DNA of 64,000 bases, taken from NCBI GenBank assembly GCA_016867265.1, contig VGJW01000014.1, forward strand, positions 1-64,000. The letters run 5' to 3'. Shown here piece by piece: positions 1 to 64,000 of this stretch; the stretch's first letter is position 1; each line of letters opens with the position of its first letter. The notes under the pieces are model-generated. The model saw only the letters and a list, made by a program, of their open reading frames with translations, did not search any database and was not told the DNA's origin. Both the position numbers and the translations under genes were made by a program. The stretch is from Candidatus Tanganyikabacteria bacterium (GTDB lineage Bacteria > Cyanobacteriota > Sericytochromatia > S15B-MN24 > VGJW01).

Positions 1-134
1 AGGCCTGGTCCGACCTGCTCGCGCGGGGCGACCAGAAGGAAATCAATGGCCACATGAAGAACATCGACTTGATCCTGCGCAAGGACAATTTCGGTGTGAT
101 GAAAGCTGGATTGGAGGCGCAAGTCGCTGGCTGA
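1..134 (+). CDS. 3' end of an unidentified gene
   Basis: Only the last 43 codons are inside the window, read from position 3 to a TGA at 132-134. The visible tail is mostly hydrophilic and has one tryptophan near the window edge. I do not recognise the family. The stop lies inside the likely 5' end of the ComQ-like gene that follows, so the two are probably co-transcribed and translationally coupled. It could be a regulatory partner or peptide precursor for that system, but nothing in the visible residues proves it. The classical ComX feature, a tryptophan close to the C-terminus, is not seen. Confidence 0.45.
   Translation, partial: AWSDLLARGDQKEINGHMKNIDLILRKDNFGVMKAGLEAQVAG
113..117 (+). 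promoter_or_regulatory. GGAGG ribosome binding site setting a CTG start
   Basis: A GGAGG lies nine bases before an in-frame CTG at 127. The first in-frame ATG (256) has no such site. This is the main sequence reason for starting the isoprenyl transferase at 127. Confidence 0.45.
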
Positions 135-951
135 CGCCCCAGTTGCCCATCCTGTCCTCGACCGCTTCGACCGTGCTCTGGAGCAGAAGTGGGCAAGGGT
201 CACCAGCTCTAGCACTTGGCCCTTCTATCGACTGCCACGACGCCTCGCCCTTGCCATGCAGGTGCCGGAAACCCTGCGCCAGCTGCACGAAGCCATCTGG
301 CGCGAGGTCTACCTCGCTGCCGATATCCTCGACGATTGGCAAGACGGGGACTTGGACACGGAGCCCCATCGTCTGCTGGCACCGTTGGCGACCATCAGGG
401 GCTTGGCCCGCGCCATGACATGGGCAGGGCAGTCACCCCAACCGGGATTCACGCTGACCATCCTCTCGCGGACGCTTGAAAATCTTGTGCACGCGCAGGC
501 CTGGGACCTTGCGCCAAATACCGCCGAAGGCAGCACGCTCGTGGCCAGCCTCGAGAATCGCACCGGTGCCACCATGGGCGGCATGCTCGAGATGCTGGCC
601 GGCTTCAGTCCCGAGGGCCGCAACTGGTGCACCCACTATGCTGACTGGGGTCACAAGGTCGGCGCAGCCCTGCAATGGCGAAGTGATCTGGATGCAGCCG
701 TCGAGGCAGGTCCCCAAAGCGCTCGTTGGCAGTTCTTCCAGCAGACCGTTATTGGCCTCGGAATCGAGGGCCCCGTGCCAGCGGGCCTGATACTGGCAAG
801 CGTACGCCTTCGCCTCGCCCAACTGCGTGCAACCGTACTGGAGGCCGTGGCGGAGATGCAACCGGCCGAAGTCGTGGCGGCATTCGATGAGGCCTTTGCC
901 GTGGCATTGGATCTCAGGCTGGCCGAACGTTTCACGGAGCGGGACTCTTGA
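127..951 (+). CDS. ComQ-like isoprenyl transferase (polyprenyl synthetase fold)
   Basis: The protein has the two aspartate clusters of trans-isoprenyl diphosphate synthases. The first is DILDDWQDGD, about residues 66-75 if translation starts at CTG 127. The second is SDLDA, about residues 186-190. The acidic first cluster and the total length near 274 residues resemble ComQ, which prenylates the ComX pheromone in Bacillus. With the ATG at 256 the first cluster would fall at residue 23, too close to the N-terminus for this fold, and the frame is open upstream to 103. The gene overlaps the next one by TTGA, so the two are coupled. A plain short-chain polyprenyl synthase is the alternative, but the pairing with a ComP-like sensor favours a signalling role. 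The function is inferred. Confidence 0.6.
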   Translation: MADAPVAHPVLDRFDRALEQKWARVTSSSTWPFYRLPRRLALAMQVPETLRQLHEAIWREVYLAADILDDWQDGDLDTEPHRLLAPLATIRGLARAMTWAGQSPQPGFTLTILSRTLENLVHAQAWDLAPNTAEGSTLVASLENRTGATMGGMLEMLAGFSPEGRNWCTHYADWGHKVGAALQWRSDLDAAVEAGPQSARWQFFQQTVIGLGIEGPVPAGLILASVRLRLAQLRATVLEAVAEMQPAEVVAAFDEAFAVALDLRLAERFTERDS

Positions 952-3338
952 CGCGACGAGCCGTGGCGAGCGTACACCTGTGCCTCCAGACAGTGGCCTT
1001 GATCGTGACGCTGATGACCTCCCTTGGGTGGGTCGGGCAGACCTTTCACGGCTTCCGGCTGGATCCAGCCCTGTTCGTGTCCATCTTCAACCAGCCACAG
1101 TGGGCAGGACCCCAGGCCGGTATCCAACCAGAGGACCAGGTAATTGCCGTCGACAAGCGTCCAATCCCCAGCTACCGCCAGTTCGAGGCAGATATCCGGA
1201 ACCGGTCGGCCGGCGACAGCATCACCCTGACCATCCAACGCGGCGAGGCCACCCAATCGTTGCCCCTGCGTCTCGGAAGCTTCACGTGGTCCGATTGGCG
1301 CGACTCGACGCTGCCGGCCCTGTTCCTGTGGATGGTCCTGGTCGCCATGGCCACCATCACCCACCTTCGTGCCCCACCTGAGGCTACGGCCAGCTTGGCC
1401 CTCCTGGTCTTCCAGGGCAGCCTGGCCCTGTATGTCCTGACAGGCGTCGAATTCGACCTCGGTGGACGCCTTGGGCCAACGGTTTACTTGGCTTTCCAAG
1501 GCCTGTCGTGGGCCGCCCTTGTCTTGGCGCTGGCCTTCCCTACCCCCTTGATGGATCATCCCCGCTGGTCCCGAGGCCTCGGCTTGGTTGTCGGCATGGC
1601 CGCCCTGACGCTCGGCCTGCTGACCATCGTCGCGCTCGCGCGTGCCACCCGCAATCCCGCCGACCACCAGTTGTATACGCTCGTCGTCTGGCAGGGCACC
1701 GTGCTGCTCGCCTTCCTCGCCACCGTCTCCCTGCTGGCCAGCCTCGCCCTCCGCGCGTGGCGCACACGCAACCTGCTGCACCGCCGCCAGGCCCAGATCA
1801 CGCTGGTGGGGGCCCTGGTGGCCTTTCTTCCGTGGACCCTCGTCTGGGCGGTCCGCGATCCGGACCTGCAAACCCTCGCCTACAGCGCCACCCTGCTCTG
1901 CTTCGCGGCCTTCCCCGCCTCGATTGCCTACGCCATCGTCAGGGCCAGGCTCTTCGACATCGAGGTCGTGCTGCGGCGGACCCTGCAGTACGTGATGACC
2001 CTCGTCATCCTTGGCGGCGGCTATGTAGGCACCATGGCCCTGCTGACCTCGAACGCGGGCGAAGCCCTCGGCCTCGAGAACAGCCCCCTTGCCTCGTCCG
2101 TGGCGACAGCCCTGCTGGCCCTGGCCTTCCAGCCACTGTCCCGGCGTGTGCGCGACCAGATCGACCGGGTCTTCGACCGTTCCGCCTACAAGCCGGATCA
2201 GGTCCTGGTCGAATTCGGCCGACAGACGCGCGGCGCCGCGTCGGCCGAGACGCTCTTTCACGCGCTGCAGGCGGCCCTCGAGGCCTCGGTTCGGCCGACC
2301 TTCGTCAGCCTCTCCATCCCGGCGCAAGGCAATTGGCAGGCAGGTACGCCTGATGCCGCACGAATCTATCCGCTCAACCCGGGACCCGAGCCGTTGGGGA
2401 TCGTGACGCTTGGACCCCGGCAGTCCGACCTCGAGTACGGCACGGCAGACGAGGCCTATCTCGCCAACTTGCTGGCCCAGTTGGCCCTGGCTGCCGAGAA
2501 CGTGCTGCTGCTCGAGCGCATCAAGGTCCAGGAGCGTGTTTCCCAAGAATTGGAGATCGCGCATCAACTGCAGGAATCCCTGTTGCCCAACACGTTGCCC
2601 GCACCGCCGGGTGCGGACCTCGCCGTCTGGCACGAGGCGGCGCTCGAGATGGGAGGCGACTTCCATGACGTCATCGAGTTGCCGGGGGGCAAGCTGGGCC
2701 TGCTGGTGGGCGATGTCTCGGGCAAGGGCTTGCCCGCGGCCATGCTGGGCGCCGTGACGCTGACGCTGTTCCGCGCAGTGGCCAGCCAGCATCCGGACGA
2801 CCCGGCGGAGGCCGTGCGGGCCGTCAACCGTCTCCTGCGGCGTCAGCAGGGCCGGCGTTCACGCATGTTCGTGGCCTTCACCTACATGATTCACGACCCG
2901 GCCACAGGCAGGCTGGTCGGCTTGAACGCCGGCAATCCGCAGCCCCTGCACAACGGCATCCCCGTCCCGGCTACAGGCCTGCCGCTGGGTGCCCCGATCG
3001 AGGCCCACTATCGTCCGTTCGTGCTGGACCTGGCCCCGGGCGACGAGATCGTGGCGATCTCGGACGGCATCACCGATGCCCGCGACCCCAATGGCCAGCG
3101 TGCCGGCGAGGAACGTGTCGCCCGCTGGCTGCAGGCTCGAGACAGGCAGAGCGCACGGGACACGCTCCAGCACTTGCGATCGGCGCAACTGGCCCACCAG
3201 CGCCACATGGGCCTTTACGACGACACCACCATCCTCGTGCTTCACCAAGGGCCGCCGTCTTCGACGGCACCGGGAGCCCGACACGAAGCGGCACTCCAGC
3301 GCGAGGGCTTCGGGCTCTTCAGCCGGCCCCGGGGCTGA
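948..3338 (+). CDS. ComP-like PDZ/multi-TM sensor with SpoIIE-type phosphatase output
   Basis: This is an integral membrane protein of 796 residues starting at a TTG that overlaps the previous stop. Domains in order: TM helix at about 10-28; a PDZ-like extracytoplasmic domain at about 45-105; a run of TM helices from about 120 to 395; the RLFDIEVVLRRTL motif near 330 that is common in ComP-type sensors; a GAF-like region at about 415-520; and a PPM/SpoIIE phosphatase at about 535-765. The phosphatase metal motifs are visible: GGDFHD near 569, GDVSGKG near 588, SDGITDA near 705 and DDTTILVL near the end. ComP itself ends in a histidine kinase; here the sensor module is joined to a serine/threonine phosphatase of the RsbU kind, which normally acts on anti-sigma antagonists. 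No such target is in the window. Confidence 0.75.
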   Translation: MTRRAVASVHLCLQTVALIVTLMTSLGWVGQTFHGFRLDPALFVSIFNQPQWAGPQAGIQPEDQVIAVDKRPIPSYRQFEADIRNRSAGDSITLTIQRGEATQSLPLRLGSFTWSDWRDSTLPALFLWMVLVAMATITHLRAPPEATASLALLVFQGSLALYVLTGVEFDLGGRLGPTVYLAFQGLSWAALVLALAFPTPLMDHPRWSRGLGLVVGMAALTLGLLTIVALARATRNPADHQLYTLVVWQGTVLLAFLATVSLLASLALRAWRTRNLLHRRQAQITLVGALVAFLPWTLVWAVRDPDLQTLAYSATLLCFAAFPASIAYAIVRARLFDIEVVLRRTLQYVMTLVILGGGYVGTMALLTSNAGEALGLENSPLASSVATALLALAFQPLSRRVRDQIDRVFDRSAYKPDQVLVEFGRQTRGAASAETLFHALQAALEASVRPTFVSLSIPAQGNWQAGTPDAARIYPLNPGPEPLGIVTLGPRQSDLEYGTADEAYLANLLAQLALAAENVLLLERIKVQERVSQELEIAHQLQESLLPNTLPAPPGADLAVWHEAALEMGGDFHDVIELPGGKLGLLVGDVSGKGLPAAMLGAVTLTLFRAVASQHPDDPAEAVRAVNRLLRRQQGRRSRMFVAFTYMIHDPATGRLVGLNAGNPQPLHNGIPVPATGLPLGAPIEAHYRPFVLDLAPGDEIVAISDGITDARDPNGQRAGEERVARWLQARDRQSARDTLQHLRSAQLAHQRHMGLYDDTTILVLHQGPPSSTAPGARHEAALQREGFGLFSRPRG

Positions 3339-3417
3339 GACCCCAAGAGCCTCGCGCCCAGTCGCCATAGGCCATCCAGCCGATGAGTCCGGAGGCCGGA
3401 CGGGGTAGTCATGGCGC

Positions 3418-4326
3418 ATGCCACTCACCCCCATGTTGCGCGTCGCCCATCTCTCGGACCTCCACTTCGCACTTGAGCCCAGGTTAGGCTGGCCCCAGGG
3501 ACCCGACCTGATGCGCAGAACGGTGCAGGCCCTCAACCGGCTTGACCTGGACGCGGTGGTCCTGACGGGAGACATCTTCGACCAGTCAAATCATGACAGC
3601 GAGACGCTATCGGCTTTCCGTCGCGAACTCAGGCCCCTCCGCCATCCCTGGTTCGCGGCCCTCGGCAACCATGATGTAGAGAGCCTCAGGGCCGACCTCG
3701 CCCGCCGCAGGCTGATTGACGCGCTGGGCGACCACGGCCTGTCCCACTCGGGTGCGCCCTGATATAGGGTGCCGTTGCCGCACGGCCATCGCCTGGTCGT
3801 CCTCGACACGACCGACTCAGCCGAGGAAAGCTACCAGGGCTGGCAGGGTCGCCTGGGCCGCGTCCAGGCGCGATGGCTGCGGCGTACCCTGAAGCGCCAC
3901 GATCGCGAGCACATCGTGGGGGCCGTGCACCATCCCCCATTTCAGGCCCTGCCCTTCACCCAGGCCCTGCGTTTTGCCGAGCGGGACGCCCGGCGCGTGA
4001 CCCGCGCGCTCGCGACCGCCGGGACAAACGTACTGGGGGCCCTGTGCGACCATTTCCACCTCGCGACCAGTTCTTCCATCGGCAACCTGGCCGTCCACGC
4101 GACTCAGGCCCTGGTCGAGCATCCGCATCGTTTCTGGGTGCTGACGTGGCACCCCGGTGGCTGCAGGATGGAATGGCACCTGCCCGTCGATGGCTGGGAC
4201 CTGGCCTACTACCCCCCGCGCCATCGGGTCCGGGGTCGCATCATCCAAGGCCTCGGAGCCGTGGCTGCGCGTCAGCGTTCGGGTGCCCGCTCGATCACCA
4301 GGCCCGTCGTGATGCGGCGGTGGTAG
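3418..4326 (+). pseudogene. calcineurin-like metallophosphoesterase interrupted by an in-frame TGA
   Basis: One reading frame covers about 302 codons and carries the metallophosphoesterase motifs in order: SDLH at 13-16, LTGD near 50, GNHD near 82, VHHPP near 169 and DHFH near 210. A TGA at 3760-3762 (codon 115) splits it; the frame is the same on both sides and the protein would continue YRVPLPHGHR. A GTG at 3769 could restart translation but would give a fragment without the first metal ligands. Neighbouring genes use TGA as a stop, so general recoding is unlikely. A nonsense mutation (for example CGA or TGG to TGA) or an assembly error fits best. The tail overlaps the convergent gene by 55 bp. 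Confidence 0.7.
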
Positions 4327-5303
4327 AGGCCGACACGGCTGTCGACACCACGGCCCGGCACGACCATCGCGGCCGTCCCGCCGCCGTCGAGAATCACCGC
4401 CTCGTCGACCTTGAGCGTCGGATCCTGGTCTCTGGCCTGCAGCAACCACTGGGCCAACTCATGGACGCCCACGCCACGGCCCTCGGCCGCATCACCCTCG
4501 GTCGTCAACAGGACGAGACGGCCATCGGGCGTGACGCCCGCAACCGTCCGGGCATTTGCGGACCGACTGGCCTGGCCGCCATCCAGACCCTGCACGGACC
4601 GCGCCCGCTCGTCCGCCAGTTGTCCGCCCGACAGCAGCACGCCGTTGCCACCGAACAGATCCGTCACTTGCCGGCCTTGATCCTTCAGGCGGGCCAGCAA
4701 CGCCGTCGCTTTCTCGCCGGCGGCCGCCTCCCCCGTGAAGAAGCGTCCCTCGGCGTCGCGCGCAAGGAAGCTTCGCGGCACCGCACCCCAGCCCGACTTG
4801 ATGGTCGCCGAGTCGATCCGGACCTCGCCGCGGGCCACGGTCGGCCCGACGGGACGGCTGACGGGCGCGTCGGCAAGCGTCGAGAACGAGCCGTTGACGG
4901 CCGCGACCCGGCCCTGCGCCATCTGCCGCACGGTCCGCGTCCCGAGACCGCCTTCGGCAGGCGGCCCCGCCCAGAAAGTCACCGGAGTTCCCGGTTCCAC
5001 GACCAAGGCGTGCGTCACCTGCCCGTTGACGAGGGTCCGGGCATAGCGCACACCGGGTGCCAGTTCTGCCCAACCGGCAGGAAAGGCCGAAGCAGGCAAG
5101 GGTCCCTCGGGTCGCGGGGGAAAGAGGCGTAGCGGCGCGAAGGGGCCGTCCTCGCATCCCACGGATTCGGCGGAGCGAACTCCGGGCAACCAGCGATCCC
5201 GCGCCAGGCCGGGACGTGGCGCGGCAGGCTCATGCCCGACCCGCGCGCGACCTGCTGCCGCAGCGCGCGCCGACCCGTTGCGACGGACGGCATCGACGAC
5301 CAT
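4272..5303 (-). CDS. phosphodiester glycosidase (NAGPA) domain protein
   Basis: The 343-residue protein matches the phosphodiester glycosidase/NAGPA family: AAVNGSFS near 135, conserved central strands, and VILDGGGTAAMV near 310. The family hydrolyses N-acetylglucosamine-type phosphodiesters or related exopolysaccharide links. The first 60 or so residues are rich in Ala, Arg and Pro and do not look like a signal peptide, so the start is uncertain and could lie nearer residue 60. It follows the HAD gene by 36 bp on the same strand and may share its transcript. A second, secreted member of the family lies at 21600. Confidence 0.7.
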   Translation of the reverse strand: MVVDAVRRNGSARAAAAGRARVGHEPAAPRPGLARDRWLPGVRSAESVGCEDGPFAPLRLFPPRPEGPLPASAFPAGWAELAPGVRYARTLVNGQVTHALVVEPGTPVTFWAGPPAEGGLGTRTVRQMAQGRVAAVNGSFSTLADAPVSRPVGPTVARGEVRIDSATIKSGWGAVPRSFLARDAEGRFFTGEAAAGEKATALLARLKDQGRQVTDLFGGNGVLLSGGQLADERARSVQGLDGGQASRSANARTVAGVTPDGRLVLLTTEGDAAEGRGVGVHELAQWLLQARDQDPTLKVDEAVILDGGGTAAMVVPGRGVDSRVGLYHRRITTGLVIERAPER

Positions 5304-5339
5304 AAGGTCATCATCGCCACAGAGCCTTCTCCGATGACG

Positions 5340-6152
5340 TCAAGAAGAGCTTAAGGACCAGATCCCGTCGGCTCGAAGCAGACGATCGATTTCGCCTGCC
5401 GGCCCCAAGCCCACCTGCGGGACATGGTGTCGTGCGGCCGCAAGGACCGCCGGCGTCGCATCCCCGACGGCAACCCCGACGGCAGCCTTTCTGATCATCG
5501 TCAGGTCGTTGTCGGCATCCCCGAAGACCATCACCTCGTGCCATCCGGCGATGCCCAGCAGCGGCGCAAGTCGCTCGAGGGCGGTGGCCTTGGTGATCCC
5601 GGGAGGCACGATGTCGACGTGGAACGGCAAGCTACGCAAGACCTCCGCATGCCCCTCGAGCAGGCGCGCGACCTCGGCCAAGACCTCGGCCACCAGGGGC
5701 GGCGGTCCCAGGGCCACGACCTTGGAAGCCTCGCCTCCAAGATTCTCGATACGAGGAACGATGCGCGCGGGTGCCTTGACCCGGGCCAGGTACGTCTCCA
5801 TCAGCGGATCCGCGACCCCCTCGTGCCAGAACTGCTCCCGGCTGTAGCGCCCGACCATCAGGCCGGCCGCCCTGAGCACGCCCGCGGCCAGCGTCACGGT
5901 GGCCTCAGGGATCAGGTGCTGCCACAGGACCTCCCCCGTGGCCGGTTGCCGGACATCGGCACCTTGCGCCGCCACCAGGGGTGTGTCGAGGGCGAGTTGG
6001 CGCCAGTAGGGCACGGCCTGAGGATAGGAACGTCCCGTCGCGAGCACGACCTTGAAGCCCCGCCGGCGCGCGTCGGCAAAGGCCTGAATCACCGATCCGT
6101 CGAGCCGGCCACCGTGATCGATGAGCGTCCCGTCCAGGTCGCTCGCAATCAT
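5340..6152 (-). CDS. HAD-superfamily phosphatase, Cof/IIB subfamily
   Basis: The protein of about 270 residues opens with the nucleophile motif MIASDLDGTL, has ATGRS as motif II, and carries the MVFGDADNDLTM motif near the C-terminus. This order is typical of Cof-type sugar-phosphate or nucleotide phosphatases with a C2 cap. The ATG at 6152 is chosen because it places the catalytic Asp at the usual position; a longer ORF would run into rapZ. The substrate cannot be told. It is divergent from rapZ with about 40 bp between the starts. Confidence 0.85.
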   Translation of the reverse strand: MIASDLDGTLIDHGGRLDGSVIQAFADARRRGFKVVLATGRSYPQAVPYWRQLALDTPLVAAQGADVRQPATGEVLWQHLIPEATVTLAAGVLRAAGLMVGRYSREQFWHEGVADPLMETYLARVKAPARIVPRIENLGGEASKVVALGPPPLVAEVLAEVARLLEGHAEVLRSLPFHVDIVPPGITKATALERLAPLLGIAGWHEVMVFGDADNDLTMIRKAAVGVAVGDATPAVLAAARHHVPQVGLGPAGEIDRLLRADGIWSLSSS

Positions 6153-6193
6153 GCGGATCGGGACGTTTGACCCCGACCCGCCCGGGTGCAAAG

Positions 6194-7108
6194 ATGAGGG
6201 ACGTGGCACGTCAGGCAACCATCCAGATCATAACGGGCCTCTCCGGGGCGGGCAAGACGCAGGCGCTGCGTTGCTTCGAGGACTTGGGGTTCTTCTGTGT
6301 CGACAACCTGATCCCCCCGCTGCTGGAAGCCTTCGTCCAGCTGACGCAGGCGCGCTACCCCCAGATCGCCGTGGTCATCGACACCCGGGGTGGCGGCTTC
6401 TTCGACGAACTCAAGAGCACGATCGAGGCCCTGCGCAGCCATGGGCAGCCCGTCCGCCTGCTCTTCCTCGAGGCCACCGACGAAGTCCTGTACCGGCGCT
6501 TCAGCGAGACGCGCCGACGCCATCCGATGTGGGGCGAGGGTTCGCTGGTCGAGGCCATTGCCTCGGAGCGGGCCCGCCTGACGGGCATCCGCACCATGGG
6601 AGAGGTCGACGTCCTCGATACGTCCCATCTCTCTGCGCGCGCCCTTAAAGAACGTATCCTGTCGGCCCACGTCCTGCCGGATCAGGTCCAGGCCGCGATG
6701 CAACTGACGGTCGTCAGCTTCGGCTTCAAACACGGCGTGCCGCTGGACGCCGACCTCGTGATGGACGTGCGCTTCCTGCCGAATCCGCACTATGATCCGG
6801 TCCTGCGCCCCTTCACGGGCTTGGATGCGCCTGTACGCGACTTTGTCCTCGGGCATCCTGTCACGCGCGAATTCCTCGCGCGATTCCTCGAGATGTCCGA
6901 GTTCCTGATCCCCCATTACCGGGCTGAGGGCAAGACCCGGCTGACCCTGGCCATCGGCTGTACGGGCGGCAGGCACCGCAGTGTCGCCATGGTCCAACGT
7001 TTGGCGGCCATCCTGCGCGAAAGCCACCCCAACGTCGTCGAGACCCACCGGGATATCCAGCGACCGGCGGCAGAGTCCGCGTCCGCGGCCGGCGGCAGGG
7101 CTTCCTGA
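6194..7108 (+). CDS. rapZ: RapZ-type RNase adapter / P-loop nucleotide-binding protein
   Basis: The protein (304 residues) has a Walker A motif GLSGAGKT close to the N-terminus, DVLDTS in the middle, and the RapZ C-terminal signatures PFTGLDAPVRDFVLGHP and IGCTGGRHRSV. In Gammaproteobacteria RapZ controls GlmS through small RNAs; in other phyla the family binds UDP-sugars or nucleotides and its role is less clear. The ATG at 6194 was preferred to a start at 6167 because it sits just before the conserved start and leaves room for the divergent HAD gene. It overlaps yvcK as TGATG. Confidence 0.93.
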   Translation: MRDVARQATIQIITGLSGAGKTQALRCFEDLGFFCVDNLIPPLLEAFVQLTQARYPQIAVVIDTRGGGFFDELKSTIEALRSHGQPVRLLFLEATDEVLYRRFSETRRRHPMWGEGSLVEAIASERARLTGIRTMGEVDVLDTSHLSARALKERILSAHVLPDQVQAAMQLTVVSFGFKHGVPLDADLVMDVRFLPNPHYDPVLRPFTGLDAPVRDFVLGHPVTREFLARFLEMSEFLIPHYRAEGKTRLTLAIGCTGGRHRSVAMVQRLAAILRESHPNVVETHRDIQRPAAESASAAGGRAS

Positions 7109-8415
7109 TGGGTGCGCTCGGCAAGTGGCTGACGCCGGGCATGGGCCTGAAGCGTTGGCTGCTGCTGGCTGCCCTGGGGTTCGTGATCCAGGGTGGCGGC
7201 TTCATCCTGCTGACCATCGCAGCCTATCGCCAGATGCGGTACGGGCAGGAACTGACGCCTTGGATGGTGAGTTGCGGCAGCCTCGGTTTGCTGTTCGGGC
7301 TTGGCCTCGGCCTCTGGGCCGGTCGTCGGGTCGTCCGGGCCGTCGCCGTCGCCGTCCGGGCCACGCCGGCGGCGCCGTCCATCGTCGATTCCCTCTACCG
7401 CAACCGACCGCGTCGCGGTCCCCGTCTCGTCGCCATCGGCGGCGGTACGGGCCTCGCGTCCTTGCTGCGCGGTCTCAAGGTCCATTCGGACCACATCACG
7501 GCGATCGTCGCCATGACCGATGACGGGGGTTCCTCGGGCCGGCTCAGGACCGAAATGGGCGTCCTGCCCCCGGGTGATGTCCGCAACTGCCTGCTCGCGC
7601 TTGCCGGCGAGGAGAAACTCATGGCTGACCTCTTCGCCTATCGCTTCGAGACCGGTGGGCTGGAGGGACACAGCTTCGGGAACCTCTTCCTGACGGCACT
7701 CTCTGAGCTGACCGGCGACATGGAACAGGCGATTCAGGCCGCCAGCCGTGTGCTCGCCGTCCGCGGCCAGGTCTTGCCGGCGACGCTGGATGCCTTGACT
7801 CTGGCCGCCCGTCTCGAGGACGGTACCGAGGTACGGGGCGAAAGCGCCATCTCGGCCTCGACCACCCCGATCCGACAGGTCTGGTGCGAGCCTCACGATC
7901 CCGCGGCCCTGCCGGAGGTCCTTCGCGCCATCCGTGAGGCCGACGCCATCGTCCTCGGGCCAGGCAGCCTGTACACCTCAATCGTGCCCAATCTCCTGAT
8001 CCCCGAGATCCTCTCGGAGATCAGGCGTTCCTCGGCGCCACGCATCTACATCTGCAATGTCATGACGCAACCGGGCGAGACCGATGGCTACAGCGTCGCG
8101 GACCACGTTGCGGCCTTGCAGCGCGTGGGAGGACGCGACCTGTTCGACTGGGTCCTCGTCAACGACGAGTTGCCCCAGGTGTTGCTGGATGCCTACCGCG
8201 CCAAAGGTCAGGAGCCCGTGCGCATGGACCCCGGCGCCCTTGACGCCCTGGGGGTCAAGCCCATTGTCGGCGCGCTCATCGACGAGCACGCCGTGGTTCG
8301 CCACCGCCCGGAAGCGCTCGGCAAGGCCGTGATGGACTGGGTCACCGCCATCCGCCGCGAACCCACGGGCAAGCTGCTGCCTTTTCCCCCGGGACCGGAC
8401 CGCGCACGAAGCTGA
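7108..8415 (+). CDS. yvcK: YvcK/gluconeogenesis factor with N-terminal membrane anchor
   Basis: The 435-residue protein has two predicted TM helices (about 18-40 and 53-72), then a CofD/YvcK fold. The fold begins LVAIGGGTGL near 109 and has MTDDGGSSGRLR, PPGDVRNCL and LGPGSLYTSI. YvcK binds UDP-sugars and controls carbon flux and cell-wall synthesis. The adjacent rapZ-yvcK order matches Firmicutes and Actinobacteria, but the third member, whiA, is absent. The membrane anchor differs from soluble Bacillus YvcK. Confidence 0.92.
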   Translation: MGALGKWLTPGMGLKRWLLLAALGFVIQGGGFILLTIAAYRQMRYGQELTPWMVSCGSLGLLFGLGLGLWAGRRVVRAVAVAVRATPAAPSIVDSLYRNRPRRGPRLVAIGGGTGLASLLRGLKVHSDHITAIVAMTDDGGSSGRLRTEMGVLPPGDVRNCLLALAGEEKLMADLFAYRFETGGLEGHSFGNLFLTALSELTGDMEQAIQAASRVLAVRGQVLPATLDALTLAARLEDGTEVRGESAISASTTPIRQVWCEPHDPAALPEVLRAIREADAIVLGPGSLYTSIVPNLLIPEILSEIRRSSAPRIYICNVMTQPGETDGYSVADHVAALQRVGGRDLFDWVLVNDELPQVLLDAYRAKGQEPVRMDPGALDALGVKPIVGALIDEHAVVRHRPEALGKAVMDWVTAIRREPTGKLLPFPPGPDRARS

Positions 8416-8424
8416 TCGGGCGAC

Positions 8425-9183
8425 TCAAGCCAGCAGCAGGCCCAGACGGATCACCGTGGCAAGCGCCGCCGTCTCGGCACGCATGATGGTGCCGCCCAGC
8501 GAGACGGGCATGGCCCCACGCACGACGAGCGCCTCGCGCTCCTCGCGTGTCCAGCCTCCCTCGGGCCCAACGCACGCCACGACTCCCGGCGCATCGGCCA
8601 CGGCTGCATGCCAAGCCTCGAACGAGGCCGTCACATCTGATGCCGATTCATCGACCAGCAGCACGGACCAGCCCAGCGGCAGCTGCAAGGACGACAAAGG
8701 CACCGCCTCACGCAACTCCATCCGGACGGCACGCTCGCATTGCTCGGTGGCCTCGGCCACCAAACGGTCCCAGCGCTGACGCTTTGCACCGTCCAGACCC
8801 GGTCGAACGAGGGTCCGTGCCGTCACCAAAGGCTGCAGGACGGGCAGTCCCGACTCGACGACCTTCTCCAGCAACCACTCCTGACGATCACCCTTGAGGA
8901 CGGCGCAGGCAAGCACGGCAGGCCGCCGCCACTCCGGGGCACACTCGGCCGATTCGAGCAACTCGACGACGGCCTCCCTGGGTGAGAGCGCGCGCAAGAC
9001 GGCCCGCCACGCCGAACCCACGCCACCGACCAGCACCAGTTCGTCACCGGCAACCATCCGCAGGACCCGTCCCAACTGATGGGCCCGTTCCTTGCCGAGG
9101 ACCAAGGTCCGCCCCGCGAGGACATCGGCAGGCAGGCCCTGCTCCAGGAAACGCGGCAACGGGCGGCGTTCGTGCCGGCTCAA
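8425..9183 (-). CDS. rsmE: 16S rRNA (uracil1498-N3)-methyltransferase RsmE
   Basis: The 252-residue protein has the N-terminal PUA-like region (PRFLEQ) and the C-terminal SPOUT knot with CVGPEGGWT and LGGTIMRAETAA, the family signatures for SAM binding and knot formation. The length fits RsmE. It overlaps the HD-GYP gene by ATGA and is the last gene of the rpmE operon. It converges on yvcK with 9 bp between the stops. Confidence 0.93.
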   Translation of the reverse strand: MSRHERRPLPRFLEQGLPADVLAGRTLVLGKERAHQLGRVLRMVAGDELVLVGGVGSAWRAVLRALSPREAVVELLESAECAPEWRRPAVLACAVLKGDRQEWLLEKVVESGLPVLQPLVTARTLVRPGLDGAKRQRWDRLVAEATEQCERAVRMELREAVPLSSLQLPLGWSVLLVDESASDVTASFEAWHAAVADAPGVVACVGPEGGWTREEREALVVRGAMPVSLGGTIMRAETAALATVIRLGLLLA

Positions 9184-10535
9184 CGTCCGAGGACCGCCGG
9201 GTTGAGCATGCCCGTACCGGGCTTGGGCGCACTCTTGAGTTGGACCACCGTGACATTCGCGGCCCGCATCAGATCGACCTCGCCATGCCCTTCGACGAGG
9301 ACCACGGGAGCCAGCAGGTTCTTGCGGTTGACCCGCGTGACGCGCCCATGCATCCCATTGGACAACACGACCTCGGCGTTGACCGGGTAGGGCACGATGT
9401 ACTTGAGGAAGGCCTTGACGATGCGTGCATCGAAGTGCGCTCCCGTGCCGTTGATGATCGTCTGGTAGACGAGATCAGGCGGCAGGCCCTTCTTGTAGCA
9501 GCGGTCCGAGATCAACGCGTCATAAAAGTCGACGATCGAGACAACCTGACTCATCTCGGCAATCTGGTCCCCCTTAAGGCCCATGGGGTAGCCTTTGCCG
9601 TTGATCTTTTCGTGATGCTGGAAGGCGCAGTTCTTGATGTCGTTGTTGGCCCACTGGTAGCTGCCCAGGATCATGATCCCGTTAGCAGGATGCGTGGCCA
9701 TGATGCGGAACTCTTCCTCTGTCAGCTTGCTGGGCTTGTTGAGAATCTCCTCGGGAACCAGGGTCTTGCCGATGTCGTGCAGCAACGCCCCGACACCCAG
9801 CATCCGCAGCTTCTCGAGCGGATATTTCATGGCCGTGCCCACGACGAGGGCCAGGCTCATGACATTGGCGGAATGGGTGTAGGTGTATTCGTCGTAGATG
9901 CGCAAGTCCACCAGGTTCTGGATGAGCTCGGGCTCCTCGACGATGCGGCGGATGGTCGTCTGCACGGCCTGGTCGACGCTGCCGATGTCGATGCGTGACG
10001 CGTGGCGGACCTGCTGGGTGATGGTCTTGACCACGGACAGGTTGCGCTGGAGCACTTCCTCGCGGATGCGCTGAGGCAGGCGCAAGGGCGTGGGCAGTTT
10101 CATCCACGAGGGCATGGGGGGGGCACCGTCTGCCTTGCCCCTGACCTGCGCCACGGGCGGCGCACCGATGGCTCGGGGGGCAACGGGCGGGCGTCCGGCC
10201 GTTCGCGGCAAGCCCGCGGGTCGCGCGGAGGGTGGGGGGGGTGCGGCAGGTCCGGAACCGCCCTGAATGGGCCCGCGCGCCACGAGCGGTGGCAGCGCGC
10301 CGGCGCCACGGGCTGGTGGAGCCGGTGCATCGGGAGCAGGCTTGCGCAGGGTCGGGGCCCCGGCCAGGTCCATGGTCCGGATGCCCTCGATGTCCATCTT
10401 GCGAAGCAGGGCAAGGTGCCGCTCCGTCAGCGTAGTGCCGATGTTCCAGACCATCTGCAGTGTCGCGGGATGGAAGACCGGCTCGGCCAGCACCATGCCG
10501 GGCTGCAGGTCCGCGACCGGTGTCCGCTTGTCCAT
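9180..10535 (-). CDS. HD-GYP domain protein, probable cyclic-di-GMP phosphodiesterase
   Basis: The 451-residue protein has a small N-terminal DUF3391-like module, a Pro/Ala-rich linker (about 65-140), then an HD-GYP domain. The HD pair (LLHDIGK), HHEKINGKGYP and the GYP triad are intact, so cyclic-di-GMP hydrolysis is likely. A PilZ-like C-terminal tail (PYPVNAEVVLSNG) may bind ligand. There is no membrane segment. A GAGGAAG ribosome binding site precedes the ATG. It sits 18 bp after the ThyX-like gene and overlaps rsmE, an unusual operon for a second-messenger enzyme. Confidence 0.88.
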   Translation of the reverse strand: MDKRTPVADLQPGMVLAEPVFHPATLQMVWNIGTTLTERHLALLRKMDIEGIRTMDLAGAPTLRKPAPDAPAPPARGAGALPPLVARGPIQGGSGPAAPPPPSARPAGLPRTAGRPPVAPRAIGAPPVAQVRGKADGAPPMPSWMKLPTPLRLPQRIREEVLQRNLSVVKTITQQVRHASRIDIGSVDQAVQTTIRRIVEEPELIQNLVDLRIYDEYTYTHSANVMSLALVVGTAMKYPLEKLRMLGVGALLHDIGKTLVPEEILNKPSKLTEEEFRIMATHPANGIMILGSYQWANNDIKNCAFQHHEKINGKGYPMGLKGDQIAEMSQVVSIVDFYDALISDRCYKKGLPPDLVYQTIINGTGAHFDARIVKAFLKYIVPYPVNAEVVLSNGMHGRVTRVNRKNLLAPVVLVEGHGEVDLMRAANVTVVQLKSAPKPGTGMLNPAVLGR

Positions 10536-10553
10536 GAAGCTTCCTCGGTACGG

Positions 10554-12125
10554 TCAGCGCACGAGCGGCTCACGCTCGGCCGGGTCCGTCCATCGCATGA
10601 ACCCGGCAAGGCCCGGCTCAGCTGCAGCGATGGCGACACCAAGAGCGTGGGAAACGGCCCGGTAGGCATCGTGGCCCTTGAGGCCGGTGCGCAACTGGAC
10701 GATATACTGCGCCTGAGCCCAATCCATCCGGAAGAGCGTGCGGGTGCGCTGGGCAAACGGCAGGGCATACACGCCCATGCCCGGCGCCACGCGGTCGATG
10801 GCGCGGGCCTCCTCGGCCGCCCGACCCGCCGCCCGGCGAATTCGCCCGATGTTGTCGGGGTCCGCGACGTGGACCGGCATGCAGGCACCCGCATCGAGGT
10901 CGAGCGGCGGGACCAGATGCTCGCCGCGCCGATGACGATGCATGTCCCGAAAACTGCCCCAGTCGAGGGTCAACTCGGCCACGTAGCGATGCCCGACCCG
11001 AAGCTCGCGTGGCCAATCGTCATGGCTGCCCCTGCCTGCCAACAACTCGGTCAGCAGGTTGGCACGCCGGACAGGCCCCTGTGACCTTGCCCACGCCAGC
11101 ACCTGTCGGTAGGAACGCCCGGGCACGGCCGCATAGAGCAGGGAGGCCAAGGCTTCCTCGTCCGCCTCATGCGGCGGCAAGAGATCGATCTCGCCAGCGG
11201 CGCCAGCGGCCACGGCGAGGCCGTGCTCTCGCCACGCGGCGGCATCACCGGGCAGGCCACGAGGAATGGATGGGGCCACGCAAGCATCAAGAGCCCGATC
11301 GAGGGCATCAGCGTCAGCCGTTGCCCGAGCAGCAGAGCGCTCGCGGACGCCTGCCGCCCACGCATGGGGATGGGCATGTCGGGCAAGGGTCGGGGCCAGC
11401 GGCTCTGCAGACACGGCCTCGCCCGTCAGGCGGGACCACGTGTCATCCGGCGCCTCGCGGCAGGCCTTGGCCAAGGACTCGGCCAACTGGCGGCACTCGA
11501 GCAGCGGACTCGCCGCCAGACGGCCGATGAGGCGTTCGAGCGTCCTGACGCTGAGCACCAGCCCGACCCCCGTCGAGGCCGCCACCGGCAACAGGTAGCG
11601 CGCGACATCGAAGGCCCGGGCGGCCAGATTGCGCCCGTAGACATCCGGAGGCATGCCCTCCGGACGTGGATGTTGCCGCTCGAGCGCGACGCGCTCGGCC
11701 TCGAAGACCTCGAGGTAGGCTGCACGCAGGCGTTCGCCCGCCGATCGAACGGCCTCGCGGACAGCGGGATCCTCGGCCGGGCAGACGAGCGGGACCCGAC
11801 TGAAGTCCTGATAACGCGTCGATCGGGCCTGGGCATCAATCAGGCCGTCGTGCAGGACCTCGGCAGCGGCCAGGTCGGACAGACCTTCCAGACAAATTGC
11901 GAGATGGCCCAGATCGGCAATGGAAGCGTGACCGTAGTCGAAGTAGAACTTCTCCCAGAATCGCTCGGCCGAGTGGGCGTGCACCCAGGTCAGCGAGGCC
12001 TCGATGGGATCGGCCGAACGACTGTAGCGCGCAAGGGCATACGCCTGACGCTCGGGCGGCAGGGGCGGCAGAACGACGACGCGCCCCCCCTGTTTCAGGG
12101 CAGGCGCGTCGACGGGACCCGACAT
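10554..12125 (-). CDS. twin-domain ThyX-like protein (FAD-dependent thymidylate synthase family)
   Basis: At 523 residues this is about twice a normal ThyX, and both halves resemble the fold. The first half has [13 protein letters not shown] and [10 protein letters not shown]; the second has [12 protein letters not shown] and a C-terminal segment of ThyX type. The canonical signature RHRxxSxNExSxR is not intact in either half: the RHRR part is in the second and the STRY part in the first. Tandem ThyX-like proteins are known, but their thymidylate synthase activity should not be assumed. No thyA is in the window. It lies 18 bp after rpmE and 18 bp before the HD-GYP gene. Confidence 0.75.
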
Positions 12126-12143
12126 GGGCGCCGAGTTCCCGGA

Positions 12144-12374
12144 CTACTTCTTGGCAGCGACGGCCGTGGCGCCGGGCTTCAGGTTGTACTTCTTCATGAA
12201 ACGCTCGACCCGACCCTCGGTGTCGACGATCTTCTGGGTTCCCGTGAAGAAGGGATGGCAGGCCGCGCAGATTTCCACGCGGATCTGATTGCGGGTGGAA
12301 CCCGTCTCGAACGTATTGCCGCACACGCAGGTCGCGGTGACGGTGTGATACTCAGGGTGGATGTCAGGCTTCAT
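12144..12374 (-). CDS. rpmE: 50S ribosomal protein bL31
   Basis: The protein (76 residues) starts [12 protein letters not shown] and has [11 protein letters not shown] and [10 protein letters not shown], so it is the zinc-binding (C+) form of bL31 with four cysteines. The start at 12374 is chosen because bL31 begins at this methionine; a longer ORF has an unrelated extension. It is the first gene of a minus-strand operon and has a good promoter upstream. Confidence 0.96.
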
Positions 12375-12408
12375 GGAGACGCTCCAGCAAAAGGGCACAG
12401 GAAGTCTC

Positions 12409-12438
12409 ATCATAGTCGAAGCGCAGGGCGGCGGTCAA
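12409..12438 (-). promoter_or_regulatory. sigma70-like promoter of the rpmE operon
   Basis: On the minus strand TTGACC (12438-12433) and TATGAT (12414-12409) are separated by 18 bases. The start codon of rpmE is about 35 bp downstream. It drives rpmE, the ThyX-like gene, HD-GYP and rsmE. The divergent secA start is only 33 bp from the -35 box, so regulation may be shared. Confidence 0.65.
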
Positions 12439-12470
12439 CGGAGCCCGGCGGCGATGGTAGGATGAAATCT

Positions 12471-15110
12471 ATGCTTCAGCTCATCGCGAAGATTTTCGGC
12501 GACGCCAACGAGCGCAAGGTGCGGGCCGTGCGCCCGCTGGTCCTGCGCATCAATCAGCTCGAGCCCCAGTGGCAGCAGCTGACGGATGACGAGCTGCGGG
12601 GCAAGACGGCGGAGTTCCGCGCGCGCATTTCCCGGGGCGAGACGCTCGACGCCCTGCTGCCCGAGGCCTTCGCGACCGTTCGTGAGGCCGGCAAGCGGGT
12701 GCTCGGCATGCGTCACTTCGACGTCCAGCTCATTGGCGGCATCTTCCTCCACAAGGGCCAGATTGCCGAGATGCGTACCGGAGAAGGCAAGACCCTGGTC
12801 GCCACGCTGCCCTGCTACCTGAACGCGCTGTCCGGCAAGGGCGTCCATGTCGTGACGGTCAACGACTATCTCGCCCGCCGCGACAGCGAGTGGATGGGCC
12901 AGCTCTACCGTTTCCTGGGCTTGTCCGTGGGCCTGATCCAGCATCACCTCCAGCCGGCCCAGCGCCGGGCGGCGTACGAGTCGGACATCACCTACGCCAC
13001 CAACAACGAGCTGGGCTTCGATTACCTGCGCGACAACATGGCGCAGGAGCTCGACGCCTGCGTCCAGAGGCCGCTCAACTTCGCCGTCGTCGACGAGGTC
13101 GACTCGATCCTGGTCGACGAAGCCCGGACCCCGCTGATCATCAGCGGTCCCATCGCCCAGAAGCAGGATCAGTACGTCGTCCTGGCGGCCGCCGTACCCC
13201 GGCTCGTGCGCGACGTCCACTACACCGTCGACGAGAAGGCCAAGAACATCATCCTGACCGAGGACGGCATCACCGCCGCGGAGCGCATTCTCGGCGTGAC
13301 CCAGTTGTACGACCCGGCCAATCCCTCCATGGCGCACGACCTGATCCAGGCCCTGCGGGCCAAGGAACTCTACCGCCGCGACATCGAATATGTCGTCAAG
13401 GTCAATCCCGAACTGGGCTTCGAGGAGGTCGTGATCGTCGACGAGTTCACGGGGCGCCTGATGGTGGGACGCCGCTACTCGGACGGTCTCCACCAGGCAA
13501 TCGAGGCCAAGGAGTCCGTGCGGATTCAGGACGAGACCCAGACCTTGGCCACGATCACCTTCCAGAATTACTTCCGACTCTACGACAAGCTCGCCGGCAT
13601 GACCGGCACTGCGGCGACCGAGGAAGCCGAGTTCGGCAAGATCTACAACCTCGAGGTCACGGTCATCCCGACGAACCGGTCGGTGCAACGCCGGGACGTG
13701 GCGGACGTGGTCTACAAGAACGGCCGCATCAAGTTCGAGATGATCGCCGACGAGATCGCCAAGATGCACGAGGAAGGTCGTCCCATCCTCGTGGGCACCG
13801 TCAGCATCGAGCGGTCCGAGGCCTTGTCCGGCCTGCTCAAGCAGCGTGGCCTGCCGCACCGCGTGCTCAACGCCAAGCACCACGAGGAAGAGGCGCGCAT
13901 CGTTGCCCAGGCCGGCCGCTACAAGGCCATCACCATCGCCACGAACATGGCGGGCCGGGGTACGGACATCATCCTGGGCGGCAACCCCGAGAGCCTGCTC
14001 GACGACTTGATTCGCCAGGCCGGTCATGACGATCCCTCCTTGCTGACGGGCCCTGAGATCGAGTCGCTGCGCGAAGAAGCCTACGCGACGTGCACGGCAG
14101 AAAAGGAACGGGTCCTGGCCTTGGGTGGCCTGCACATCATCGGCACCGAGCGCCACGAGAGCCGCCGCATCGACAACCAGCTGCGGGGCCGCGCCGGACG
14201 TCAGGGCGACCCAGGCTCGACCCGGTTCTATCTGGCGCTCGACGACGACCTGATGCGGCTCTTCAACGGCGACAAGGTCGCGGCCATCTTCGATCGGCTC
14301 AACGTGCCGGACGACGAGGCCATCGAGCATCCGATGGTGACGCGGTCCATCGAGGGGGCACAGCGCAAGGTCGAGGTCTACCACTTCAATATCCGCAAGC
14401 AGGTCCTCGAATACGACGACGTGATGAACCAGCAGCGCAGCATCATCTATGCCGAGCGCCGCAAGGTCCTCGAAGGCCTCGAGTTCTCGGGCAACCTGCG
14501 GACCTTCATCCAGCGGGTGGTCAACAGTCAGGTCGACCAGTACGTCAACCCGGCGCTGCATCGCGACGAGTGGGATCTCAAGGGCCTGCACGAGGCGATC
14601 GCCAGCATGTCGCCCTTCTTGTCGCGGCAATCGGCTCCGGCGCCCCGGTTTGCTTGGGCGGCCATCGCCGAGACCTCCCCGCAGGCTTCGCGGCTGTTGA
14701 CCCGCGAGGAACTGGAGGGCCGGACCGTCGAGGACCTGAAGACTCACCTGCGGGCCCGGGTACTCGAGGCGTACGAACTGCGGGAAGGCCAGTTCGGCGC
14801 CGAGCAGATGCAGCACATGGCCCGCCATCTGATGTTGCGCCTGATCGACCGGCGCTGGATCCAGCACCTGCACGACATGGATGCGCTGCGCGAGGGCATC
14901 GGCTTGCGGGCCTATGGCCAGAAGGACCCGCTGCAGGAATACAAGCGCGAGGCCTACGACCATTTCCAGGACCTCGTCCGCACGATCCAGCACGAGCTGG
15001 TCCAGCAACTGTTCCACGTCGAGATCGTCTACGACATGCCCGGAGCCTTCACGGGACCGACTGCCGGCATGGTCGAGATCGAGGACGACTCAGCCTCCCC
15101 CACCGCCTGA
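12471..15110 (+). CDS. secA: preprotein translocase ATPase SecA
   Basis: The protein (879 residues) is the motor of Sec protein export. Walker A MRTGEGKT is near residue 100 and the [11 protein letters not shown] Walker B is near 210. The second helicase lobe has MAGRGTDI and GRAGRQGD. The ATG at 12471 has TAGGA eight bases upstream; an ATG at 12462 has no well-placed site. The C-terminus ends in an acidic tail and lacks the cysteine-rich zinc module that binds SecB in many proteobacteria. prfB follows after 12 bp. Confidence 0.97.
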
Positions 15111-15122
15111 AGCATCGAACCC

Positions 15123-16260
15123 ATGGGATTCCCCGAACTCCGCAACGACCTCGCCTCCCTCCAGCAACGTATCGGCGAAGCCAGGAGGCATCTTTGACCC
15201 GGACCAACTGAGCAAGCGCGTCGCGCAACTCGAGGCCCAGGCTTCGGACCATGACTTCTGGAACGACTCCCGCACGGCCCAGGCCACCATGCAGGACCTG
15301 ACCAACATGCGGCAGCAACTGGATCGCCTGCTGGGCTGGGAGCGCTTGGCCGATGACACCCAGGTCCTGATCGAGATGGGCATGGAAGTGGCGGACGACT
15401 CGGTCCTCCCCGAGATCGAGGCGGGCGTGGCCAAACTGCGCGAGGGCCTGGACGCCTGGGAAGTCGAGCAACTGCTCGGCGGAGACTACGACAACCAGCC
15501 CGCCATCCTCGAAATCAGCGCAGGAGCCGGTGGCACGGATGCCCAGGACTGGGCCGAGATGCTGCTGCGGATGTACACGCGCTGGGCCGAGCGCAGCGGC
15601 TACAAGGTCGAGCTTCTCGACATGTCTCCCGGGGACGAGGCGGGCATCAAGTCCGCCACGCTGACGGTCTCCGGAGCCGCCTACCCCTACGGCCGCCTGG
15701 CCGCGGAGAAGGGGGTCCACCGCCTCGTCCGCATCTCGCCCTTCAACGCCCAGGCCAAGCGCCAGACGGCCTTTGCCCGCGTGGCCGTGACTCCCGAAAT
15801 CCCGGAAAGCGAACCTGTCGACATCAACCCCGTCGAGTTGCGCATCGACACCTACCGTTCCGGCGGCGCCGGCGGCCAGAACGTCAACAAGGTCGAGACC
15901 GCCGTCCGCATCACCCACCTGCCGACCGGCATCGTCGTCGCATGCCAGAACGAACGCTCTCAGCACCAGAACCGGGAGACGGCGATGCGTATCGTCAAGG
16001 CCAAGTTGCTTGAACGCCACCGAGAGGAGCACGAGCAGAAGATCGCCGGCCTCAAGGGCGCCCATACCGATGCCGCCTGGGGCAACCAGATCCGCAGCTA
16101 CGTGCTGCACCCCTACTCCATGGTCAAGGACCACCGCACGGGCTGCGAAACCGGCAATCCCGGCCAGGTGCTCGACGGCGAAATCAACGACTTCGTCGAG
16201 GCCTACCTTCGGGCCAAGGCCTCGGGCAACTGGCAGGACGCCGTCGCGCTCGAGGAGTAG
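15123..16260 (+). CDS. prfB: peptide chain release factor 2, with programmed +1 frameshift
   Basis: Translation begins at ATG 15123, reaches TGA at 15195-15197 after 24 codons and must shift +1 to continue at GAC 15196, giving about 378 residues. The downstream part has the SPF anticodon-like tripeptide (RISPFNAQ) and the catalytic GGQ in [12 protein letters not shown]2 ends translation at UGA and UAA, so the internal UGA lets the factor control its own synthesis. The coding sequence is join(15123..15194, 15196..16260). secA is 12 bp upstream and rfaE1 10 bp downstream. Confidence 0.96.
15183..15198 (+). other. prfB: prfB programmed frameshift signal
   Basis: An internal Shine-Dalgarno AGGAGG (15183-15188) is followed by CAT, then the slippery CTT and TGA C. 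This has the spacing and order of the classical prfB recoding site. The tRNA on CTT slips one base to TTT, and GAC is read next. Confidence 0.93.
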
Positions 16261-16270
16261 AATCGCCACC

Positions 16271-17290
16271 GTGTTCACGCCACAGAGCCTCGCCACCATC
16301 CTGGACCGCATCGCGGGCACCCGGGTCATGGTGCTGGGCGACCCGATTGCGGACGAGTTCCTCGAGGGACGCATCGACCGCATCAGCCGCGAAGCCCCCG
16401 TGCTGATCCTGCGGCACGCCCGGACACGCCTCGTGCCGGGTGGTGCCGCCAATGCCGCAGCCAACATCGCGGCCCTCGCCGGCAAGGCCGAGATGGTGGG
16501 CGTCGTGGGGGCCGATGCGACGGGCGAGGGTCTGCGTGACGCATTGGGCAGGGTGGGCGTCGGCACATCGGGTCTGGTCGTGGCCGGCGACCGGCCGACC
16601 GTGACCAAGACCCGCATCTCGGCGACCTCAAACCAATCCGTCACCCAGCAGATCGTGCGGGTCGACAGGCAGTCCGACGCACCACTGCCGGCAGAGGTGT
16701 CCACGAGCCTGATCGAGGCCTACGCGCGTCTGATTCCCCAGGTCGATGCCGTGCTGCTTTCCGAATACGGCAACGGAGTTCTGGCGCCCGAAATCCGGGA
16801 GCAGGCCCTCGCGCTCGCGCGGCAAGCCGGCAAGCCCGTCGTCGTCGACGCTCAGGGCGAGCTTGCCCCCTATCGGGGCGTGGCGGCCCTGACGCCCAAC
16901 CAGCCCGAGGCCGAGGCCGTCGTGGGCTTCGCCATCTCGGACGAGGCCAGCCTGCAGCGCGCTGGCGACCGCCTGCTCGCCGAGACCGGCGCGGAGGCCG
17001 TGCTGATCACGCGTGGTGCGCTCGGCATCGCGCTCTTCGAGCGTGGCCATCCCCGGATCGACATCCCTGCCTTCAACCGATCCGAAGTCTTCGACGTGAC
17101 GGGTGCCGGGGATACCGTGGTCGGCACGCTGACGCTGGCCAGAGCTTCAGGTGCCACTTGGTGCGAAGCGACCATCCTCGCCAACCTCGCGGCTTCGCAG
17201 GTTGTCCGCCGGTTCGGCACGGCCACCACTTCGCCGGGGGAACTGCTTGCGGCCCTCGGATGGGCCGAGGGCATGGAGGACCTCGCGTGA
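16271..17290 (+). CDS. rfaE1: D-glycero-beta-D-manno-heptose-7-phosphate kinase (RfaE domain I)
   Basis: This is a PfkB-family kinase of 339 residues starting at GTG. It has [21 protein letters not shown] near the N-terminus, the [14 protein letters not shown] stretch near 57 and the catalytic DVTGAGDT near 278. The family phosphorylates heptose-7-phosphate at position 1 on the way to ADP-heptose for lipopolysaccharide. In E. coli this domain is fused to the adenylyltransferase; here the second activity is the next gene, overlapping by GTGA. Confidence 0.92.
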
Positions 17291-17781
17291 TCGCATCCGA
17301 CCTGGATGCGGCCGGTCACCAAGTCGCGGCCTGGCAGGCGGCAGGAGAGACCGTCGTTTTCACCAACGGCTGCTTCGATATCTTGCATGCCGGTCATGTC
17401 CGCTACCTGAATGCCGCGCGGGCCTTGGGCCAACGCCTTGTCGTCGGCCTGAACAGCGACGACAGCGTACGCGGGCTCAAGGGCCCCGGACGCCCGATCA
17501 ATGCCGAGGCAGACCGGGCCGAGGTTCTGGACGGCCTGCGCGCCGTCGACATGGTCGTGCTGTTCGCCACGCCCACGGCGACGCCCGTCATCGAGGTCCT
17601 GCGCCCACAGATATACGCCAAGGGCGGCGACTACCGCCCCGAGACCCTGCCCGAGGCGCCAGCCGTCCACGCCGGGGGCGGCCGCATCGCCTTGCTGCCC
17701 TTCCTCGAGGGCCGGTCGACCACAGGCATCGTCCAGCGCCTCGCTTCCCCCGACACCACAGTCCCCGTCCCGACGGAGTAG
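17287..17781 (+). CDS. rfaE2: heptose-1-phosphate adenylyltransferase (RfaE domain II)
   Basis: The 164-residue nucleotidyltransferase has [17 protein letters not shown] (the GxFDxxHxGH type motif), a GLNSDDSVR strand and a C-terminal STTGIVQRL. It adds AMP to heptose-1-phosphate to make ADP-heptose. The start GTG overlaps the kinase stop, giving a two-gene version of HldE. A DUF4330 gene follows after 4 bp. Confidence 0.92.
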
Positions 17782-17785
17782 TTCC

Positions 17786-18304
17786 ATGTCCGATACCGCC
17801 CCGCACTCCCGCCTGAATCTGCTCGACATGGCGGTCTTCGCCGTGCTGACGACCGCCCTCGTGGCCTTCGGCGCCGCCAAGGCAGGCAAGACAGGCATTG
17901 CGGCCAAGGTTCGCGGCGAGACCACGGTCGAGATCGACTGCTTCATCCGCGGTGCCGTCTCCCATCCGGAGCGCCTCATCAAGGCCGGTGACAAGACCTT
18001 CATCACGCTGCGCAACGTGCCCTACAGCGCCGTGACCGTCTCGTCCGTACAGGCCCGGCCCAAGGGCACCGCGGTGCCGTCGGCCGACGGACGCGGCGTC
18101 GTGGCCCTGCCCGATCCCTCCGAACCCTTCGGCAAGGACATCGTCGTCACGATTCGCGAGAAGGCGATGCTGACCGACGATGGCGTGGTTTTCGGGGACA
18201 GCAAGGTCAAGGTGGGCACGCCGATCGAAATCGAAGGCTTCGCCTACCGGCTGCGCGGATCGATTGTTGACGTCCGTACCTCGGGGGGCCCGGCTCGCCC
18301 GTGA
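17786..18304 (+). CDS. DUF4330 family protein, single N-terminal TM helix
   Basis: The 172-residue protein begins with a hydrophilic stretch ending LNLLDMAVF, then one TM helix (about 14-32), then a soluble beta-rich domain with two repeated strand patterns. The LNLLD start before the TM and the overall size match DUF4330, which I associate with cyanobacteria and some Firmicutes. The function is unknown. It is tightly linked to rfaE2 and to the polytopic gene that follows (GTGA overlap), pointing to an envelope role. Confidence 0.7.
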   Translation: MSDTAPHSRLNLLDMAVFAVLTTALVAFGAAKAGKTGIAAKVRGETTVEIDCFIRGAVSHPERLIKAGDKTFITLRNVPYSAVTVSSVQARPKGTAVPSADGRGVVALPDPSEPFGKDIVVTIREKAMLTDDGVVFGDSKVKVGTPIEIEGFAYRLRGSIVDVRTSGGPARP

Positions 18305-19629
18305 CCGTGACATCGGCCACCGGCATGCTTGCCGCCCGCATCGGCGCTTTGCGTGACCGACACGAACGTCTTGTCGGCCCGTGGGTTCCCACCTCGCTCG
18401 TGGCGCGTCACGCCCCCGAAGTGACGTTGGGTGCCGCATCCCTGTTGCTGCTGGCTTCCCCGTGGCTGGGCACGGGCCTGAATGCCGCGCTTGTCCTGCT
18501 GCTGGCCCTGCTGGCAGGCTGCTGGGCCCTGTCGCGACCCGGCGAGGTCTTTCCCCCGTCCCGCGTCGCTTGGCCCGTGGGCCTGTTCTTCGCCTCGCTG
18601 GTCATCGCGACGCTGGGCTCGCCCTTCCTCGTGGCCTCGATCAAGGGCTTGGCCAAGTTCGCCGTCTACGGCCTCGCCTACTGGTCGTTCCGGCGGCTGA
18701 TGGCGCACCAACCCGGCGCCCGCAGCGTCCTCGCGACGGCATTCGTCGTGGCGGCACTCGGCGAGGCGGCCTTCGGGCTCTACCAGTTCCGCATCAAGGT
18801 CGCGCCCCTTGCGACCTGGGAGGATGCCGAATCCGAGTTGCACTTGACACGGGTCTACGGCAGCCTGCGCAATCCCAACCTGATGGGGGCCTACCTGGCC
18901 GTGGCGTGGCCTGCGGCCTTCGCCTTGGCCATGGCGGGCCGGGGGCTGCCGCGCCTGCTGGGGTGGGGTGCGCTGGTAGCGGTACCGGCGTGTCTGTACG
19001 TGACCTACTCGCGCGGGGCGTATCTGGCGCTGGCCAGCGAGGCCGCGGTACTGGGCGGGGCCTGGCTGTGGTCCCGGCGCCGTGATGCCGGCCTGCCCCG
19101 GGCTGCCTGGCTGGCGCTCGCCGTGACGGCCACCGTCGTTGTCGGATGGGTGCTCTGGCACTACGTGCCGACGCTGCAGGCCCGCGTCGCCAGCATGGTC
19201 AATGTCACGGGGGATTCCTCGAACGTCTTCCGGACCAACGTCTGGCGGGCGACCCTCGCGCTCATCCGGGACAACTGGTGGCTGGGGGTCGGCATCGGCA
19301 ACGACGCGTTCCGACACGCCTATGCGCTCTACATGGTTTCGGGCTTCGAGGCACTGGGTGCCTACAACATCTTCCTCGAGTGGTGGGCCGAGGCCGGATT
19401 GGCCGGTCTCTTGGCCTTCCTCGGCCTGCTGGTCGCAGTCGTGCGCCGCCCCTCCTGGACGCCGGAAGCGTGGCCTTGGGCGGCGGCCGTCACGGCAGCC
19501 ATCCTGGGGCTGTGTGTCCATGGGCTCGTGGACACCGTCTTCTTCCGTCCTTCGGTCCAACTGGCCTTCTGGTGGTGGGTCGCCGTCTCGGCGACCTGGC
19601 CGCACCCCTCGCGCGAGGCTTGGACATGA
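18301..19629 (+). CDS. IctB / O-antigen ligase family polytopic membrane protein
   Basis: The 442-residue protein has about ten predicted TM helices. The family core is visible: NPNLMGAYLAV near 195, VTYSRGAYLAL near 235, a long periplasmic loop with VFRTNVWRATLALIRD, and LGVGIGNDAF near 325. This is the Wzy_C/O-antigen ligase superfamily, and NPNLMG is also typical of the cyanobacterial IctB group. The heptose genes upstream and GT9 enzyme downstream favour a glycan polymerase or ligase over transport. The start GTG overlaps the previous stop. Confidence 0.82.
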   Translation: MTVTSATGMLAARIGALRDRHERLVGPWVPTSLVARHAPEVTLGAASLLLLASPWLGTGLNAALVLLLALLAGCWALSRPGEVFPPSRVAWPVGLFFASLVIATLGSPFLVASIKGLAKFAVYGLAYWSFRRLMAHQPGARSVLATAFVVAALGEAAFGLYQFRIKVAPLATWEDAESELHLTRVYGSLRNPNLMGAYLAVAWPAAFALAMAGRGLPRLLGWGALVAVPACLYVTYSRGAYLALASEAAVLGGAWLWSRRRDAGLPRAAWLALAVTATVVVGWVLWHYVPTLQARVASMVNVTGDSSNVFRTNVWRATLALIRDNWWLGVGIGNDAFRHAYALYMVSGFEALGAYNIFLEWWAEAGLAGLLAFLGLLVAVVRRPSWTPEAWPWAAAVTAAILGLCVHGLVDTVFFRPSVQLAFWWWVAVSATWPHPSREAWT

Positions 19630-20759
19630 CCACCGCTCTCGACCGCGCCTCGATCCGGCGCATCCTGCTCGTGCAGTTCGGGGGCATCGGGGACGTGCTG
19701 CTGGCCTTCCCTGCGCTGCAATCCCTGCGCGAGGCATATCCCCACTCGCGGATCACGCTGCTTGTCGAACCCCGCGCCCAGGGCGTTGCGCAGTTCAACC
19801 CGGTCATCGACGAAGTCGTGACTTTTGCAGCGAAGGACCGCCCCACCGTCGCGGGCTTCCTGCGGCTGGTCGCCGACCTTAGGGCGCGCAAGTTCGACCT
19901 CGCGATCGCCTCGGGACGCAGGATGGTCATGCCACTGTTGTTGCGGCTCACGGGGGCACCCTGGCGCGGCGGCTACAAAGCCAACGCCCTCAGCTTCCTG
20001 CTGACGCATGCCGTCCCGCTCCAGACGGCGCAGTACGCCGCCGGCATGTACCACGACCTCGTGACACCCTTCGTCGACGCGCCTGCACGGCTGCCCCAGG
20101 TCATCGTGGCCCCGGACGATCAGGCTTGGGCCGACGAGTTCCTGGCCAGCCGGGGCCTTGCAGGAGCGCCTTTCGTGCTGCTGCATCCGGGCTCCTCCAA
20201 GGTCGCTGTCCAGCGCGGCATCCAGAAGACCTGGGATCCTCGGTCCTGGGGAGCGCTGGCGCGGCTGCTTCTGGATCAAGGCCATCACGTCGTCCTCGCA
20301 GGCGGACCTGATGACGACGTGGCCATCAAGACCATCATGGCCGACCTCGAAAAACATCCTGCCGCGGCAGAACATCCCCCTGTCGTCGAGACGGCCCCGC
20401 TCGGCAGCGTGCCCTCGGGCATCCGGCTGGTGCTTGCCTACGGCCACACCCGCAGCCTCGGCCAGTTCGCTGCGCTGGTGCGGCGTGCGCGGGCGCTCGT
20501 GGCCGTCGACTCGGCCCCGATGCACATCGGCATCGGTACGGGAACACCCACCGTCGGTCTCTTCGGCCCGACCGACCCCCAGAAGTTGGTCCCCACCGGC
20601 ACAATCCACCAGGCCGTCCATGTGCAGGACCTGGCCTGCCGGCCGTGCCTGTGGGAAAGGCGCCGCACGACGTGCGAGGCCGTGACGTGCATGAAGTCCC
20701 TCACCCTGGAGCAGGTGGCCGAGGCCACGCTCCGTGTCCTGCCACCCGCAACGCCATGA
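19626..20759 (+). CDS. glycosyltransferase family 9 (heptosyltransferase-like)
   Basis: The 377-residue protein has the GT9 architecture: ILLVQFGGIGDVLLAFPALQ at the N-terminus, a second domain starting FVLLHPGSS, and the donor-site motif VDSAPMHIG near 300 followed by GLFGPTDP. A C-terminal segment with four cysteines (CRPCLWERRRTTCEAVTC) is typical of a subgroup. It probably transfers heptose from ADP-heptose made by RfaE1/RfaE2. It starts by an ATGA overlap with the ligase-like gene. Confidence 0.88.
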   Translation: MTTALDRASIRRILLVQFGGIGDVLLAFPALQSLREAYPHSRITLLVEPRAQGVAQFNPVIDEVVTFAAKDRPTVAGFLRLVADLRARKFDLAIASGRRMVMPLLLRLTGAPWRGGYKANALSFLLTHAVPLQTAQYAAGMYHDLVTPFVDAPARLPQVIVAPDDQAWADEFLASRGLAGAPFVLLHPGSSKVAVQRGIQKTWDPRSWGALARLLLDQGHHVVLAGGPDDDVAIKTIMADLEKHPAAAEHPPVVETAPLGSVPSGIRLVLAYGHTRSLGQFAALVRRARALVAVDSAPMHIGIGTGTPTVGLFGPTDPQKLVPTGTIHQAVHVQDLACRPCLWERRRTTCEAVTCMKSLTLEQVAEATLRVLPPATP

Positions 20760-21235
20760 CCGCACCCAAGCCCGATCTCCTGGCGCAGGCCGCCACCCAT
20801 CTCATCCTGGACTCGAGCGAGGCCGATGCCCGCTACGGCGAGGGACGGCCGGGGCTCGAGGAGGCCCTGGATGACTGGGCCCATCAGGCGCGCCACAATC
20901 TGACAGAAGCCTTCGGCGTGACGTGGAACGGCCCCTCAGAGGACACCGCCGACAACCTCGAGACGCTGGCAACCCATTGGCCCGAGCGTCCCGACGACGA
21001 GACGCTCGCGGGCATGGCCCTCGAGTGGGGCGCCCTGCTGGGCGAAGACCTGCTGGCAGACCTGGGCGGGCACTGGGTCCAGCGTGCGGATGCCCTCCAC
21101 CACGCAGTCCGGTTTCCACGCCTCGCGTTGGACTTCCTGCCCATGCACGCCATCCTGGCCCGCTTCATCATGGGCGAAGACGCAAGCCTCGAGGCCATGC
21201 ACGAGGACCTCGTGCAGCGATTAACCTCCAGTTAA
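20756..21235 (+). CDS. unrecognised acidic protein, possibly DUF3806-like
   Basis: The 159-residue soluble protein is acidic, without signal peptide or TM. The middle part (LAGMALEWGALLGEDLLADLGGHWV, split here into LAGMALEWGALLGED and LLADLGGHWV) resembles DUF3806-type proteins, but this is only a visual likeness. It overlaps the GT9 gene by ATGA and is last in that run. A small inverted repeat (21221-21235) covers its stop codon. Confidence 0.6.
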   Translation: MTAPKPDLLAQAATHLILDSSEADARYGEGRPGLEEALDDWAHQARHNLTEAFGVTWNGPSEDTADNLETLATHWPERPDDETLAGMALEWGALLGEDLLADLGGHWVQRADALHHAVRFPRLALDFLPMHAILARFIMGEDASLEAMHEDLVQRLTSS

Positions 21236-21300
21236 ACAAGTTTTGAGCTTCCCTTGGCCATAATCAAGGCAGCACCCCTCTCCACCCCCCGGAGCCCCAG

Positions 21301-21603
21301 ATGCGCAAGCTGCTGACCTTCGTCGAACCGTCGCTCGGCCTGACCTACCAGGACCTCTATGCAGAGCTTGGCGATCACCTCGCCCTGCACATCGAGGACA
21401 CCATGCGCCGCTTCACGCCCGACGAGGCCCCCAATGTGCTTCGTTACCATCGCCGCCAGGTCGAACGTCGCCTCGACGCCAGCAGGCTTGCCGCCCGGCT
21501 TGGAGTCGACGTCGCCGTCATCCATGCCGCCTGTACCGCCGAGGGAGCACGGGTCCTGCTCGACGCCCTCGACGCGCGGGAACACGCACGCCCCGAAGCG
21601 TGA
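21301..21603 (+). CDS. unrecognised 100-residue protein
   Basis: This soluble, mostly helical protein shows no motif I recognise. It begins a new translational group after a 65-bp gap and overlaps the secreted phosphodiester glycosidase gene by GTGA, so it is probably made together with it. The gap upstream is AT-rich with a CATAAT at 21259-21264, but no -35 box at a normal distance, so I do not call a promoter. Confidence 0.6.
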   Translation: MRKLLTFVEPSLGLTYQDLYAELGDHLALHIEDTMRRFTPDEAPNVLRYHRRQVERRLDASRLAARLGVDVAVIHAACTAEGARVLLDALDAREHARPEA

Positions 21604-23027
21604 GTCTCGCCCTGGGGCGATGGCTCCCCTTGTTGCTGGTCCTGGTCCTCATGGCCCAGGGCCTGCCGGCCTTGGGTGCGACCTTCCAGCTCAGGTTGGT
21701 CCAGGGTGAGACACGCTTCCAGATGGTGGCCGACATGCCTCGCTGGGTGCGCCGGGAAGCCTTGGCGGACGGTGTCCGCTGGACGTTTGCCGTCCGCACG
21801 TCCCGCCAGTACCGCATCGACAAGTTGCTCACGCGGGGCCCCATCCGCCTGGTGACGCTCTTCCATCGGGGACAGAAGTTGCTGGTCGACATCCACTGGC
21901 GCTTTCCCATGCCCGAGTTGGTCCCGACCGTGACCGAGGACGGCATCGCCTTCACGATCCCGCGTGAAGTCACCCGCGGCTCGACCATCGACCTCGCCCC
22001 CGGCCTCCAGTACCAACGCATCTCCCGGTGGACGGACGCGGGCCCCCTGTCCATGCATTTCCTGCGGGCGCACCTCGGACGGGTGACGGTCACGCCCGTG
22101 CCTGCCTACAGATCGACCTTCCGGGGACTCGACACGCTTTCCCGCATCGTCCGGCGGCGCGGTGCCTTGGCCGGGGTCAACGGCAGCTTCTTCTCTCCCC
22201 GCACCCAAGCCCCCATCGGCCTGATCTTCAGCCACGGCGAGATCCTGTCCGGGTCGTTCTTCAACCGATCGGTCTTCGGCATCAGGCGCGACGGGACATG
22301 CTTCACGAGCCAGGCCAAGATGTTCGTGGCCATCGGCGACGACAGCGGCAAGGTCTGGACGGCCCAGGCCGTCAATCGTCCGGCCCTCAAGGGCGGCATC
22401 ACCCTGTACACGCCCCACTGGGGTCCGCGGACGGGCACCCGCCCCGACCCCAGCCGTCGGGAGTGGGCCATTTCCCGGGAAGGCGAGGTCCTGAAGATCA
22501 CGACGGGCAACAGCTTCATCCCGCGGGAAGGGCATGTCATCTCGGTGCAGGGCAAGGGCATCTACGAGATGCGGAACCGCCTGACGCAGGGCACGAGCGT
22601 CGTGGTCTATGCCAAGCTGGCCGGCCGCTTCGCCGGTGCATGGCATGCCATCGCGGCAGGCCCCACCCTGCTCGAGAACGGTGAGGTCCGCGTGACGGCC
22701 CGCGAAGAGCGCCTGCCCGCAGACATTGCGAGGGGCCGTGCGGCGCGGACGGCCGTCGGCTACATGGGCGGCCAGGAAATCCTGATGGCCACCGTTGATG
22801 CTCGTCCGGGAATCTCCGTCGGCATGACGCTGTACGAGTTGGCACGCCTGCTGCGCGAGGCAGGTTGCCGGGACGCCGTCAACCTGGACGGCGGACCTTC
22901 CAGCACGATGGCCATCCGCCAACGCATCATGAACCACCCGCGGGATGGCAAGGAACGCGCCATTCATAACGCCCTGCTGGTCTACCCCCACGAGACAGCC
23001 CCCAGCGATAGTGACGCACTTCCTTGA
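21600..23027 (+). CDS. secreted phosphodiester glycosidase (NAGPA) domain protein
   Basis: The 475-residue protein starts at GTG and has a clear signal peptide (about 1-27, cleavage near LGAT). An N-terminal region of about 150 residues resembles AMIN-like modules. The C-terminal half is a NAGPA domain with AGVNGSFFSPR near 197 and VNLDGGPSSTMA near 430. The N-terminal part may bind peptidoglycan or envelope glycan and the C-terminal part cleave a phosphodiester-linked sugar; this is inferred from the family. It lies between envelope-glycan genes and the lar genes. Confidence 0.8.
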   Translation: MSLALGRWLPLLLVLVLMAQGLPALGATFQLRLVQGETRFQMVADMPRWVRREALADGVRWTFAVRTSRQYRIDKLLTRGPIRLVTLFHRGQKLLVDIHWRFPMPELVPTVTEDGIAFTIPREVTRGSTIDLAPGLQYQRISRWTDAGPLSMHFLRAHLGRVTVTPVPAYRSTFRGLDTLSRIVRRRGALAGVNGSFFSPRTQAPIGLIFSHGEILSGSFFNRSVFGIRRDGTCFTSQAKMFVAIGDDSGKVWTAQAVNRPALKGGITLYTPHWGPRTGTRPDPSRREWAISREGEVLKITTGNSFIPREGHVISVQGKGIYEMRNRLTQGTSVVVYAKLAGRFAGAWHAIAAGPTLLENGEVRVTAREERLPADIARGRAARTAVGYMGGQEILMATVDARPGISVGMTLYELARLLREAGCRDAVNLDGGPSSTMAIRQRIMNHPRDGKERAIHNALLVYPHETAPSDSDALP

Positions 23028-23058
23028 GCCCAGGGCAGCGCAGTGCCACACTGGCAAC

Positions 23059-23868
23059 GTGCGTGCCCCTCAGGACCTCGTGGCCGGCCTTTCCCGGCGC
23101 ATCGGCGCGTGGCCATCTGCCTTGGTCGCGCTTTCAGGCGGTGTCGACAGCGCAGTGGTCCTGATGGTTGCGGCCCGCGTCTTGCCGGGCAGGGTCCACG
23201 CGGCCACGAGTCACGCCGCGTCCGTCGCCGCGACCGAGGTCGACGCGGCCTCGGCCGTGGCGGCGTTGGCTGCCGTGCCTCATCACCTGCTCGACCCGGG
23301 CGAGATACTGAACCCGGACTATCTCGTCAACGACCGGCAGCGCTGCTACCACTGCAAGGACGCCTTGTACGGCACCCTGCGCCAACTGGCGGCCGAACAA
23401 GGTCTTTCGATCGTGGCCAATGGCGTTCATGCCGAGGATCTTGGCGATACGCGTCCGGGCCTTGTCGCGGCCGAACGCCATCACGTTGTCAGCCCCTTGC
23501 TGGACGAGGGCCTGACCAAGGCCGAGGTCCGGGCCGTGGCCAGGCACCTGGGCCTGCCCGAATGGAACCGTCCGGCCAACGCCTGCCTCGCATCGCGCCT
23601 TCCCCACGGCACTCCGGTGACGCTTGCCCGTCTCGACAGGGTCGGACGCGCCGAAGCCGCCCTCGCCACGCTTGGGCTGGCGGGCCACAGGGTTCGGGAC
23701 CATGACGCGCTCGCCCGCATCGAAGTCCAGCCAGAGGCCTTTGCCTGGGTGATCGAGCACCGCGAAGCGATCAGTCGTGCGGTCGCCGAGGTCGGCTACA
23801 GGGACGTAACGCTGGACCTCGCGGGCTATCGCCCCATGGGCAGCCAGACGGGAACGGTGTCCGCGTGA
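23059..23868 (+). CDS. larE: LarE, sulfur-inserting enzyme of nickel-pincer cofactor synthesis
   Basis: The 269-residue PP-loop ATPase has ALSGGVDSAV near the N-terminus, RCYHCKDALYG near 95 and NACLASRLP near 174. The last carries the cysteine used as sacrificial sulfur donor in Lactobacillus LarE; the two upstream cysteines are also typical of the family. It adenylylates and thiolates the pyridinium product of LarB. The GTG at 23059 is chosen because it begins just before the first conserved helix. It overlaps larB by GTGA. Confidence 0.9.
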   Translation: MRAPQDLVAGLSRRIGAWPSALVALSGGVDSAVVLMVAARVLPGRVHAATSHAASVAATEVDAASAVAALAAVPHHLLDPGEILNPDYLVNDRQRCYHCKDALYGTLRQLAAEQGLSIVANGVHAEDLGDTRPGLVAAERHHVVSPLLDEGLTKAEVRAVARHLGLPEWNRPANACLASRLPHGTPVTLARLDRVGRAEAALATLGLAGHRVRDHDALARIEVQPEAFAWVIEHREAISRAVAEVGYRDVTLDLAGYRPMGSQTGTVSA

Positions 23869-24623
23869 CCCTCGATCGCCAGCAGGTGAAGGACCTGCTG
23901 ACAGCCGTGGCCGCCGGACGGATGGCCATCCCGGATGCCCTCGAACGTCTGGCCGTCATGCCCGTCCAGCAAGTCGGCGACGCGCTCATCGATACCCACC
24001 GGGCACTCCGCACCGGCTATCCGGAAGTCGTCTACGGTGCCGGCAAGACCCCGGCTCAGATCGAGGCCATCGTGGCCCGCCGCCTGGAAGACGCCCTTCC
24101 GCTGCTCGTGACCCGCATCGACGCCTCGACGGCGATGGCCCTCGCTGGCCGCTACCCCGGTCTGGTGCATCGCCCCGAGGCCGGCATCCTGCATGGACCG
24201 TTTCCCGACGCACCCCGTTCGGGTCCTGTCGCGGTCGTCTCTGCCGGCACCTCAGACTTGCCTGTCGCCGAAGAGGCGGCCCTCACGCTCGAGTTGCACG
24301 GGGTTCGGGTCGACCGCGTCGCCGATGTGGGCGTCACGGGGTTGCATCGGGTACTGGCAGCCCTTCCCGTGCTGCGCGGCGCGGTGGCACTCGTCGTGGT
24401 GGCCGGTATGGAGGCCGCCCTTGCCTCGGTGGTCGCCGGCCTCGTGTCACGCCCCGTGTTCGCCGTACCCACCAGCGTAGGCTACGGTGCCCACTTCGGC
24501 GGCCTCGCATCCCTACTTGGCATGCTCAATTCCTGCGCGCCGGGCGTGGGCGTGGTCAACATCGACAACGGCTTCGGGGCGGGCATGCTCGCCGCCATGG
24601 TGGCCGACGGGCGGTCCTCGTGA
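23865..24623 (+). CDS. larB: LarB, pyridinium-3,5-biscarboxylic acid mononucleotide synthase
   Basis: The 252-residue protein is of the LarB/AIR-carboxylase-like family. It carries GYPEVVYGAGKTP, VVSAGTSDLPVAEEA near 126, ADVGVTGLHR and PTSVGYGAHFGG near 204. LarB carboxylates nicotinic acid adenine dinucleotide and releases AMP, the first step of the nickel-pincer cofactor. It overlaps larE and larC by GTGA on both sides. Confidence 0.93.
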   Translation: MTLDRQQVKDLLTAVAAGRMAIPDALERLAVMPVQQVGDALIDTHRALRTGYPEVVYGAGKTPAQIEAIVARRLEDALPLLVTRIDASTAMALAGRYPGLVHRPEAGILHGPFPDAPRSGPVAVVSAGTSDLPVAEEAALTLELHGVRVDRVADVGVTGLHRVLAALPVLRGAVALVVVAGMEAALASVVAGLVSRPVFAVPTSVGYGAHFGGLASLLGMLNSCAPGVGVVNIDNGFGAGMLAAMVADGRSS

Positions 24624-25840
24624 AGGTTGCCTACCTCGACGCACTCAACGGGGCTGCAGGGGACATGCTCGTCGCAGCGGCCCTCGACGCGGGTGCCGAC
24701 CTCGAACGCCTGCGCGCGGATCTGGCCCGTTTGGACCTGGGTCCGTTGGCCCTCCGAGCGGAAAAGCGGCAGGAGCACGGCCTCCTCGCCACCAGGTTCT
24801 TGGTCGAGGCTCCCGAGGAGCAGCCCGAACGCCACCTGCGCGATATCCTTGCCATCCTCGTCCGCTCGGGCCTTGACCGGGGTCTCGTCGCCCGCGCATC
24901 CCGGGTCTTCCATCGCTTGGCGGTGGCCGAGGCCCGCGTGCACGGGACGACTCCGGACGAGGTCCACTTTCATGAGGTCGGCGCCGTAGACGCCATCGTG
25001 GATGTCGTGGCGTTTGTCCTCGCCTTGGACCAGCTGGGTATCGAGCGGCTGTCGAGCTCGCCCTTGCCTCTGGGATCAGGCACCGTGACATGTGCCCACG
25101 GCGTCATGCCGGTGCCTGTCCCGTCCGTCGTGGCCCTGCTCGAAGGCCTGCCCACAACGGACAACGGCGAAGAAGGCGAGTTGGTCACGCCCACCGGTGC
25201 CGCCTTGCTGGCCACGCTTGCCGAGGACTGGGGTCGCCGGCCGGCCATGCGGCTGCTCGCCAGCGGAACCGGTGCCGGCACCCGCACGGGACGTCGCCTG
25301 CCCAATGTGTGCCGGCTGCTGATTGGCGAGACCGACCCGGTCCCGGCCACCCCCCCGGAAAGCCAGGGCGTGGCGCGCCCCGAGCGCGACGAGGAGCTCG
25401 CCGTGCTCGAAACCAACGTCGACGATCAGAACCCTCAGTTCTACAGCCACCTGACGGAACGCCTGCTCGAGGCCGGAGCCATCGATGTCTTCATGTCGGC
25501 CATCGTGATGAAGCAAGGCCGGCCCGGCGTTAAGCTGACGGTATTGGCTCCGCCGCCGTGCCGGCAAGCCTGCGAAGAATTGATCCTGACAGAAACCACC
25601 TCCCTTGGCGTCCGCAGTTATACGGTCCGGCGCAGGGCGCTCGCACGCGAGATCGTCACGCTCGAGACGGACTTCGGTCCCATCCGGGTCAAGGTAGCCC
25701 GTCACCTCGGACAGGTGGCAAGCGTCAGCCCCGAATACCGCGACTGCGTGGCCGCGGCCCGGGCCAGGGCCATCCCGCTCAAGCAGGTCTGGCAGGCTGC
25801 CCTCGCCAAGGCGCTCGAAACCCCCCTCCTCGAAGGCTGA
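24620..25840 (+). CDS. larC: LarC, nickel insertase, full-length in one frame
   Basis: The 406-residue protein opens with VAYLDALNGAAGDMLVAAALDAG and has VHFHEVGAVDAIVD near 113 and a C-terminal domain beginning LETNVDDQNP near 270. LarC inserts nickel into the dithiolated pyridinium using CTP. In Lactobacillus the two halves are joined by a ribosomal frameshift; here they are one continuous ORF. The lactate racemase apoenzyme LarA is not in the window. Confidence 0.93.
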   Translation: MKVAYLDALNGAAGDMLVAAALDAGADLERLRADLARLDLGPLALRAEKRQEHGLLATRFLVEAPEEQPERHLRDILAILVRSGLDRGLVARASRVFHRLAVAEARVHGTTPDEVHFHEVGAVDAIVDVVAFVLALDQLGIERLSSSPLPLGSGTVTCAHGVMPVPVPSVVALLEGLPTTDNGEEGELVTPTGAALLATLAEDWGRRPAMRLLASGTGAGTRTGRRLPNVCRLLIGETDPVPATPPESQGVARPERDEELAVLETNVDDQNPQFYSHLTERLLEAGAIDVFMSAIVMKQGRPGVKLTVLAPPPCRQACEELILTETTSLGVRSYTVRRRALAREIVTLETDFGPIRVKVARHLGQVASVSPEYRDCVAAARARAIPLKQVWQAALAKALETPLLEG

Positions 25841-25887
25841 TTCGTCCGACTGGTGCGACGCGCGGCTGGGCGGGTTATGATGCCGGC

Positions 25888-26412
25888 ATGGTCGAAATGA
25901 AGGTTTCCGGCATCATCCTCGAGCCGAAGTCCCGCAGCCCTATCGTGGTGCTCAAGGATCTGGCAGAGAAGCGTGCCTTGCTCATTTGGGTGGGAGAGCC
26001 CGAGGCCAACGCCATCCTGATGGGCTTGGAGCAGGTCGAGACACCGCGGCCCCTGACGCATGACCTGTTCCTTGTCACAGTCGGCGAGTTGGGCGCCACG
26101 ATTCGCGAAGTCGCCATCCTCGCGATGAAGGAGAAGACCTTCTTCGCCGAGATCGTGCTGGATACAAGGCGCGGCGAACACCGCATCGATGCCCGCCCGT
26201 CGGATGCCCTTGCTCTCGCCTTGCGCGCCGAAGCCCCTATCCATGTGGCCGAGGAGGTCCTCGAGCAGTCCGGCATTCCCATCCGTCAAGAGGGGGAAGA
26301 GGGCGCTCCTGCGGGACGCTCGGACGACGAGGACTTCAGACGGTTCCTCGAGAACGTCAAGCCGAGCGACTTTACCCGGCTTGGCGGCGGTGATCTGCCC
26401 GCCGACTCCTGA
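25888..26412 (+). CDS. DUF151/bifunctional nuclease family protein
   Basis: The 174-residue protein begins MVEMKVSGIILEPKSRSPIV and contains LLIWVGEPEANAI, the HDLF segment, ARPSDALALALR near 115 and PIHVAEEVL. These are signatures of the BFN domain, described as a nuclease in plants and present in cyanobacteria and many other bacteria. The acidic tail has DEDFRRFLENVKPSDF, also typical of the family. It follows larC by 47 bp and ends convergent to the cyclodeaminase gene. Confidence 0.9.
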   Translation: MVEMKVSGIILEPKSRSPIVVLKDLAEKRALLIWVGEPEANAILMGLEQVETPRPLTHDLFLVTVGELGATIREVAILAMKEKTFFAEIVLDTRRGEHRIDARPSDALALALRAEAPIHVAEEVLEQSGIPIRQEGEEGAPAGRSDDEDFRRFLENVKPSDFTRLGGGDLPADS

Positions 26413-26429
26413 CAGACGACGCCCCGGCC

Positions 26430-27065
26430 TCAGGCCGTGACGGGCACGGCGGGCAGGGCCGCAAGCACGGGAAGGATTCGCCCGACCAACTCGCCGGCTT
26501 CCGTGCGCCAAGCCTCCGACGCGGTTTCCGATGCGACGCGGGCAGGAACCTCGATAGCGTCCTGAAGGGCCTCGGTCACCACGCCCAGAAGGCGCGCTGC
26601 CAGCCGGGCCTCGCCGAGGCACGCCGGATGCCCGTAACGCAATACCCGGTCGATTAGCATCGCCAGTTCGACCCCGATCTCGAGGGTCGCCAAGGAGAGG
26701 CGCGCCCACCCTTGCAGGGCGACATCGACACAGCTCATCCGGATGGCGGCCTCCTCGGCCGTGGCACCGGGCAGCATCCGAGCTTGCGTCAGGCGCAACT
26801 GAGCCTGCGCATCCTGATCCACCAGGACCAGCAGGCGGTCTCCGAGCGCCCGCGCACGCTCCGCATCGCGTTCCATTTCCTCGCTGACGGCTTCGTAGGC
26901 CGGCTGACGACCCGTCATCCGGGCCGACCGGGACAGCAGCGAGGCCGCCGTGGCGAGCAGCAAGGCGCCGGCACCGGCCACTCCCGGCCCCTGAGGCTCG
27001 GCGAGTTCGGCCAGGACGTCCGCCGCGGGTTGCTGGCGAAGGGGCACGTACACAGAAGATTCCAC
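26430..27065 (-). CDS. cyclodeaminase/cyclohydrolase (FTCD C-terminal domain) family protein
   Basis: The protein is about 211 residues from a GTG at 27065; a GTG at 27113 would add 16. The N-terminal ADVLAELAEP followed by a glycine-rich GVAGAGALLLATAASLL matches the PxPGGG and following helix of formiminotetrahydrofolate cyclodeaminase/FchA proteins, though the PGGG part is degenerate (PQGPGVAG). The rest is an all-helical bundle as in that family. Interconversion of one-carbon folates is possible and would fit the glycine cleavage genes at 55.4-59.8 kb, but the degenerate motif makes activity uncertain. Confidence 0.65.
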   Translation of the reverse strand: MESSVYVPLRQQPAADVLAELAEPQGPGVAGAGALLLATAASLLSRSARMTGRQPAYEAVSEEMERDAERARALGDRLLVLVDQDAQAQLRLTQARMLPGATAEEAAIRMSCVDVALQGWARLSLATLEIGVELAMLIDRVLRYGHPACLGEARLAARLLGVVTEALQDAIEVPARVASETASEAWRTEAGELVGRILPVLAALPAVPVTA

Positions 27066-27233
27066 ATGCCCATGATAACCCGGGCACGGCGCGCTTGCCG
27101 GATCGGCCGGCACGGGCCATCATGGCGCATCCGCTCGCCAGTGGAACCTTCAGGCGATGCGCGGCGTCACCCACTCGAACCCCCGCCTTGCGGCCAGATG
27201 GCGCAGGGTCAAGCAAGAGGAATCGTTCCCGAG

Positions 27234-27995
27234 ATGTCCCAGAAGAAGCTCCTTGCAGCCGCCCTCGTGGCCGGCACCGCTGTCCTCGCCGGCTGCGACC
27301 CGACTGGCGCCGGCCTCGGCACCACCCTGCCCAGCGTGACGCCGACCCCGGCTGCCACGGCGACCCCGGTGGCCTTCCTGGGCTTCCCCAGCAACGCGAC
27401 GCTGACCGGTCGCGTGACCTTCAATGGTGGCGCCCCCGGCGTACTCGACCTCGAGTACAAGACTCCCGGTGGCAACCGCTCGCCAGTCACCGCGAAGACC
27501 GATGCCAACGGGTACTTCAGCTGGGACAATATCGCGGCGGGTACTGCTGTTCAGGTCATCTGGGATGACGGAAACAAGGCGGCCGTCACCACGGCCGATT
27601 TCAACGTGCCCGGCATCTTCGTTTCCGACGCTATCCAAGCCAAGTCGGGTCCGGACAAGATGAACCCGATGGTCAATATGGATATCCAGTGGCAGCCCAA
27701 CCCGACGCCGGCCATCGGCGCGACGGCCAATGGGACCTTTGGCATCTCCTCCGTGATTGCTAATCTAAACGCCAAGTACCTAGTGTCGATCTTCGGGTCT
27801 GACAAGTCGGCGAAGCTCACCGTCGAGATCCCGGCGGGCTCCACGACCGTAAGCCTCGCGTCCAATACCGGTTACACCGGCCTTGCCGCTGGCGACTACT
27901 TCTATCAAATCAAGTTCTTCAAGAACGAGAGCGGTGCGACGTTCGGCGGCTCGAACTTCTACGGATCCACGAAGTACATCCCTTTCAAGAAGTAG
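27234..27995 (+). CDS. lipoprotein with carboxypeptidase-regulatory-like Ig fold
   Basis: The 253-residue protein has a lipoprotein signal peptide with lipobox LAGC (Cys21), then a Pro/Thr linker. A beta-sandwich region follows in which TLTGRVTFNGG and TDANGYFSWDNI are typical of carboxypeptidase regulatory-like (transthyretin) domains. The C-terminal half is another beta-rich domain without a name. It is monocistronic, followed by a strong terminator. Surface binding or a structural role is likely. Confidence 0.75.
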   Translation: MSQKKLLAAALVAGTAVLAGCDPTGAGLGTTLPSVTPTPAATATPVAFLGFPSNATLTGRVTFNGGAPGVLDLEYKTPGGNRSPVTAKTDANGYFSWDNIAAGTAVQVIWDDGNKAAVTTADFNVPGIFVSDAIQAKSGPDKMNPMVNMDIQWQPNPTPAIGATANGTFGISSVIANLNAKYLVSIFGSDKSAKLTVEIPAGSTTVSLASNTGYTGLAAGDYFYQIKFFKNESGATFGGSNFYGSTKYIPFKK

Positions 27996-28014
27996 GCTTC
28001 CGGCCTGCGGTTCC

Positions 28015-28045
28015 GGCCCCTCGCCCCATCGGGCGGGGGGCCTTT
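28015..28045 (+). terminator. rho-independent terminator after the lipoprotein gene
   Basis: A 12-bp GC-rich stem (28015-28026 with 28031-28042, one U-G wobble, loop CATC) is followed by TTT. It lies 19 bp after the stop codon and 32 bp before the exonuclease start. Confidence 0.8.
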
Positions 28046-28076
28046 CCCTGACCCCGCAGTCCGAAAGGACAACCCC

Positions 28077-28850
28077 ATGAAGATTGCGACCTGGAACGTC
28101 AATGGCATCCGTGCCGTGACCCGTAACGGCTTCGCCGCCTGGCTCGCTGAGGAAGCCCCGGACGTGCTTTGCCTGCAGGAAGTCCGGGCCATGCCTGGCC
28201 AGGTGCCGGCCGAAGCCCTTGCCGAAGCCGGATGGCACCGGACTTGGCACGCAGCCGAGCGCAAGGGGTACAGCGGCGTCGCGACGTGGACGCGCGCGCC
28301 CCTGCCCAGTCGCCTCGGCTTGGGCCAGACACGCTTCGACACCGAGGGGCGGGCCATCTGGACGGAACTTCCCGAGGGTATCCGCCTGCTGAACGTCTAC
28401 GTGCCCAATGGGGGAAGGGATCTCGACCGCGTCCCCTACAAACTGGATTTCTACGCCGCGATGCTCGATGAGGTCCGGGCCGGCCATGCCCGGGGCGAGC
28501 GTTTTCTCATTTGCGGCGACTGGAACACGGCCCACATGCCCATCGATCTGGCCAACCCCAAGGCCAACCAGCGCACGACAGGCTTCCTGCCCGAGGAGCG
28601 CGCCTGGATCGACCGGTTCCTGAACGAAGGGGATCTCGTCGACCCTTTCCGGGACCGGCATCCGGGCAAATCAGGACACTACACGTGGTGGAGCAACCGT
28701 CCCGGCGTGCGTGCCCGCAACATCGGATGGCGCATCGATTACTTCTTGGCATCCCGGTCACTGGCAACCCGCGTGACGACGGTTGCGCACCGGCCGGACG
28801 TCATGGGGTCGGACCACTGTCCGGTGGTGCTGACCATCGGCCCAGCCTGA
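28077..28850 (+). CDS. xthA: exodeoxyribonuclease III
   Basis: The 257-residue protein belongs to the exonuclease III/AP endonuclease family: MKIATWNVNGIRAV, LCLQEVRA with the metal-binding Glu near 34, GDWNTAH near 148, and the C-terminal WRIDYFLAS and GSDHCPV with the catalytic Asp-His. It repairs abasic sites and blocked 3' ends. The gene stands alone after a terminator and overlaps the tail of the convergent ispD by 50 bp. Confidence 0.95.
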   Translation: MKIATWNVNGIRAVTRNGFAAWLAEEAPDVLCLQEVRAMPGQVPAEALAEAGWHRTWHAAERKGYSGVATWTRAPLPSRLGLGQTRFDTEGRAIWTELPEGIRLLNVYVPNGGRDLDRVPYKLDFYAAMLDEVRAGHARGERFLICGDWNTAHMPIDLANPKANQRTTGFLPEERAWIDRFLNEGDLVDPFRDRHPGKSGHYTWWSNRPGVRARNIGWRIDYFLASRSLATRVTTVAHRPDVMGSDHCPVVLTIGPA

Positions 28851-29529
28851 GCCCGATGCCGTCAGCCCGGTCCAGGTCGCCGGGGCCGGTCACCTTGAGG
28901 TTGTCGGGATCCCCCGCGACCACCACGACGGACAGGCCCGCGGCTTCGAGCAACGAGGCTTCGTCCGTCCCCGCGAAGCCCACCCGGCCGGCCTGGTCAT
29001 AAGCGTCCCGTAGCCAGTCGAGTCGAATGACCTGTGGCGTCTGGACCAACCACAAGCCGTCACGTGGCACCGTCTCCGAGACCCGGTCCGAGCCATGGGC
29101 AACGCGCTTCACGGTATCGGCGACCGCGAGGCCCGGGATGGCGGCACCTGCCTCGCGGGCCCGCGACACCAGCGCTGCGACCAGTTGGCCCGAGGCGAAA
29201 GGACGCGCCGCATCGTGAACCGCCAACCAGTCCGCACCGGCGGCTCTCGCCTCACGTAGCCCCGCGCGCACCGACTCAGACCGCGTCGCGCCCCCTTCCG
29301 CCCAGCGCAGCGGCCACGGCCACGCGCGGATGGCGACCACCTGCTCGAGCAAACCCCGCTCGCCAGCGGCATGGACCAGGACCACGCCCTCGAGCCCCGG
29401 CCAAGCCGCAACCGCCTCAAGCGTCCGATACAGCAAGGGCTGGCCCCCGAGGGGAGCCAGCACCTTGTTGAAACCGAGGCCCAGACGCGAGCCAGCGCCT
29501 GCGGCAGGCAGGATCGCCCAGAGCCTCAA
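28801..29529 (-). CDS. ispD: 2-C-methyl-D-erythritol 4-phosphate cytidylyltransferase
   Basis: The 242-residue protein has the nucleotide-binding loop LPAAGAGSRLG, EGGATRSESVRAGL near 79, VHDAARPFAS near 104 and QTPQVIRLDWL near 162. It converts MEP plus CTP to CDP-ME, so isoprenoids come by the MEP route here. That route would also feed the ComQ-like enzyme at 127-951. It follows a small coiled-coil gene by 9 bp. Confidence 0.95.
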   Translation of the reverse strand: MRLWAILPAAGAGSRLGLGFNKVLAPLGGQPLLYRTLEAVAAWPGLEGVVLVHAAGERGLLEQVVAIRAWPWPLRWAEGGATRSESVRAGLREARAAGADWLAVHDAARPFASGQLVAALVSRAREAGAAIPGLAVADTVKRVAHGSDRVSETVPRDGLWLVQTPQVIRLDWLRDAYDQAGRVGFAGTDEASLLEAAGLSVVVVAGDPDNLKVTGPGDLDRADGIGLRLGRWSAPPDSGPTP

Positions 29530-29538
29530 GGCCGCGTC

Positions 29539-29904
29539 CTACTCGACCTTGCCCTCACCCTTGGTCTCGGCCTTGACCTCGACCTCGATGCGGGTCACGG
29601 GCTCTTGTGCCGCGGACTCGCCAGAGCCTTGGCGCGCCGCCTGCTGCCAGAAGGCCATCAGATTGCGCGCGCCTTCCTCAATCTGGCGGGTGGCCTCGGC
29701 AACCTGCTTGTCGAAGGCTTCTTCCATTTCCTTCATCTTGGCGACGGTCGCCTCGTCCTTGACGAGACCATGCACGGTGTCGCGAAGCACGCGCACACCC
29801 ACGCCGGCCGTCTCGCGCGCCGCATCGGCGATGCGCTCCGCGCTTTCGCGCGTCGTCTGCGCCAACTTCTCGGCGCTCTGCTTCAGTTCATCGATCTCGG
29901 GCAC
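29539..29904 (-). CDS. small coiled-coil protein of unknown function
   Basis: The 121-residue protein is almost entirely helical, with heptad spacing over residues 5-75 (EKLAQTTRESAERIADAARE and following), one short hydrophobic patch (LMAFWQQ) and a charged Glu/Lys tail. There is no signal peptide or TM. It lies directly before ispD in the same operon. It resembles the many YtxH/apolipophorin-like coiled coils but has no clear family. Confidence 0.7.
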   Translation of the reverse strand: MPEIDELKQSAEKLAQTTRESAERIADAARETAGVGVRVLRDTVHGLVKDEATVAKMKEMEEAFDKQVAEATRQIEEGARNLMAFWQQAARQGSGESAAQEPVTRIEVEVKAETKGEGKVE

Positions 29905-29969
29905 GGGTCATCCTCCTCGGCCGTCCACCCCGGGACGTCCCCTACGTGACCCAATGGTACACCCCGGCG

Positions 29970-31154
29970 TCAGACGACGGCGCCCAATTCCCGCCAGAAA
30001 CCGTCACCCACCAGGCTGCCGCCAAGCTCCCAAGCCTGGGCAATGGTCACGCCCATATCCCCGAAGCCGGCCCTATCGCCCAGCGGACGCCCGGCGATAC
30101 CGGGCATGTGGGCGAGCACGGGGATGTATTCACGGGTGTGATCCGTAGAGACATCCGTCGGATCGTTGCCGTGGTCTGCGGTAATCATGAGCAGATCGCC
30201 CTCGCGCAAGCGAGGCAGCAAGTCGGCGAGGTGCCGATCGAAAGCCTCGAGGGCACCGGCCATGCCCCGGGGATCGTTGCGATGCCCATACAGGCTGTCG
30301 AAATCCACCAGGTTGGTGAAGACCAGCGAACCCTCGGGCGCCTCGCCCGCGAGCCGGATCGTCGCGTCCATGCCTTGGGCGTTGTCCGCCGTATGGACGG
30401 ACTCGGCTACGCCCACGCCCGCGAAGATATCGTGGATCTTCCCGACACCGATGACCTTGTGGCCCTTGGCACCCGCCAGATCCAGCACGGTCGGTCCGGG
30501 GGGCAGGACGGAATAGTCGTGACGGCCGCCTTGATTGCGGGCCCACTTGCCCTGGCCCCCCGTAAAGGGCCGTGCGATGACCCGGCCCACCCGCCAGGGC
30601 CCGTCGAGAATCTCACGCGCCTTGCGACAGGCCTCCCACAGTTCCTCGAGGGGCACCACATCCTGATGCGCGGCCAACTGGAACACGGAATCACCGGAGG
30701 TGTAGAGAATCCACTTCCCCGTACGGAGATGCTCGTCGGCCAATTCGGTCAGGATCTCGGTGCCGGATGCCGGCTTGTTGCCGAGGATGCCCCGCCCCGT
30801 CGCCTTGGTGAAGGCCTCGAGGACTTCCGGAGGAAAGCCATCGGGGAACGTAGGGAACGAGAAATCGAGCGGCAGGCCGCACATTTCCCAGTGCCCCGTC
30901 TGGGTATCCTTGCCGGGCGAGCGCTCGGCCAGGCGGCCCCAGGAAGCCAGCGGAGCCGACACCGGCGCGACGCCCGCCACCTGCGTCACGTTGCCCATCC
31001 CGAGGCGCTGCAGGGTCGGCAGGCTGAGACCACCCACCACCCGGGCCGTGTTACCGAGGGTGTTGCTGCCCGTATCCCCGAAGGCCGGGGCATCGGGCAA
31101 CTCGCCCACACCCACGCCATCCAGCACGATCCAGAAGACGCGTCCGAGCATCAA
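29970..31154 (-). CDS. deoB: phosphopentomutase
   Basis: The 394-residue alkaline-phosphatase-superfamily protein begins VFWIVLDGVGVGELPDA and has PGKDTQTGHWEM with the catalytic Thr near 85, PFTGGQGKW, and TADHGNDPTDVSTDHTRE near 325. It interconverts ribose/deoxyribose 1- and 5-phosphates. It comes 6 bp after pyrimidine nucleoside phosphorylase, whose product it uses, a normal salvage pairing. Confidence 0.95.
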   Translation of the reverse strand: MMLGRVFWIVLDGVGVGELPDAPAFGDTGSNTLGNTARVVGGLSLPTLQRLGMGNVTQVAGVAPVSAPLASWGRLAERSPGKDTQTGHWEMCGLPLDFSFPTFPDGFPPEVLEAFTKATGRGILGNKPASGTEILTELADEHLRTGKWILYTSGDSVFQLAAHQDVVPLEELWEACRKAREILDGPWRVGRVIARPFTGGQGKWARNQGGRHDYSVLPPGPTVLDLAGAKGHKVIGVGKIHDIFAGVGVAESVHTADNAQGMDATIRLAGEAPEGSLVFTNLVDFDSLYGHRNDPRGMAGALEAFDRHLADLLPRLREGDLLMITADHGNDPTDVSTDHTREYIPVLAHMPGIAGRPLGDRAGFGDMGVTIAQAWELGGSLVGDGFWRELGAVV

Positions 31155-31160
31155 GCCCTC

Positions 31161-32480
31161 CTATCCGGCGATGCCGCCATAAATGGCGTGGATGAGCGGT
31201 GGCGGTGACGCCGGGCCCTCACCCGTCTTGTATGCTTGTTCCACGGCGTGCCGTCCTGCCTCGAGGCGCTCGGGTTCCGAGGCGCGGACCTCAGCCAGAG
31301 GCTGTCCGGTCTCGACGACATCACCGACCTTGGCCAGCAACCGCACGCCCGCCCCGAGGTCAAGCACGTCCTCCTTGGTCCGACGACCGGCCCCCAAGGC
31401 CACGACGGCATCGCCGATGCATCGCGCGTCAAGGTCGAGCACCGTCCCTGCCTGCCGGGCGACGACATGGGTCGAGAGTGGAGCCGACGGAAGATACTCA
31501 GGTCCATCCACGAGGGTGGCGTCCCCTCCCTGGGCCGCAACAAGCTCGCGGAAACGGGCCTTGGCCGTTCCGTCATCGAGCAGGCCGGCAAGGCGGGTAC
31601 GGGCCGTGGCTGCATCCGGGTCCAAGCCGCCCGCCACGCAGAGTTGCGCCCCGAGTTCGAGGCAAATCTCGCGCAGGTCGGCGGGCCCACCGCCCGAAAG
31701 GGTCTCCATCGCCTCGGCAACTTCGAGGGCATTGCCGACGTTCTGCCCCAGCGGCTGGCCCATGGCACTCACCACGCAGATGACCCGACGCCCCAGGCGC
31801 TCGCCCACCTCACGCAGCATCCTCGCGAGGGCCTCGGCCTCGGCCTCGGTCTCCATGAACGCGCCACGGCCCGTCTTCACGTCGAGCAAGATGATGTCGG
31901 CACCAGCCGCGATCTTCTTGGAGAGGATGCTCGCGCAAATGAGTCCCGGACACTCGATGGTGGCCGTCACGTCACGCAGAGCATAGAGGCGACCGTCGGC
32001 CGGCGTCATGCCTCGGGATTGCCCTGCCACGGCCACGCGCAGGCGCCGCAGTTGCGCCTTGAACCGCTCGGGTTCGATGGCCGTCTGGAAGGAACCCAGA
32101 CTCTCGAGCTTGTCGATCGTGCCTCCCGTGTGCCCGAGTCCCCGGCCGGACAGCTTGGCCACCGTAGCCCCCGCAGCCGCGACAAGGGGAGCCAACACGA
32201 GCGTCACCTTGTCGCCGACACCGCCGGTGCTGTGCTTGTCGACGCGAGGTCCCGGGACATCCGACAGGTCCAGGACCTCGCCGGAATGGGCCATCGCCCG
32301 TGTCAGCGCCACGGTCTCGTCGAGCGACAGGCCGCGACACGTGCATGCCATCAGCCACGCCGCGACCTGGTAGTCGGGATAGGTACCGAGATGCGCAATC
32401 AGGCCCTCGATATCCTCGCGGGACAACGCGTGGCCGTCGCGCTTGGCACGAATCAGGGGCAGGATGTCAGGCCTGTGCAT
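31161..32480 (-). CDS. pdp: pyrimidine-nucleoside / thymidine phosphorylase
   Basis: The 439-residue protein has DKHSTGGVGDKVTLVLAP near 81, SGRGLGHTGGTIDKLES near 110, ILSKKIAAGAD near 185, and the C-terminal phosphorylase domain. It cleaves thymidine, deoxyuridine or uridine with phosphate. It overlaps the coiled-coil gene upstream by 14 bp and feeds deoB downstream. The exact substrate range (DeoA or Pdp) cannot be told from sequence alone. Confidence 0.93.
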   Translation of the reverse strand: MHRPDILPLIRAKRDGHALSREDIEGLIAHLGTYPDYQVAAWLMACTCRGLSLDETVALTRAMAHSGEVLDLSDVPGPRVDKHSTGGVGDKVTLVLAPLVAAAGATVAKLSGRGLGHTGGTIDKLESLGSFQTAIEPERFKAQLRRLRVAVAGQSRGMTPADGRLYALRDVTATIECPGLICASILSKKIAAGADIILLDVKTGRGAFMETEAEAEALARMLREVGERLGRRVICVVSAMGQPLGQNVGNALEVAEAMETLSGGGPADLREICLELGAQLCVAGGLDPDAATARTRLAGLLDDGTAKARFRELVAAQGGDATLVDGPEYLPSAPLSTHVVARQAGTVLDLDARCIGDAVVALGAGRRTKEDVLDLGAGVRLLAKVGDVVETGQPLAEVRASEPERLEAGRHAVEQAYKTGEGPASPPPLIHAIYGGIAG

Positions 32481-33333
32481 CGGCTTGGTTCCCCGGACCC
32501 TCTTCCGTTGCGGGCGGGTCCTCCTTGCGCAATGGGCGCACCTGAGGCTTCATGCCGGGCTTGAGCAAGGCAATGAAACGCTCCTGCTGGTCCATGGCAT
32601 CTTGGGAATCTGCCAGTTGCTCCCTCAAGTCTGCCGTCTGATGTTGCAGCGAGATGACGAGCGACCTCAGGTCGTCCACCTCGCGAGCCGTCGAGATCGT
32701 CTGGTTGGCCAGCACCTCGCCGAGGCCATGCCTTGCCTTGTCGAGTGCCTCCTCGGTCTGGGCCAGCCGCGCAATTGTCGTCTCGTAGCGCTGCATCAGG
32801 TCCTGCCACTGGCGCTCCTGAATGGCACCCTGCTGGTGGATCGCGTCCAACTCGCCCGCCAATCGTCGATTTTCACTCCGCAGCTTCTGGGCCTCGTCCT
32901 TGAGCGCCACGAGTTCGGCCGCACCAGCAGGATCCGCAGCCTGAGGAGCCGGCTGCGCCTGCCGCCTGAGCGCTGTCAACTCATCGCGCACCTGCCGTCG
33001 TTCGAGTGACAGGTCATCGATGCGGGCCATCGCATAGTCCAACTGATTGCGCAGGTTGATCTCGCGTCGCTGGTGCAAGGCCCTGAGGCTCTCCACGTAG
33101 TGACGAAGACGCGTCACCTCGGTCGATGCATCCCGGTATCGGGCAGCGACATCGGCAAGGACGCGCCGGACCTGACCGAGCATCGACTGCCCGAGGCGCT
33201 GGCGCTCGTCCCGCAACTTGCGGGCGTAGCCTTGCCAATAGTGGAGCTGCTGGTTGCGTTCCTCGACCGTCTGGTTGATCTTCCGGACGTAGGCGACCAG
33301 CTTCTCGATTTGCTGTTCGTAACGGGTTGACAT
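32467..33333 (-). CDS. long coiled-coil protein of unknown function
   Basis: The 288-residue protein is predicted to be coiled coil from about 5 to 255, broken near 125-140 by a Pro/Ala stretch, and ends in a Pro-rich acidic tail. There is no signal peptide, TM or enzymatic motif. It is first in the nucleoside-salvage operon and overlaps pdp. The only AGGAGG is about 24 bp before the ATG, farther than normal. A scaffold or cell-division-type role is possible, but nothing specific supports it. Confidence 0.75.
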   Translation of the reverse strand: MSTRYEQQIEKLVAYVRKINQTVEERNQQLHYWQGYARKLRDERQRLGQSMLGQVRRVLADVAARYRDASTEVTRLRHYVESLRALHQRREINLRNQLDYAMARIDDLSLERRQVRDELTALRRQAQPAPQAADPAGAAELVALKDEAQKLRSENRRLAGELDAIHQQGAIQERQWQDLMQRYETTIARLAQTEEALDKARHGLGEVLANQTISTAREVDDLRSLVISLQHQTADLREQLADSQDAMDQQERFIALLKPGMKPQVRPLRKEDPPATEEGPGNQADAQA

Positions 33334-33431
33334 GCTTTATCTGGTGGCCGCCTTGGCTCCTCCTAACGCGGGGATCGTACCCGACTTCTCTCCGCAGGAT
33401 AGGGCAAGAACGAACTTCATGCGGTGACGAG

Positions 33432-33459
33432 TTACCATCGCATCCCCCCTGTGTATAAT
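33432..33459 (+). promoter_or_regulatory. promoter of the DUF4388 gene
   Basis: A perfect TATAAT (33454-33459) has TTACCA (33432-33437) 16 bases upstream as a weak -35 box. Transcription would start near 33466, leaving a short leader with an AGAGGGAG site. Confidence 0.55.
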
Positions 33460-33483
33460 TTTCGGGGCGTGAGAGGGAGTGCT

Positions 33484-34464
33484 TTGAGCAAGGTAGTACT
33501 GTCGGGAGATCTGGGCCTATTCCGCCTGGACCTGCTGATTCGCCTTCTCGAAGCGGTCAAGGCAACGGCCGAAATCCAGATCGAAAGTCGCGAACGGGCC
33601 ATACTGGGGCTCGCCGGCGGTCGTCTTGTCTCGGCGAGCACCGCCTCGCAACAAGGCTTCGCCGCCTTGCAGCAGATCGTGACGTGGCGTCAGGGTGGCT
33701 TTGGAGTCCGAACGGCGGAAACGCCGGCGACCCAGCCCGACTTCCAGAACTTTCAGGACAACGCAGGTATCTTTCGGCACCTGCAAGGCGTGATGGGTCG
33801 GCCCCAGGAGGCACCAGCGGGAGCGCCCGCGGCTCCTCCAAGTGGCGGCCAGCCGTCCGCCGGCCCGCCGGGCGCCCGGCCTGCGGCACCCGCGCCGACC
33901 GGCGGCGGCCTGGTCGCGGCCGGAGCACCGCAAGGGCAGGCAGCAGCTTCCAAGGGTCCCTTCCGGGCCGGGGCCGGCGCAGGCCCGTTGGCGCGCGTGC
34001 CTGAGCTGACGGACAAGGGCAGGGTCACCTTGCGGACGATCCAGACCAACTTCGCGATGCGCGGCGTGCAGGTCGAAGGCGACAACTGGCGTTTCCTGGG
34101 CAAGGTCGACGGTCAACTCACGCTTTACCAGATTGGCCAGAGCGTGAGCATTCTGGGTGAGAAGCTGGTCAAGCTCACCAACGAGATGGAGCAGCAGGGC
34201 TTCTTGCGGTTCGTGGCCAAGGATGACGTCGCCGAGCAGTTCAAGAGTCAGAAATTCCGCTTGGGCGAATACATGGTCGCCAAGGGCATCCTCACCGAGG
34301 TCCAGCTGGAAGCCGCGCTGCGACGCCAGTCCGAACTGGCGCGCAAGGGTCGGTACATGTGGCTGGGCGAAATCCTGGTCGAGATGAACTACGCACGGCC
34401 CTCCCAGGTCCAGGAGGCCATGGCCGTCCAGAAGCGCATCCAGCAACAGCAGCAGCAGAGTTGA
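33484..34464 (+). CDS. DUF4388 domain protein with PilB-N-like C-terminus
   Basis: The protein (326 residues) starts at a TTG four bases after AGAGGGAG; earlier starts overlap the promoter. The N-terminal domain (SGDLGLFRLDLLIRLLEAVK) is DUF4388-like, a module linked to gliding and surface signalling. A Pro/Ala/Gly linker follows (about 125-180). The C-terminal part (FRLGEYMVAKGILTEVQLEA near 265) resembles the N-terminal domain of type II/IV secretion ATPases, which binds cyclic nucleotides in MshE. It overlaps mutS by TTGA. Confidence 0.75.
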   Translation: MSKVVLSGDLGLFRLDLLIRLLEAVKATAEIQIESRERAILGLAGGRLVSASTASQQGFAALQQIVTWRQGGFGVRTAETPATQPDFQNFQDNAGIFRHLQGVMGRPQEAPAGAPAAPPSGGQPSAGPPGARPAAPAPTGGGLVAAGAPQGQAAASKGPFRAGAGAGPLARVPELTDKGRVTLRTIQTNFAMRGVQVEGDNWRFLGKVDGQLTLYQIGQSVSILGEKLVKLTNEMEQQGFLRFVAKDDVAEQFKSQKFRLGEYMVAKGILTEVQLEAALRRQSELARKGRYMWLGEILVEMNYARPSQVQEAMAVQKRIQQQQQQS

Positions 34465-37049
34465 TACCGTCCGTCCACGGCTATCCTCGACCCGGCGCCG
34501 ACGGCTATACGCCGATGATGCAGCAGGTGCTGGAGATGAAGCACCGCCATCCGGACTGCCTGCTCATGATCCGGATGGGCGACTTCTACGAGATGTTCTT
34601 CGGGGACGCCGAGATTGCTGCCCGTGACCTTGAGATTACCCTTACGGCACGGGAGAGCGGGCCGCATCGCGTCCCGATGGCGGGCGTTCCGCACCATGCC
34701 CTCGATGGCTATCTCGGCCGCCTCGTAGCCAAAGGCAACCGTGTCGCCATCTGCGAACAGATGGAGGACCCGCGCCAGGCCAAGGGCCTCGTCAAGCGCG
34801 ACATCACCCGCCTCGTCACCGCAGGCACGCTGCTGGAGTCCGGTCAGCTCTCGGAGCGGCGCCACCATTGGCTGGTCGCCCTGCGGCGCGGCCGCAACGG
34901 CTGGGGCCTCGCCACGTGCGACGTCTCGACCGGGACCTTTGGCGCCACCGAGCTCGCCGATCCGGAGTCCGTCCGTGAAGAACTCGAGCGCCTGCAACCC
35001 GCCGAAATCCTGCTGCCCGTCGCCCCGGCCCTCTGGGAAGCCCTTGCCTGGGGCAGGGGACCTTTCACCCTTACACCCGATCGCTGGGACAGCGCTTGGC
35101 GTGCGGCCATCCCCGACGGTCCGGGCCTGACGCCGCGCCCCGACGCCTGGTTCGTGCCGGACCGCGGGGAGAGCCGCATCCGGACCCAGTTCGGCGTTGC
35201 CAGCCTCGAGGGCTTCGGCCTGCGCGATCGTCCGGAGGCAACCGGGGCCTGCGGCGCAATCCTGGCCTACCTCGAGGAGACACGCCGGGGTTCCCTGCCG
35301 GCTTTCCGCACGATCCAGTGGATCGATCGGTCCCGGACGATGGTCATCGACGCCCCTACCCAGCGCAACCTGGAGCTGCTGGGGACCGCTCGGGACGGCC
35401 AGGCACGGGGGGCACTGCTCGAAGCGCTCGACCAGACGGCCACCGCGATGGGCGCACGCTTGCTGCGCGAGTGGCTGCTGCATCCCTCTCTCGACCTCGA
35501 CATCATCGCCGAGCGTCAGGCGACCATCGCTGAACTGGTCAGCCGACCAGCGGTACGTCAGGTCGTGACGGGGCTGCTGACCAAGGTCCGCGACATCGCG
35601 CGCCTGACTAATCGTGCCGTTTCAGCCACGGCTCAGGCTCGCGATCTCGTGGCGATCAAGGATTCGCTGCGGGTCCTGCCCGACTTGGCCCATGGCCTCT
35701 CCGGCGTGGCCTCGGAAGGCCCCCTCGCCCGACTGGCCGTGCCGGATCTGCGGCTGGACGAACTTGCCGACTTGCTCGATCGGACCCTCGTCGACGCGCC
35801 ACCATCGGGCCTCACGGAGGGCGGCCTGATCCGCCAGGGCGTCGACCCGGATCTGGATCGGCTGCGGGACATGGTCGCGGACAGCCACGGATGGCTCGAC
35901 AGGCTCGAGCAGCAGGAGCGCGAACGGACGGGCATCCGTAACCTCAAGATCGGCCACAGCCGGACCTTCGGCTACTTCATCGAGGTCACGAATGCCAATC
36001 GGGATGCCGTGCCCGTGGACTACCAACGCCGCCAGACGCTGGTCAGCGCGGAGCGCTACGTCACCCCCGAGCTCAAGGACCACGAAGGCGAGTTGCTCTC
36101 TGCCCAGGGTCGGGCACACCAGTTGGAGTACGCCCGCTTCAGCGAACTGCGGGACCAGGTCGCCGGACACGCCACCCGGTTGCTCGGCCTTGCTGCGGAC
36201 CTCGCGGCCCTCGATGTGCTGGTCTGTCTCGCCGAACAGGCCGTCCGGCACCAGTGGGTCCGGCCGACTGTCGACGAGGGTACGGCCCTGGTCCTCGAGG
36301 ACGCACGCCATCCCGTCCTTGAACGCCTGCTGCCTCCGGGAGCCTACGTGCCCAACGACCTCGCCCTCGACACCGCGGATCAGCGGCTGTTGATCGTCAC
36401 GGGCCCGAACATGAGCGGCAAGAGCACATGGATGCGCCAGGCCGCACTGGTCGTCGTGATGGCCCAGATGGGTTCGTGGGTGCCCGCGCGCAAGGCGCGC
36501 ATCGGGCTCGTGGACCGCATCTTCACCCGCATCGGGGCCGTCGACGACCTGGCCACGGGGCAATCCACATTCATGGTCGAGATGAACGAGACCGCGGCCA
36601 TCCTGAACCAGGCAGGCCCTCGGGCGTTGATCCTGCTCGACGAGATTGGCCGCGGCACCTCGACGCACGACGGCATCAGCATTGCGTGGGCCGTGGCCGA
36701 GGACCTGGCAGCCAGGGTCGGAGCCCGCACGTTGTTCGCCACCCACTACCACGAGTTGGTGGCACTCAGCCGTAGCCAGCCGGGAGTGCGCAGCTACCGC
36801 GTCCTCGTTAAGGAACAAGATGGCGGAATCGTGTTCCTGCGCCGCGTCGTACCGGGCGCTGCCGACCGCAGCTACGGCCTCGAGGTGGCACGCCTCGCCG
36901 GGCTTCCACCGCAAGTTCTCGACCGGGCGCGCACGATCCTGACGGAGATCGAACGGCGCAACCGCCTCTCGCTGTCGCTGCGCCAGGCCGCCCGAGAGAG
37001 TGGCGTGGTCGATCAGCTCGACCTTTTCGGGGCGGACGGCGGGACGTGA
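34461..37049 (+). CDS. mutS: DNA mismatch repair protein MutS
   Basis: The protein (862 residues) has the mismatch-reading GDFYEMF near 38, the Walker A TGPNMSGKSTWMRQ near 652, the ILLDEIGRGTSTHDG signature near 725 and FATHYHEL near 760. The TTG at 34461 overlaps the previous stop and gives the normal N-terminus before TPMMQQ; the ATGs at 34515 and 34518 would cut into the conserved first strand. No mutL is in the window. A shared hairpin follows the stop. Confidence 0.95.
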   Translation: MIPSVHGYPRPGADGYTPMMQQVLEMKHRHPDCLLMIRMGDFYEMFFGDAEIAARDLEITLTARESGPHRVPMAGVPHHALDGYLGRLVAKGNRVAICEQMEDPRQAKGLVKRDITRLVTAGTLLESGQLSERRHHWLVALRRGRNGWGLATCDVSTGTFGATELADPESVREELERLQPAEILLPVAPALWEALAWGRGPFTLTPDRWDSAWRAAIPDGPGLTPRPDAWFVPDRGESRIRTQFGVASLEGFGLRDRPEATGACGAILAYLEETRRGSLPAFRTIQWIDRSRTMVIDAPTQRNLELLGTARDGQARGALLEALDQTATAMGARLLREWLLHPSLDLDIIAERQATIAELVSRPAVRQVVTGLLTKVRDIARLTNRAVSATAQARDLVAIKDSLRVLPDLAHGLSGVASEGPLARLAVPDLRLDELADLLDRTLVDAPPSGLTEGGLIRQGVDPDLDRLRDMVADSHGWLDRLEQQERERTGIRNLKIGHSRTFGYFIEVTNANRDAVPVDYQRRQTLVSAERYVTPELKDHEGELLSAQGRAHQLEYARFSELRDQVAGHATRLLGLAADLAALDVLVCLAEQAVRHQWVRPTVDEGTALVLEDARHPVLERLLPPGAYVPNDLALDTADQRLLIVTGPNMSGKSTWMRQAALVVVMAQMGSWVPARKARIGLVDRIFTRIGAVDDLATGQSTFMVEMNETAAILNQAGPRALILLDEIGRGTSTHDGISIAWAVAEDLAARVGARTLFATHYHELVALSRSQPGVRSYRVLVKEQDGGIVFLRRVVPGAADRSYGLEVARLAGLPPQVLDRARTILTEIERRNRLSLSLRQAARESGVVDQLDLFGADGGT

Positions 37050-37052
37050 AAA

Positions 37053-37080
37053 GGGTCCCGGCCTTAAAAGGCCGAGACCC
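37053..37080 (-). terminator. hairpin terminator shared by convergent genes
   Basis: GGGTC and GACCC (37053-37057, 37076-37080) flank an inner GGCC pair with a TTAAAA loop. Read leftwards the hairpin is followed by TTTT, so it best terminates the minus-strand peptidoglycan-binding gene; mutS ends four bases before it. Confidence 0.7.
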
Positions 37081-37093
37081 TCGCACATCACGG

Positions 37094-37708
37094 TCAGCGC
37101 GGCTTCTGCAGCTTCTGCAGGATGACCGCCAAGACCTCGGGTGTCGCGTACTCGTTGATGGCGAACTGGCCGTTGGCCGCCCGGTAGGTCTGGTGCAGGT
37201 TGTTGTCCATCTTGAAGCGCTGGACAGCAATCCCGAGGGGCTCGTCGTAACCGCCGGACGCCGACACCTGGTAACCCAACCGGCCCAGTGCCGCCCGCAG
37301 TTGGAGCACCGCATCTGCGTTGCCCGTTCCGGGGCCCAGCGTGCCACTTCCGGCATAGGTGCCGACCTCGGCCCGGAAGGCATCGAGGTTGGCCTTGGAG
37401 GGCTGAAGCTGGTACTGGTTGGCAAGCGCCCGATCCTGCGGCGTCAGGGTTGTCGCAGCATCATCGACGGGCTGCCCGAAGAGGCGCTTCACGAAGTTGA
37501 CGATGCCGCGAAACATGTTGCCGGCCACTTCCATCGCCTTGGCAAAGAAACCCTGCAACACCACAATCGTGCCACCGGCCGCGGCCGGGGCCTGCGGCGC
37601 GGGCAGAGCGGGCGCAGCAACCGGCGCGACGACGGGAGGCGTGGGCGTTCCCCCTGCAGCAACCTGGGCGCGGAAGACCATCGGACGATGCGACAGGGAA
37701 GCAATCAT
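37094..37708 (-). CDS. peptidoglycan-binding-domain protein with amphipathic N-terminal segment
   Basis: The protein (204 residues) starts at an ATG with GAGGTG upstream. After a Pro/Ala linker comes a hydrophobic, helix-prone stretch (GFFAKAMEVAGNMFRGIVNF near 55-75). A C-terminal domain of PG_binding_1 type follows (LQLRAALGRLGYQVSASGG near 140 and IAVQRFKMDNNL). There is no signal peptide. The layout, amphipathic helix plus cell-wall-binding fold, is the same as in the LysM gene at 40190. It is the last gene of a minus-strand cluster beginning at 42697. Confidence 0.7.
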   Translation of the reverse strand: MIASLSHRPMVFRAQVAAGGTPTPPVVAPVAAPALPAPQAPAAAGGTIVVLQGFFAKAMEVAGNMFRGIVNFVKRLFGQPVDDAATTLTPQDRALANQYQLQPSKANLDAFRAEVGTYAGSGTLGPGTGNADAVLQLRAALGRLGYQVSASGGYDEPLGIAVQRFKMDNNLHQTYRAANGQFAINEYATPEVLAVILQKLQKPR

Positions 37709-37802
37709 CTCGGCACCTCGGCTACGGGGGGCGACAGCCCTTCCATCGTCGCTACGGAGCGCCTTTCGGTAAAGGAAACCCCAAGGAAGCCTGAAGCCTG
37801 AA

Positions 37803-38702
37803 CTAAACCTCGGAGCTAAGGCGACGGCCAAACCACAGCCTGTCGACACGACGCGATTGGACCTCGACTGGATCAAACAGGGCCTCGACACCACGCACGC
37901 CTGCAACCGTGAGGAAACGCATTTGTCCGCGCCCCAACTCGCGGGCAGCCAGCTTGAATCGATCGAGCAGGGCGCCCGACAAGCCAGCCGGCCGATGGCG
38001 GAGACGCACGGCGATCTCGTAGAGCAGCACGGTGTCGACGTCCTCGGACATGCCGAGGATGGCCGCAACCGGCTGGCCACCCCGCCAGGCAACCGCACCC
38101 AGGAGTCCGCCATCCCGCGCGTCGTGCAAGGCGTGGAGCAGGCGACGGCAACGATCAGGCGTGGGCCAGTCCGGAAACGTCAGGTAAACGCCGTTCAGGC
38201 TGCCGACATTGACGGACGACAGCATGGCCCCGACGCGGGCAAAGGACTCGGGTTCTAGTGGACGGAGCTCATAGCCATCCGGCAGGGGCCTGGGCGTCGG
38301 GTTGGCCAGCCCGAGATCATAGTCGTGGGCCACACGCTGGTAGGCCCTGTATCCCGCAGGCACGGCAAGCCTTTCGAAGGCAGGGCTGCCTGGAAGGCCG
38401 AGAATGGCCTCCTCCGGAACCAGCACGGCGGCGACTCCGGGTTGCACCAGCAGATCAGGCAACCAGGGCAAGCAGGTCGGTACCTCGAGGGCCCGGACGA
38501 CCAGCAACGGACCGTGGCGATCGATCAGGGCAGCCGCATCCGACTCGAACCAGACGCAGCCCGGAGCATCGCCGAAGCGACGCACGCCGGCTTCCATCCA
38601 GCGGGCGCCAACGGGCTGCCCCATACGGGTGGCCCCGGCCTGCAGGACCCGAAGGACCTCTGGCGCATCGAACAGGCCGGCGGAACGCGGCGCCACGATC
38701 AA
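37803..38702 (-). CDS. GNAT-like acetyltransferase-fold protein
   Basis: The protein (about 299 residues) starts at a TTG (38702) overlapping the upstream stop as TTGA; a GTG at 38696 is the alternative. The C-terminal half looks like a GNAT domain: YELRPLEPESFARVGAML, GGLLGAVAWRGGQPVAAILG near 205, and AGLSGALLDRFKLAARELG. The N-terminal half has a second, weaker likeness, so it may be a tandem GNAT. Substrate unknown. It lies between the 429-residue unknown gene and the peptidoglycan-binding gene. Confidence 0.65.
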   Translation of the reverse strand: MIVAPRSAGLFDAPEVLRVLQAGATRMGQPVGARWMEAGVRRFGDAPGCVWFESDAAALIDRHGPLLVVRALEVPTCLPWLPDLLVQPGVAAVLVPEEAILGLPGSPAFERLAVPAGYRAYQRVAHDYDLGLANPTPRPLPDGYELRPLEPESFARVGAMLSSVNVGSLNGVYLTFPDWPTPDRCRRLLHALHDARDGGLLGAVAWRGGQPVAAILGMSEDVDTVLLYEIAVRLRHRPAGLSGALLDRFKLAARELGRGQMRFLTVAGVRGVEALFDPVEVQSRRVDRLWFGRRLSSEV

Positions 38703-39982
38703 TCCGCCGGAGGCGGCTCGAAGCCGTAACGCAAGGTCTCCTCGCGCTGGTCGGCGTCGGCAGGAAAGAGTCGGGCAAGGGCAGGCACCCCGGCAACCAG
38801 CTTGTGCGCGCCAAGGACGGCGGTGACGCGGCCATCCAGTTGCCTCCACACAGGCATCGACAGGATACGGGCGGCCTGACCGACCGACCCCGAGACCAGT
38901 TCCTTGAGCAGGACCCGGGCCACATGGGCATCTGCACGGGCCTCGAACAACACGTCAGCCAACGCACTGGCCCTGACCTTGGCCTCGACCTGGCTCGCGA
39001 AGAGGGCGACCAGAGCCTCGCGTTCCTGCGCGCGGTAGGAATCGGCGATATTCGGCACCCAGCTCAGGTCATCGAAAATGGGGGGGGTCGGAGCATCACC
39101 CACTCGCTCATCGACATCCTTGGGCGCGGCGCCTTCATCCGGCTCGTGACTTGCTTCATCCTGCACGCCCGGAGCCCCAGCCACGGGTAGGGGCAGCAAT
39201 CCATCAAGTCCGGCGAGTTCCGGCAAACTGCTGCCAAGGCCGGGCAGTGGCTCCATGATGCCGCCGAGCCCACCGAGCCCGCCTCCGTCATCCAAGGACA
39301 GCGAGGATAGGCCCTTGGGCTGGACATCTGGCGACGAAGCTGCGGATGGCAAGCCACTTGCCAAGGGAATAGCCGATCCGGCGCGACCGCCATCCGAGGA
39401 CTTGGGCAACGCCGCCTGAGTCACGCGCCATGTCACGTCGTCCTCATCGGGCTGGAACGAAACCTGCAGAGCCTCGGCGAGCACTCGATGGGCCACCGCC
39501 AGATCCATGAGGTGGAAACGCAGCGCAGCCAGATCGGCGACGGCACCCGCCTTGCGATAAGCCACAGTCTGCTGGGGATCATCGACTTGAATACCTTCGG
39601 CAAAGTTGATCTCAAGCGACCGGAGATCCTCCGCCATGTCCGCAACGCGGAGCAAGGCTTTGGTCCGCAGGTTCAGCTTGAGTTCGATACCCAAGTCCAT
39701 GTGGTGGTGCCAGCGGACTCGTTCTTGCTGCACCGGGTCAAGGGGATAAGCAGCCTTCATCGCCCGGAACGAGGCCACTTCCTGATCGAGCGAGGCGATG
39801 AACGAATTTTGCGTGGCCATGGCGTCCATGACCTTTTTCATGACGACGGCCTTGCGTCCCTCGGCCTTCTTGACCAGTTGGGCCAAGTCCTGACGGCGCG
39901 CCTCAAGGTAGGCCTCCTGCTCGGGTTCGGGAAGCGCCGCGAACTCCTCGACGGAGATCAGGTTGGGAACAAGTTCATTCAC
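38699..39982 (-). CDS. unrecognised 427-residue protein of the small-paralogue cluster
   Basis: The N-terminal part (about 1-180) is helical and probably coiled coil, the middle (180-290) is low-complexity Gly/Ser/Leu/Pro, and the C-terminal 130 residues are helical again. No signal peptide, TM or catalytic motif is seen, and I do not recognise the family. A GTG at 39982 overlaps the stop of a possible small ORF (TAGTG); a TTG at 39988 is the alternative start. Its stop overlaps the GNAT-like gene as TTGA, so the two are coupled. Confidence 0.7.
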   Translation of the reverse strand: MNELVPNLISVEEFAALPEPEQEAYLEARRQDLAQLVKKAEGRKAVVMKKVMDAMATQNSFIASLDQEVASFRAMKAAYPLDPVQQERVRWHHHMDLGIELKLNLRTKALLRVADMAEDLRSLEINFAEGIQVDDPQQTVAYRKAGAVADLAALRFHLMDLAVAHRVLAEALQVSFQPDEDDVTWRVTQAALPKSSDGGRAGSAIPLASGLPSAASSPDVQPKGLSSLSLDDGGGLGGLGGIMEPLPGLGSSLPELAGLDGLLPLPVAGAPGVQDEASHEPDEGAAPKDVDERVGDAPTPPIFDDLSWVPNIADSYRAQEREALVALFASQVEAKVRASALADVLFEARADAHVARVLLKELVSGSVGQAARILSMPVWRQLDGRVTAVLGAHKLVAGVPALARLFPADADQREETLRYGFEPPPAD

Positions 39983-40137
39983 TACCAAAATGCCTGCTGC
40001 AACCGCTTGAAGGGACCGAGAGAGTCATACCCACCGAGGAGGCTGCTCAAGACACGCCAAGTGATGACCGCCTCCATCCAGAAAAAGAGGCCGACTGCAC
40101 GTCCCGGGACATGAACAAGCAGTCGGCCCAAAGCCAA
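39982..40137 (-). CDS. possible small membrane peptide
   Basis: A frame ending at a TAG (39984-39982) encodes a hydrophobic stretch (VGLFFWMEAVITWRVLSSLL) flanked by basic residues. Its stop overlaps the next gene's GTG as TAGTG, like the coupled junctions elsewhere. A TTG start at 40137 would give 51 residues, but no good ribosome binding site is seen. Confidence 0.3.
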   Translation of the reverse strand: MALGRLLVHVPGRAVGLFFWMEAVITWRVLSSLLGGYDSLGPFKRLQQAFW

Positions 40138-40189
40138 AGCCTGGTGGCCGAAGCTGTACTCCGGACCGACGTATCCCTTGCTAACCGCC

Positions 40190-40609
40190 TCAGGAGGCAC
40201 GGACGTCGGCGGGAGACGGCACATTGACGGCATCCCCGGGATAGATGAGGTCTCCCGACGCTTTGCGGGCCTTGCCAGAGGAATCTTTGCCATCCTTGAA
40301 GATGTCGGGATTGGCCGATTTCAGGTCGCCGACCGACACTTTGGCGTCTCTCGATACCTTGCCAATCATATCCCCGCTCTTCACCGCGATGGTACGCGAG
40401 GGTGGTTTGACCGCTTCATTCTTTTTCTCGTCCGCCGCCTTGGCCTCCGCATTGGCGGCGGGCTTCGCAGCCACCGTGCCCAAGCCCTCGAAGAACGTCG
40501 CCAATTTTTTGAAGGCACTTGCGATGCCCTCGAAACTGAACATCTTGCCGATGCCGCTTCCGATGCTGCTGACAGCACTCTTGATACCGTTGACTACACC
40601 ACCCATCAA
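40190..40609 (-). CDS. MGGxxN-family small protein fused to a LysM-like domain
   Basis: The 139-residue protein begins MMGGVVNGIKSAVSSIGSGI, the divergent member of the local paralogue family, and continues with an amphipathic helix (FEGIASAFKKLATFFEGLG). A charged linker follows, then a C-terminal LysM-like fold (TIAVKSGDMIGKVSRDAKV and DLIYPGDAVNVP). LysM binds N-acetylglucosamine polymers such as peptidoglycan. AGAGGGGAGAA upstream is a good ribosome binding site. There is no signal peptide, so export, if it occurs, must use another route. Confidence 0.75.
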   Translation of the reverse strand: MMGGVVNGIKSAVSSIGSGIGKMFSFEGIASAFKKLATFFEGLGTVAAKPAANAEAKAADEKKNEAVKPPSRTIAVKSGDMIGKVSRDAKVSVGDLKSANPDIFKDGKDSSGKARKASGDLIYPGDAVNVPSPADVRAS

Positions 40610-40859
40610 CGTTCTCCCCTCTCTGGCTCAACTTCTGGGCGCACATCTGGCAAGCACCGGGTCACCGACGAGATGCATAGCCCCACACCCCCTCACGTGC
40701 TGAAGAATCGCCGAACTCACTAACGTTCACGCCGCCTTGAGAAAATACGAGAACATTTAAAGGACGGAAGTCCAGTCACGATCTAGGCGACAAAATGTTA
40801 ACGACCAAGCACCTCGTCTCTCTCCAGATCGCCCGAGGGTGGATACCCCCTGGACTGCA

Positions 40860-41096
40860 TCAGGCGAACTGGGACTGAAAGGCACCGGGCGCCTGCGGCA
40901 TCTGGGCCCCGGCAATGCGTCCTTGATCCTGCTGGGCCGACATCTGCGAGAAGGCATCGAAGGCCCCCCCGAGCTGCTGGAAGAGGCCGCCCATCTGCTG
41001 CATCTCCGGCACGAACTTGCCGATGGCGTCAAAGATGCCGCCCCGGCCCTGCATCCCCTGAGAAATACCGCTGATGACGTTCGCCACGCCACCCAT
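40860..41096 (-). CDS. MGGxxN-family small protein
   Basis: The 78-residue protein starts MGGVANVISGISQGMQGRGG and continues IFDAIGKFVPEMQQMG, GAFDAFSQM, then a short Gln/Ala/Pro tail. It is shorter and less similar than the members at 41302 and 42419. It has its own AAGGGGGA site. Spaced glycines and hydrophobic residues suggest an amphipathic helix able to pack against a membrane or itself. The function is unknown. Confidence 0.7.
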   Translation of the reverse strand: MGGVANVISGISQGMQGRGGIFDAIGKFVPEMQQMGGLFQQLGGAFDAFSQMSAQQDQGRIAGAQMPQAPGAFQSQFA

Positions 41097-41239
41097 GTCC
41101 GCATCCCCCTTGCTTGACGATCCCCCAGCCCCCCGGCAAGTTCCCGCAAGCGTTCAATCGGCCACGGAATACCATCGAATGCAAGACTTCATCTGCGGTT
41201 CACCTTGGCACCCTACCCGGGACCTGCCCCCAAGAGGCA

Positions 41240-41267
41240 GCGGGGACGGCCTGTCGGCTGTCCCCGC
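41240..41267 (-). terminator. hairpin after the 41302 paralogue
   Basis: A 12-bp stem (41240-41251 with 41256-41267, loop of four) has one A-C mismatch in the minus-strand transcript and a G-U wobble in the plus. The T-run on the minus side is weak, so termination is probable but not certain. Confidence 0.5.
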
Positions 41268-41301
41268 AAAGTCCGGCAAGCCTTCAGGCTGCCGCAGGTG
41301 C

Positions 41302-41544
41302 CTACGCTGCCACCTGCGGCGGCCGCGCCACAACCTGAGCGTTCCTCTGCTGATCCCGTTCCCGATTGGATTCTTCCAGCTTGGCCGCCATCTGGGCGAA
41401 GGCATCGACGGCGCCGCTGACCTGCTTGAAGATGTCCCCGATCTGCTTCAACTGGGGCACGAACTGTCCGATGGCGCCGAAGATGCCACCGATGGCCTGA
41501 AGGCCTTGCTGGATACCGCTGACGACGTTGGCAATACCGCCCAT
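41302..41544 (-). CDS. MGGxxN-family small protein
   Basis: The 80-residue protein starts MGGIANVVSGIQQGLQAIGG, then IFGAIGQFVPQLKQIG, GAVDAFAQMAAKLEESNRER and a short tail. It is nearly identical to the 42419 protein except that its tail ends earlier at a TAG. The longer frame upstream (to 41790) is not conserved and would overrun the hairpin at 41715, so the ATG at 41544 is used. The last third is a charged helix, unlike the glycine-rich first half. Confidence 0.72.
   Translation of the reverse strand: MGGIANVVSGIQQGLQAIGGIFGAIGQFVPQLKQIGDIFKQVSGAVDAFAQMAAKLEESNRERDQQRNAQVVARPPQVAA
41308..41544. repeat. copy A of a recent gene duplication
   Basis: These 237 bp align without gaps to 42461-42697 with about 21 differences by eye (about 91% identity). 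Identity extends weakly beyond the coding part at 41284-41297 and 42419-42432, with an 18-bp length difference between. Confidence 0.85.
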
Positions 41545-41714
41545 GTTCACGACCCCCCCTGCATGTGGTCCGATGCGCCCCCCGGCGGTACCTGCCACAA
41601 AGGGTTCATCGCGCTTCAAGCACGCGGACTGGAAGATTTCACGAAGCGTTGAATGCCGGGAGACAAGTCTGAAACCTTCAACCCGAAAGGCCGCAGGACG
41701 GCCCAAAGGCGAAA

Positions 41715-41742
41715 GCGGGCCGCATCGGTGGATGCAGCCCGC
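41715..41742 (-). terminator. hairpin after the 41774 paralogue
   Basis: A 12-bp stem (41715-41726 with 41731-41742) has one U-G wobble in the minus-strand transcript, loop of four, and TTTCGCCTTT follows on that strand. It lies 31 bp after the stop at 41774. Confidence 0.65.
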
Positions 41743-41773
41743 CAATCTTGAAATGAGGCGGAAGCGCGCGTCC

Positions 41774-42151
41774 TTACTTGGCCAAGGCACTCAGGATGGA
41801 CGCTGGGTCAAAATTCCCGGACTTGATGGCATCGAGCACACCGTTGACCGTGCCGCTCGCCGCCTGAACCTCCTGCAGGTTGTTGTAACCCGTTCCGGCC
41901 AGTGGATCTGCGGCGGAACCGGTAGGGACCGGAGGCGCAGAGACGCCTGCCTTTGCGGCATCCTTGCCTGCCTCCTCGGCGTCGGCCTTCTCGTTGATTT
42001 TGGACATGACCGAGAAGGCATCGGAAGCTTGGTTGAGCATGCTGCCGATCTGCTTGAACTGCGGAACGAACTGGCCAATGGCCCCCATCAAGCCACCAAC
42101 GGCCTTCAGGCCCTGCTGGATGCCACTGACGATATTCGCGACTCCACCCAT
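41774..42151 (-). CDS. MGGxxN-family small protein with extended C-terminus
   Basis: The 125-residue protein starts MGGVANIVSGIQQGLKAVGG and has LMGAIGQFVPQFKQIG and SDAFSVM. It then has a family-atypical tail of about 60 residues: an Ala/Glu/Lys-rich stretch, a Pro-rich turn and a closing helix (VNGVLDAIKSGNFDPASILS). A GGGAGG site precedes the ATG. It is the second gene of the array after 42419. Confidence 0.72.
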   Translation of the reverse strand: MGGVANIVSGIQQGLKAVGGLMGAIGQFVPQFKQIGSMLNQASDAFSVMSKINEKADAEEAGKDAAKAGVSAPPVPTGSAADPLAGTGYNNLQEVQAASGTVNGVLDAIKSGNFDPASILSALAK

Positions 42152-42371
42152 GCTGACGCCTCCCTCTGACTTCCGGGGTCCACCAACGGAACCACCTAGC
42201 TGATCTGTTCTTTGCCCGATTTCAGCGCGCCATCGCTAAATTTCACGCTCACGTAATGGTCCCCTCGACCACCAGCGTGCGAAAGTTGCCGCATCCCAGT
42301 GAACCCGGACGCTGGCGCGTGGCACACCACGCGGTTTCTAGCGGACACCCCGGTACCGCCCAAAGGCCGAT

Positions 42372-42395
42372 GGGGGTGGCCCCCCGACCACCCCC
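42372..42395 (-). terminator. hairpin after the 42419 paralogue
   Basis: GGGGGTGG and CCACCCCC form a perfect 8-bp stem (42372-42379, 42388-42395) with an 8-base loop, 23 bp after the stop of the 42419 gene. ATCGGCCTTTGGG follows on the minus strand, a poor T-run. Confidence 0.45.
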
Positions 42396-42418
42396 GCCAA
42401 GCCTCGCGATCCAGGCCG

Positions 42419-42697
42419 TCAGGCTGCCGCAGACGCCCGGGCTGCCGCAAATGGGTGGCCTGCCACCTGCGGCGGCCGCGCCGCAACCTGAGCGTTCCTC
42501 TGCTGATCCCGTTCCCGATTGGATTCTTCGAGCTTGGCCGCCATCTGGGCGAAGGCATCGACGGCCCCGCTGACCTGCTTGAACATGTCACCCACCTGCT
42601 TGAGTTGGGGTACGAACTGGCCTATGGCGTCGAAGATGCCACCGATGGCCTGCAGGCCCTGCTGAAACCCGCTGACGACGTTGGCGATACCACCCAT
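42419..42697 (-). CDS. MGGxxN-family small protein, first gene of the array
   Basis: The 92-residue protein starts MGGIANVVSGFQQGLQAIGG and continues IFDAIGQFVPQLKQVG, GAVDAFAQMAAKLEESNRER, ending in an Ala-rich tail 12 residues longer than its near-twin at 41302. AGGAGG lies nine bases before the ATG. The first half has small residues every three to four positions (glycine-zipper-like) and one conserved FVPQ turn. It has no signal peptide or clear TM helix. Possible roles include a membrane-active or self-assembling protein; none is shown. Confidence 0.72.
   Translation of the reverse strand: MGGIANVVSGFQQGLQAIGGIFDAIGQFVPQLKQVGDMFKQVSGAVDAFAQMAAKLEESNRERDQQRNAQVAARPPQVAGHPFAAARASAAA
42461..42697. 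repeat. copy B of a recent gene duplication
   Basis: This is the partner of 41308-41544, covering most of the 42419 coding sequence including its start codon. The two copies are in the same orientation 1153 bp apart. Confidence 0.85.
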
Positions 42698-42871
42698 GAT
42701 TGTGCCTCCTGATGGACTCCCGGGTGCTGCCCCCCCGGCCGCACCCTTCACGAAGGGGTCATCGCCACGCTAGCCGGCGCTGACGCAAGATTTCATCCAT
42801 GCTTTATTCGTGTGTACCGAAGCCCGGACAAGTTCGGGCATGATGCGTATGTCCCGATTCCGGAGGAAGCC

Positions 42872-43642
42872 GTGCGTCACATCAATTGGTTGGCCGCCCC
42901 CCTGCTCGCCACGGCCATCGCCGCGCCCGCCGCGGCCGACGAAATGCCGGGCGTGCTGCCCGGCCTCGAGAAGGCGCCACCCTTCGTTGCCGAGGTCGAG
43001 GTCCACAACGCCCAGGCCAAGGGCGTGGTCTACCGCCTGAACTACGTGCCCGGGCGCATGCGCCTCGAGTCCCTCTCCGGCACGCCCAACGGCGAACATC
43101 AAGTCATCATCAGCAATCTCGTGGACCACGTCTCCTACGTCGAGGTCTTCGGGTCGTGGTATCGGGTACGCAACGATGCCCTGGGCGTCGGCGGCATGAG
43201 CTATGGCCAGACGGGTGGTTTCCGGACCCGCAAGCTGGGCCGCAAGACGGTCGAAGGCCGCCTGTGCGAAGGCATGGAGCTGACCAGCCCCGATGGCCGT
43301 ACCCGGGTGGAACAGTGGCTCTGGAACAACATGCCGGTCTTGGCGACCGTCCATCAGGCTTCGGGGGTGACCACGGCCAAGTACCGGTCGCTGACGGCGC
43401 AGCGAACTCCGGACGCGTGGTTCCAGGTTCCCGCCGGGGCCAAGGTCGAGGATCTCTCGATCCCGGCCGCGCCAAGCGGGGGCGGCGTGTCCTCGATGCC
43501 GGCCATGCCGGCGATGCCGCCCGGCTACGCGATGCCGCAAGGGATACCTCAGGGCGGCGGCCAGGACATGGCGCAGCTGCAGAACATGCTTCGCCAGCTG
43601 CAGCAAAATGCCAACCCCGAATACGTGGCCCCGATGGATTGA
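42872..43642 (+). CDS. secreted DUF4412-like protein
   Basis: The protein (256 residues) starts at a GTG five bases after GGAGG. A signal peptide (about 1-21, ending APAAADE) precedes a beta-rich domain with YRLNYVPGRMRLES and VIISNLVDHVSYVE. The pattern of a soluble lipid- or peptide-binding sheet resembles DUF4412. A Met/Pro/Gly/Gln-rich tail follows (about 205-256). A longer frame to 42812 lacks a ribosome binding site. The gene is divergent from the small-paralogue array with 174 bp between starts. Confidence 0.7.
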   Translation: MRHINWLAAPLLATAIAAPAAADEMPGVLPGLEKAPPFVAEVEVHNAQAKGVVYRLNYVPGRMRLESLSGTPNGEHQVIISNLVDHVSYVEVFGSWYRVRNDALGVGGMSYGQTGGFRTRKLGRKTVEGRLCEGMELTSPDGRTRVEQWLWNNMPVLATVHQASGVTTAKYRSLTAQRTPDAWFQVPAGAKVEDLSIPAAPSGGGVSSMPAMPAMPPGYAMPQGIPQGGGQDMAQLQNMLRQLQQNANPEYVAPMD

Positions 43643-43692
43643 ACGACGGCCACGCCCATCGCGAGTGACAGCAGGCTCGCCCGCAGGTCATC

Positions 43693-44847
43693 ATGAGCCT
43701 CATGGAAACCGCAGAAGCCGTTGTCGTCGGTGGGGGGATCATCGGGGCGAGCATCGCCTACCATCTGGCTGCCCGCGGGATGTCCCGCGTGGTCCTGCTT
43801 GAGCGTGAAAAGCTGTTCGGGGCCGACTCCACGGGCAAGTGTGCTGGCGGCATCCGGGCGCAGTTCACGACACCCGTCAACATCGCCCTGTCACTGGCCA
43901 GCGTGCCGCGCTTCGTGGCCTTTCCCGAGGAAATGGGCGTCGCCGCCGTCTTCAACCAAGTGGGCTACATGTTCATGTCGACCACCGAGGACAATTGGGA
44001 ACGGATGCAGCGCAATGTGGCCCTGCAACGCAGCCACGGCCTCGCGGTCGACCTGCTCAAGCCCGAGCAGGTCAGGGATCGGCTCCCCCACCTGCGCACC
44101 GAGGACCTGCTGGGCGCCACGTGGTGCCCGACGGACGGCATCGCCGACCCCAACGACTTCCTGCTGGGCTACCTGAAGCGGGCCCGCGAGTTGGGCGTAC
44201 GGGTCGAGACAGAGCGCGGCGCAACGGACCTGATCCTCGAGGGGGGCAAGGTCGCAGGCATCCGGACGACCCGCGGGGACATCGCCACGCCCCACGTCAT
44301 CAATGCAACGGGAGCGTGGGCCGCACAGGTCGGCCGCATGGTCGGCCTCGACCTGCCCATCGTGCCCGTCCGGCGCCACATCACCACGACGGGTGCTCTC
44401 GACTGGATCTCGACGCGGGATCCGATGATGGTCGACAACGGCTCGGGCCTGTACATGCATCCCGAGGGCCAGGGCCTGCTGATGGGCATGGCCCGACACG
44501 ACGAACCCTCGGCCTTCCGGACGGATGTCGACGAGGACTTCGTCATAACCATCGTCGAAGCAGCCATCCACCGCATGCCCCGGCTCGAAGAAGCGTCCAT
44601 CGCCACGTCCTGGGCAGGCCTCTACGAGGTCACGCCAGACCACCACCCCATCCTCGAGGCCCATGCCCAGGTCCCCGGCTTGGTCACGTGCGCGGGTTTC
44701 AGCGGCCATGGCTTCATGCACGCCCCGGCCGCCGGCGAGATTGTCACCCAGTTGGTGCTGGGCGAGCATCCGACCATCGACATCACGCCACTCCGGACGG
44801 ACCGGTTCCAAGGCCAAGGCCTGACGCACGAGGTGATGGTCATCTGA
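43693..44847 (+). CDS. FAD-dependent oxidoreductase, DAO/sarcosine-oxidase-beta type
   Basis: The 384-residue protein has an N-terminal dinucleotide fold (AVVVGGGIIGASIAYHLA), VINATGAWA near 200 and GLVTCAGFSGHGFMHAPA near 330. These match D-amino-acid or sarcosine oxidase/dehydrogenase-like enzymes that oxidise secondary amines. The His-rich HITTTG near 235 fits this group too. No partner subunit or electron acceptor is adjacent, so the substrate cannot be told. The tRNA-Thr gene follows on the other strand. Confidence 0.87.
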   Translation: MSLMETAEAVVVGGGIIGASIAYHLAARGMSRVVLLEREKLFGADSTGKCAGGIRAQFTTPVNIALSLASVPRFVAFPEEMGVAAVFNQVGYMFMSTTEDNWERMQRNVALQRSHGLAVDLLKPEQVRDRLPHLRTEDLLGATWCPTDGIADPNDFLLGYLKRARELGVRVETERGATDLILEGGKVAGIRTTRGDIATPHVINATGAWAAQVGRMVGLDLPIVPVRRHITTTGALDWISTRDPMMVDNGSGLYMHPEGQGLLMGMARHDEPSAFRTDVDEDFVITIVEAAIHRMPRLEEASIATSWAGLYEVTPDHHPILEAHAQVPGLVTCAGFSGHGFMHAPAAGEIVTQLVLGEHPTIDITPLRTDRFQGQGLTHEVMVI

Positions 44848-44870
44848 CCCTGTCAGGGCAGGGAAGAAAA

Positions 44871-44942
44871 GCCCCCGACAGGAATCGAACCCGCAACCAC
44901 GCGATTACAAATCGCGCGCTCTACCAGTTGAGCTACGGAGGC
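44871..44942 (-). tRNA. tRNA-Thr (anticodon TGT)
   Basis: A 72-nt cloverleaf: acceptor GCCTCCG pairs with CGGGGGC (one wobble), D stem GCTC/GAGC, anticodon stem CGCGA/TCGCG with loop TTTGTAA, and T arm with TTCGATT. The 3' CCA is not encoded. It lies 40 bp after pth on the same strand. Confidence 0.95.
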
Positions 44943-44982
44943 GCCCTTCAGATATAACCCGTGGCCGCCCGGGTGCCAAGGG

Positions 44983-45564
44983 TCAGGCTGGCCGCACCGT
45001 CCGGTTGACCAGTGCCATCAGGGCCTCGTCCGCATCGCCGGCAACCCAACGCGCGACGACCTCTTCCGCGCGGGAAAGCGCACCGTCGAGGGCTTCCTGC
45101 TCCCCGGCACGAAACCGGGACAGCACCCAGTCCGCAAGATCCCAGCCCTCGGGACGCGCGCCCACGCCGACACGCAGGCGCGGGATATCCTGGGTGCCGA
45201 GGTGCCGAATCACCGACTGCAAGCCCTTCTGGCCACCCGCCGACCCACGGGGCCTGTAGCGCAGACCACCCACGGGCAAGTCGATGTCGTCGGATACCAG
45301 CAGCATGTCGCCCGCTGCAATCTTGTGGAAGGCCTGCAGGGCATGTACGGACTCTCCAGACAGGTTCATGTACGTCAGCGGCCACAACAGCAGGACCCGT
45401 TCGCCGGCGATCCGGACATCGGCAAGCTCGCCCTTGAAGCGTGACTCCTTGCGTGGCAAGCCTCCGAAACGCGCGGAAAGCCTGTCAATGAGCATGAACC
45501 CGGCGTTGTGCCGGGTCCCGACGTACTCGGCCCCCGGATTGCCGAGGCCCACGACCAGTTTCAT
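44983..45564 (-). CDS. pth: peptidyl-tRNA hydrolase
   Basis: The protein (193 residues) begins MKLVVGLGNPGAEYVGTRHN with the catalytic His in TRHNAGF, WPLTYMNLSG near 80 and DDIDLPVGGLRYRPRGSAGG near 108. It frees tRNA from stalled peptides. The start is set at MKLV because a longer frame has an unrelated extension into prs. It follows prs by 7 bp and is the last protein gene of the rsmB operon, just before tRNA-Thr. Confidence 0.95.
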   Translation of the reverse strand: MKLVVGLGNPGAEYVGTRHNAGFMLIDRLSARFGGLPRKESRFKGELADVRIAGERVLLLWPLTYMNLSGESVHALQAFHKIAAGDMLLVSDDIDLPVGGLRYRPRGSAGGQKGLQSVIRHLGTQDIPRLRVGVGARPEGWDLADWVLSRFRAGEQEALDGALSRAEEVVARWVAGDADEALMALVNRTVRPA

Positions 45565-45571
45565 CCCGGCC

Positions 45572-46573
45572 CTACTCGAAGAGCATCGAGACGGACAGAT
45601 CCTCGTGGATGCGACCAATGGCCTGCGCCAGCAGGTCGGCTACCGACAGCACCGTGATCTTGTCCAGCCTGCGCGAGGGCTCGAGCGGAATGCTGTTGGT
45701 GATCGCCAACTCGAGGATGGGCGACTCGGCCAGCCGTTCGAGGGCAGGACCGGACAGCAACCCGTGGGTCGCCGCCGCATAGACTTCGGCAGCCCCTTCG
45801 CGGACCAGCAGGCGTGCGACCTCCGTCAGCGTCCCCGCAGTGTCGATCATGTCGTCGACGATGACGGCCGTCTTGTCCCGGACATCGCCGATGACGCTCA
45901 TGACCTCGGCAATGTTGTGCTTGGGCCGGCGCTTGTCCACGATGGCAATCGGAGCATCCAACTTCTTGGCATACACCCGGGCCCGCGAGACCCCGCCTAC
46001 ATCCGGGGAGACGATGACCATCTCGCGGTCCGACTTGCGCTTCTGCTCCATCCAGCGCGCCAGAACCGGGGTGGCGTAGAGGTGGTCAGAATTGATGTCG
46101 AAGAAGCCCTGGATCTGGGGCGCATGCAAGTCCAGGCAAACGACCCGGCTCGCGCCTGCCGTCGTCAGCAGGTCGGCCACCAGCTTCGAGGTGATAGCCT
46201 CGCGACCCTGGGCCTTGCGATCCTGACGCGCGTACGCGAAGTAGGGAATCACCGCCGTGACCTGGTGAACGCTGGCTCGCTTGAAGGCATCGAGCAGGAT
46301 GCAAAGCTCGACCAGGTTGTAGTTGACGGGATGACAGATGGGCTGGACCAGGAAGACATCCGCGCCGCGGACCGACTCCTGGATCTGGACGTAGATCTCG
46401 CCGTCGGCAAAGTTTGCGATCTTGACGGGCCCGACGGGCAGGCCCAGCAGGCCGGCGATTTCAGCTGCCAGGCCCGGGCTGGCCGACCCGGAGAAGATCT
46501 TGAGGGGACGCCCGGTGCCCTGGCCGGCAATCGGCTGCTGGGTCGGGGACGCGTCAAGGGCGGTCACGGTCAA
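45572..46573 (-). CDS. prs: ribose-phosphate diphosphokinase (PRPP synthetase)
   Basis: The 333-residue class I enzyme has FADGEIYVQIQESVRG near 55, YFAYARQDRK near 110, VVCLDLHAPQIQGFFD near 140 and the PRPP loop VIVDDMIDTAGT near 235. It makes PRPP for nucleotide, histidine and tryptophan synthesis. The first 20 residues are a non-conserved extension. It overlaps glmU by ATGA; glmU-prs-pth is a common bacterial gene order. Confidence 0.96.
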   Translation of the reverse strand: MTVTALDASPTQQPIAGQGTGRPLKIFSGSASPGLAAEIAGLLGLPVGPVKIANFADGEIYVQIQESVRGADVFLVQPICHPVNYNLVELCILLDAFKRASVHQVTAVIPYFAYARQDRKAQGREAITSKLVADLLTTAGASRVVCLDLHAPQIQGFFDINSDHLYATPVLARWMEQKRKSDREMVIVSPDVGGVSRARVYAKKLDAPIAIVDKRRPKHNIAEVMSVIGDVRDKTAVIVDDMIDTAGTLTEVARLLVREGAAEVYAAATHGLLSGPALERLAESPILELAITNSIPLEPSRRLDKITVLSVADLLAQAIGRIHEDLSVSMLFE

Positions 46574-47994
46574 GGTGTCCTCGTGGCGGATCGGGAGAGT
46601 GCGTGTCGACGGGCCACCCAGCCCTCCTTCACGACTTGCTGGGCACGTCCGAGGGCCAAGGCGCCCTCGGGCACGTCTCGGGTCAGGGTCGAGCCAGCTG
46701 CCGTGTAGGCGCCGTCCCCGACCACCAAGGGAGCCACAAGCGTATTGTTCGTCCCGATGAAGGCACCGGCCCCGATGGTCGTCGGGTGCTTCAGTTCCCC
46801 GTCATAGTTACACGTCACGGTGCCACAGCCAATGTTGGCGGCCGCGCCCACGGTGGCATCCCCCAGGTAACTCAGATGGGCGGCCTTGGCCCCGTCACCG
46901 AAGACAACCTTCTTGAGTTCGACGAAGTTCCCGATCCGGGCTCCTTCGCCCACGTCGACGCCATCGCGAATCCGGGCGTAAGGCCCCACCTGCGTCCCGG
47001 CCCCAATCACGGCATCCGCCAGATCCGAAGAGCGAACACCGACGCCATCCCCGAGCTGGACGTCCTGCAGCCTGGTCTGGCTGCCGACGCGACACCCCCG
47101 GCCGGTGGCCGACCGTCCGTAGATCTGGGTGAAGGGCTCGATCACGGTATCCGGACCCAGGCAGACCTCGGGCCCCAGATGGGTGGTGGCAGGGTCCTCG
47201 ATGGTCACTTGGCGCTCCAGCCAATAGGCGGCCCGTCGCTGGCGCCACAGCGCCCCAGCGGCGACCAATTCGGCACGATTGTTGATGCCGACGGTCTGCG
47301 TCCAGTCGACGAGCATATGACTGGCGACGCGCGCGCCCGACCCGACCAAGGCGGCAATCGCGTCCGTCAGGTAGTACTCGCCCTGGGCATTGGCCGTACT
47401 CAAGCCGTCGATGGCCCGGGACAAGGCCGGCCAAGAGGCCAGGTAGACCCCGACATTGATCTCGGTAATGGCCCGTTCCCCGGGCGTGGCATCCTTGTGT
47501 TCGACGATTCGGACGACCCGACCTTCCTCGTCCCGAAGAATCCGGCCGAGCCCCGTGGGGTCCGGCATTACGGCCGTCAGGAAGGTCAGTTCCGCCTGCT
47601 CTCCGGCATGCGCGCCGAGCATCGCCTCGAGCGTCGCGGTCTCGAGCAGGGGAACGTCCCCGTTCAGGATCAGCACGCTGCCTTCGAAGCCTTCGAGCAC
47701 GGGTCGTGCCTGCATCACGGCATGGCCAGTGCCCAACTGCGGCTCCTGCAGGACGTCGGCCACGTCGGGCCAGCGACGCCCCAGGTAAGCCCTGACGCGA
47801 TCCGACCCGTGACCCGTGATGACGACCGCACGATCGAGATGCCCTGCCGTCCGCAGTTCGGCAAGCCGCGCGAGCACGAAGCCCAGCAGGGGCTCGCCGG
47901 CAATCTCGTGGAGGACCTTGGGCAGGTCCGAAGCCATGCGGGTGCCCTTACCTGCAGCCATGACCAAGGCGACACAACCGGCGCTGGCTGTCAC
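46570..47994 (-). CDS. glmU: bifunctional GlmU, UDP-N-acetylglucosamine synthesis
   Basis: The protein (474 residues) starts at a GTG with GGAGGG upstream and a GTGA overlap with rsgA. The N-terminal uridylyltransferase has ALVMAAGKGTRMASDLPKVL; the C-terminal half is a left-handed beta helix with hexapeptide repeats and NFVELKK and GCGTVTCNYDG for acetyltransfer. It supplies UDP-GlcNAc for peptidoglycan and lipopolysaccharide, the pathway that RapZ and YvcK regulate in other bacteria. Confidence 0.96.
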   Translation of the reverse strand: MTASAGCVALVMAAGKGTRMASDLPKVLHEIAGEPLLGFVLARLAELRTAGHLDRAVVITGHGSDRVRAYLGRRWPDVADVLQEPQLGTGHAVMQARPVLEGFEGSVLILNGDVPLLETATLEAMLGAHAGEQAELTFLTAVMPDPTGLGRILRDEEGRVVRIVEHKDATPGERAITEINVGVYLASWPALSRAIDGLSTANAQGEYYLTDAIAALVGSGARVASHMLVDWTQTVGINNRAELVAAGALWRQRRAAYWLERQVTIEDPATTHLGPEVCLGPDTVIEPFTQIYGRSATGRGCRVGSQTRLQDVQLGDGVGVRSSDLADAVIGAGTQVGPYARIRDGVDVGEGARIGNFVELKKVVFGDGAKAAHLSYLGDATVGAAANIGCGTVTCNYDGELKHPTTIGAGAFIGTNNTLVAPLVVGDGAYTAAGSTLTRDVPEGALALGRAQQVVKEGWVARRHALSRSATRTP

Positions 47995-49103
47995 GGCCGT
48001 TCCCTCCTGCGCGGGCCATCGTACCACGGGGAAACGGCCTCCTCGACCGATTCTCCGGCATCGTCCGCCTCGTCATCCAACTGGTCCCTCAGGCGCTGGT
48101 TGGTCAGCCTGCGCGAATCAGCACGCGCCTCGCCGGGCAGTCGGACCAGACGCCGACCCTCGCCCTCCCGGGCACCTCCGGACCACTTGGTGACGCCCTC
48201 GTTCTTGCGGCTGCTCTGCTGATGCTGGCGCCACGCTTCATCGAGTTCCTCGACGAAGCGCAGGAAGGACGCGCGCCGGGTGTCCGTCAGGACCCCCGAG
48301 GACACGACGCGACAACCCGGCTCGGTGCGATGGCTGCACTTGGAGAGCGGACACGTGGCCGCGTGGGGCGCCGCCTCGGGAAAGACCCAGGCGAGATCCT
48401 CGGGGGGCCACGGCGGCAGGGCCAGGTGGCTGTATCCGGGCGTATCGGCGACGAGACCGCCGTGCACCGGGTGCAGCGAGGCATAGGTCGTGGTGTGGCG
48501 CCCCCGGCCCGATCGCACCGAGACCTCACCTTCACGCAGGGCGAGGCCCGGCGAGAGGGCGTTGACGAGGGCGCTCTTGCCCACGCCCGAGGGACCGGCC
48601 AGGACCGTGATGCGCCCCGCAAGCCAGGCCGGCAGGTCGCCGAGGCTGTCGCGACGTACGGAAGCGGCCGTGGCGGCATAGCCCACGGCACGGTAGCGTT
48701 CCACCCTGTCCCGGGCGACGGCTTCGGCGACCAGATCCGTCTTGGTCCAGACGATACGAGGCTCGAGGCCACTCATGTGAACCAGGACCAGGAAGCGATC
48801 CAGGGTCGCCGGTTGAAACTCGGGTTCATCAGACGCCACGACCACGACCACCTGGTCGACGTTGGCCACGGAGGGTCGATGCAGCGTGTTTCGCCGGGGT
48901 CCGATGGCGGCAATGACGCCGATGCCATTGGCCGCATCGAGGCCCTCGATGCGGACGGTATCGCCGATCATCACGGAACCCTGTTCCTTGCGAAGACGGG
49001 CTCTGACCTGACAGGCCCATTCCCTGTCGCCCGCAAGAACCCAGAAAACATTGTTGACCCGGCGGACGACCGTGCCTTCCGTAACGGGCATGGCCCCGAT
49101 CAT
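47991..49103 (-). CDS. rsgA: ribosome small subunit GTPase RsgA
   Basis: The 370-residue circularly permuted GTPase has an OB fold, then G4 (WTKTD), then the P-loop AGPSGVGKSALVNAL near 172, the RGRHTTT switch and DTPGYS. The zinc-binding tail has CPLSKCSHRTEPGC. About 80 residues after the zinc module are basic and lack family likeness. It matures the 30S subunit. It overlaps rlmN as TGATG. Confidence 0.95.
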   Translation of the reverse strand: MIGAMPVTEGTVVRRVNNVFWVLAGDREWACQVRARLRKEQGSVMIGDTVRIEGLDAANGIGVIAAIGPRRNTLHRPSVANVDQVVVVVASDEPEFQPATLDRFLVLVHMSGLEPRIVWTKTDLVAEAVARDRVERYRAVGYAATAASVRRDSLGDLPAWLAGRITVLAGPSGVGKSALVNALSPGLALREGEVSVRSGRGRHTTTYASLHPVHGGLVADTPGYSHLALPPWPPEDLAWVFPEAAPHAATCPLSKCSHRTEPGCRVVSSGVLTDTRRASFLRFVEELDEAWRQHQQSSRKNEGVTKWSGGAREGEGRRLVRLPGEARADSRRLTNQRLRDQLDDEADDAGESVEEAVSPWYDGPRRRERP

Positions 49104-50173
49104 CAGGCCTTTCCGGACTCCACCGGCTGGCCTTCCTCGTACCGTCTCCGCAACTGGCCGCAGGCCCCGTCGATCTCGGCTCCTCGCTCACGGCGCACCG
49201 TGGCCGGATGGCCGGCAGCCTCGAGCACCTCTCGGAACTGCCGCACCCGCGCGGGGGGCGAGGTCCGGAAAACGGTGTCCGTCGCATTGAAGGGGATCAG
49301 GTTGACGTGGACCGGAAGGTCGCCAATCCAGCGGGAAAGGGCCCGCGCCTGATCCGGGTGGTCGTTGACATCGTCGAGCAGGACATACTCGACGGACAGG
49401 CGACGCCCCGTCTGCTCGAAGTAATCGACCATCGCCTCGCGCAGGTCGGCGAGAGGATACTTGCGGTTGATGGGCACCAGCCGATCCCGCAAGGCGTCGT
49501 CGGGCGCGTGGATGGAGATCGCCAAGGTCAGCTGCAGGCGTTCCGCCGCGAGACGCCGGATGCCCGGGACGATGCCCGAGGTCGACAGCGTCAGGTGACG
49601 CATGCCGATGCCCACGGACTTGTTGAGCAGGTGGACGGCCGCCAGGGTCTCGTCGTAGTTCAGGAACGGCTCTCCCATGCCCATGAACACGACGTTGGTG
49701 ATGCGATGGCCGGCCTCGGCCTGCATCCGCAGCACCTGCTCGACCATGTCGCCTGCCGTGACATTCCGCTGGAAGCCGGCAAGGCCGGTCGCACAGAAGG
49801 CACAGCCCACGGCGCAACCGACCTGCGTCGAGATACACGCCGTCACGCGGTCCGGGCCATCAAGGCCCTCGCCATAGGGCATCAGGACCGACTCGAGCGT
49901 TCCGTCCCGATGGCCGAACAGGTACTTGCGGGTGCCGTCGCGGGCCTCGCGGCGCTGAAGCAGGCGCAAGCGACCGGCATCGACATGGGCCGCGAGCCAC
50001 TCTCGGAAGCCGGCGGGCAAGTCGCTCATGGCCTCCGGGGCGAAGCAGCCCTCCTTGAAGACCCAGCGGGCAAGCTGGCGGGCGCGGTAACCCGGTTGCC
50101 CGGCTGCCACCACGAGGGCTTCGAGCCGATCGGCCGGAAGGCCTGCCAGGTGGGGACGTTCGGTTTCGGTCAA
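49103..50173 (-). CDS. rlmN: dual-specificity rRNA/tRNA adenine-C2 methyltransferase RlmN
   Basis: The protein (356 residues) starts at a TTG (50173) that overlaps the rsmB stop as TTGA. It is a radical SAM enzyme with VGCAVGCAFCATG near 120 (CxxxCxxC), GMGEPFLN, LSTSGIVPGI and a C-terminal RGAEIDGACGQL with the second catalytic cysteine. It methylates A2503 of 23S rRNA and A37 of some tRNAs. A longer frame to 50284 has no family likeness. Confidence 0.95.
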   Translation of the reverse strand: MTETERPHLAGLPADRLEALVVAAGQPGYRARQLARWVFKEGCFAPEAMSDLPAGFREWLAAHVDAGRLRLLQRREARDGTRKYLFGHRDGTLESVLMPYGEGLDGPDRVTACISTQVGCAVGCAFCATGLAGFQRNVTAGDMVEQVLRMQAEAGHRITNVVFMGMGEPFLNYDETLAAVHLLNKSVGIGMRHLTLSTSGIVPGIRRLAAERLQLTLAISIHAPDDALRDRLVPINRKYPLADLREAMVDYFEQTGRRLSVEYVLLDDVNDHPDQARALSRWIGDLPVHVNLIPFNATDTVFRTSPPARVRQFREVLEAAGHPATVRRERGAEIDGACGQLRRRYEEGQPVESGKA

Positions 50174-51567
50174 GGTTGCACGCGCTCGATACGGGCGAGG
50201 AAGAAACCCTCCGTGCCGTGACGGTGGGGCAGCAAGGTCATCATGCCACGCGTGGCCTCCCCCGACCACGCCGCAGGCAGCCAAGGACGCAGGTCCCCGG
50301 CACGCGCGTCCGGCGCCGCCGCAAGCAGGGACGCGACGACATCTTCATTTTCCTCTCGGGCGAGGGTGCACGTCGCGTAGACCAGCGTGCCGCCGGGTCG
50401 CAACAGGCCGAAGGCCGCACGCAGCATGCGTTGCTGCAGTTGCGCGAGTTCTCTGGAGCGCGCGCGCGACCAGCGCCAGCGCAGGTCGGCCTTCCGATAG
50501 AGCGTGCCAAGACCCGAGCACGGAGCGTCCAGCAGCACCCTGTCGAAGGAACCGGGCGCCAGGCCCGCCGCCTGCAGGGCCTCGGGATCCGCGGCATCGG
50601 CCTCGATGACCTCGGGCGTCCCGAGTTGCCATCGCTGCGCGTTGGCGCGCAGACGATCCAGCCTGCTGCCGTGGCGATCGACGGCAACAACGGTGCCTCG
50701 GTCGCCCAATCGGGACAGGATATGCCCGGTCTTGCCCCCGGGAGCAGCCCCAAGGTCGGCGACGCGCTCCCCGGGCCGGGGATCGAGGACATGGGTAGCG
50801 AGCATCGCCGCCGGACCCTGGACCGCCCAATGCCCCTCGGCATAGCCGGGCAGGTCCTGCAACCGCCCCGGGGCGGAAACGCGGATCTCCTCGGGCACCA
50901 GAGGCCCGGCCTCGGCCTGCAGGCCTGCGTCTCGGAACTGCGCGAGCAGGGTCTCGCGCGGGACATGGGCACGGAAGGCGAACGGCGTCGCACGCTGGGC
51001 CGCGAGCGCCAGCCCCAGGGCATCGGCAGGGCCCCGCTCGTCCCACCACAGCGCAAGCAGGTCATCGGGCAAGGACAGGGCACGCGCCACGGCGGCAGGC
51101 CCCAACGCCTCGGGGTCCGCCCCGGCCATCGCGTCCATGCGACGGCCCCAGGATCGCTCATCTCCCCCGGCCACGCGGCGCAGCACCGCGTTCACGAGGC
51201 GGGCCGCGCCCTCGTGCGTCACCAGGCGCGCCAACTTCACGGCCTCGGAGACGACGGCATGATCCGGCAGCGGGTCCATGGCTGCCAACTGGACGGTCGC
51301 TGTCCTCAAGATTTCTCGGACGGGCGGGTCGAGCTTGTCCAGCGGCTGCTTGAGGCAGGGCACGAGCAGGTCGTCCAAGAAACGCTCCAGCCGGGTCGTT
51401 TCCTGCACGAGGGCCGTCAGGAACGCGCGATCCCGTTCAGGCCAGGCGGCGGGCAAGTCTTCGAGCAGGCGGTCAGGCCATGCGCCGGATTCGGTGACGG
51501 CCAGCCGCTTCTGGACGGCCAAGCCCCTCGGGGTCGCCGGCATGCGGCCCGTACGTCCCTTGCCCAC
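50170..51567 (-). CDS. rsmB: 16S rRNA (cytosine967-C5)-methyltransferase RsmB
   Basis: The 465-residue protein has the N-terminal NusB-like helical domain (DKLDPPVREILRTATVQLAA near 77) and a C-terminal SAM domain. The SAM domain carries ADLGAAPGGKTGHI near 270, LLDAPCSGLGTLYRK near 345 and VYATCTLAREENED near 395; the two cysteines are catalytic. The start is either GTG 51567 or ATG 51543. It opens the rsmB-rlmN-rsgA-glmU-prs-pth run, 12 bp after the broken NHL gene. Confidence 0.95.
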   Translation of the reverse strand: MGKGRTGRMPATPRGLAVQKRLAVTESGAWPDRLLEDLPAAWPERDRAFLTALVQETTRLERFLDDLLVPCLKQPLDKLDPPVREILRTATVQLAAMDPLPDHAVVSEAVKLARLVTHEGAARLVNAVLRRVAGGDERSWGRRMDAMAGADPEALGPAAVARALSLPDDLLALWWDERGPADALGLALAAQRATPFAFRAHVPRETLLAQFRDAGLQAEAGPLVPEEIRVSAPGRLQDLPGYAEGHWAVQGPAAMLATHVLDPRPGERVADLGAAPGGKTGHILSRLGDRGTVVAVDRHGSRLDRLRANAQRWQLGTPEVIEADAADPEALQAAGLAPGSFDRVLLDAPCSGLGTLYRKADLRWRWSRARSRELAQLQQRMLRAAFGLLRPGGTLVYATCTLAREENEDVVASLLAAAPDARAGDLRPWLPAAWSGEATRGMMTLLPHRHGTEGFFLARIERVQP

Positions 51568-51579
51568 GCCCCGAGGGTA

Positions 51580-52675
51580 TCACGGTGCGGGCTCGATCCA
51601 CCGCAGGTTACGCGTTCCGAGATCCGCCACGAGCAGGCCGCCCTGCCACGCCGGGAGTCCGGCAGGGCGCTCGAGTCGGACCGCCGATGGCGCGCCCCCA
51701 TCACCTGATGTCCCGGCCGGCCCCTCCCCTGCCAACACGCGACGGACACCCGACGCGGCCAGGTGCAGGATCTGGCGGCGGCCGCCACTGGCCACGATCA
51801 AGCCGCCTGCACCGTCCTCGATCACGGCAGAGGGCTCGGGCAGGTCATCCGCCCTGATCGCCCATTTCTCGTCGGAACCCAGTTCGAGCAGCCGGCCACT
51901 CCCCCTCCGTCCCCGACCACAATCCGGCCGTCCTTTCGGCCCAGGACTGCGAGGGGATGATCGATCGTCTCGCCCTGTGCCGGGCGCTCCGACCTCGCCT
52001 CGTCGGCTGCGCCTGTCCCGGCCAGGACCTCGCCCTCGTCCCGGGAGCGCAAGCGAAACAGACGGTTGCCCGCGTAATCCGCAACAAGCAGGGCCCCGCC
52101 TTCCTCCGGCGCGAGCCCCGCTGGGCCCTGCAGCATGGGTAGGCCAGGTGGCCACGCGACCGTGTCCAGGCGTCCCGCCGCATCGAGCGTGCGCAACCGC
52201 CCGTTGCCGTAGTCCGCGACGACAGCCCCCCCGGCCACGTGGAGCCTGCGAGGGGGGCGGCGAGTTGGCCCTCGGGGCCGGGTCCACCGTCGCCGGACCA
52301 ACCCTGTGCGCCCCAGCCGGCACGCCGGACGAGCCGGGTCCCGTCCGTCGACCAGACAGCATGTCCACCTGTGTCCGCGAACCATGCCTCTCCGGTAGTT
52401 GCCCAGATACCTGCCGGTGCCAGCAGGACGTCGGGTAGCTCCGGGGTCCGGATTTGCCCCTTGGCGAGGCGTACCGCCCAGCTTGGCGGTGGCGGCGAAG
52501 GGGTGGGAACGGGCTGGATGGTCGCGGCGGGCGACGGGGCGGGTGACGGCGAGGAAGCAGCTTCGGTCGCCGTTCGCGGGAGGGCAGGGTCGATCGGCAC
52601 GCAGCAAGGCACTGCGAGACCGAGGGGGAGAAGCGCCTTGGGGCTCAGGTAGGACGGGCACATGCGCCTGAGCAT
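51580..52675 (-). pseudogene. NHL-repeat beta-propeller lipoprotein, two frameshifts
   Basis: The reading passes through three frames. Frame one begins near 52675 or 52663 with a hydrophobic signal segment containing a possible lipobox (AVPC), a Pro/Ser/Thr linker, then propeller repeats (LPDVLLAPAGIWATTG, GWSGDGGPG). Near 52245-52257 it shifts to frame two (VADYGNGRLRTLD, LPMLQGPAGLAPEE), and near 51899-51905 to frame three (SGRLLELGS, GTSGDGGAPSAV, VADLGTRNLRWIE) ending at 51580. Each shift is cured by adding one base to a C6 or G5 run. It follows the S8 protease by 55 bp and may be its secreted partner. Confidence 0.75.
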
Positions 52676-52730
52676 GAACCCGCAGGCTTGTCGGACGTCC
52701 TGCGCCGGGATGCCGGTCTTGTGAAGGTCG

Positions 52731-53885
52731 TCAGGGCAGGCGATCCAGCGCGAGAATGCCGGCCCCCAGACCCGGGTCCCCCGCGGGACGGGTCGTCTGT
52801 CGCAACAGGGCGAGCACGCGTTCCCGCGGCGCGCCGGGCTGGCTCTCCAGGAGCATCGCCAGCGCACCCGTCACGAAGGGTGCCGCGATGGAGGTTCCCG
52901 AATGCAGGCCCCAGCGCCCGCCCGGCAGGGTGGAGAGGATGCCCTCGCCGGGCGCCGCCAGCATCACCCCAGCGCCGTGGTTGGACCACGGGCACCGTCG
53001 TCCCTCCCGGTTGACCGCCGCCACACCGATGATGCCCGGCGTATTGGCCGGCTGGGTGACGGCCGTCCCGCCGTTCCCGGCGGACGCGACGATCCAGGCA
53101 ACCTGGTTCCGCGCCCAGGTGGCGGCCCGCTCGTAGAACGGACTCAGGCGGCTGTCCCCCGAGTTCAACGACATGTTGACGAGGCTCGCGCCATGCCGCA
53201 CGGCCCGGGCCAAGCCCTCGAGGGCAGCCGCATCGTACCCCCGGCCTCGATCCATGACCTTGACGGGCAGGATTCGGATACGCCAGCAAAGGCCGGCCCC
53301 GCCAATGCCATCGGCACCCGAGGCACCCAGGATGCCGGCGACATGGGTGCCATGACCATCGCGATCGCGGGTATCGGCGTCCTGCGCCAATGTGTTCCCT
53401 CCCGGAAGGACACGCCCGCGGAGGTCCGGATGGTCGGCATCGACACCCGTGTCCAGAGCCGCCACGATGCGTTCTCCCCCGTCCAGGCCCCGGGCCCGGG
53501 CCGATCGGGCATCGAGATGTGCTGGCGCCAGCGCCCAATGACGATCCAACAGAGAGTCTCCCGGCCGGTCCGGCACCGGGGCGGTGTCCGCCTCGTGCGT
53601 CCGGGACGGCGCGGCGGCATGCACGCAAAGCAGGCGTCCGAGACGATCCAGCAAGACGTGTCAGGACCCGGCGTCGACCGGCCAGTAAGCCATTGTCCTG
53701 CCCATGTCCCGTGTGCGCAGGGGGGGTGGCAAGCCGGGAACGGCACGCCAGGGCTGTCCGCCATCCGCGGCCATGGCGACCACCCCGGTAGGCACGGCTG
53801 GGGGGTCCACGGCCTGTGGCACGGTCATGCCACAGGCCAGGAGAACCGACACAAGCCCGGCGAACACGCGGGTCGCGAGCGTCAT
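52731..53885 (-). pseudogene. secreted S8 subtilisin-like protease with an in-frame TGA
   Basis: The full frame of about 384 codons starts at ATG 53885 with GGGAGGGGG upstream and a signal peptide (VFAGLVSVLLACGM). A TGA at 53663-53661 (codon 75) interrupts it before the protease domain; the frame is the same on both sides. The catalytic triad downstream is intact: DTGVD near 145, DGHGTHVAG near 178 and SGTSIAAP near 330. A TTG just after the TGA could restart translation, but without a signal peptide. It is either a recent pseudogene, an assembly error, or read through. The next gene (NHL) is also broken. Confidence 0.75.
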
Positions 53886-54042
53886 CGGCGCCCCCTCCCG
53901 GATCGGGCGTTGCCCGGGGAAACCGCGGGAAACCTCGACCAACAAGGCCGGAGAATATGGCCCAAAGGGCTTCCCATGCGCCTCGTAATCTGTTAGGTAA
54001 TCGTTAGTTAGGGTCTTTTTTGTCGGAAGTTAACCGCCCCCC

Positions 54043-55395
54043 ATGCCAGCCCCCCAGAGCCTTGCTCACCTGATGCGTCGCTTGGCGCCTTTCGCGACGC
54101 TCCTCGCAGCAGCCTGCGGGGTGGTGCCCGGCCGCGCTCTGCTCGCCACCGACGCCGCACGTGTCGCGACGCGGGCCAACGATGGTTTTCTCTGGGGCGT
54201 CTCGACCGCTGCCTACCAGTGGGAAGGTTACAACGACCAGACGCAATGGCTGGCCTTCGAACTGGCCGGCAAGACCGAGGAGCGGGCGGGTGCCGCGGCC
54301 GACGGCTGGAACCGCTACCGCGAGGACATCGCCCTCGCCAAGGGCATGGGCCTGACGGCATTCCGTACCAGCCTGGACTGGGGTCGAATCGAGCCGGAGG
54401 AGGGCCGGATCGATGCGCAAGCCGTGGCCCGGTACCACGACATGCTGTCGGCCATGCGCGAGGCAGGCCTGACGCCCATCGTCACGCTGATGCATTTCAG
54501 CTACCCGAAGTGGATCGAGCAGCGCTACGGCGGCTGGGAGAACCGCAAATCCGTGTACGCATTCGAGCGCTTTGCCGGCTTCGTGGCCCGCGAGTTCGGG
54601 CGGGACATCGAGTGGTACCTGACCTTCAACGAGCCCAACGTGTTCATAGGTGGTTCGTACGTCACGGGCGCCATCGCCCCCGGCCGCAAGGACGTGGGAC
54701 GCGGGCTGCTGGCGGCGCGCAACTTCGTCCTTGCCCACCAAGCGGCCTTCAAAGCGATCCACGCCGCCGATCCGGTGGCACGCGTCTCGTTCAATAACTA
54801 CGCCGCAGCCTACAGCCTGTCGCTCAAGGCCCAGCCCGAGCCCTCGACGGACATTCCCGAGGATCTGGGCAAGGACTGGATGTTCAACGCACAGCGCCCC
54901 TCGGGCAACAGAAACAAGTGGCTTGATTACGTCGCCCTCGACTACTACTGCCGCTGGCGGATCGGCCCGGGTTTCCAGATCAAGCCGGCGTGGCAGTGGG
55001 AGGTCTATCCTCAGGGCCTCCACCACGCTGTCAAGAACTACCACAAGTGGACTGGCCTGCCGGTGCTGGTCGCCGAGAACGGCTTCGCGACGGACGATCT
55101 GAAGCCCCGCGAGGACAACTGGACCCGGGAGGCCTATCTGGTCCAGCACGTGGCGCAACTCGAGAAGGTCAAGGCCGAAGGTGTCCCCGTGCTCGGGTAC
55201 GTGCACTGGTCCATCACGGACAACTGGGAGTGGGGATCCTATCGCCCCCGGTTCGGCCTGTATTCGGTGGATTGCCGAAACGCAGATTATCGCAGGGTCC
55301 CCACCGAGGCGGCGGGCGTCTACGCCCGAATTGCGACGCAGAGAGGCACCGATGCCACCATGCGGAACCAGTATCGGGGACCTTCCGGGCTCTGA
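54043..55395 (+). CDS. secreted GH1-family glycoside hydrolase (beta-glucosidase-like)
   Basis: The 450-residue protein has an N-terminal signal region with a possible lipobox (LAAACG), then a GH1 barrel: FLWGVSTAAYQWEG near 48, DWGRIEPEEG near 112, TFNEPN with the acid/base Glu near 197, and VAENGF with the nucleophile near 345. HWSITDNWEWGSYRPRFGL near 390 is a typical GH1 ending. An ATG at 54073 is a possible alternative start. It stands alone, divergent from the S8 gene across 157 bp of AT-rich DNA in which I find no clear promoter. Confidence 0.9.
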   Translation: MPAPQSLAHLMRRLAPFATLLAAACGVVPGRALLATDAARVATRANDGFLWGVSTAAYQWEGYNDQTQWLAFELAGKTEERAGAAADGWNRYREDIALAKGMGLTAFRTSLDWGRIEPEEGRIDAQAVARYHDMLSAMREAGLTPIVTLMHFSYPKWIEQRYGGWENRKSVYAFERFAGFVAREFGRDIEWYLTFNEPNVFIGGSYVTGAIAPGRKDVGRGLLAARNFVLAHQAAFKAIHAADPVARVSFNNYAAAYSLSLKAQPEPSTDIPEDLGKDWMFNAQRPSGNRNKWLDYVALDYYCRWRIGPGFQIKPAWQWEVYPQGLHHAVKNYHKWTGLPVLVAENGFATDDLKPREDNWTREAYLVQHVAQLEKVKAEGVPVLGYVHWSITDNWEWGSYRPRFGLYSVDCRNADYRRVPTEAAGVYARIATQRGTDATMRNQYRGPSGL

Positions 55396-55466
55396 TTCCC
55401 CCCGAGAGACGGCGTGGCAGGTTACAATAGACCAGAGGGACCGGTCCCGGGTCCCTGACACTCAGG

Positions 55467-56600
55467 ATGTCGCGCGTGACCGAGACCATAGCCGCACCGT
55501 TGCGGCAAACTCCCCTGCACAATCGCCACGTGGCGTCGGGCGCCCGCATGGTCGGCTTCGGGGGCTGGTCGATGCCCGTCCAGTACACCTCGATCATAGC
55601 TGAGCATCAGGCCGTGCGTTCGGCGTGGGGCATCTTCGACGTCTCTCACATGGGCGAGTTCAAGGTCAGCGGTCCAGAAGCCCGCGAATGGCTGGGGTGC
55701 CTCGTTCCTGCCAACCTCGAGGCCCTGTCCGTCGGCCATGCCGTCTACACCATGTTCACGCGACCGACGGGAGGCGTCGTCGACGACCTCATCGTCTACC
55801 GATTTGCGGACCACCTGCTGCTCGTCGTGAATGCAGCCAATCGGGACAAGGACTGGGCGTGGCTCCAACGCCACCTTCCCGAGGCTCATGGCCAGGTCAC
55901 CCTCGAAGATGTATCCGAGGACTGGGCCCTGATCGCCGTCCAGGGTCCCTCGGCCGCAGCGTCCCTCGAACGCCTGTCGGGCGGTGATGTCTCGGCGACA
56001 GGCTCCTTCGGCATCACGACCTTCCGCCTGGCTGGTATCGACTGCCCTGCCGGCCGGACAGGCTACACCGGCGAGGACGGCTTCGAGGTGCTGGTACCCG
56101 CCGACCAGGCCGCCCGTGTATGGGACCTGCTCGTCGCCGAGGGCGCCAGCCCTTGCGGCCTGGGTGCCCGGGACACGTTGCGCCTCGAAGCGGGCCTGCC
56201 CCTCTACGGCCACGAATGGGATGACGACACGACGCCCATCGAGGCCGGATTCGGCTGGGCCGTGCGCAACCCGGGCCCCTACCTGGGCCGCGATGTCCAT
56301 GTCCGGCAGAAGGCCGAGGGACCTGCCCGCAGGCTGCGGGGCCTTGTCCTTGAGGATCGGGCCCCCGCCCGTGAGGGCTACGAGGTCGTGAGCCCGGACG
56401 GTGAAGTCGTGGGCAAGGTCGCCTCAGGCACCTTCTCACCGACCCTCGGCCACCCTGTCGCCACGGCCTACCTGCCTGCAGGATTCGTGCCCGAACAGAC
56501 CGTCTCGATCCGGGTGCGCGAGCGCCTGGTGCCCGCCCGTGTCGTTGCCTTGCCCTTCTATCGCCGCCCGGCAATCCAGCCCACCCGGAGGACTCCATGA
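55467..56600 (+). CDS. gcvT: aminomethyltransferase, T protein of glycine cleavage
   Basis: The 377-residue protein has GFGGWSMPVQYTSIIAEHQA near 29, FDVSHMGEF near 57, GRTGYTGEDGFEV near 200 and GLGARDTLRLEAGLPLYGHE near 230, all GcvT signatures. It transfers the methylene group to tetrahydrofolate. GTG 55476 is a possible start. It is the first gene of a four-gene operon. A TACAAT at 55423-55428 could be a -10 box but lacks a -35 partner. No glycine riboswitch fold is evident in the short leader. Confidence 0.95.
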   Translation: MSRVTETIAAPLRQTPLHNRHVASGARMVGFGGWSMPVQYTSIIAEHQAVRSAWGIFDVSHMGEFKVSGPEAREWLGCLVPANLEALSVGHAVYTMFTRPTGGVVDDLIVYRFADHLLLVVNAANRDKDWAWLQRHLPEAHGQVTLEDVSEDWALIAVQGPSAAASLERLSGGDVSATGSFGITTFRLAGIDCPAGRTGYTGEDGFEVLVPADQAARVWDLLVAEGASPCGLGARDTLRLEAGLPLYGHEWDDDTTPIEAGFGWAVRNPGPYLGRDVHVRQKAEGPARRLRGLVLEDRAPAREGYEVVSPDGEVVGKVASGTFSPTLGHPVATAYLPAGFVPEQTVSIRVRERLVPARVVALPFYRRPAIQPTRRTP

Positions 56601-56965
56601 TCCGTTTCGCCACCTCGCACGAATACGCCCGCAAGGAGGGCGATCGCTTCCGCGTGGGCATCACGCCCTTTGCCTCCGAGCAGTTGGGCGATGTCGTCTA
56701 CGTCGAACTGCCCAAGGTCGGTCGCGCCTACGCCGCCGGCGAGGAGTTCGGAGTGGTCGAGTCCGTGAAGGCGGTGTCAAGCTTGTACATGCCGGTGGCA
56801 GGCACGGTCGTCGAGGTCAACGATCCCGTCGTCCAGGACCCCGGACTGCTCAACACCGACCCGATGGATCGGGGCTGGATGGTCGTCATCGAGTCTGCCG
56901 ACCCGTCCGCCTACGATGCCCTGCTGACCGAAGACGCCTACCAGACCGAGATCGCGAGCCACTGA
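56597..56965 (+). CDS. gcvH: glycine cleavage system H protein
   Basis: The 122-residue lipoyl-domain protein begins with the standard HEYARKEG region and carries the lipoylated lysine in VESVKAVS near residue 60. It shuttles the aminomethyl group among P, T and L proteins. It overlaps gcvT by ATGA and gcvPA as TGATG. The LipM-like gene at 60700 could octanoylate this lysine. Confidence 0.96.
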   Translation: MIRFATSHEYARKEGDRFRVGITPFASEQLGDVVYVELPKVGRAYAAGEEFGVVESVKAVSSLYMPVAGTVVEVNDPVVQDPGLLNTDPMDRGWMVVIESADPSAYDALLTEDAYQTEIASH

Positions 56966-58353
56966 TGACCTACGCGTACCTCCCGCATACGCCGGCCGAC
57001 CGGGCGGCCATGCTCGACACCATCGGGGTCTCCTCGATGGATGCCTTGCTTGACCATATCCCCAAAGCCCTGCGGGAGGTCCGGCTCGACCTGCCACGCC
57101 CGCACGCCGAAGCCGAGATCCAGCAGCGCCTCGCGCGCCTCGCCGCACGCAACGTCTCGACGAGCCAGCAGGCCAGCTTCCTCGGGGCAGGCGTCGGTCA
57201 CCGCTACCGTCCCGCCGCCGTCGACCAGGTGGCGTCCCGGTCCGAATTCTACACCGCCTACACGCCCTACCAGCCCGAAGTCAGCCAAGGCACGCTCCAG
57301 GCTATCTTCGAGTTCCAGTCGATGATCTGCGAACTGACCGGGATGGATGTTGCCAACGCCTCGATGTACGACGGCAGCACCGCCGTGGCCGAGGCCGCCC
57401 TGATGGCCGTGCGCGTCACCGGACGCCCGCGCGTGCTGGTCTGCGGAACCGTCCACCCCGAGTACGAGGCCGTCACCCGGACCTACGGCCGGGGGCCCGG
57501 CCTGCGAATCGACAGCCTGCCCGCCCGGTCGGACCTGACGGATGTCGCGGCCGCGACGGCTGCCCTGACGCCGGATACGGCCGCCCTCATCGTGCAGGTG
57601 CCCGGGGTACTGGGGACGGTGGCCGACCTGTCAGGCCTGGCCGATGCGGTCCACGCCGCAGGTGCCCTGCTGGTCGTCGTCGCGGACCCCGTGGCGCTGG
57701 GTGTCCTCGAAGCGCCGGGCCGCTGGGGTGCGGACCTCGTGGTGGGCGAGGCCCAGAGCCTGGGCAACGCGATGTCGCTCGGTGGGCCCCATGTCGGCTT
57801 CATGGCCTGCAGGGAGGCGCACATCCGGCAACTGCCGGGTCGCATCTGCGGCATGTCCGTCGACGCCGAGGGCCGGCCGTGCTTCACCTTGACGCTGCAA
57901 ACGCGCGAGCAGCACATCCGGCGGGAAAAGGCCGCGAGCAACATCTGCACGAACCAGGCCTTGAATGCCCTCTTCGCGACCATCCACCTCGCCCTCCTCG
58001 GTCCCGAGGGCCTGCGCGAAGTGGCCACGACGTCGGCACTCCGGGCACACCACCTTGCGGAACGCCTTGTCGCGCTCCCCGGCTGCCGCCTCGCAAACCC
58101 GGACAGTGCCTTCCTGAACGAGTTCGTGCTCAACCTGCCTGTCCCGGCGGCCGTCGTGCGTGATGCCCTGCTGCCCATGGGGGTGTTGGCCGGCCTGCCC
58201 CTGGACACCTGGTGGCCCGAACGCACCCACGACCTGCTCATCGCCGTCACGGAGATGAATGGCCCCGAAGACCTCGAGGGCCTCGTTTCGGGCTTGGCCG
58301 CCGTCGTCACTACCCAGGGGGGACAGCGCCCCCAGGAGGCCGTCCATGCCTGA
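56965..58353 (+). CDS. gcvPA: glycine dehydrogenase (decarboxylating) subunit 1
   Basis: The 462-residue protein has [21 protein letters not shown] near 74 (shown here as [10 protein letters not shown]), [14 protein letters not shown] near 95, [10 protein letters not shown] near 130 and [11 protein letters not shown] near 270. This is the N-terminal half of the P protein, encoded separately as in Bacillus and many Gram-positive, thermophilic and cyanobacteria-related bacteria. It overlaps gcvPB by 8 bp. Confidence 0.95.
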
Positions 58354-59806
58354 GTTGCTCGAGCCCGTCATCCTGGGGCAGGGCGCACCCGGCCGCCGGG
58401 GCGTCGCGATCCCCGAAGCGGCCGTGCCGGCCCCCTCCCTGTCGGAGGTACTGCCCGCCGCAATGCTGCGTCGTGAGGCCCCGGCGCTGCCCCAGCAGTC
58501 CGAGTTGGAGGTCGTCCGGCACTATCTGCGCCTGTCGCAGCTCAACCACGCCATCGACAAGGGCTTCTACCCCCTCGGCTCCTGCACGATGAAGTACAAC
58601 CCCAAGGTCAACGAGTGGGTCGCCCGCCTCGACGGACTGGCCAACATCCATCCCTACCAGCCCGAGTCCCAGTTGCAGGGCGCGCTCGAGATCATGTACG
58701 ACCTGCAACAGTGGCTCTGCGCCATCACGGGCCTCGAGCGGTGTTCCCTGCAACCGGCCGCAGGCGCCCATGGAGAGTTGACGGGCATCTTGATGATCAA
58801 GGCCTACCACCAGCATCGTGATGACGCCAAACGGACCCGGGTCCTCGTCCCGGACTCCGCACACGGCACCAATCCGGCGACGGCAGCCGTGGCTGGGTTC
58901 GAAGTCGTGACGGTAGCCTCGGACAGCCGAGGACTCGTCGACCTCGCCGACCTCAAGGCCAAGCTCGACGACCGGGTTGCCGCCTTGATGCTGACCAACC
59001 CCAATACCCTTGGTCTCTTCGAGGAGGACATCCTCGAAATCCAGGAGGCCGTGCATGCGGCCGGTGGCCTGCTTTACTACGACGGCGCCAACTTCAACGC
59101 CATCCTCGGCACCGTTCGGCCCGGCGACATGGGCTTCGACGTCGTCCATCTCAACCTGCACAAGACGTTCTCCACCCCTCACGGTGGCGGTGGCCCGGGC
59201 TCGGGGCCCGTCGTCGTCGGAAAGGCCCTAGAGCCTTTCCTGCCCGTGCCCATCGTGGCACGGGATGCCTCGGGCAATTACCGCCTCGACGCGAATCGGC
59301 CTCTGACAATCGGTCGGGTCAAGGCCTTCCTCGGCAACTTCGGCATGCACGTGCGGGCTTATGCCTACATCCTGGCGCACGGGGCGGATGGCCTCGCGCA
59401 GGTCAGCCGGGATGCCGTCCTCAATGCCAACTACCTCAAGGCCCAGCTCAAGGAGCCCTTCGAGATGCCCCATGCCCAGCCGTGCATGCACGAGTTCGTC
59501 ATGTCGGGCAGTCGCCAGAAGGCCAAGGGTTGCAACACGCTGCTGCTGGGCAAGCGACTGATCGACTACGGCATCCATCCGCCCACGATCTACTTCCCGC
59601 TGATCGTGCCGGAAGCCATGATGATCGAGCCGACCGAGACCGAGAGCAAGGAAACGCTGGACCGCTTCGTCTCGGCCATGCACAACATCGCCCGCGAGGT
59701 CGAAGAGACACCCGCGGTCGTGCAGCAGGCGCCCCACACCACGCCCATCAAGCGCGTCGACGAGGTACTGGCTGCCCGCAAGCCCGTGCTGCGCTGGCGC
59801 GCCTGA
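58346..59806 (+). CDS. gcvPB: glycine dehydrogenase (decarboxylating) subunit 2
   Basis: The protein (486 residues) starts at an ATG six bases after AGGAGG. It has [16 protein letters not shown] near 69, DSAHGTNPA near 170 and the PLP-lysine motif [17 protein letters not shown] near 270. It forms the active P protein with GcvPA, decarboxylating glycine onto the lipoyl arm of GcvH. It ends 9 bp from the convergent MerR-like gene. Confidence 0.95.
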
Positions 59807-59815
59807 CGCCAAGCG

Positions 59816-60685
59816 TCACGCCCAGAAACGCCACCACGGTCGGCGACGCGCGTCGGCGGCCTGAAGGGCTTGGACAACGCCCTCGACCAGCCCGACCTCG
59901 ACGCTGCCACCGGGAACGTCTTCCGTCCGACTCGCAAGGGCGGCCTCCAGGTCCAGCATGCGCCGCTGGAGGCTGCGCATCGAATCATCCATCGCACGGC
60001 GCGCCTTCTGAGCGAGTTCCTGCTCCAGCTCCGCAAGCTGTTTCCTGAACGCCTCGCCCCGGACGGCATCCTCCTGCTCGTGCAGCTCGGCCTCGGCGCG
60101 GCGCGCAAGTTCGAGTTCCTCAAGACGCTGCCGCAAGGACGCATAGGCCTCAGGACCATCACCCTCGGGAACTTGCCCCAACGTCTGGCGGACCTCGGCC
60201 AACTGCGCCTCCAGTTGGGCCATGCGGCTGACGCCGGCCGCAGCCATCTCCGACACCTGGTCCGAGAGGGCCTGAAGGCGACCGGGGTCCATGCCCGGCG
60301 CCTCGAGCAGACCCCGGACAGCCTCGTGCGCGGCCGCGATCTGGTGGTAGCGACCCTGCAAGTCCTGCAAGGCGGCGTGCTGTCCGGCGAGGAGCTGTTC
60401 CATCGCATCCTGGCGCTGCACAATGCGCGCCAGCACCTCCTCGAGATCGGGCCGCGTCTCGACCTGAGGGGACGAGGGGGCGAGGAGTACGCGGACCTCG
60501 TCCAAGGTTCGACCCTCGGCGACATACCCGGCGACCACGCGCAGGTTCTCGAGGTCGCGGGGACCGACGACGCGCCGCCCCTGCCGGTCCTTGGCGAAGC
60601 GCAGGTTCAGGACGCGCTCCCAAGCCCGGACCTCCGCCACGGAAACACCCAGTTCCCGGGCAGCTTGGGCCACGCTCAACCGCAT
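59816..60685 (-). CDS. MerR-type HTH protein with long coiled coil
   Basis: The 289-residue protein has an N-terminal winged HTH of MerR type (LSVAQAARELGVSVAEVRAW; later VVGPRDLENLRVVAGYVAEG), a short linker, then a coiled coil from about 80 to 255 and a tryptophan-rich basic end (PWWRFWA). No effector domain is seen. It may bind DNA or act at the membrane through its basic aromatic tail, as some nucleoid or septation factors do. It is convergent with gcvPB and divergent from lipM with 14 bp between starts, so it could regulate lipM. Confidence 0.8.
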   Translation of the reverse strand: MRLSVAQAARELGVSVAEVRAWERVLNLRFAKDRQGRRVVGPRDLENLRVVAGYVAEGRTLDEVRVLLAPSSPQVETRPDLEEVLARIVQRQDAMEQLLAGQHAALQDLQGRYHQIAAAHEAVRGLLEAPGMDPGRLQALSDQVSEMAAAGVSRMAQLEAQLAEVRQTLGQVPEGDGPEAYASLRQRLEELELARRAEAELHEQEDAVRGEAFRKQLAELEQELAQKARRAMDDSMRSLQRRMLDLEAALASRTEDVPGGSVEVGLVEGVVQALQAADARRRPWWRFWA

Positions 60686-60699
60686 GACATGATCCTATC

Positions 60700-61458
60700 G
60701 TGACGATGCACCCATGGCGACTGATCGCCGACCCGCCTGCTCCGGGGCGGTGGAACATGCTGGCGGACGAGGCCATGCTCGAGGCCCTCGCCGCGGGCAT
60801 CACGGGCCCGACGCTGCGGCTGTATGGCTGGGATCCGGCTTGCCTGAGCCTGGGCCGGAATCAGGTGGCCCCGATCGGCCTCGAGGAACGGTCCGCGCGC
60901 CTCGGCATCGGGATCGTCCGCAGGCCCACCGGAGGCCAAGCCGTCCTGCACGCCTCGGAGGTCACCTATGCCGTCGTCACGGCGACGGCAGGAGAGGGCG
61001 TGCTCGGGGATTACCGCCGCCTGAATGAGCGCTTGGCCCGGGCCCTGATCGCCGTGGGCTTCCCCGCCGCGCTGATCCGCAGCGAGGCGACGGAATCGAC
61101 AGCGCGTGCCAGTTGCTTTGCGCGGCCCGGCAGGGCGGATCTCGCGGTCGACGGGCGCAAGATCGGCGGATCGGCGCAAGTCCGCAGGGGCACGGTGCTG
61201 CTTCAGCACGGCAGCATCAAGCTCTGGCCCGCGGCATGTTCGCTCGCCCGGGTCCTGGGGCCGGGAACGCCCGAACCCGAGGTCCTCTGGCCCGCAGGTC
61301 CGCCCGGGGATCCGGAGGCATGCCGTGATCGCATCGCCCGGGCCATGGCCACGGCCTTCGGGTTGCCATGGGCGCCGACGGCCCGCACGGACTGGGAAAG
61401 CGCGTGGATTCACGCCCGCACCGAGGGAGAATCCCCGGTCATCGCAGTTGGAACCTGA
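60700..61458 (+). CDS. lipM: octanoyl-[GcvH] transferase, LipM type
   Basis: The 252-residue biotin/lipoate ligase-fold protein has GIVRRPTGGQAVLHASEVTY near 70 and ASCFARPGRADLAVDGRKIGG near 128 (shown here as ASCFARPGRADLAVDG) with the cysteine of the LipM group. GSAQVRRGTVLLQHGSI follows. LipM moves octanoate from acyl carrier protein to GcvH in Bacillus. The absence of an ATP-binding ligase C-domain fits LipM rather than LplA. ATG 60706 is an alternative start. Its place after the gcv operon supports the role. It overlaps the tail of the convergent TonB gene by 20 bp. Confidence 0.82.
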   Translation: MTMHPWRLIADPPAPGRWNMLADEAMLEALAAGITGPTLRLYGWDPACLSLGRNQVAPIGLEERSARLGIGIVRRPTGGQAVLHASEVTYAVVTATAGEGVLGDYRRLNERLARALIAVGFPAALIRSEATESTARASCFARPGRADLAVDGRKIGGSAQVRRGTVLLQHGSIKLWPAACSLARVLGPGTPEPEVLWPAGPPGDPEACRDRIARAMATAFGLPWAPTARTDWESAWIHARTEGESPVIAVGT

Positions 61459-62251
61459 CAGAGACATAGCCTTCCTGGTCCGGGGCATCCCCGGCCAGAG
61501 GACTGAATCGCCAGCGCTGGAATGCGGCCAAGGCTGCGGCATCGAGCGTCCCGTCGCCCGACGAACGCTGGATGCGTGCTGCGGTGACCTCCCCGGATGC
61601 AGCGACCCGGATGACGGCACGGACGCTGCCCTCGGCAAGGCGCGCACGCGCCTCTTGGGGGTAATCCGGCTCGGGCCGTTCCAGAATCCGTCGACCGGCA
61701 AGGTCACCCCGTGCCCCCGAGCCTGTCGACACGGCGCCGCCCGGTGCCCCGCCCGACGCACCTCCCGGCTGGCCGTCCGGCTGGGATGGCCCCTCACCCG
61801 ACCCCGGCAACGCGGACTCCGCGAGGCGCCGCCGCTGCCGCTCACGTTCCAGCGCCAGCGCGTCCACCTGCGGCTCGGGTTCGACCTGCCGTGCATCAGG
61901 GTCCGCCTGCGCGCGCGCCGGGCGGACTGCCGGACGCGACGCGACGGGGCGACGCACCGCGGCTTCGGGACGGGGCGCCGGAGCCTCGGCAGGCGCCGGG
62001 CGCTCGGCCGCAGGACGCGCCTGAACCGGACCGGGTGCCGGAAGACCTGCCAGAGGACGTGTGGTGTCGCCAGCCAGGCCTCCGAGGTCGACCAGGGACA
62101 CCACGAGGGGCTCGGGTGTCGGGAGGACCAGCGGCAATTCGGGCCGCGGCCAGAAAAACAGCCAGATCAGGAACAGGGCATGGACCAGCAGCGACAGGCC
62201 CCAGGCTTCCGGGTCCGGCCGGGCCTTGCGGCGACGGGACAAGGCAGCCAT
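61439..62251 (-). CDS. TonB-family energy transducer
   Basis: The protein (270 residues) has an N-terminal TM helix (SLLVHALFLIWLFFW near 20), a long Pro/Ala/Arg/Glu-rich periplasmic spacer (about 55-190), and a C-terminal TonB domain (ILERPEPDYPQEARARLAEG, GTLDAAALAAFQRWRFSPL). It would carry energy from the inner membrane to outer-membrane receptors. No exbB/exbD is in the window. A TTG at 62257, overlapping the upstream stop, is an alternative start. It is coupled to the barrel protein upstream. Confidence 0.88.
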   Translation of the reverse strand: MAALSRRRKARPDPEAWGLSLLVHALFLIWLFFWPRPELPLVLPTPEPLVVSLVDLGGLAGDTTRPLAGLPAPGPVQARPAAERPAPAEAPAPRPEAAVRRPVASRPAVRPARAQADPDARQVEPEPQVDALALERERQRRRLAESALPGSGEGPSQPDGQPGGASGGAPGGAVSTGSGARGDLAGRRILERPEPDYPQEARARLAEGSVRAVIRVAASGEVTAARIQRSSGDGTLDAAALAAFQRWRFSPLAGDAPDQEGYVSVRFQLR

Positions 62252-62253
62252 CG

Positions 62254-63966
62254 TCAAAAGCCCCGTGAGGCGCCCAGCACGAGCAGCGCCGGACGCATGT
62301 AGTAGCCGGGAGCCGGCTCGCGCAACGCGATGATCGGCCACGAGGTCGCCCGGCCAAAGACTTCCCAGGACGCGCCCAATGGAACGCCGACCGTACCCTC
62401 GATGCGGACCGCGGAACCCTCTGCGGCCTTGCCCGACTCTAGCCATGCCCCTGACAATTGATCGGCCTCCAGAAGCACGTCGAGTCCGACGGCCCAGTCG
62501 CCGGCCCAGCGAGCATCGTGGGCAAGACGCAGTTCCTGATGGCGTACCCCGGCGACAGGCAAGTCCTCGAAGGCCCACTCCACCTGTTGGGCAAAGCCTT
62601 CCCACGGCTGCCATTGCAGCGCAAGCCGCGCCTCGGTCCGGGGCTGCCAGCGGGGATCCTGCTGGATCGACCAGAGGCCGCCGCCCGCCTCACGCCAGAC
62701 GACGGGATCCAGGACGCGGGCCAACGAGGCCTCGCTGCTCAGGAACAAGTCGGGTGCAAGGCGCCACGACAGACCGCTTTCCCATCGCGGCTCGACACGC
62801 ACGGGGCGCAAGCTCATCCGGGCCACCACGGGGTCTCGTCGCCGAAGCAACGTCGCAAGGGTCGGCCAGTCGGCATGCGTCGACAGGCCAGACCACAGCT
62901 GAAGCGGGCGCTGCCAGGCCTCCGGCTCGGCGGTGCGACCGGGCAGGCGTGGCGCCCATTTCAGCCTCAAGGCCGGATCGAGATAGCTTGACGCACCCAA
63001 TTGGGTGGCACCGAGTCCGGCTTCGAGGTCGAGATCAGCGACAGGCAGCGTCCAAGGCTCAGCCGCCACCATCGTCCGAAGCACCATGCCGTCGTTTGCG
63101 GAGTCCTCCTCGCGCGAGTGCCCGACTTGACCGACGGTCCAATCCAGCCGCAACGGCAGCCCCAACGCGCCCGGCGTGACGGTACGCGTCCCTTCGAGTT
63201 GCCAACGGGTCTGCGTCGTCCCCATCGTCGTGCGCCAGGGCCCCACCGTGATTTGATTGGCCAGCTCAGCCCGCGAGAACGTCAAGACCGCGTCGGGAAG
63301 GGCCTCGTCCCATCCAGCCGAGACCTCGAGGACTTGCCGGGTCAGGTCGTAGCGACCCGTTCGCCGATGCACGCCCTCGAGCCCCATCTGGGCCCAGCCA
63401 CCGCGCTCGTGGGCGATGTGCTGATCGAAGGCCAGCGTCGACCAGCCGTCGAGGGCGTGCCATTCGGCGCGTGCATCGGACAGCAGGGTAAAGCCACCCA
63501 GGGTCCACGCCGCAGCCCCCCCGAGCCTGCCCCGCCACGTCGACGGGCCACCCAGCAACGCATCTCCCAGGGCCAACTCGAGTTGCGCGATGGCCGGTAC
63601 CGGATTGGCATCAAGCGTCGCCCCCTCATCGCCCGGGCGCTCCAAGGGCACGGGAAGCACGAGCGAGGAGAGGGAGCCGGACATGGGCCGTACGGGTAGA
63701 GGAGGTTCGATCATGCCCGCGAGATCGGGATCGTCGAGGCGAACCTTGCGACCCCGCGCCTGGGGCAGCCGCAGGCGGCGACCCGTCACCGTGATGGGTG
63801 GCAACTCCATGGGCAACCGTTCGGCTTCACGGCCTGCCTGTGCTGCGGAGGCGCTGGCCTCGAGGACGACGGGCACCAGAGCCTCGGACTCGAGGGCCAT
63901 GGCCGGGCAAGGCCCAAGGATGGGCACGGCCGCTGTCACGGCAGCCAGCAGGAGAAAATGGCGCAT
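62254..63966 (-). CDS. outer-membrane beta-barrel protein, probable TonB partner
   Basis: The 570-residue protein has a signal peptide (about 1-25) and an N-terminal periplasmic stretch with PPITVTGRRLRLP near 56, resembling a TonB box. About 430 residues of alternating hydrophobic and polar strands follow, ending in phenylalanine as outer-membrane proteins do. The stretch before the barrel (about 100 residues) is too short for the normal plug of a TonB-dependent receptor. It precedes the TonB gene with a possible TTGA overlap, so the two should work together. The ligand is unknown. Confidence 0.75.
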   Translation of the reverse strand: MRHFLLLAAVTAAVPILGPCPAMALESEALVPVVLEASASAAQAGREAERLPMELPPITVTGRRLRLPQARGRKVRLDDPDLAGMIEPPLPVRPMSGSLSSLVLPVPLERPGDEGATLDANPVPAIAQLELALGDALLGGPSTWRGRLGGAAAWTLGGFTLLSDARAEWHALDGWSTLAFDQHIAHERGGWAQMGLEGVHRRTGRYDLTRQVLEVSAGWDEALPDAVLTFSRAELANQITVGPWRTTMGTTQTRWQLEGTRTVTPGALGLPLRLDWTVGQVGHSREEDSANDGMVLRTMVAAEPWTLPVADLDLEAGLGATQLGASSYLDPALRLKWAPRLPGRTAEPEAWQRPLQLWSGLSTHADWPTLATLLRRRDPVVARMSLRPVRVEPRWESGLSWRLAPDLFLSSEASLARVLDPVVWREAGGGLWSIQQDPRWQPRTEARLALQWQPWEGFAQQVEWAFEDLPVAGVRHQELRLAHDARWAGDWAVGLDVLLEADQLSGAWLESGKAAEGSAVRIEGTVGVPLGASWEVFGRATSWPIIALREPAPGYYMRPALLVLGASRGF

Positions 63967-64000
63967 CAGCGTTTCCCCTTGGCCGGACGCCGGACAAACT

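Follow-up and report, generated by a model that had tools for sequence, protein, structure and literature searches.

To our knowledge, little is understood of how bacteria modify the N-termini of their proteins, and few modifying enzymes are paired with a dedicated substrate. In eukaryotes, N-myristoyltransferase (NMT) carries two GNAT folds per chain and uses an N-terminal glycine as acceptor. GNATs also acylate ribosomal peptides; in the selidamides and the nostolysamide pair NpuA/NpuN a small ribosomal product is encoded beside a GNAT, and the cyanobacterial NpuN, a predicted tandem GNAT, prefers palmitoyl-CoA (PMC13060382). Emp1 is a GNAT for the N-terminal acetylation of EsxA, a small secreted protein, to which it is not dedicated (23 proteins; PMC10653941). 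The gene set described here likewise places small ribosomal products beside a GNAT and may be a variant of these GNAT-tailored ribosomal peptides or proteins.

The window is the whole 64,000-nucleotide stretch analyzed here; its host belongs to an order in the non-photosynthetic branch of Cyanobacteriota, probably Sericytochromatia. The genes concerned are as follows.

42419-42697, minus strand: MGG protein 1, 92 aa; MGGIANVVSGFQQGL...IGQFVPQLKQVG...DAFAQM; Shine-Dalgarno (SD) site AGGAGG upstream
41774-42151, minus strand: MGG protein 2, 125 aa; C-terminal part longer and polar
41302-41544, minus strand: MGG protein 3, 80 aa; 93% identity with protein 1
40860-41096, minus strand: MGG protein 4, 78 aa
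40190-40606, minus strand: MGG protein 5, 138 aa; begins MGG; has an amphipathic segment and, at residues 75-99, a weak LysM
38699-39982, minus strand: helical "coil" partner, 427 aa (427-429); long helical hairpin and a C-terminal domain of helices in an orthologue model
37803-38702, minus strand: tandem GNAT-fold protein, 297-299 aa; start GTG 38696 or TTG 38702; overlaps or abuts the coil stop; acyl-CoA loop degenerate
37094-37708, minus strand: PG_binding_1-like protein, 204 aa; true start 37708; E=0.0016, below cut-off

Five minus-strand open reading frames between 40190 and 42697 begin with MGG; in protein 5, which reads MMGG, the first M is a TTG codon ahead of the true ATG. The first-pass annotation had recognized these five genes and had found IGxFVPxxxQxG and DAFxxM in four of them, and the alignment of proteins 1-4 bears this out with 26 invariant columns. 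SD-like sites lie a few nucleotides before the MGG codon in all five (AGGAGG, GGGAGG, GGGGGG, GGGGG and GGGGAG) and dN/dS over the first 57 codons is low (0.08-0.43; 0.08 between protein 1 and its copy 3), which indicates that these are real genes. Proteins 1-4 are clear paralogues under purifying selection. Protein 5 shows marginal homology to them when MGG is removed (HMM E=0.03). The multiplication of the MGG gene to five copies is specific to the window.

The glycine-spaced first halves of the proteins are amphipathic, as had been proposed, with a maximum 18-residue Eisenberg moment of 0.44-0.69 and no segment of transmembrane grade. The absence of signal peptides noted earlier also stands, in that no Sec signal was recognized by eye in the proteins of the cluster. 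Searches of Pfam, NCBIfam and PHROGs with the MGG proteins gave no fitting family, in agreement with the first-pass annotation, and the RiPP leader families of Pfam and NCBIfam gave no match.

The arrangement of MGG genes followed by a coil gene, usually with the double-GNAT-fold gene behind it, recurs in 8/10 genomes of the order; the possibility, left open earlier, that the family is confined to this genome is thereby answered, and the conservation is real. The order MGG-coil-GNAT or a direct variant of it occurs in families f1-f4 (G002, G003, G004, G009, G008, G005 and G006); G008 has MGG-coil-MGG-coil-GNAT, and in G006 the contig ends within the MGG-like gene. At E<=1e-20, members of the GNAT family occur in eight of the ten order genomes and in none of eight other genomes of the class. 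MGG proteins occur in exactly those eight GNAT-bearing genomes, without exception, while G001 (64% complete) and G007 have neither. These comparisons of gene order support the view that the coil and GNAT genes belong to one unit with the MGG genes, conserved across the order.

MGG protein 3, run as a single query against GTDB contigs, found no relatives, which were reached only by profiles; a profile scan of contigs with A7 returned only two MAGs, already counted as G002 and G003. A PADLOC search for anti-phage defence gave no match. Weak MGG-profile matches that were opened in photosynthetic cyanobacteria were mostly low-complexity repeats. In G022, from a sister order, an MGG-start protein lies within an array of glycine-zipper paralogues, and no MGG-coil-GNAT cassette was recognized there. 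A phage tail or tape-measure origin was rejected: PHROGs tape-measure segments matched only at E of at least 0.0003, no phage genes were recognized in the surroundings, and the GNAT was not found in viral contigs. The conclusion that MGG proteins, coil and GNAT represent an undescribed gene set and family is supported.

Compared with the selidamide type, the cassette has no leader peptide, lanthionine synthetase, peptidase or exporter: the MGG starts stand behind SD sites, and no leader, peptidase or lanthionine synthetase genes were recognized beside the cassettes. Its products are 78-156 aa long and have a fixed MGG start, and an extra helical partner gene is present. The P-loop is in the N-terminal domain in NpuN but in the C-terminal domain in the GNAT of the MGG cassette.

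The MGG proteins are amphipathic, glycine-rich and variable in copy number and C-terminal parts, as would be expected if they were leaderless bacteriocin-like or membrane-perturbing peptides directed at competitor membranes, with the GNAT tailoring or neutralizing them and the coil protein protecting the producer. A very weak match to class IIb bacteriocins (E=0.21) points the same way, and tandem GNATs can provide self-resistance, which is the role of PamZ, one of the fold matches reported below. They can also tailor ribosomal peptides (PMC13060382). However, no exporter, peptidase or leader was recognized in any mapped cassette, the f1 cassette holds a constant chromosomal site near mutS, unlike mobile bacteriocin loci, and our searches of viral and plasmid sequences found no relatives of the GNAT. 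We consider such a function unlikely.

The first-pass annotation had instead made cell-wall binding its theme and proposed self-assembling subunits that leave the cell by a non-Sec route and are anchored to peptidoglycan. It had described the genes behind the MGG cluster, correctly, as an unknown protein of 427 residues, a GNAT-like protein and a PG_binding_1 protein, the last two being sub-threshold in Pfam (E=0.014 for the GNAT-like protein). The fusion of the fifth MGG protein to LysM is real as a match but falls below the cut-off (PF01476 E=0.0012, 19.2 vs 20.9 bits). This LysM, together with a PG_binding_1 neighbor that belongs to an order-wide repeat family and, like its relatives, shows no apparent signal peptide, would fit peptidoglycan anchoring, as would the FlhA-family export gates encoded in all order genomes (two full-length copies in most). 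The theme does not extend to the family, however. LysM occurs in one of the 14 MGG proteins examined, and the other cassette MGG proteins show no LysM or PG_binding domain by eye. The PG-binding gene lies near the cassette only in f1, where folC separates them in G002-G004, and it is missing from the cassettes of f2, f3 and f4; it probably stands outside the functional unit. No secretion genes were recognized beside any cassette, and we regard this model as very improbable. FlhA and type III needle-like genes were considered as a possible export route; the opened neighborhoods hold flagellar genes with no cassette. A similarity to PF09392 (type III needle) next to a coil paralogue is below cut-off (E=0.005).

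AF2 modeled the GNAT orthologue from L045 with two GNAT-like domains (pLDDT 78.4, pTM 0.78), and PF00583 is above cut-off in members from L045, L049 and G006; the alpha/beta fold of the GNAT superfamily is thus predicted twice in the chain. Among the best 50 Foldseek matches, the strongest along the full length of the model are the tandem GNATs VipF, MAB_4324, the mycothiol synthase MshD and PamZ (E 1e-13 to 1e-8), which have the same overall double fold; identity is 10-17%, TM is about 0.45-0.5 over the whole chain, and the substrates differ. Among the PDB profile matches listed, the C-terminal domain is closest to RimI (E=1e-6), with Naa30/10/40 ranking lower and mixed with small-molecule acetyltransferases. 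RimI/Naa-type enzymes and Emp1 are GNATs that act on the alpha-amine of proteins. RimI is single-domain, whereas the cassette enzyme joins two GNAT folds in a single chain; Emp1 serves many proteins, whereas the cassette enzyme shares its cassette with the presumed substrate. The acyl-CoA loop Q/R-x-x-G-x-G/A is found in the C-terminal domain of most orthologues (QGKG, RGTG, RGSG), and at the position of the catalytic Tyr of RimI-type enzymes most members carry Phe. The loop of the window's enzyme reads RHRPAG against RxRGxG or QGxG in its relatives; this loop and the Phe suggest that the window's copy may be weak or inactive. The coil orthologue was modeled by AF2 as a long helical hairpin plus a helical C-terminal domain (pLDDT 90.5), for which PDB folds gave no match at E<=0.001; a BAR-like fold was discarded, the matches not being significant (E at least 0.16).

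M1, G2 and G3 are the only invariant residues in 12 divergent MGG proteins, which come from 6 genomes and share a mean identity of 27%. The codon of Gly3 varies (GGT, GGA, GGC), and therefore the constraint acts on the protein. The background is about 680 genes called in search-chosen neighborhoods rather than whole genomes; in it, MGG starts occur only in cassette or GNAT neighbors and at one likely mis-called start. A second GNAT copy in G002 adjoins a 219-aa protein, MGGSQLIGKF..., and has no coil gene; an HMM of the MGG family from which the first three residues had been left out misses this protein, which is otherwise unrelated. The first-pass annotation had overlooked the conserved N-terminus beside a double-GNAT enzyme, a combination that points to N-terminal modification.

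We tentatively favor, at somewhat under an even chance, a mechanism in which the GNAT adds an acyl group to the glycine exposed at the N-terminus of the MGG proteins and so modifies leaderless amphipathic helices. The MGG proteins would be translated without a leader, and Met would be removed, exposing Gly-Gly; methionine aminopeptidase removes Met when residue 2 is Gly. The downstream tandem GNAT would then transfer an acyl group, acetyl or fatty acyl, from acyl-CoA to the glycine alpha-amine, Gly2 being the putative acceptor because of its conservation in the MGG proteins. The modified N-terminus and the amphipathic first half would place the protein at the membrane or in a helical assembly. 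Gene order and coupling hint that the coil protein may assist the MGG proteins as partner or chaperone, presenting or scaffolding them. On this reading the conserved cassette would serve to produce small leaderless proteins and to modify them.

The coil and GNAT genes lie closer to each other, overlapping or abutting, than either lies to MGG, which would suit a GNAT that acts on another substrate (the coil, a metabolite or nothing), with M-G-G fixed for helix packing, turnover or similar. The degenerate loop in the window and the generic GNATs among the C-domain matches are also compatible with this. Yet the unrelated MGGS protein adjoins a GNAT without a coil gene, which ties the enzyme to the MGG start and not to the coil, and the MGG proteins keep no other residue invariant; we judge another substrate to be improbable. 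Several observations count against N-terminal acylation: no further fixed residue marks recognition by the enzyme, G005 contains another MGG-coil pair that has no GNAT next to it, some coil paralogues occur with neither MGG nor GNAT, and the window's loop is degenerate.

A more specific form of the acylation mechanism is a bacterial counterpart of N-myristoylation, in which the dedicated double GNAT lipidates the N-terminal Gly of MGG proteins for Sec-independent membrane anchoring, evolved separately from NMT. The likeness lies in the double GNAT fold of a single chain and in the presumed acceptor, an N-terminal glycine; no homology is claimed, and no NMT was found among the 60 PDB profile matches listed or the best 50 Foldseek matches. 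We give this form a small chance.

If N-terminal acylation is correct, an acyl tag on the first glycine would be an unusual bacterial way to tag, and perhaps to membrane-anchor, proteins. Early-diverging cyanobacterial relatives would own a dedicated N-terminal-glycine acylation enzyme for a whole protein class, and this substrate class would be recognizable from its first three residues.

The first-pass annotation described five genes on the minus strand of the window (40190-42697) that encode small proteins starting with Met-Gly-Gly, the MGG proteins; these genes are real and their coordinates are correct. The pattern it described for four of the paralogues is borne out by 26 invariant columns common to the four. 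The grouping of all five genes held only in part: four clearly belong together, whereas the fifth is tied to them mainly by the MGG itself and gives a marginal match (E=0.03) with the family HMM once the MGG residues are removed. A Shine-Dalgarno-like site precedes the start codon of each gene (5/5), and comparing the first 57 codons pair by pair gives dN/dS values of 0.08-0.43. Searches of Pfam, NCBIfam and PHROGs assigned the window MGG proteins to no family, in agreement with the first-pass annotation, which knew of no family with this pattern.

The window corresponds to contig C14 in a 2.85 Mb genome. Photosystem reaction-centre proteins occur in 30/79 sampled genomes of the phylum and in 0/18 genomes of the window genome's own class; we therefore take the phylum to be Cyanobacteriota and the class to be non-photosynthetic. 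The class is probably Sericytochromatia.

Conservation beyond the window genome had been set as a check on the original reading, and the genes recur in other genomes of the order. An MGG gene, a gene for a helical partner (the coil protein, 427 residues in the window) and a gene for a tandem GNAT-fold protein make up a real, undescribed cassette that is found order-wide; its conservation and the co-occurrence of its genes are supported directly. Gene maps, with names assigned by eye, show that three genomes (G002, G003 and G004) share a block of MGG, coil, GNAT, folC, PG-binding, an unidentified gene and mutS, with two extra small genes ahead of mutS in G004. In G004, the closest relative of the PG-binding gene and a weak match to the four-paralogue profile are 3.6 kb apart. 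folC is absent from the window's block. Other families of the order have the cassette at a different location, with its core retained: the gene order is MGG-coil-GNAT in G009, MGG-coil-MGG-coil-GNAT in G008, MGG-coil-GNAT with an additional MGG-coil pair in G005, and coil-GNAT with an MGG-like gene truncated by the contig end in G006. The gene maps of these cassettes contain neither the PG-binding gene nor folC.

Across 12 MGG proteins, with a mean identity of 27%, Met1, Gly2 and Gly3 are the only invariant positions. The Gly2 codon is GGT in 12/14 MGG genes, a preference that might be caused by initiation efficiency; Gly3 is encoded by GGT, GGA or GGC. The second GNAT copy of G002 (locus L146) adjoins a 219-aa protein that starts with MGGSQLIGKF and has no match with the MGG HMM. 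Among approximately 680 distinct called genes, MGG starts were found only in the cassette proteins, in this MGGS neighbour and in one exception, which looks like a wrong start call; the genes were drawn from fetched loci biased toward cassette neighbourhoods, which makes this a rough control. The first halves of the MGG proteins are amphipathic, and that of the MGGS protein is not. A 192-aa protein in G004 (L151:8337-8915), which does not start with MGG, carries the core of the MGG family (VGKFVPVVAQVMDAF) and is encoded near a LysM protein without an apparent signal peptide.

In this class the GNAT family was seen in the order alone, where 8/10 genomes have it. The tandem fold is shown by prediction: AF2 modelled the G009 protein with pLDDT 78 and pTM 0.78 as a pair of GNAT-like domains, the model being weak ahead of residue 60, and its Foldseek matches are tandem GNATs. 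The best sequence resemblance of the C-terminal domain is to RimI (E=1e-6); because generic acetyltransferases rank close behind, this resemblance alone does not fix the substrate. Homology to NMT was unsupported. The family signature GLFL[TC][FYW]P, which varies slightly in a few members, lies ahead of the acyl-CoA loop. This loop reads Q/R-x-x-G-x-G in most members and RHRPAG in the window copy; judged by its sequence, the window's own GNAT may be impaired.

The coil protein of G005 was modelled confidently (AF2, pLDDT 90.5, pTM 0.83) as a long helical hairpin with a helical C-terminal domain. A search of PDB folds returned nothing at E<=0.001, and a consistent family was not found in Pfam. 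Across the order, coil paralogues are widespread where neither MGG nor GNAT is present. Coil paralogues such as L064, L066, L068, L079 and L149:3200-4165 carry a short motif, T[RQK]PL, close to their ends; across all called proteins it has 28 occurrences against about 12 expected from shuffling, a count in which overlapping loci entered some occurrences twice. We take this motif to resemble FHA-type phosphothreonine motifs. Immediately ahead of one coil paralogue, in G007, is an 81-aa protein (L152:7879-8124) with a sub-threshold match to the type III needle family PF09392 (E=0.005).

Two further families were seen in the order. PG_binding-like repeats (window 37094-37708; G000:C11:77686, G000:C2:161182 and others) have matches in 10/10 genomes, often several per chain in chains of up to ~1000 aa, with no apparent signal peptide. 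In the region of one such match (G000:C9) lies a 495-aa protein (L157:5883-7370) whose N-terminal part is hydrophobic and glycine-rich, reminiscent of polymorphic toxins. FlhA-family proteins are present as two full-length copies in most genomes; there are also many reading frames that are partial or cover FlhA_C alone, and some of these are perhaps fragments. Both copies in G000 (L112 on C15, L118 on C5) lie amid flagellar genes, and FlgB, FlgC, FliE and FliF are duplicated alongside them.

The closest known kind of system is that of the GNAT-lipidated ribosomal peptides, for which those of Nostoc provide a tandem GNAT precedent (PMC13060382). As the RiPP class is defined, the cassette falls outside it because no leader or processing genes were recognised in it. 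Another specific GNAT, Emp1, N-terminally acetylates a small bacterial protein (PMC10653941). The Gly2 amine is the sole acceptor conserved in all presumed GNAT substrates, including the unrelated MGGS protein. In the mechanism that we propose, methionine aminopeptidase would expose Gly2 of the MGG proteins and the GNAT would then acylate the exposed amine; acyl length, location and the role of the coil protein are likewise parts of the model that we infer. The amphipathic first halves of the MGG proteins, as read from their sequences, suggest membrane or assembly surfaces.
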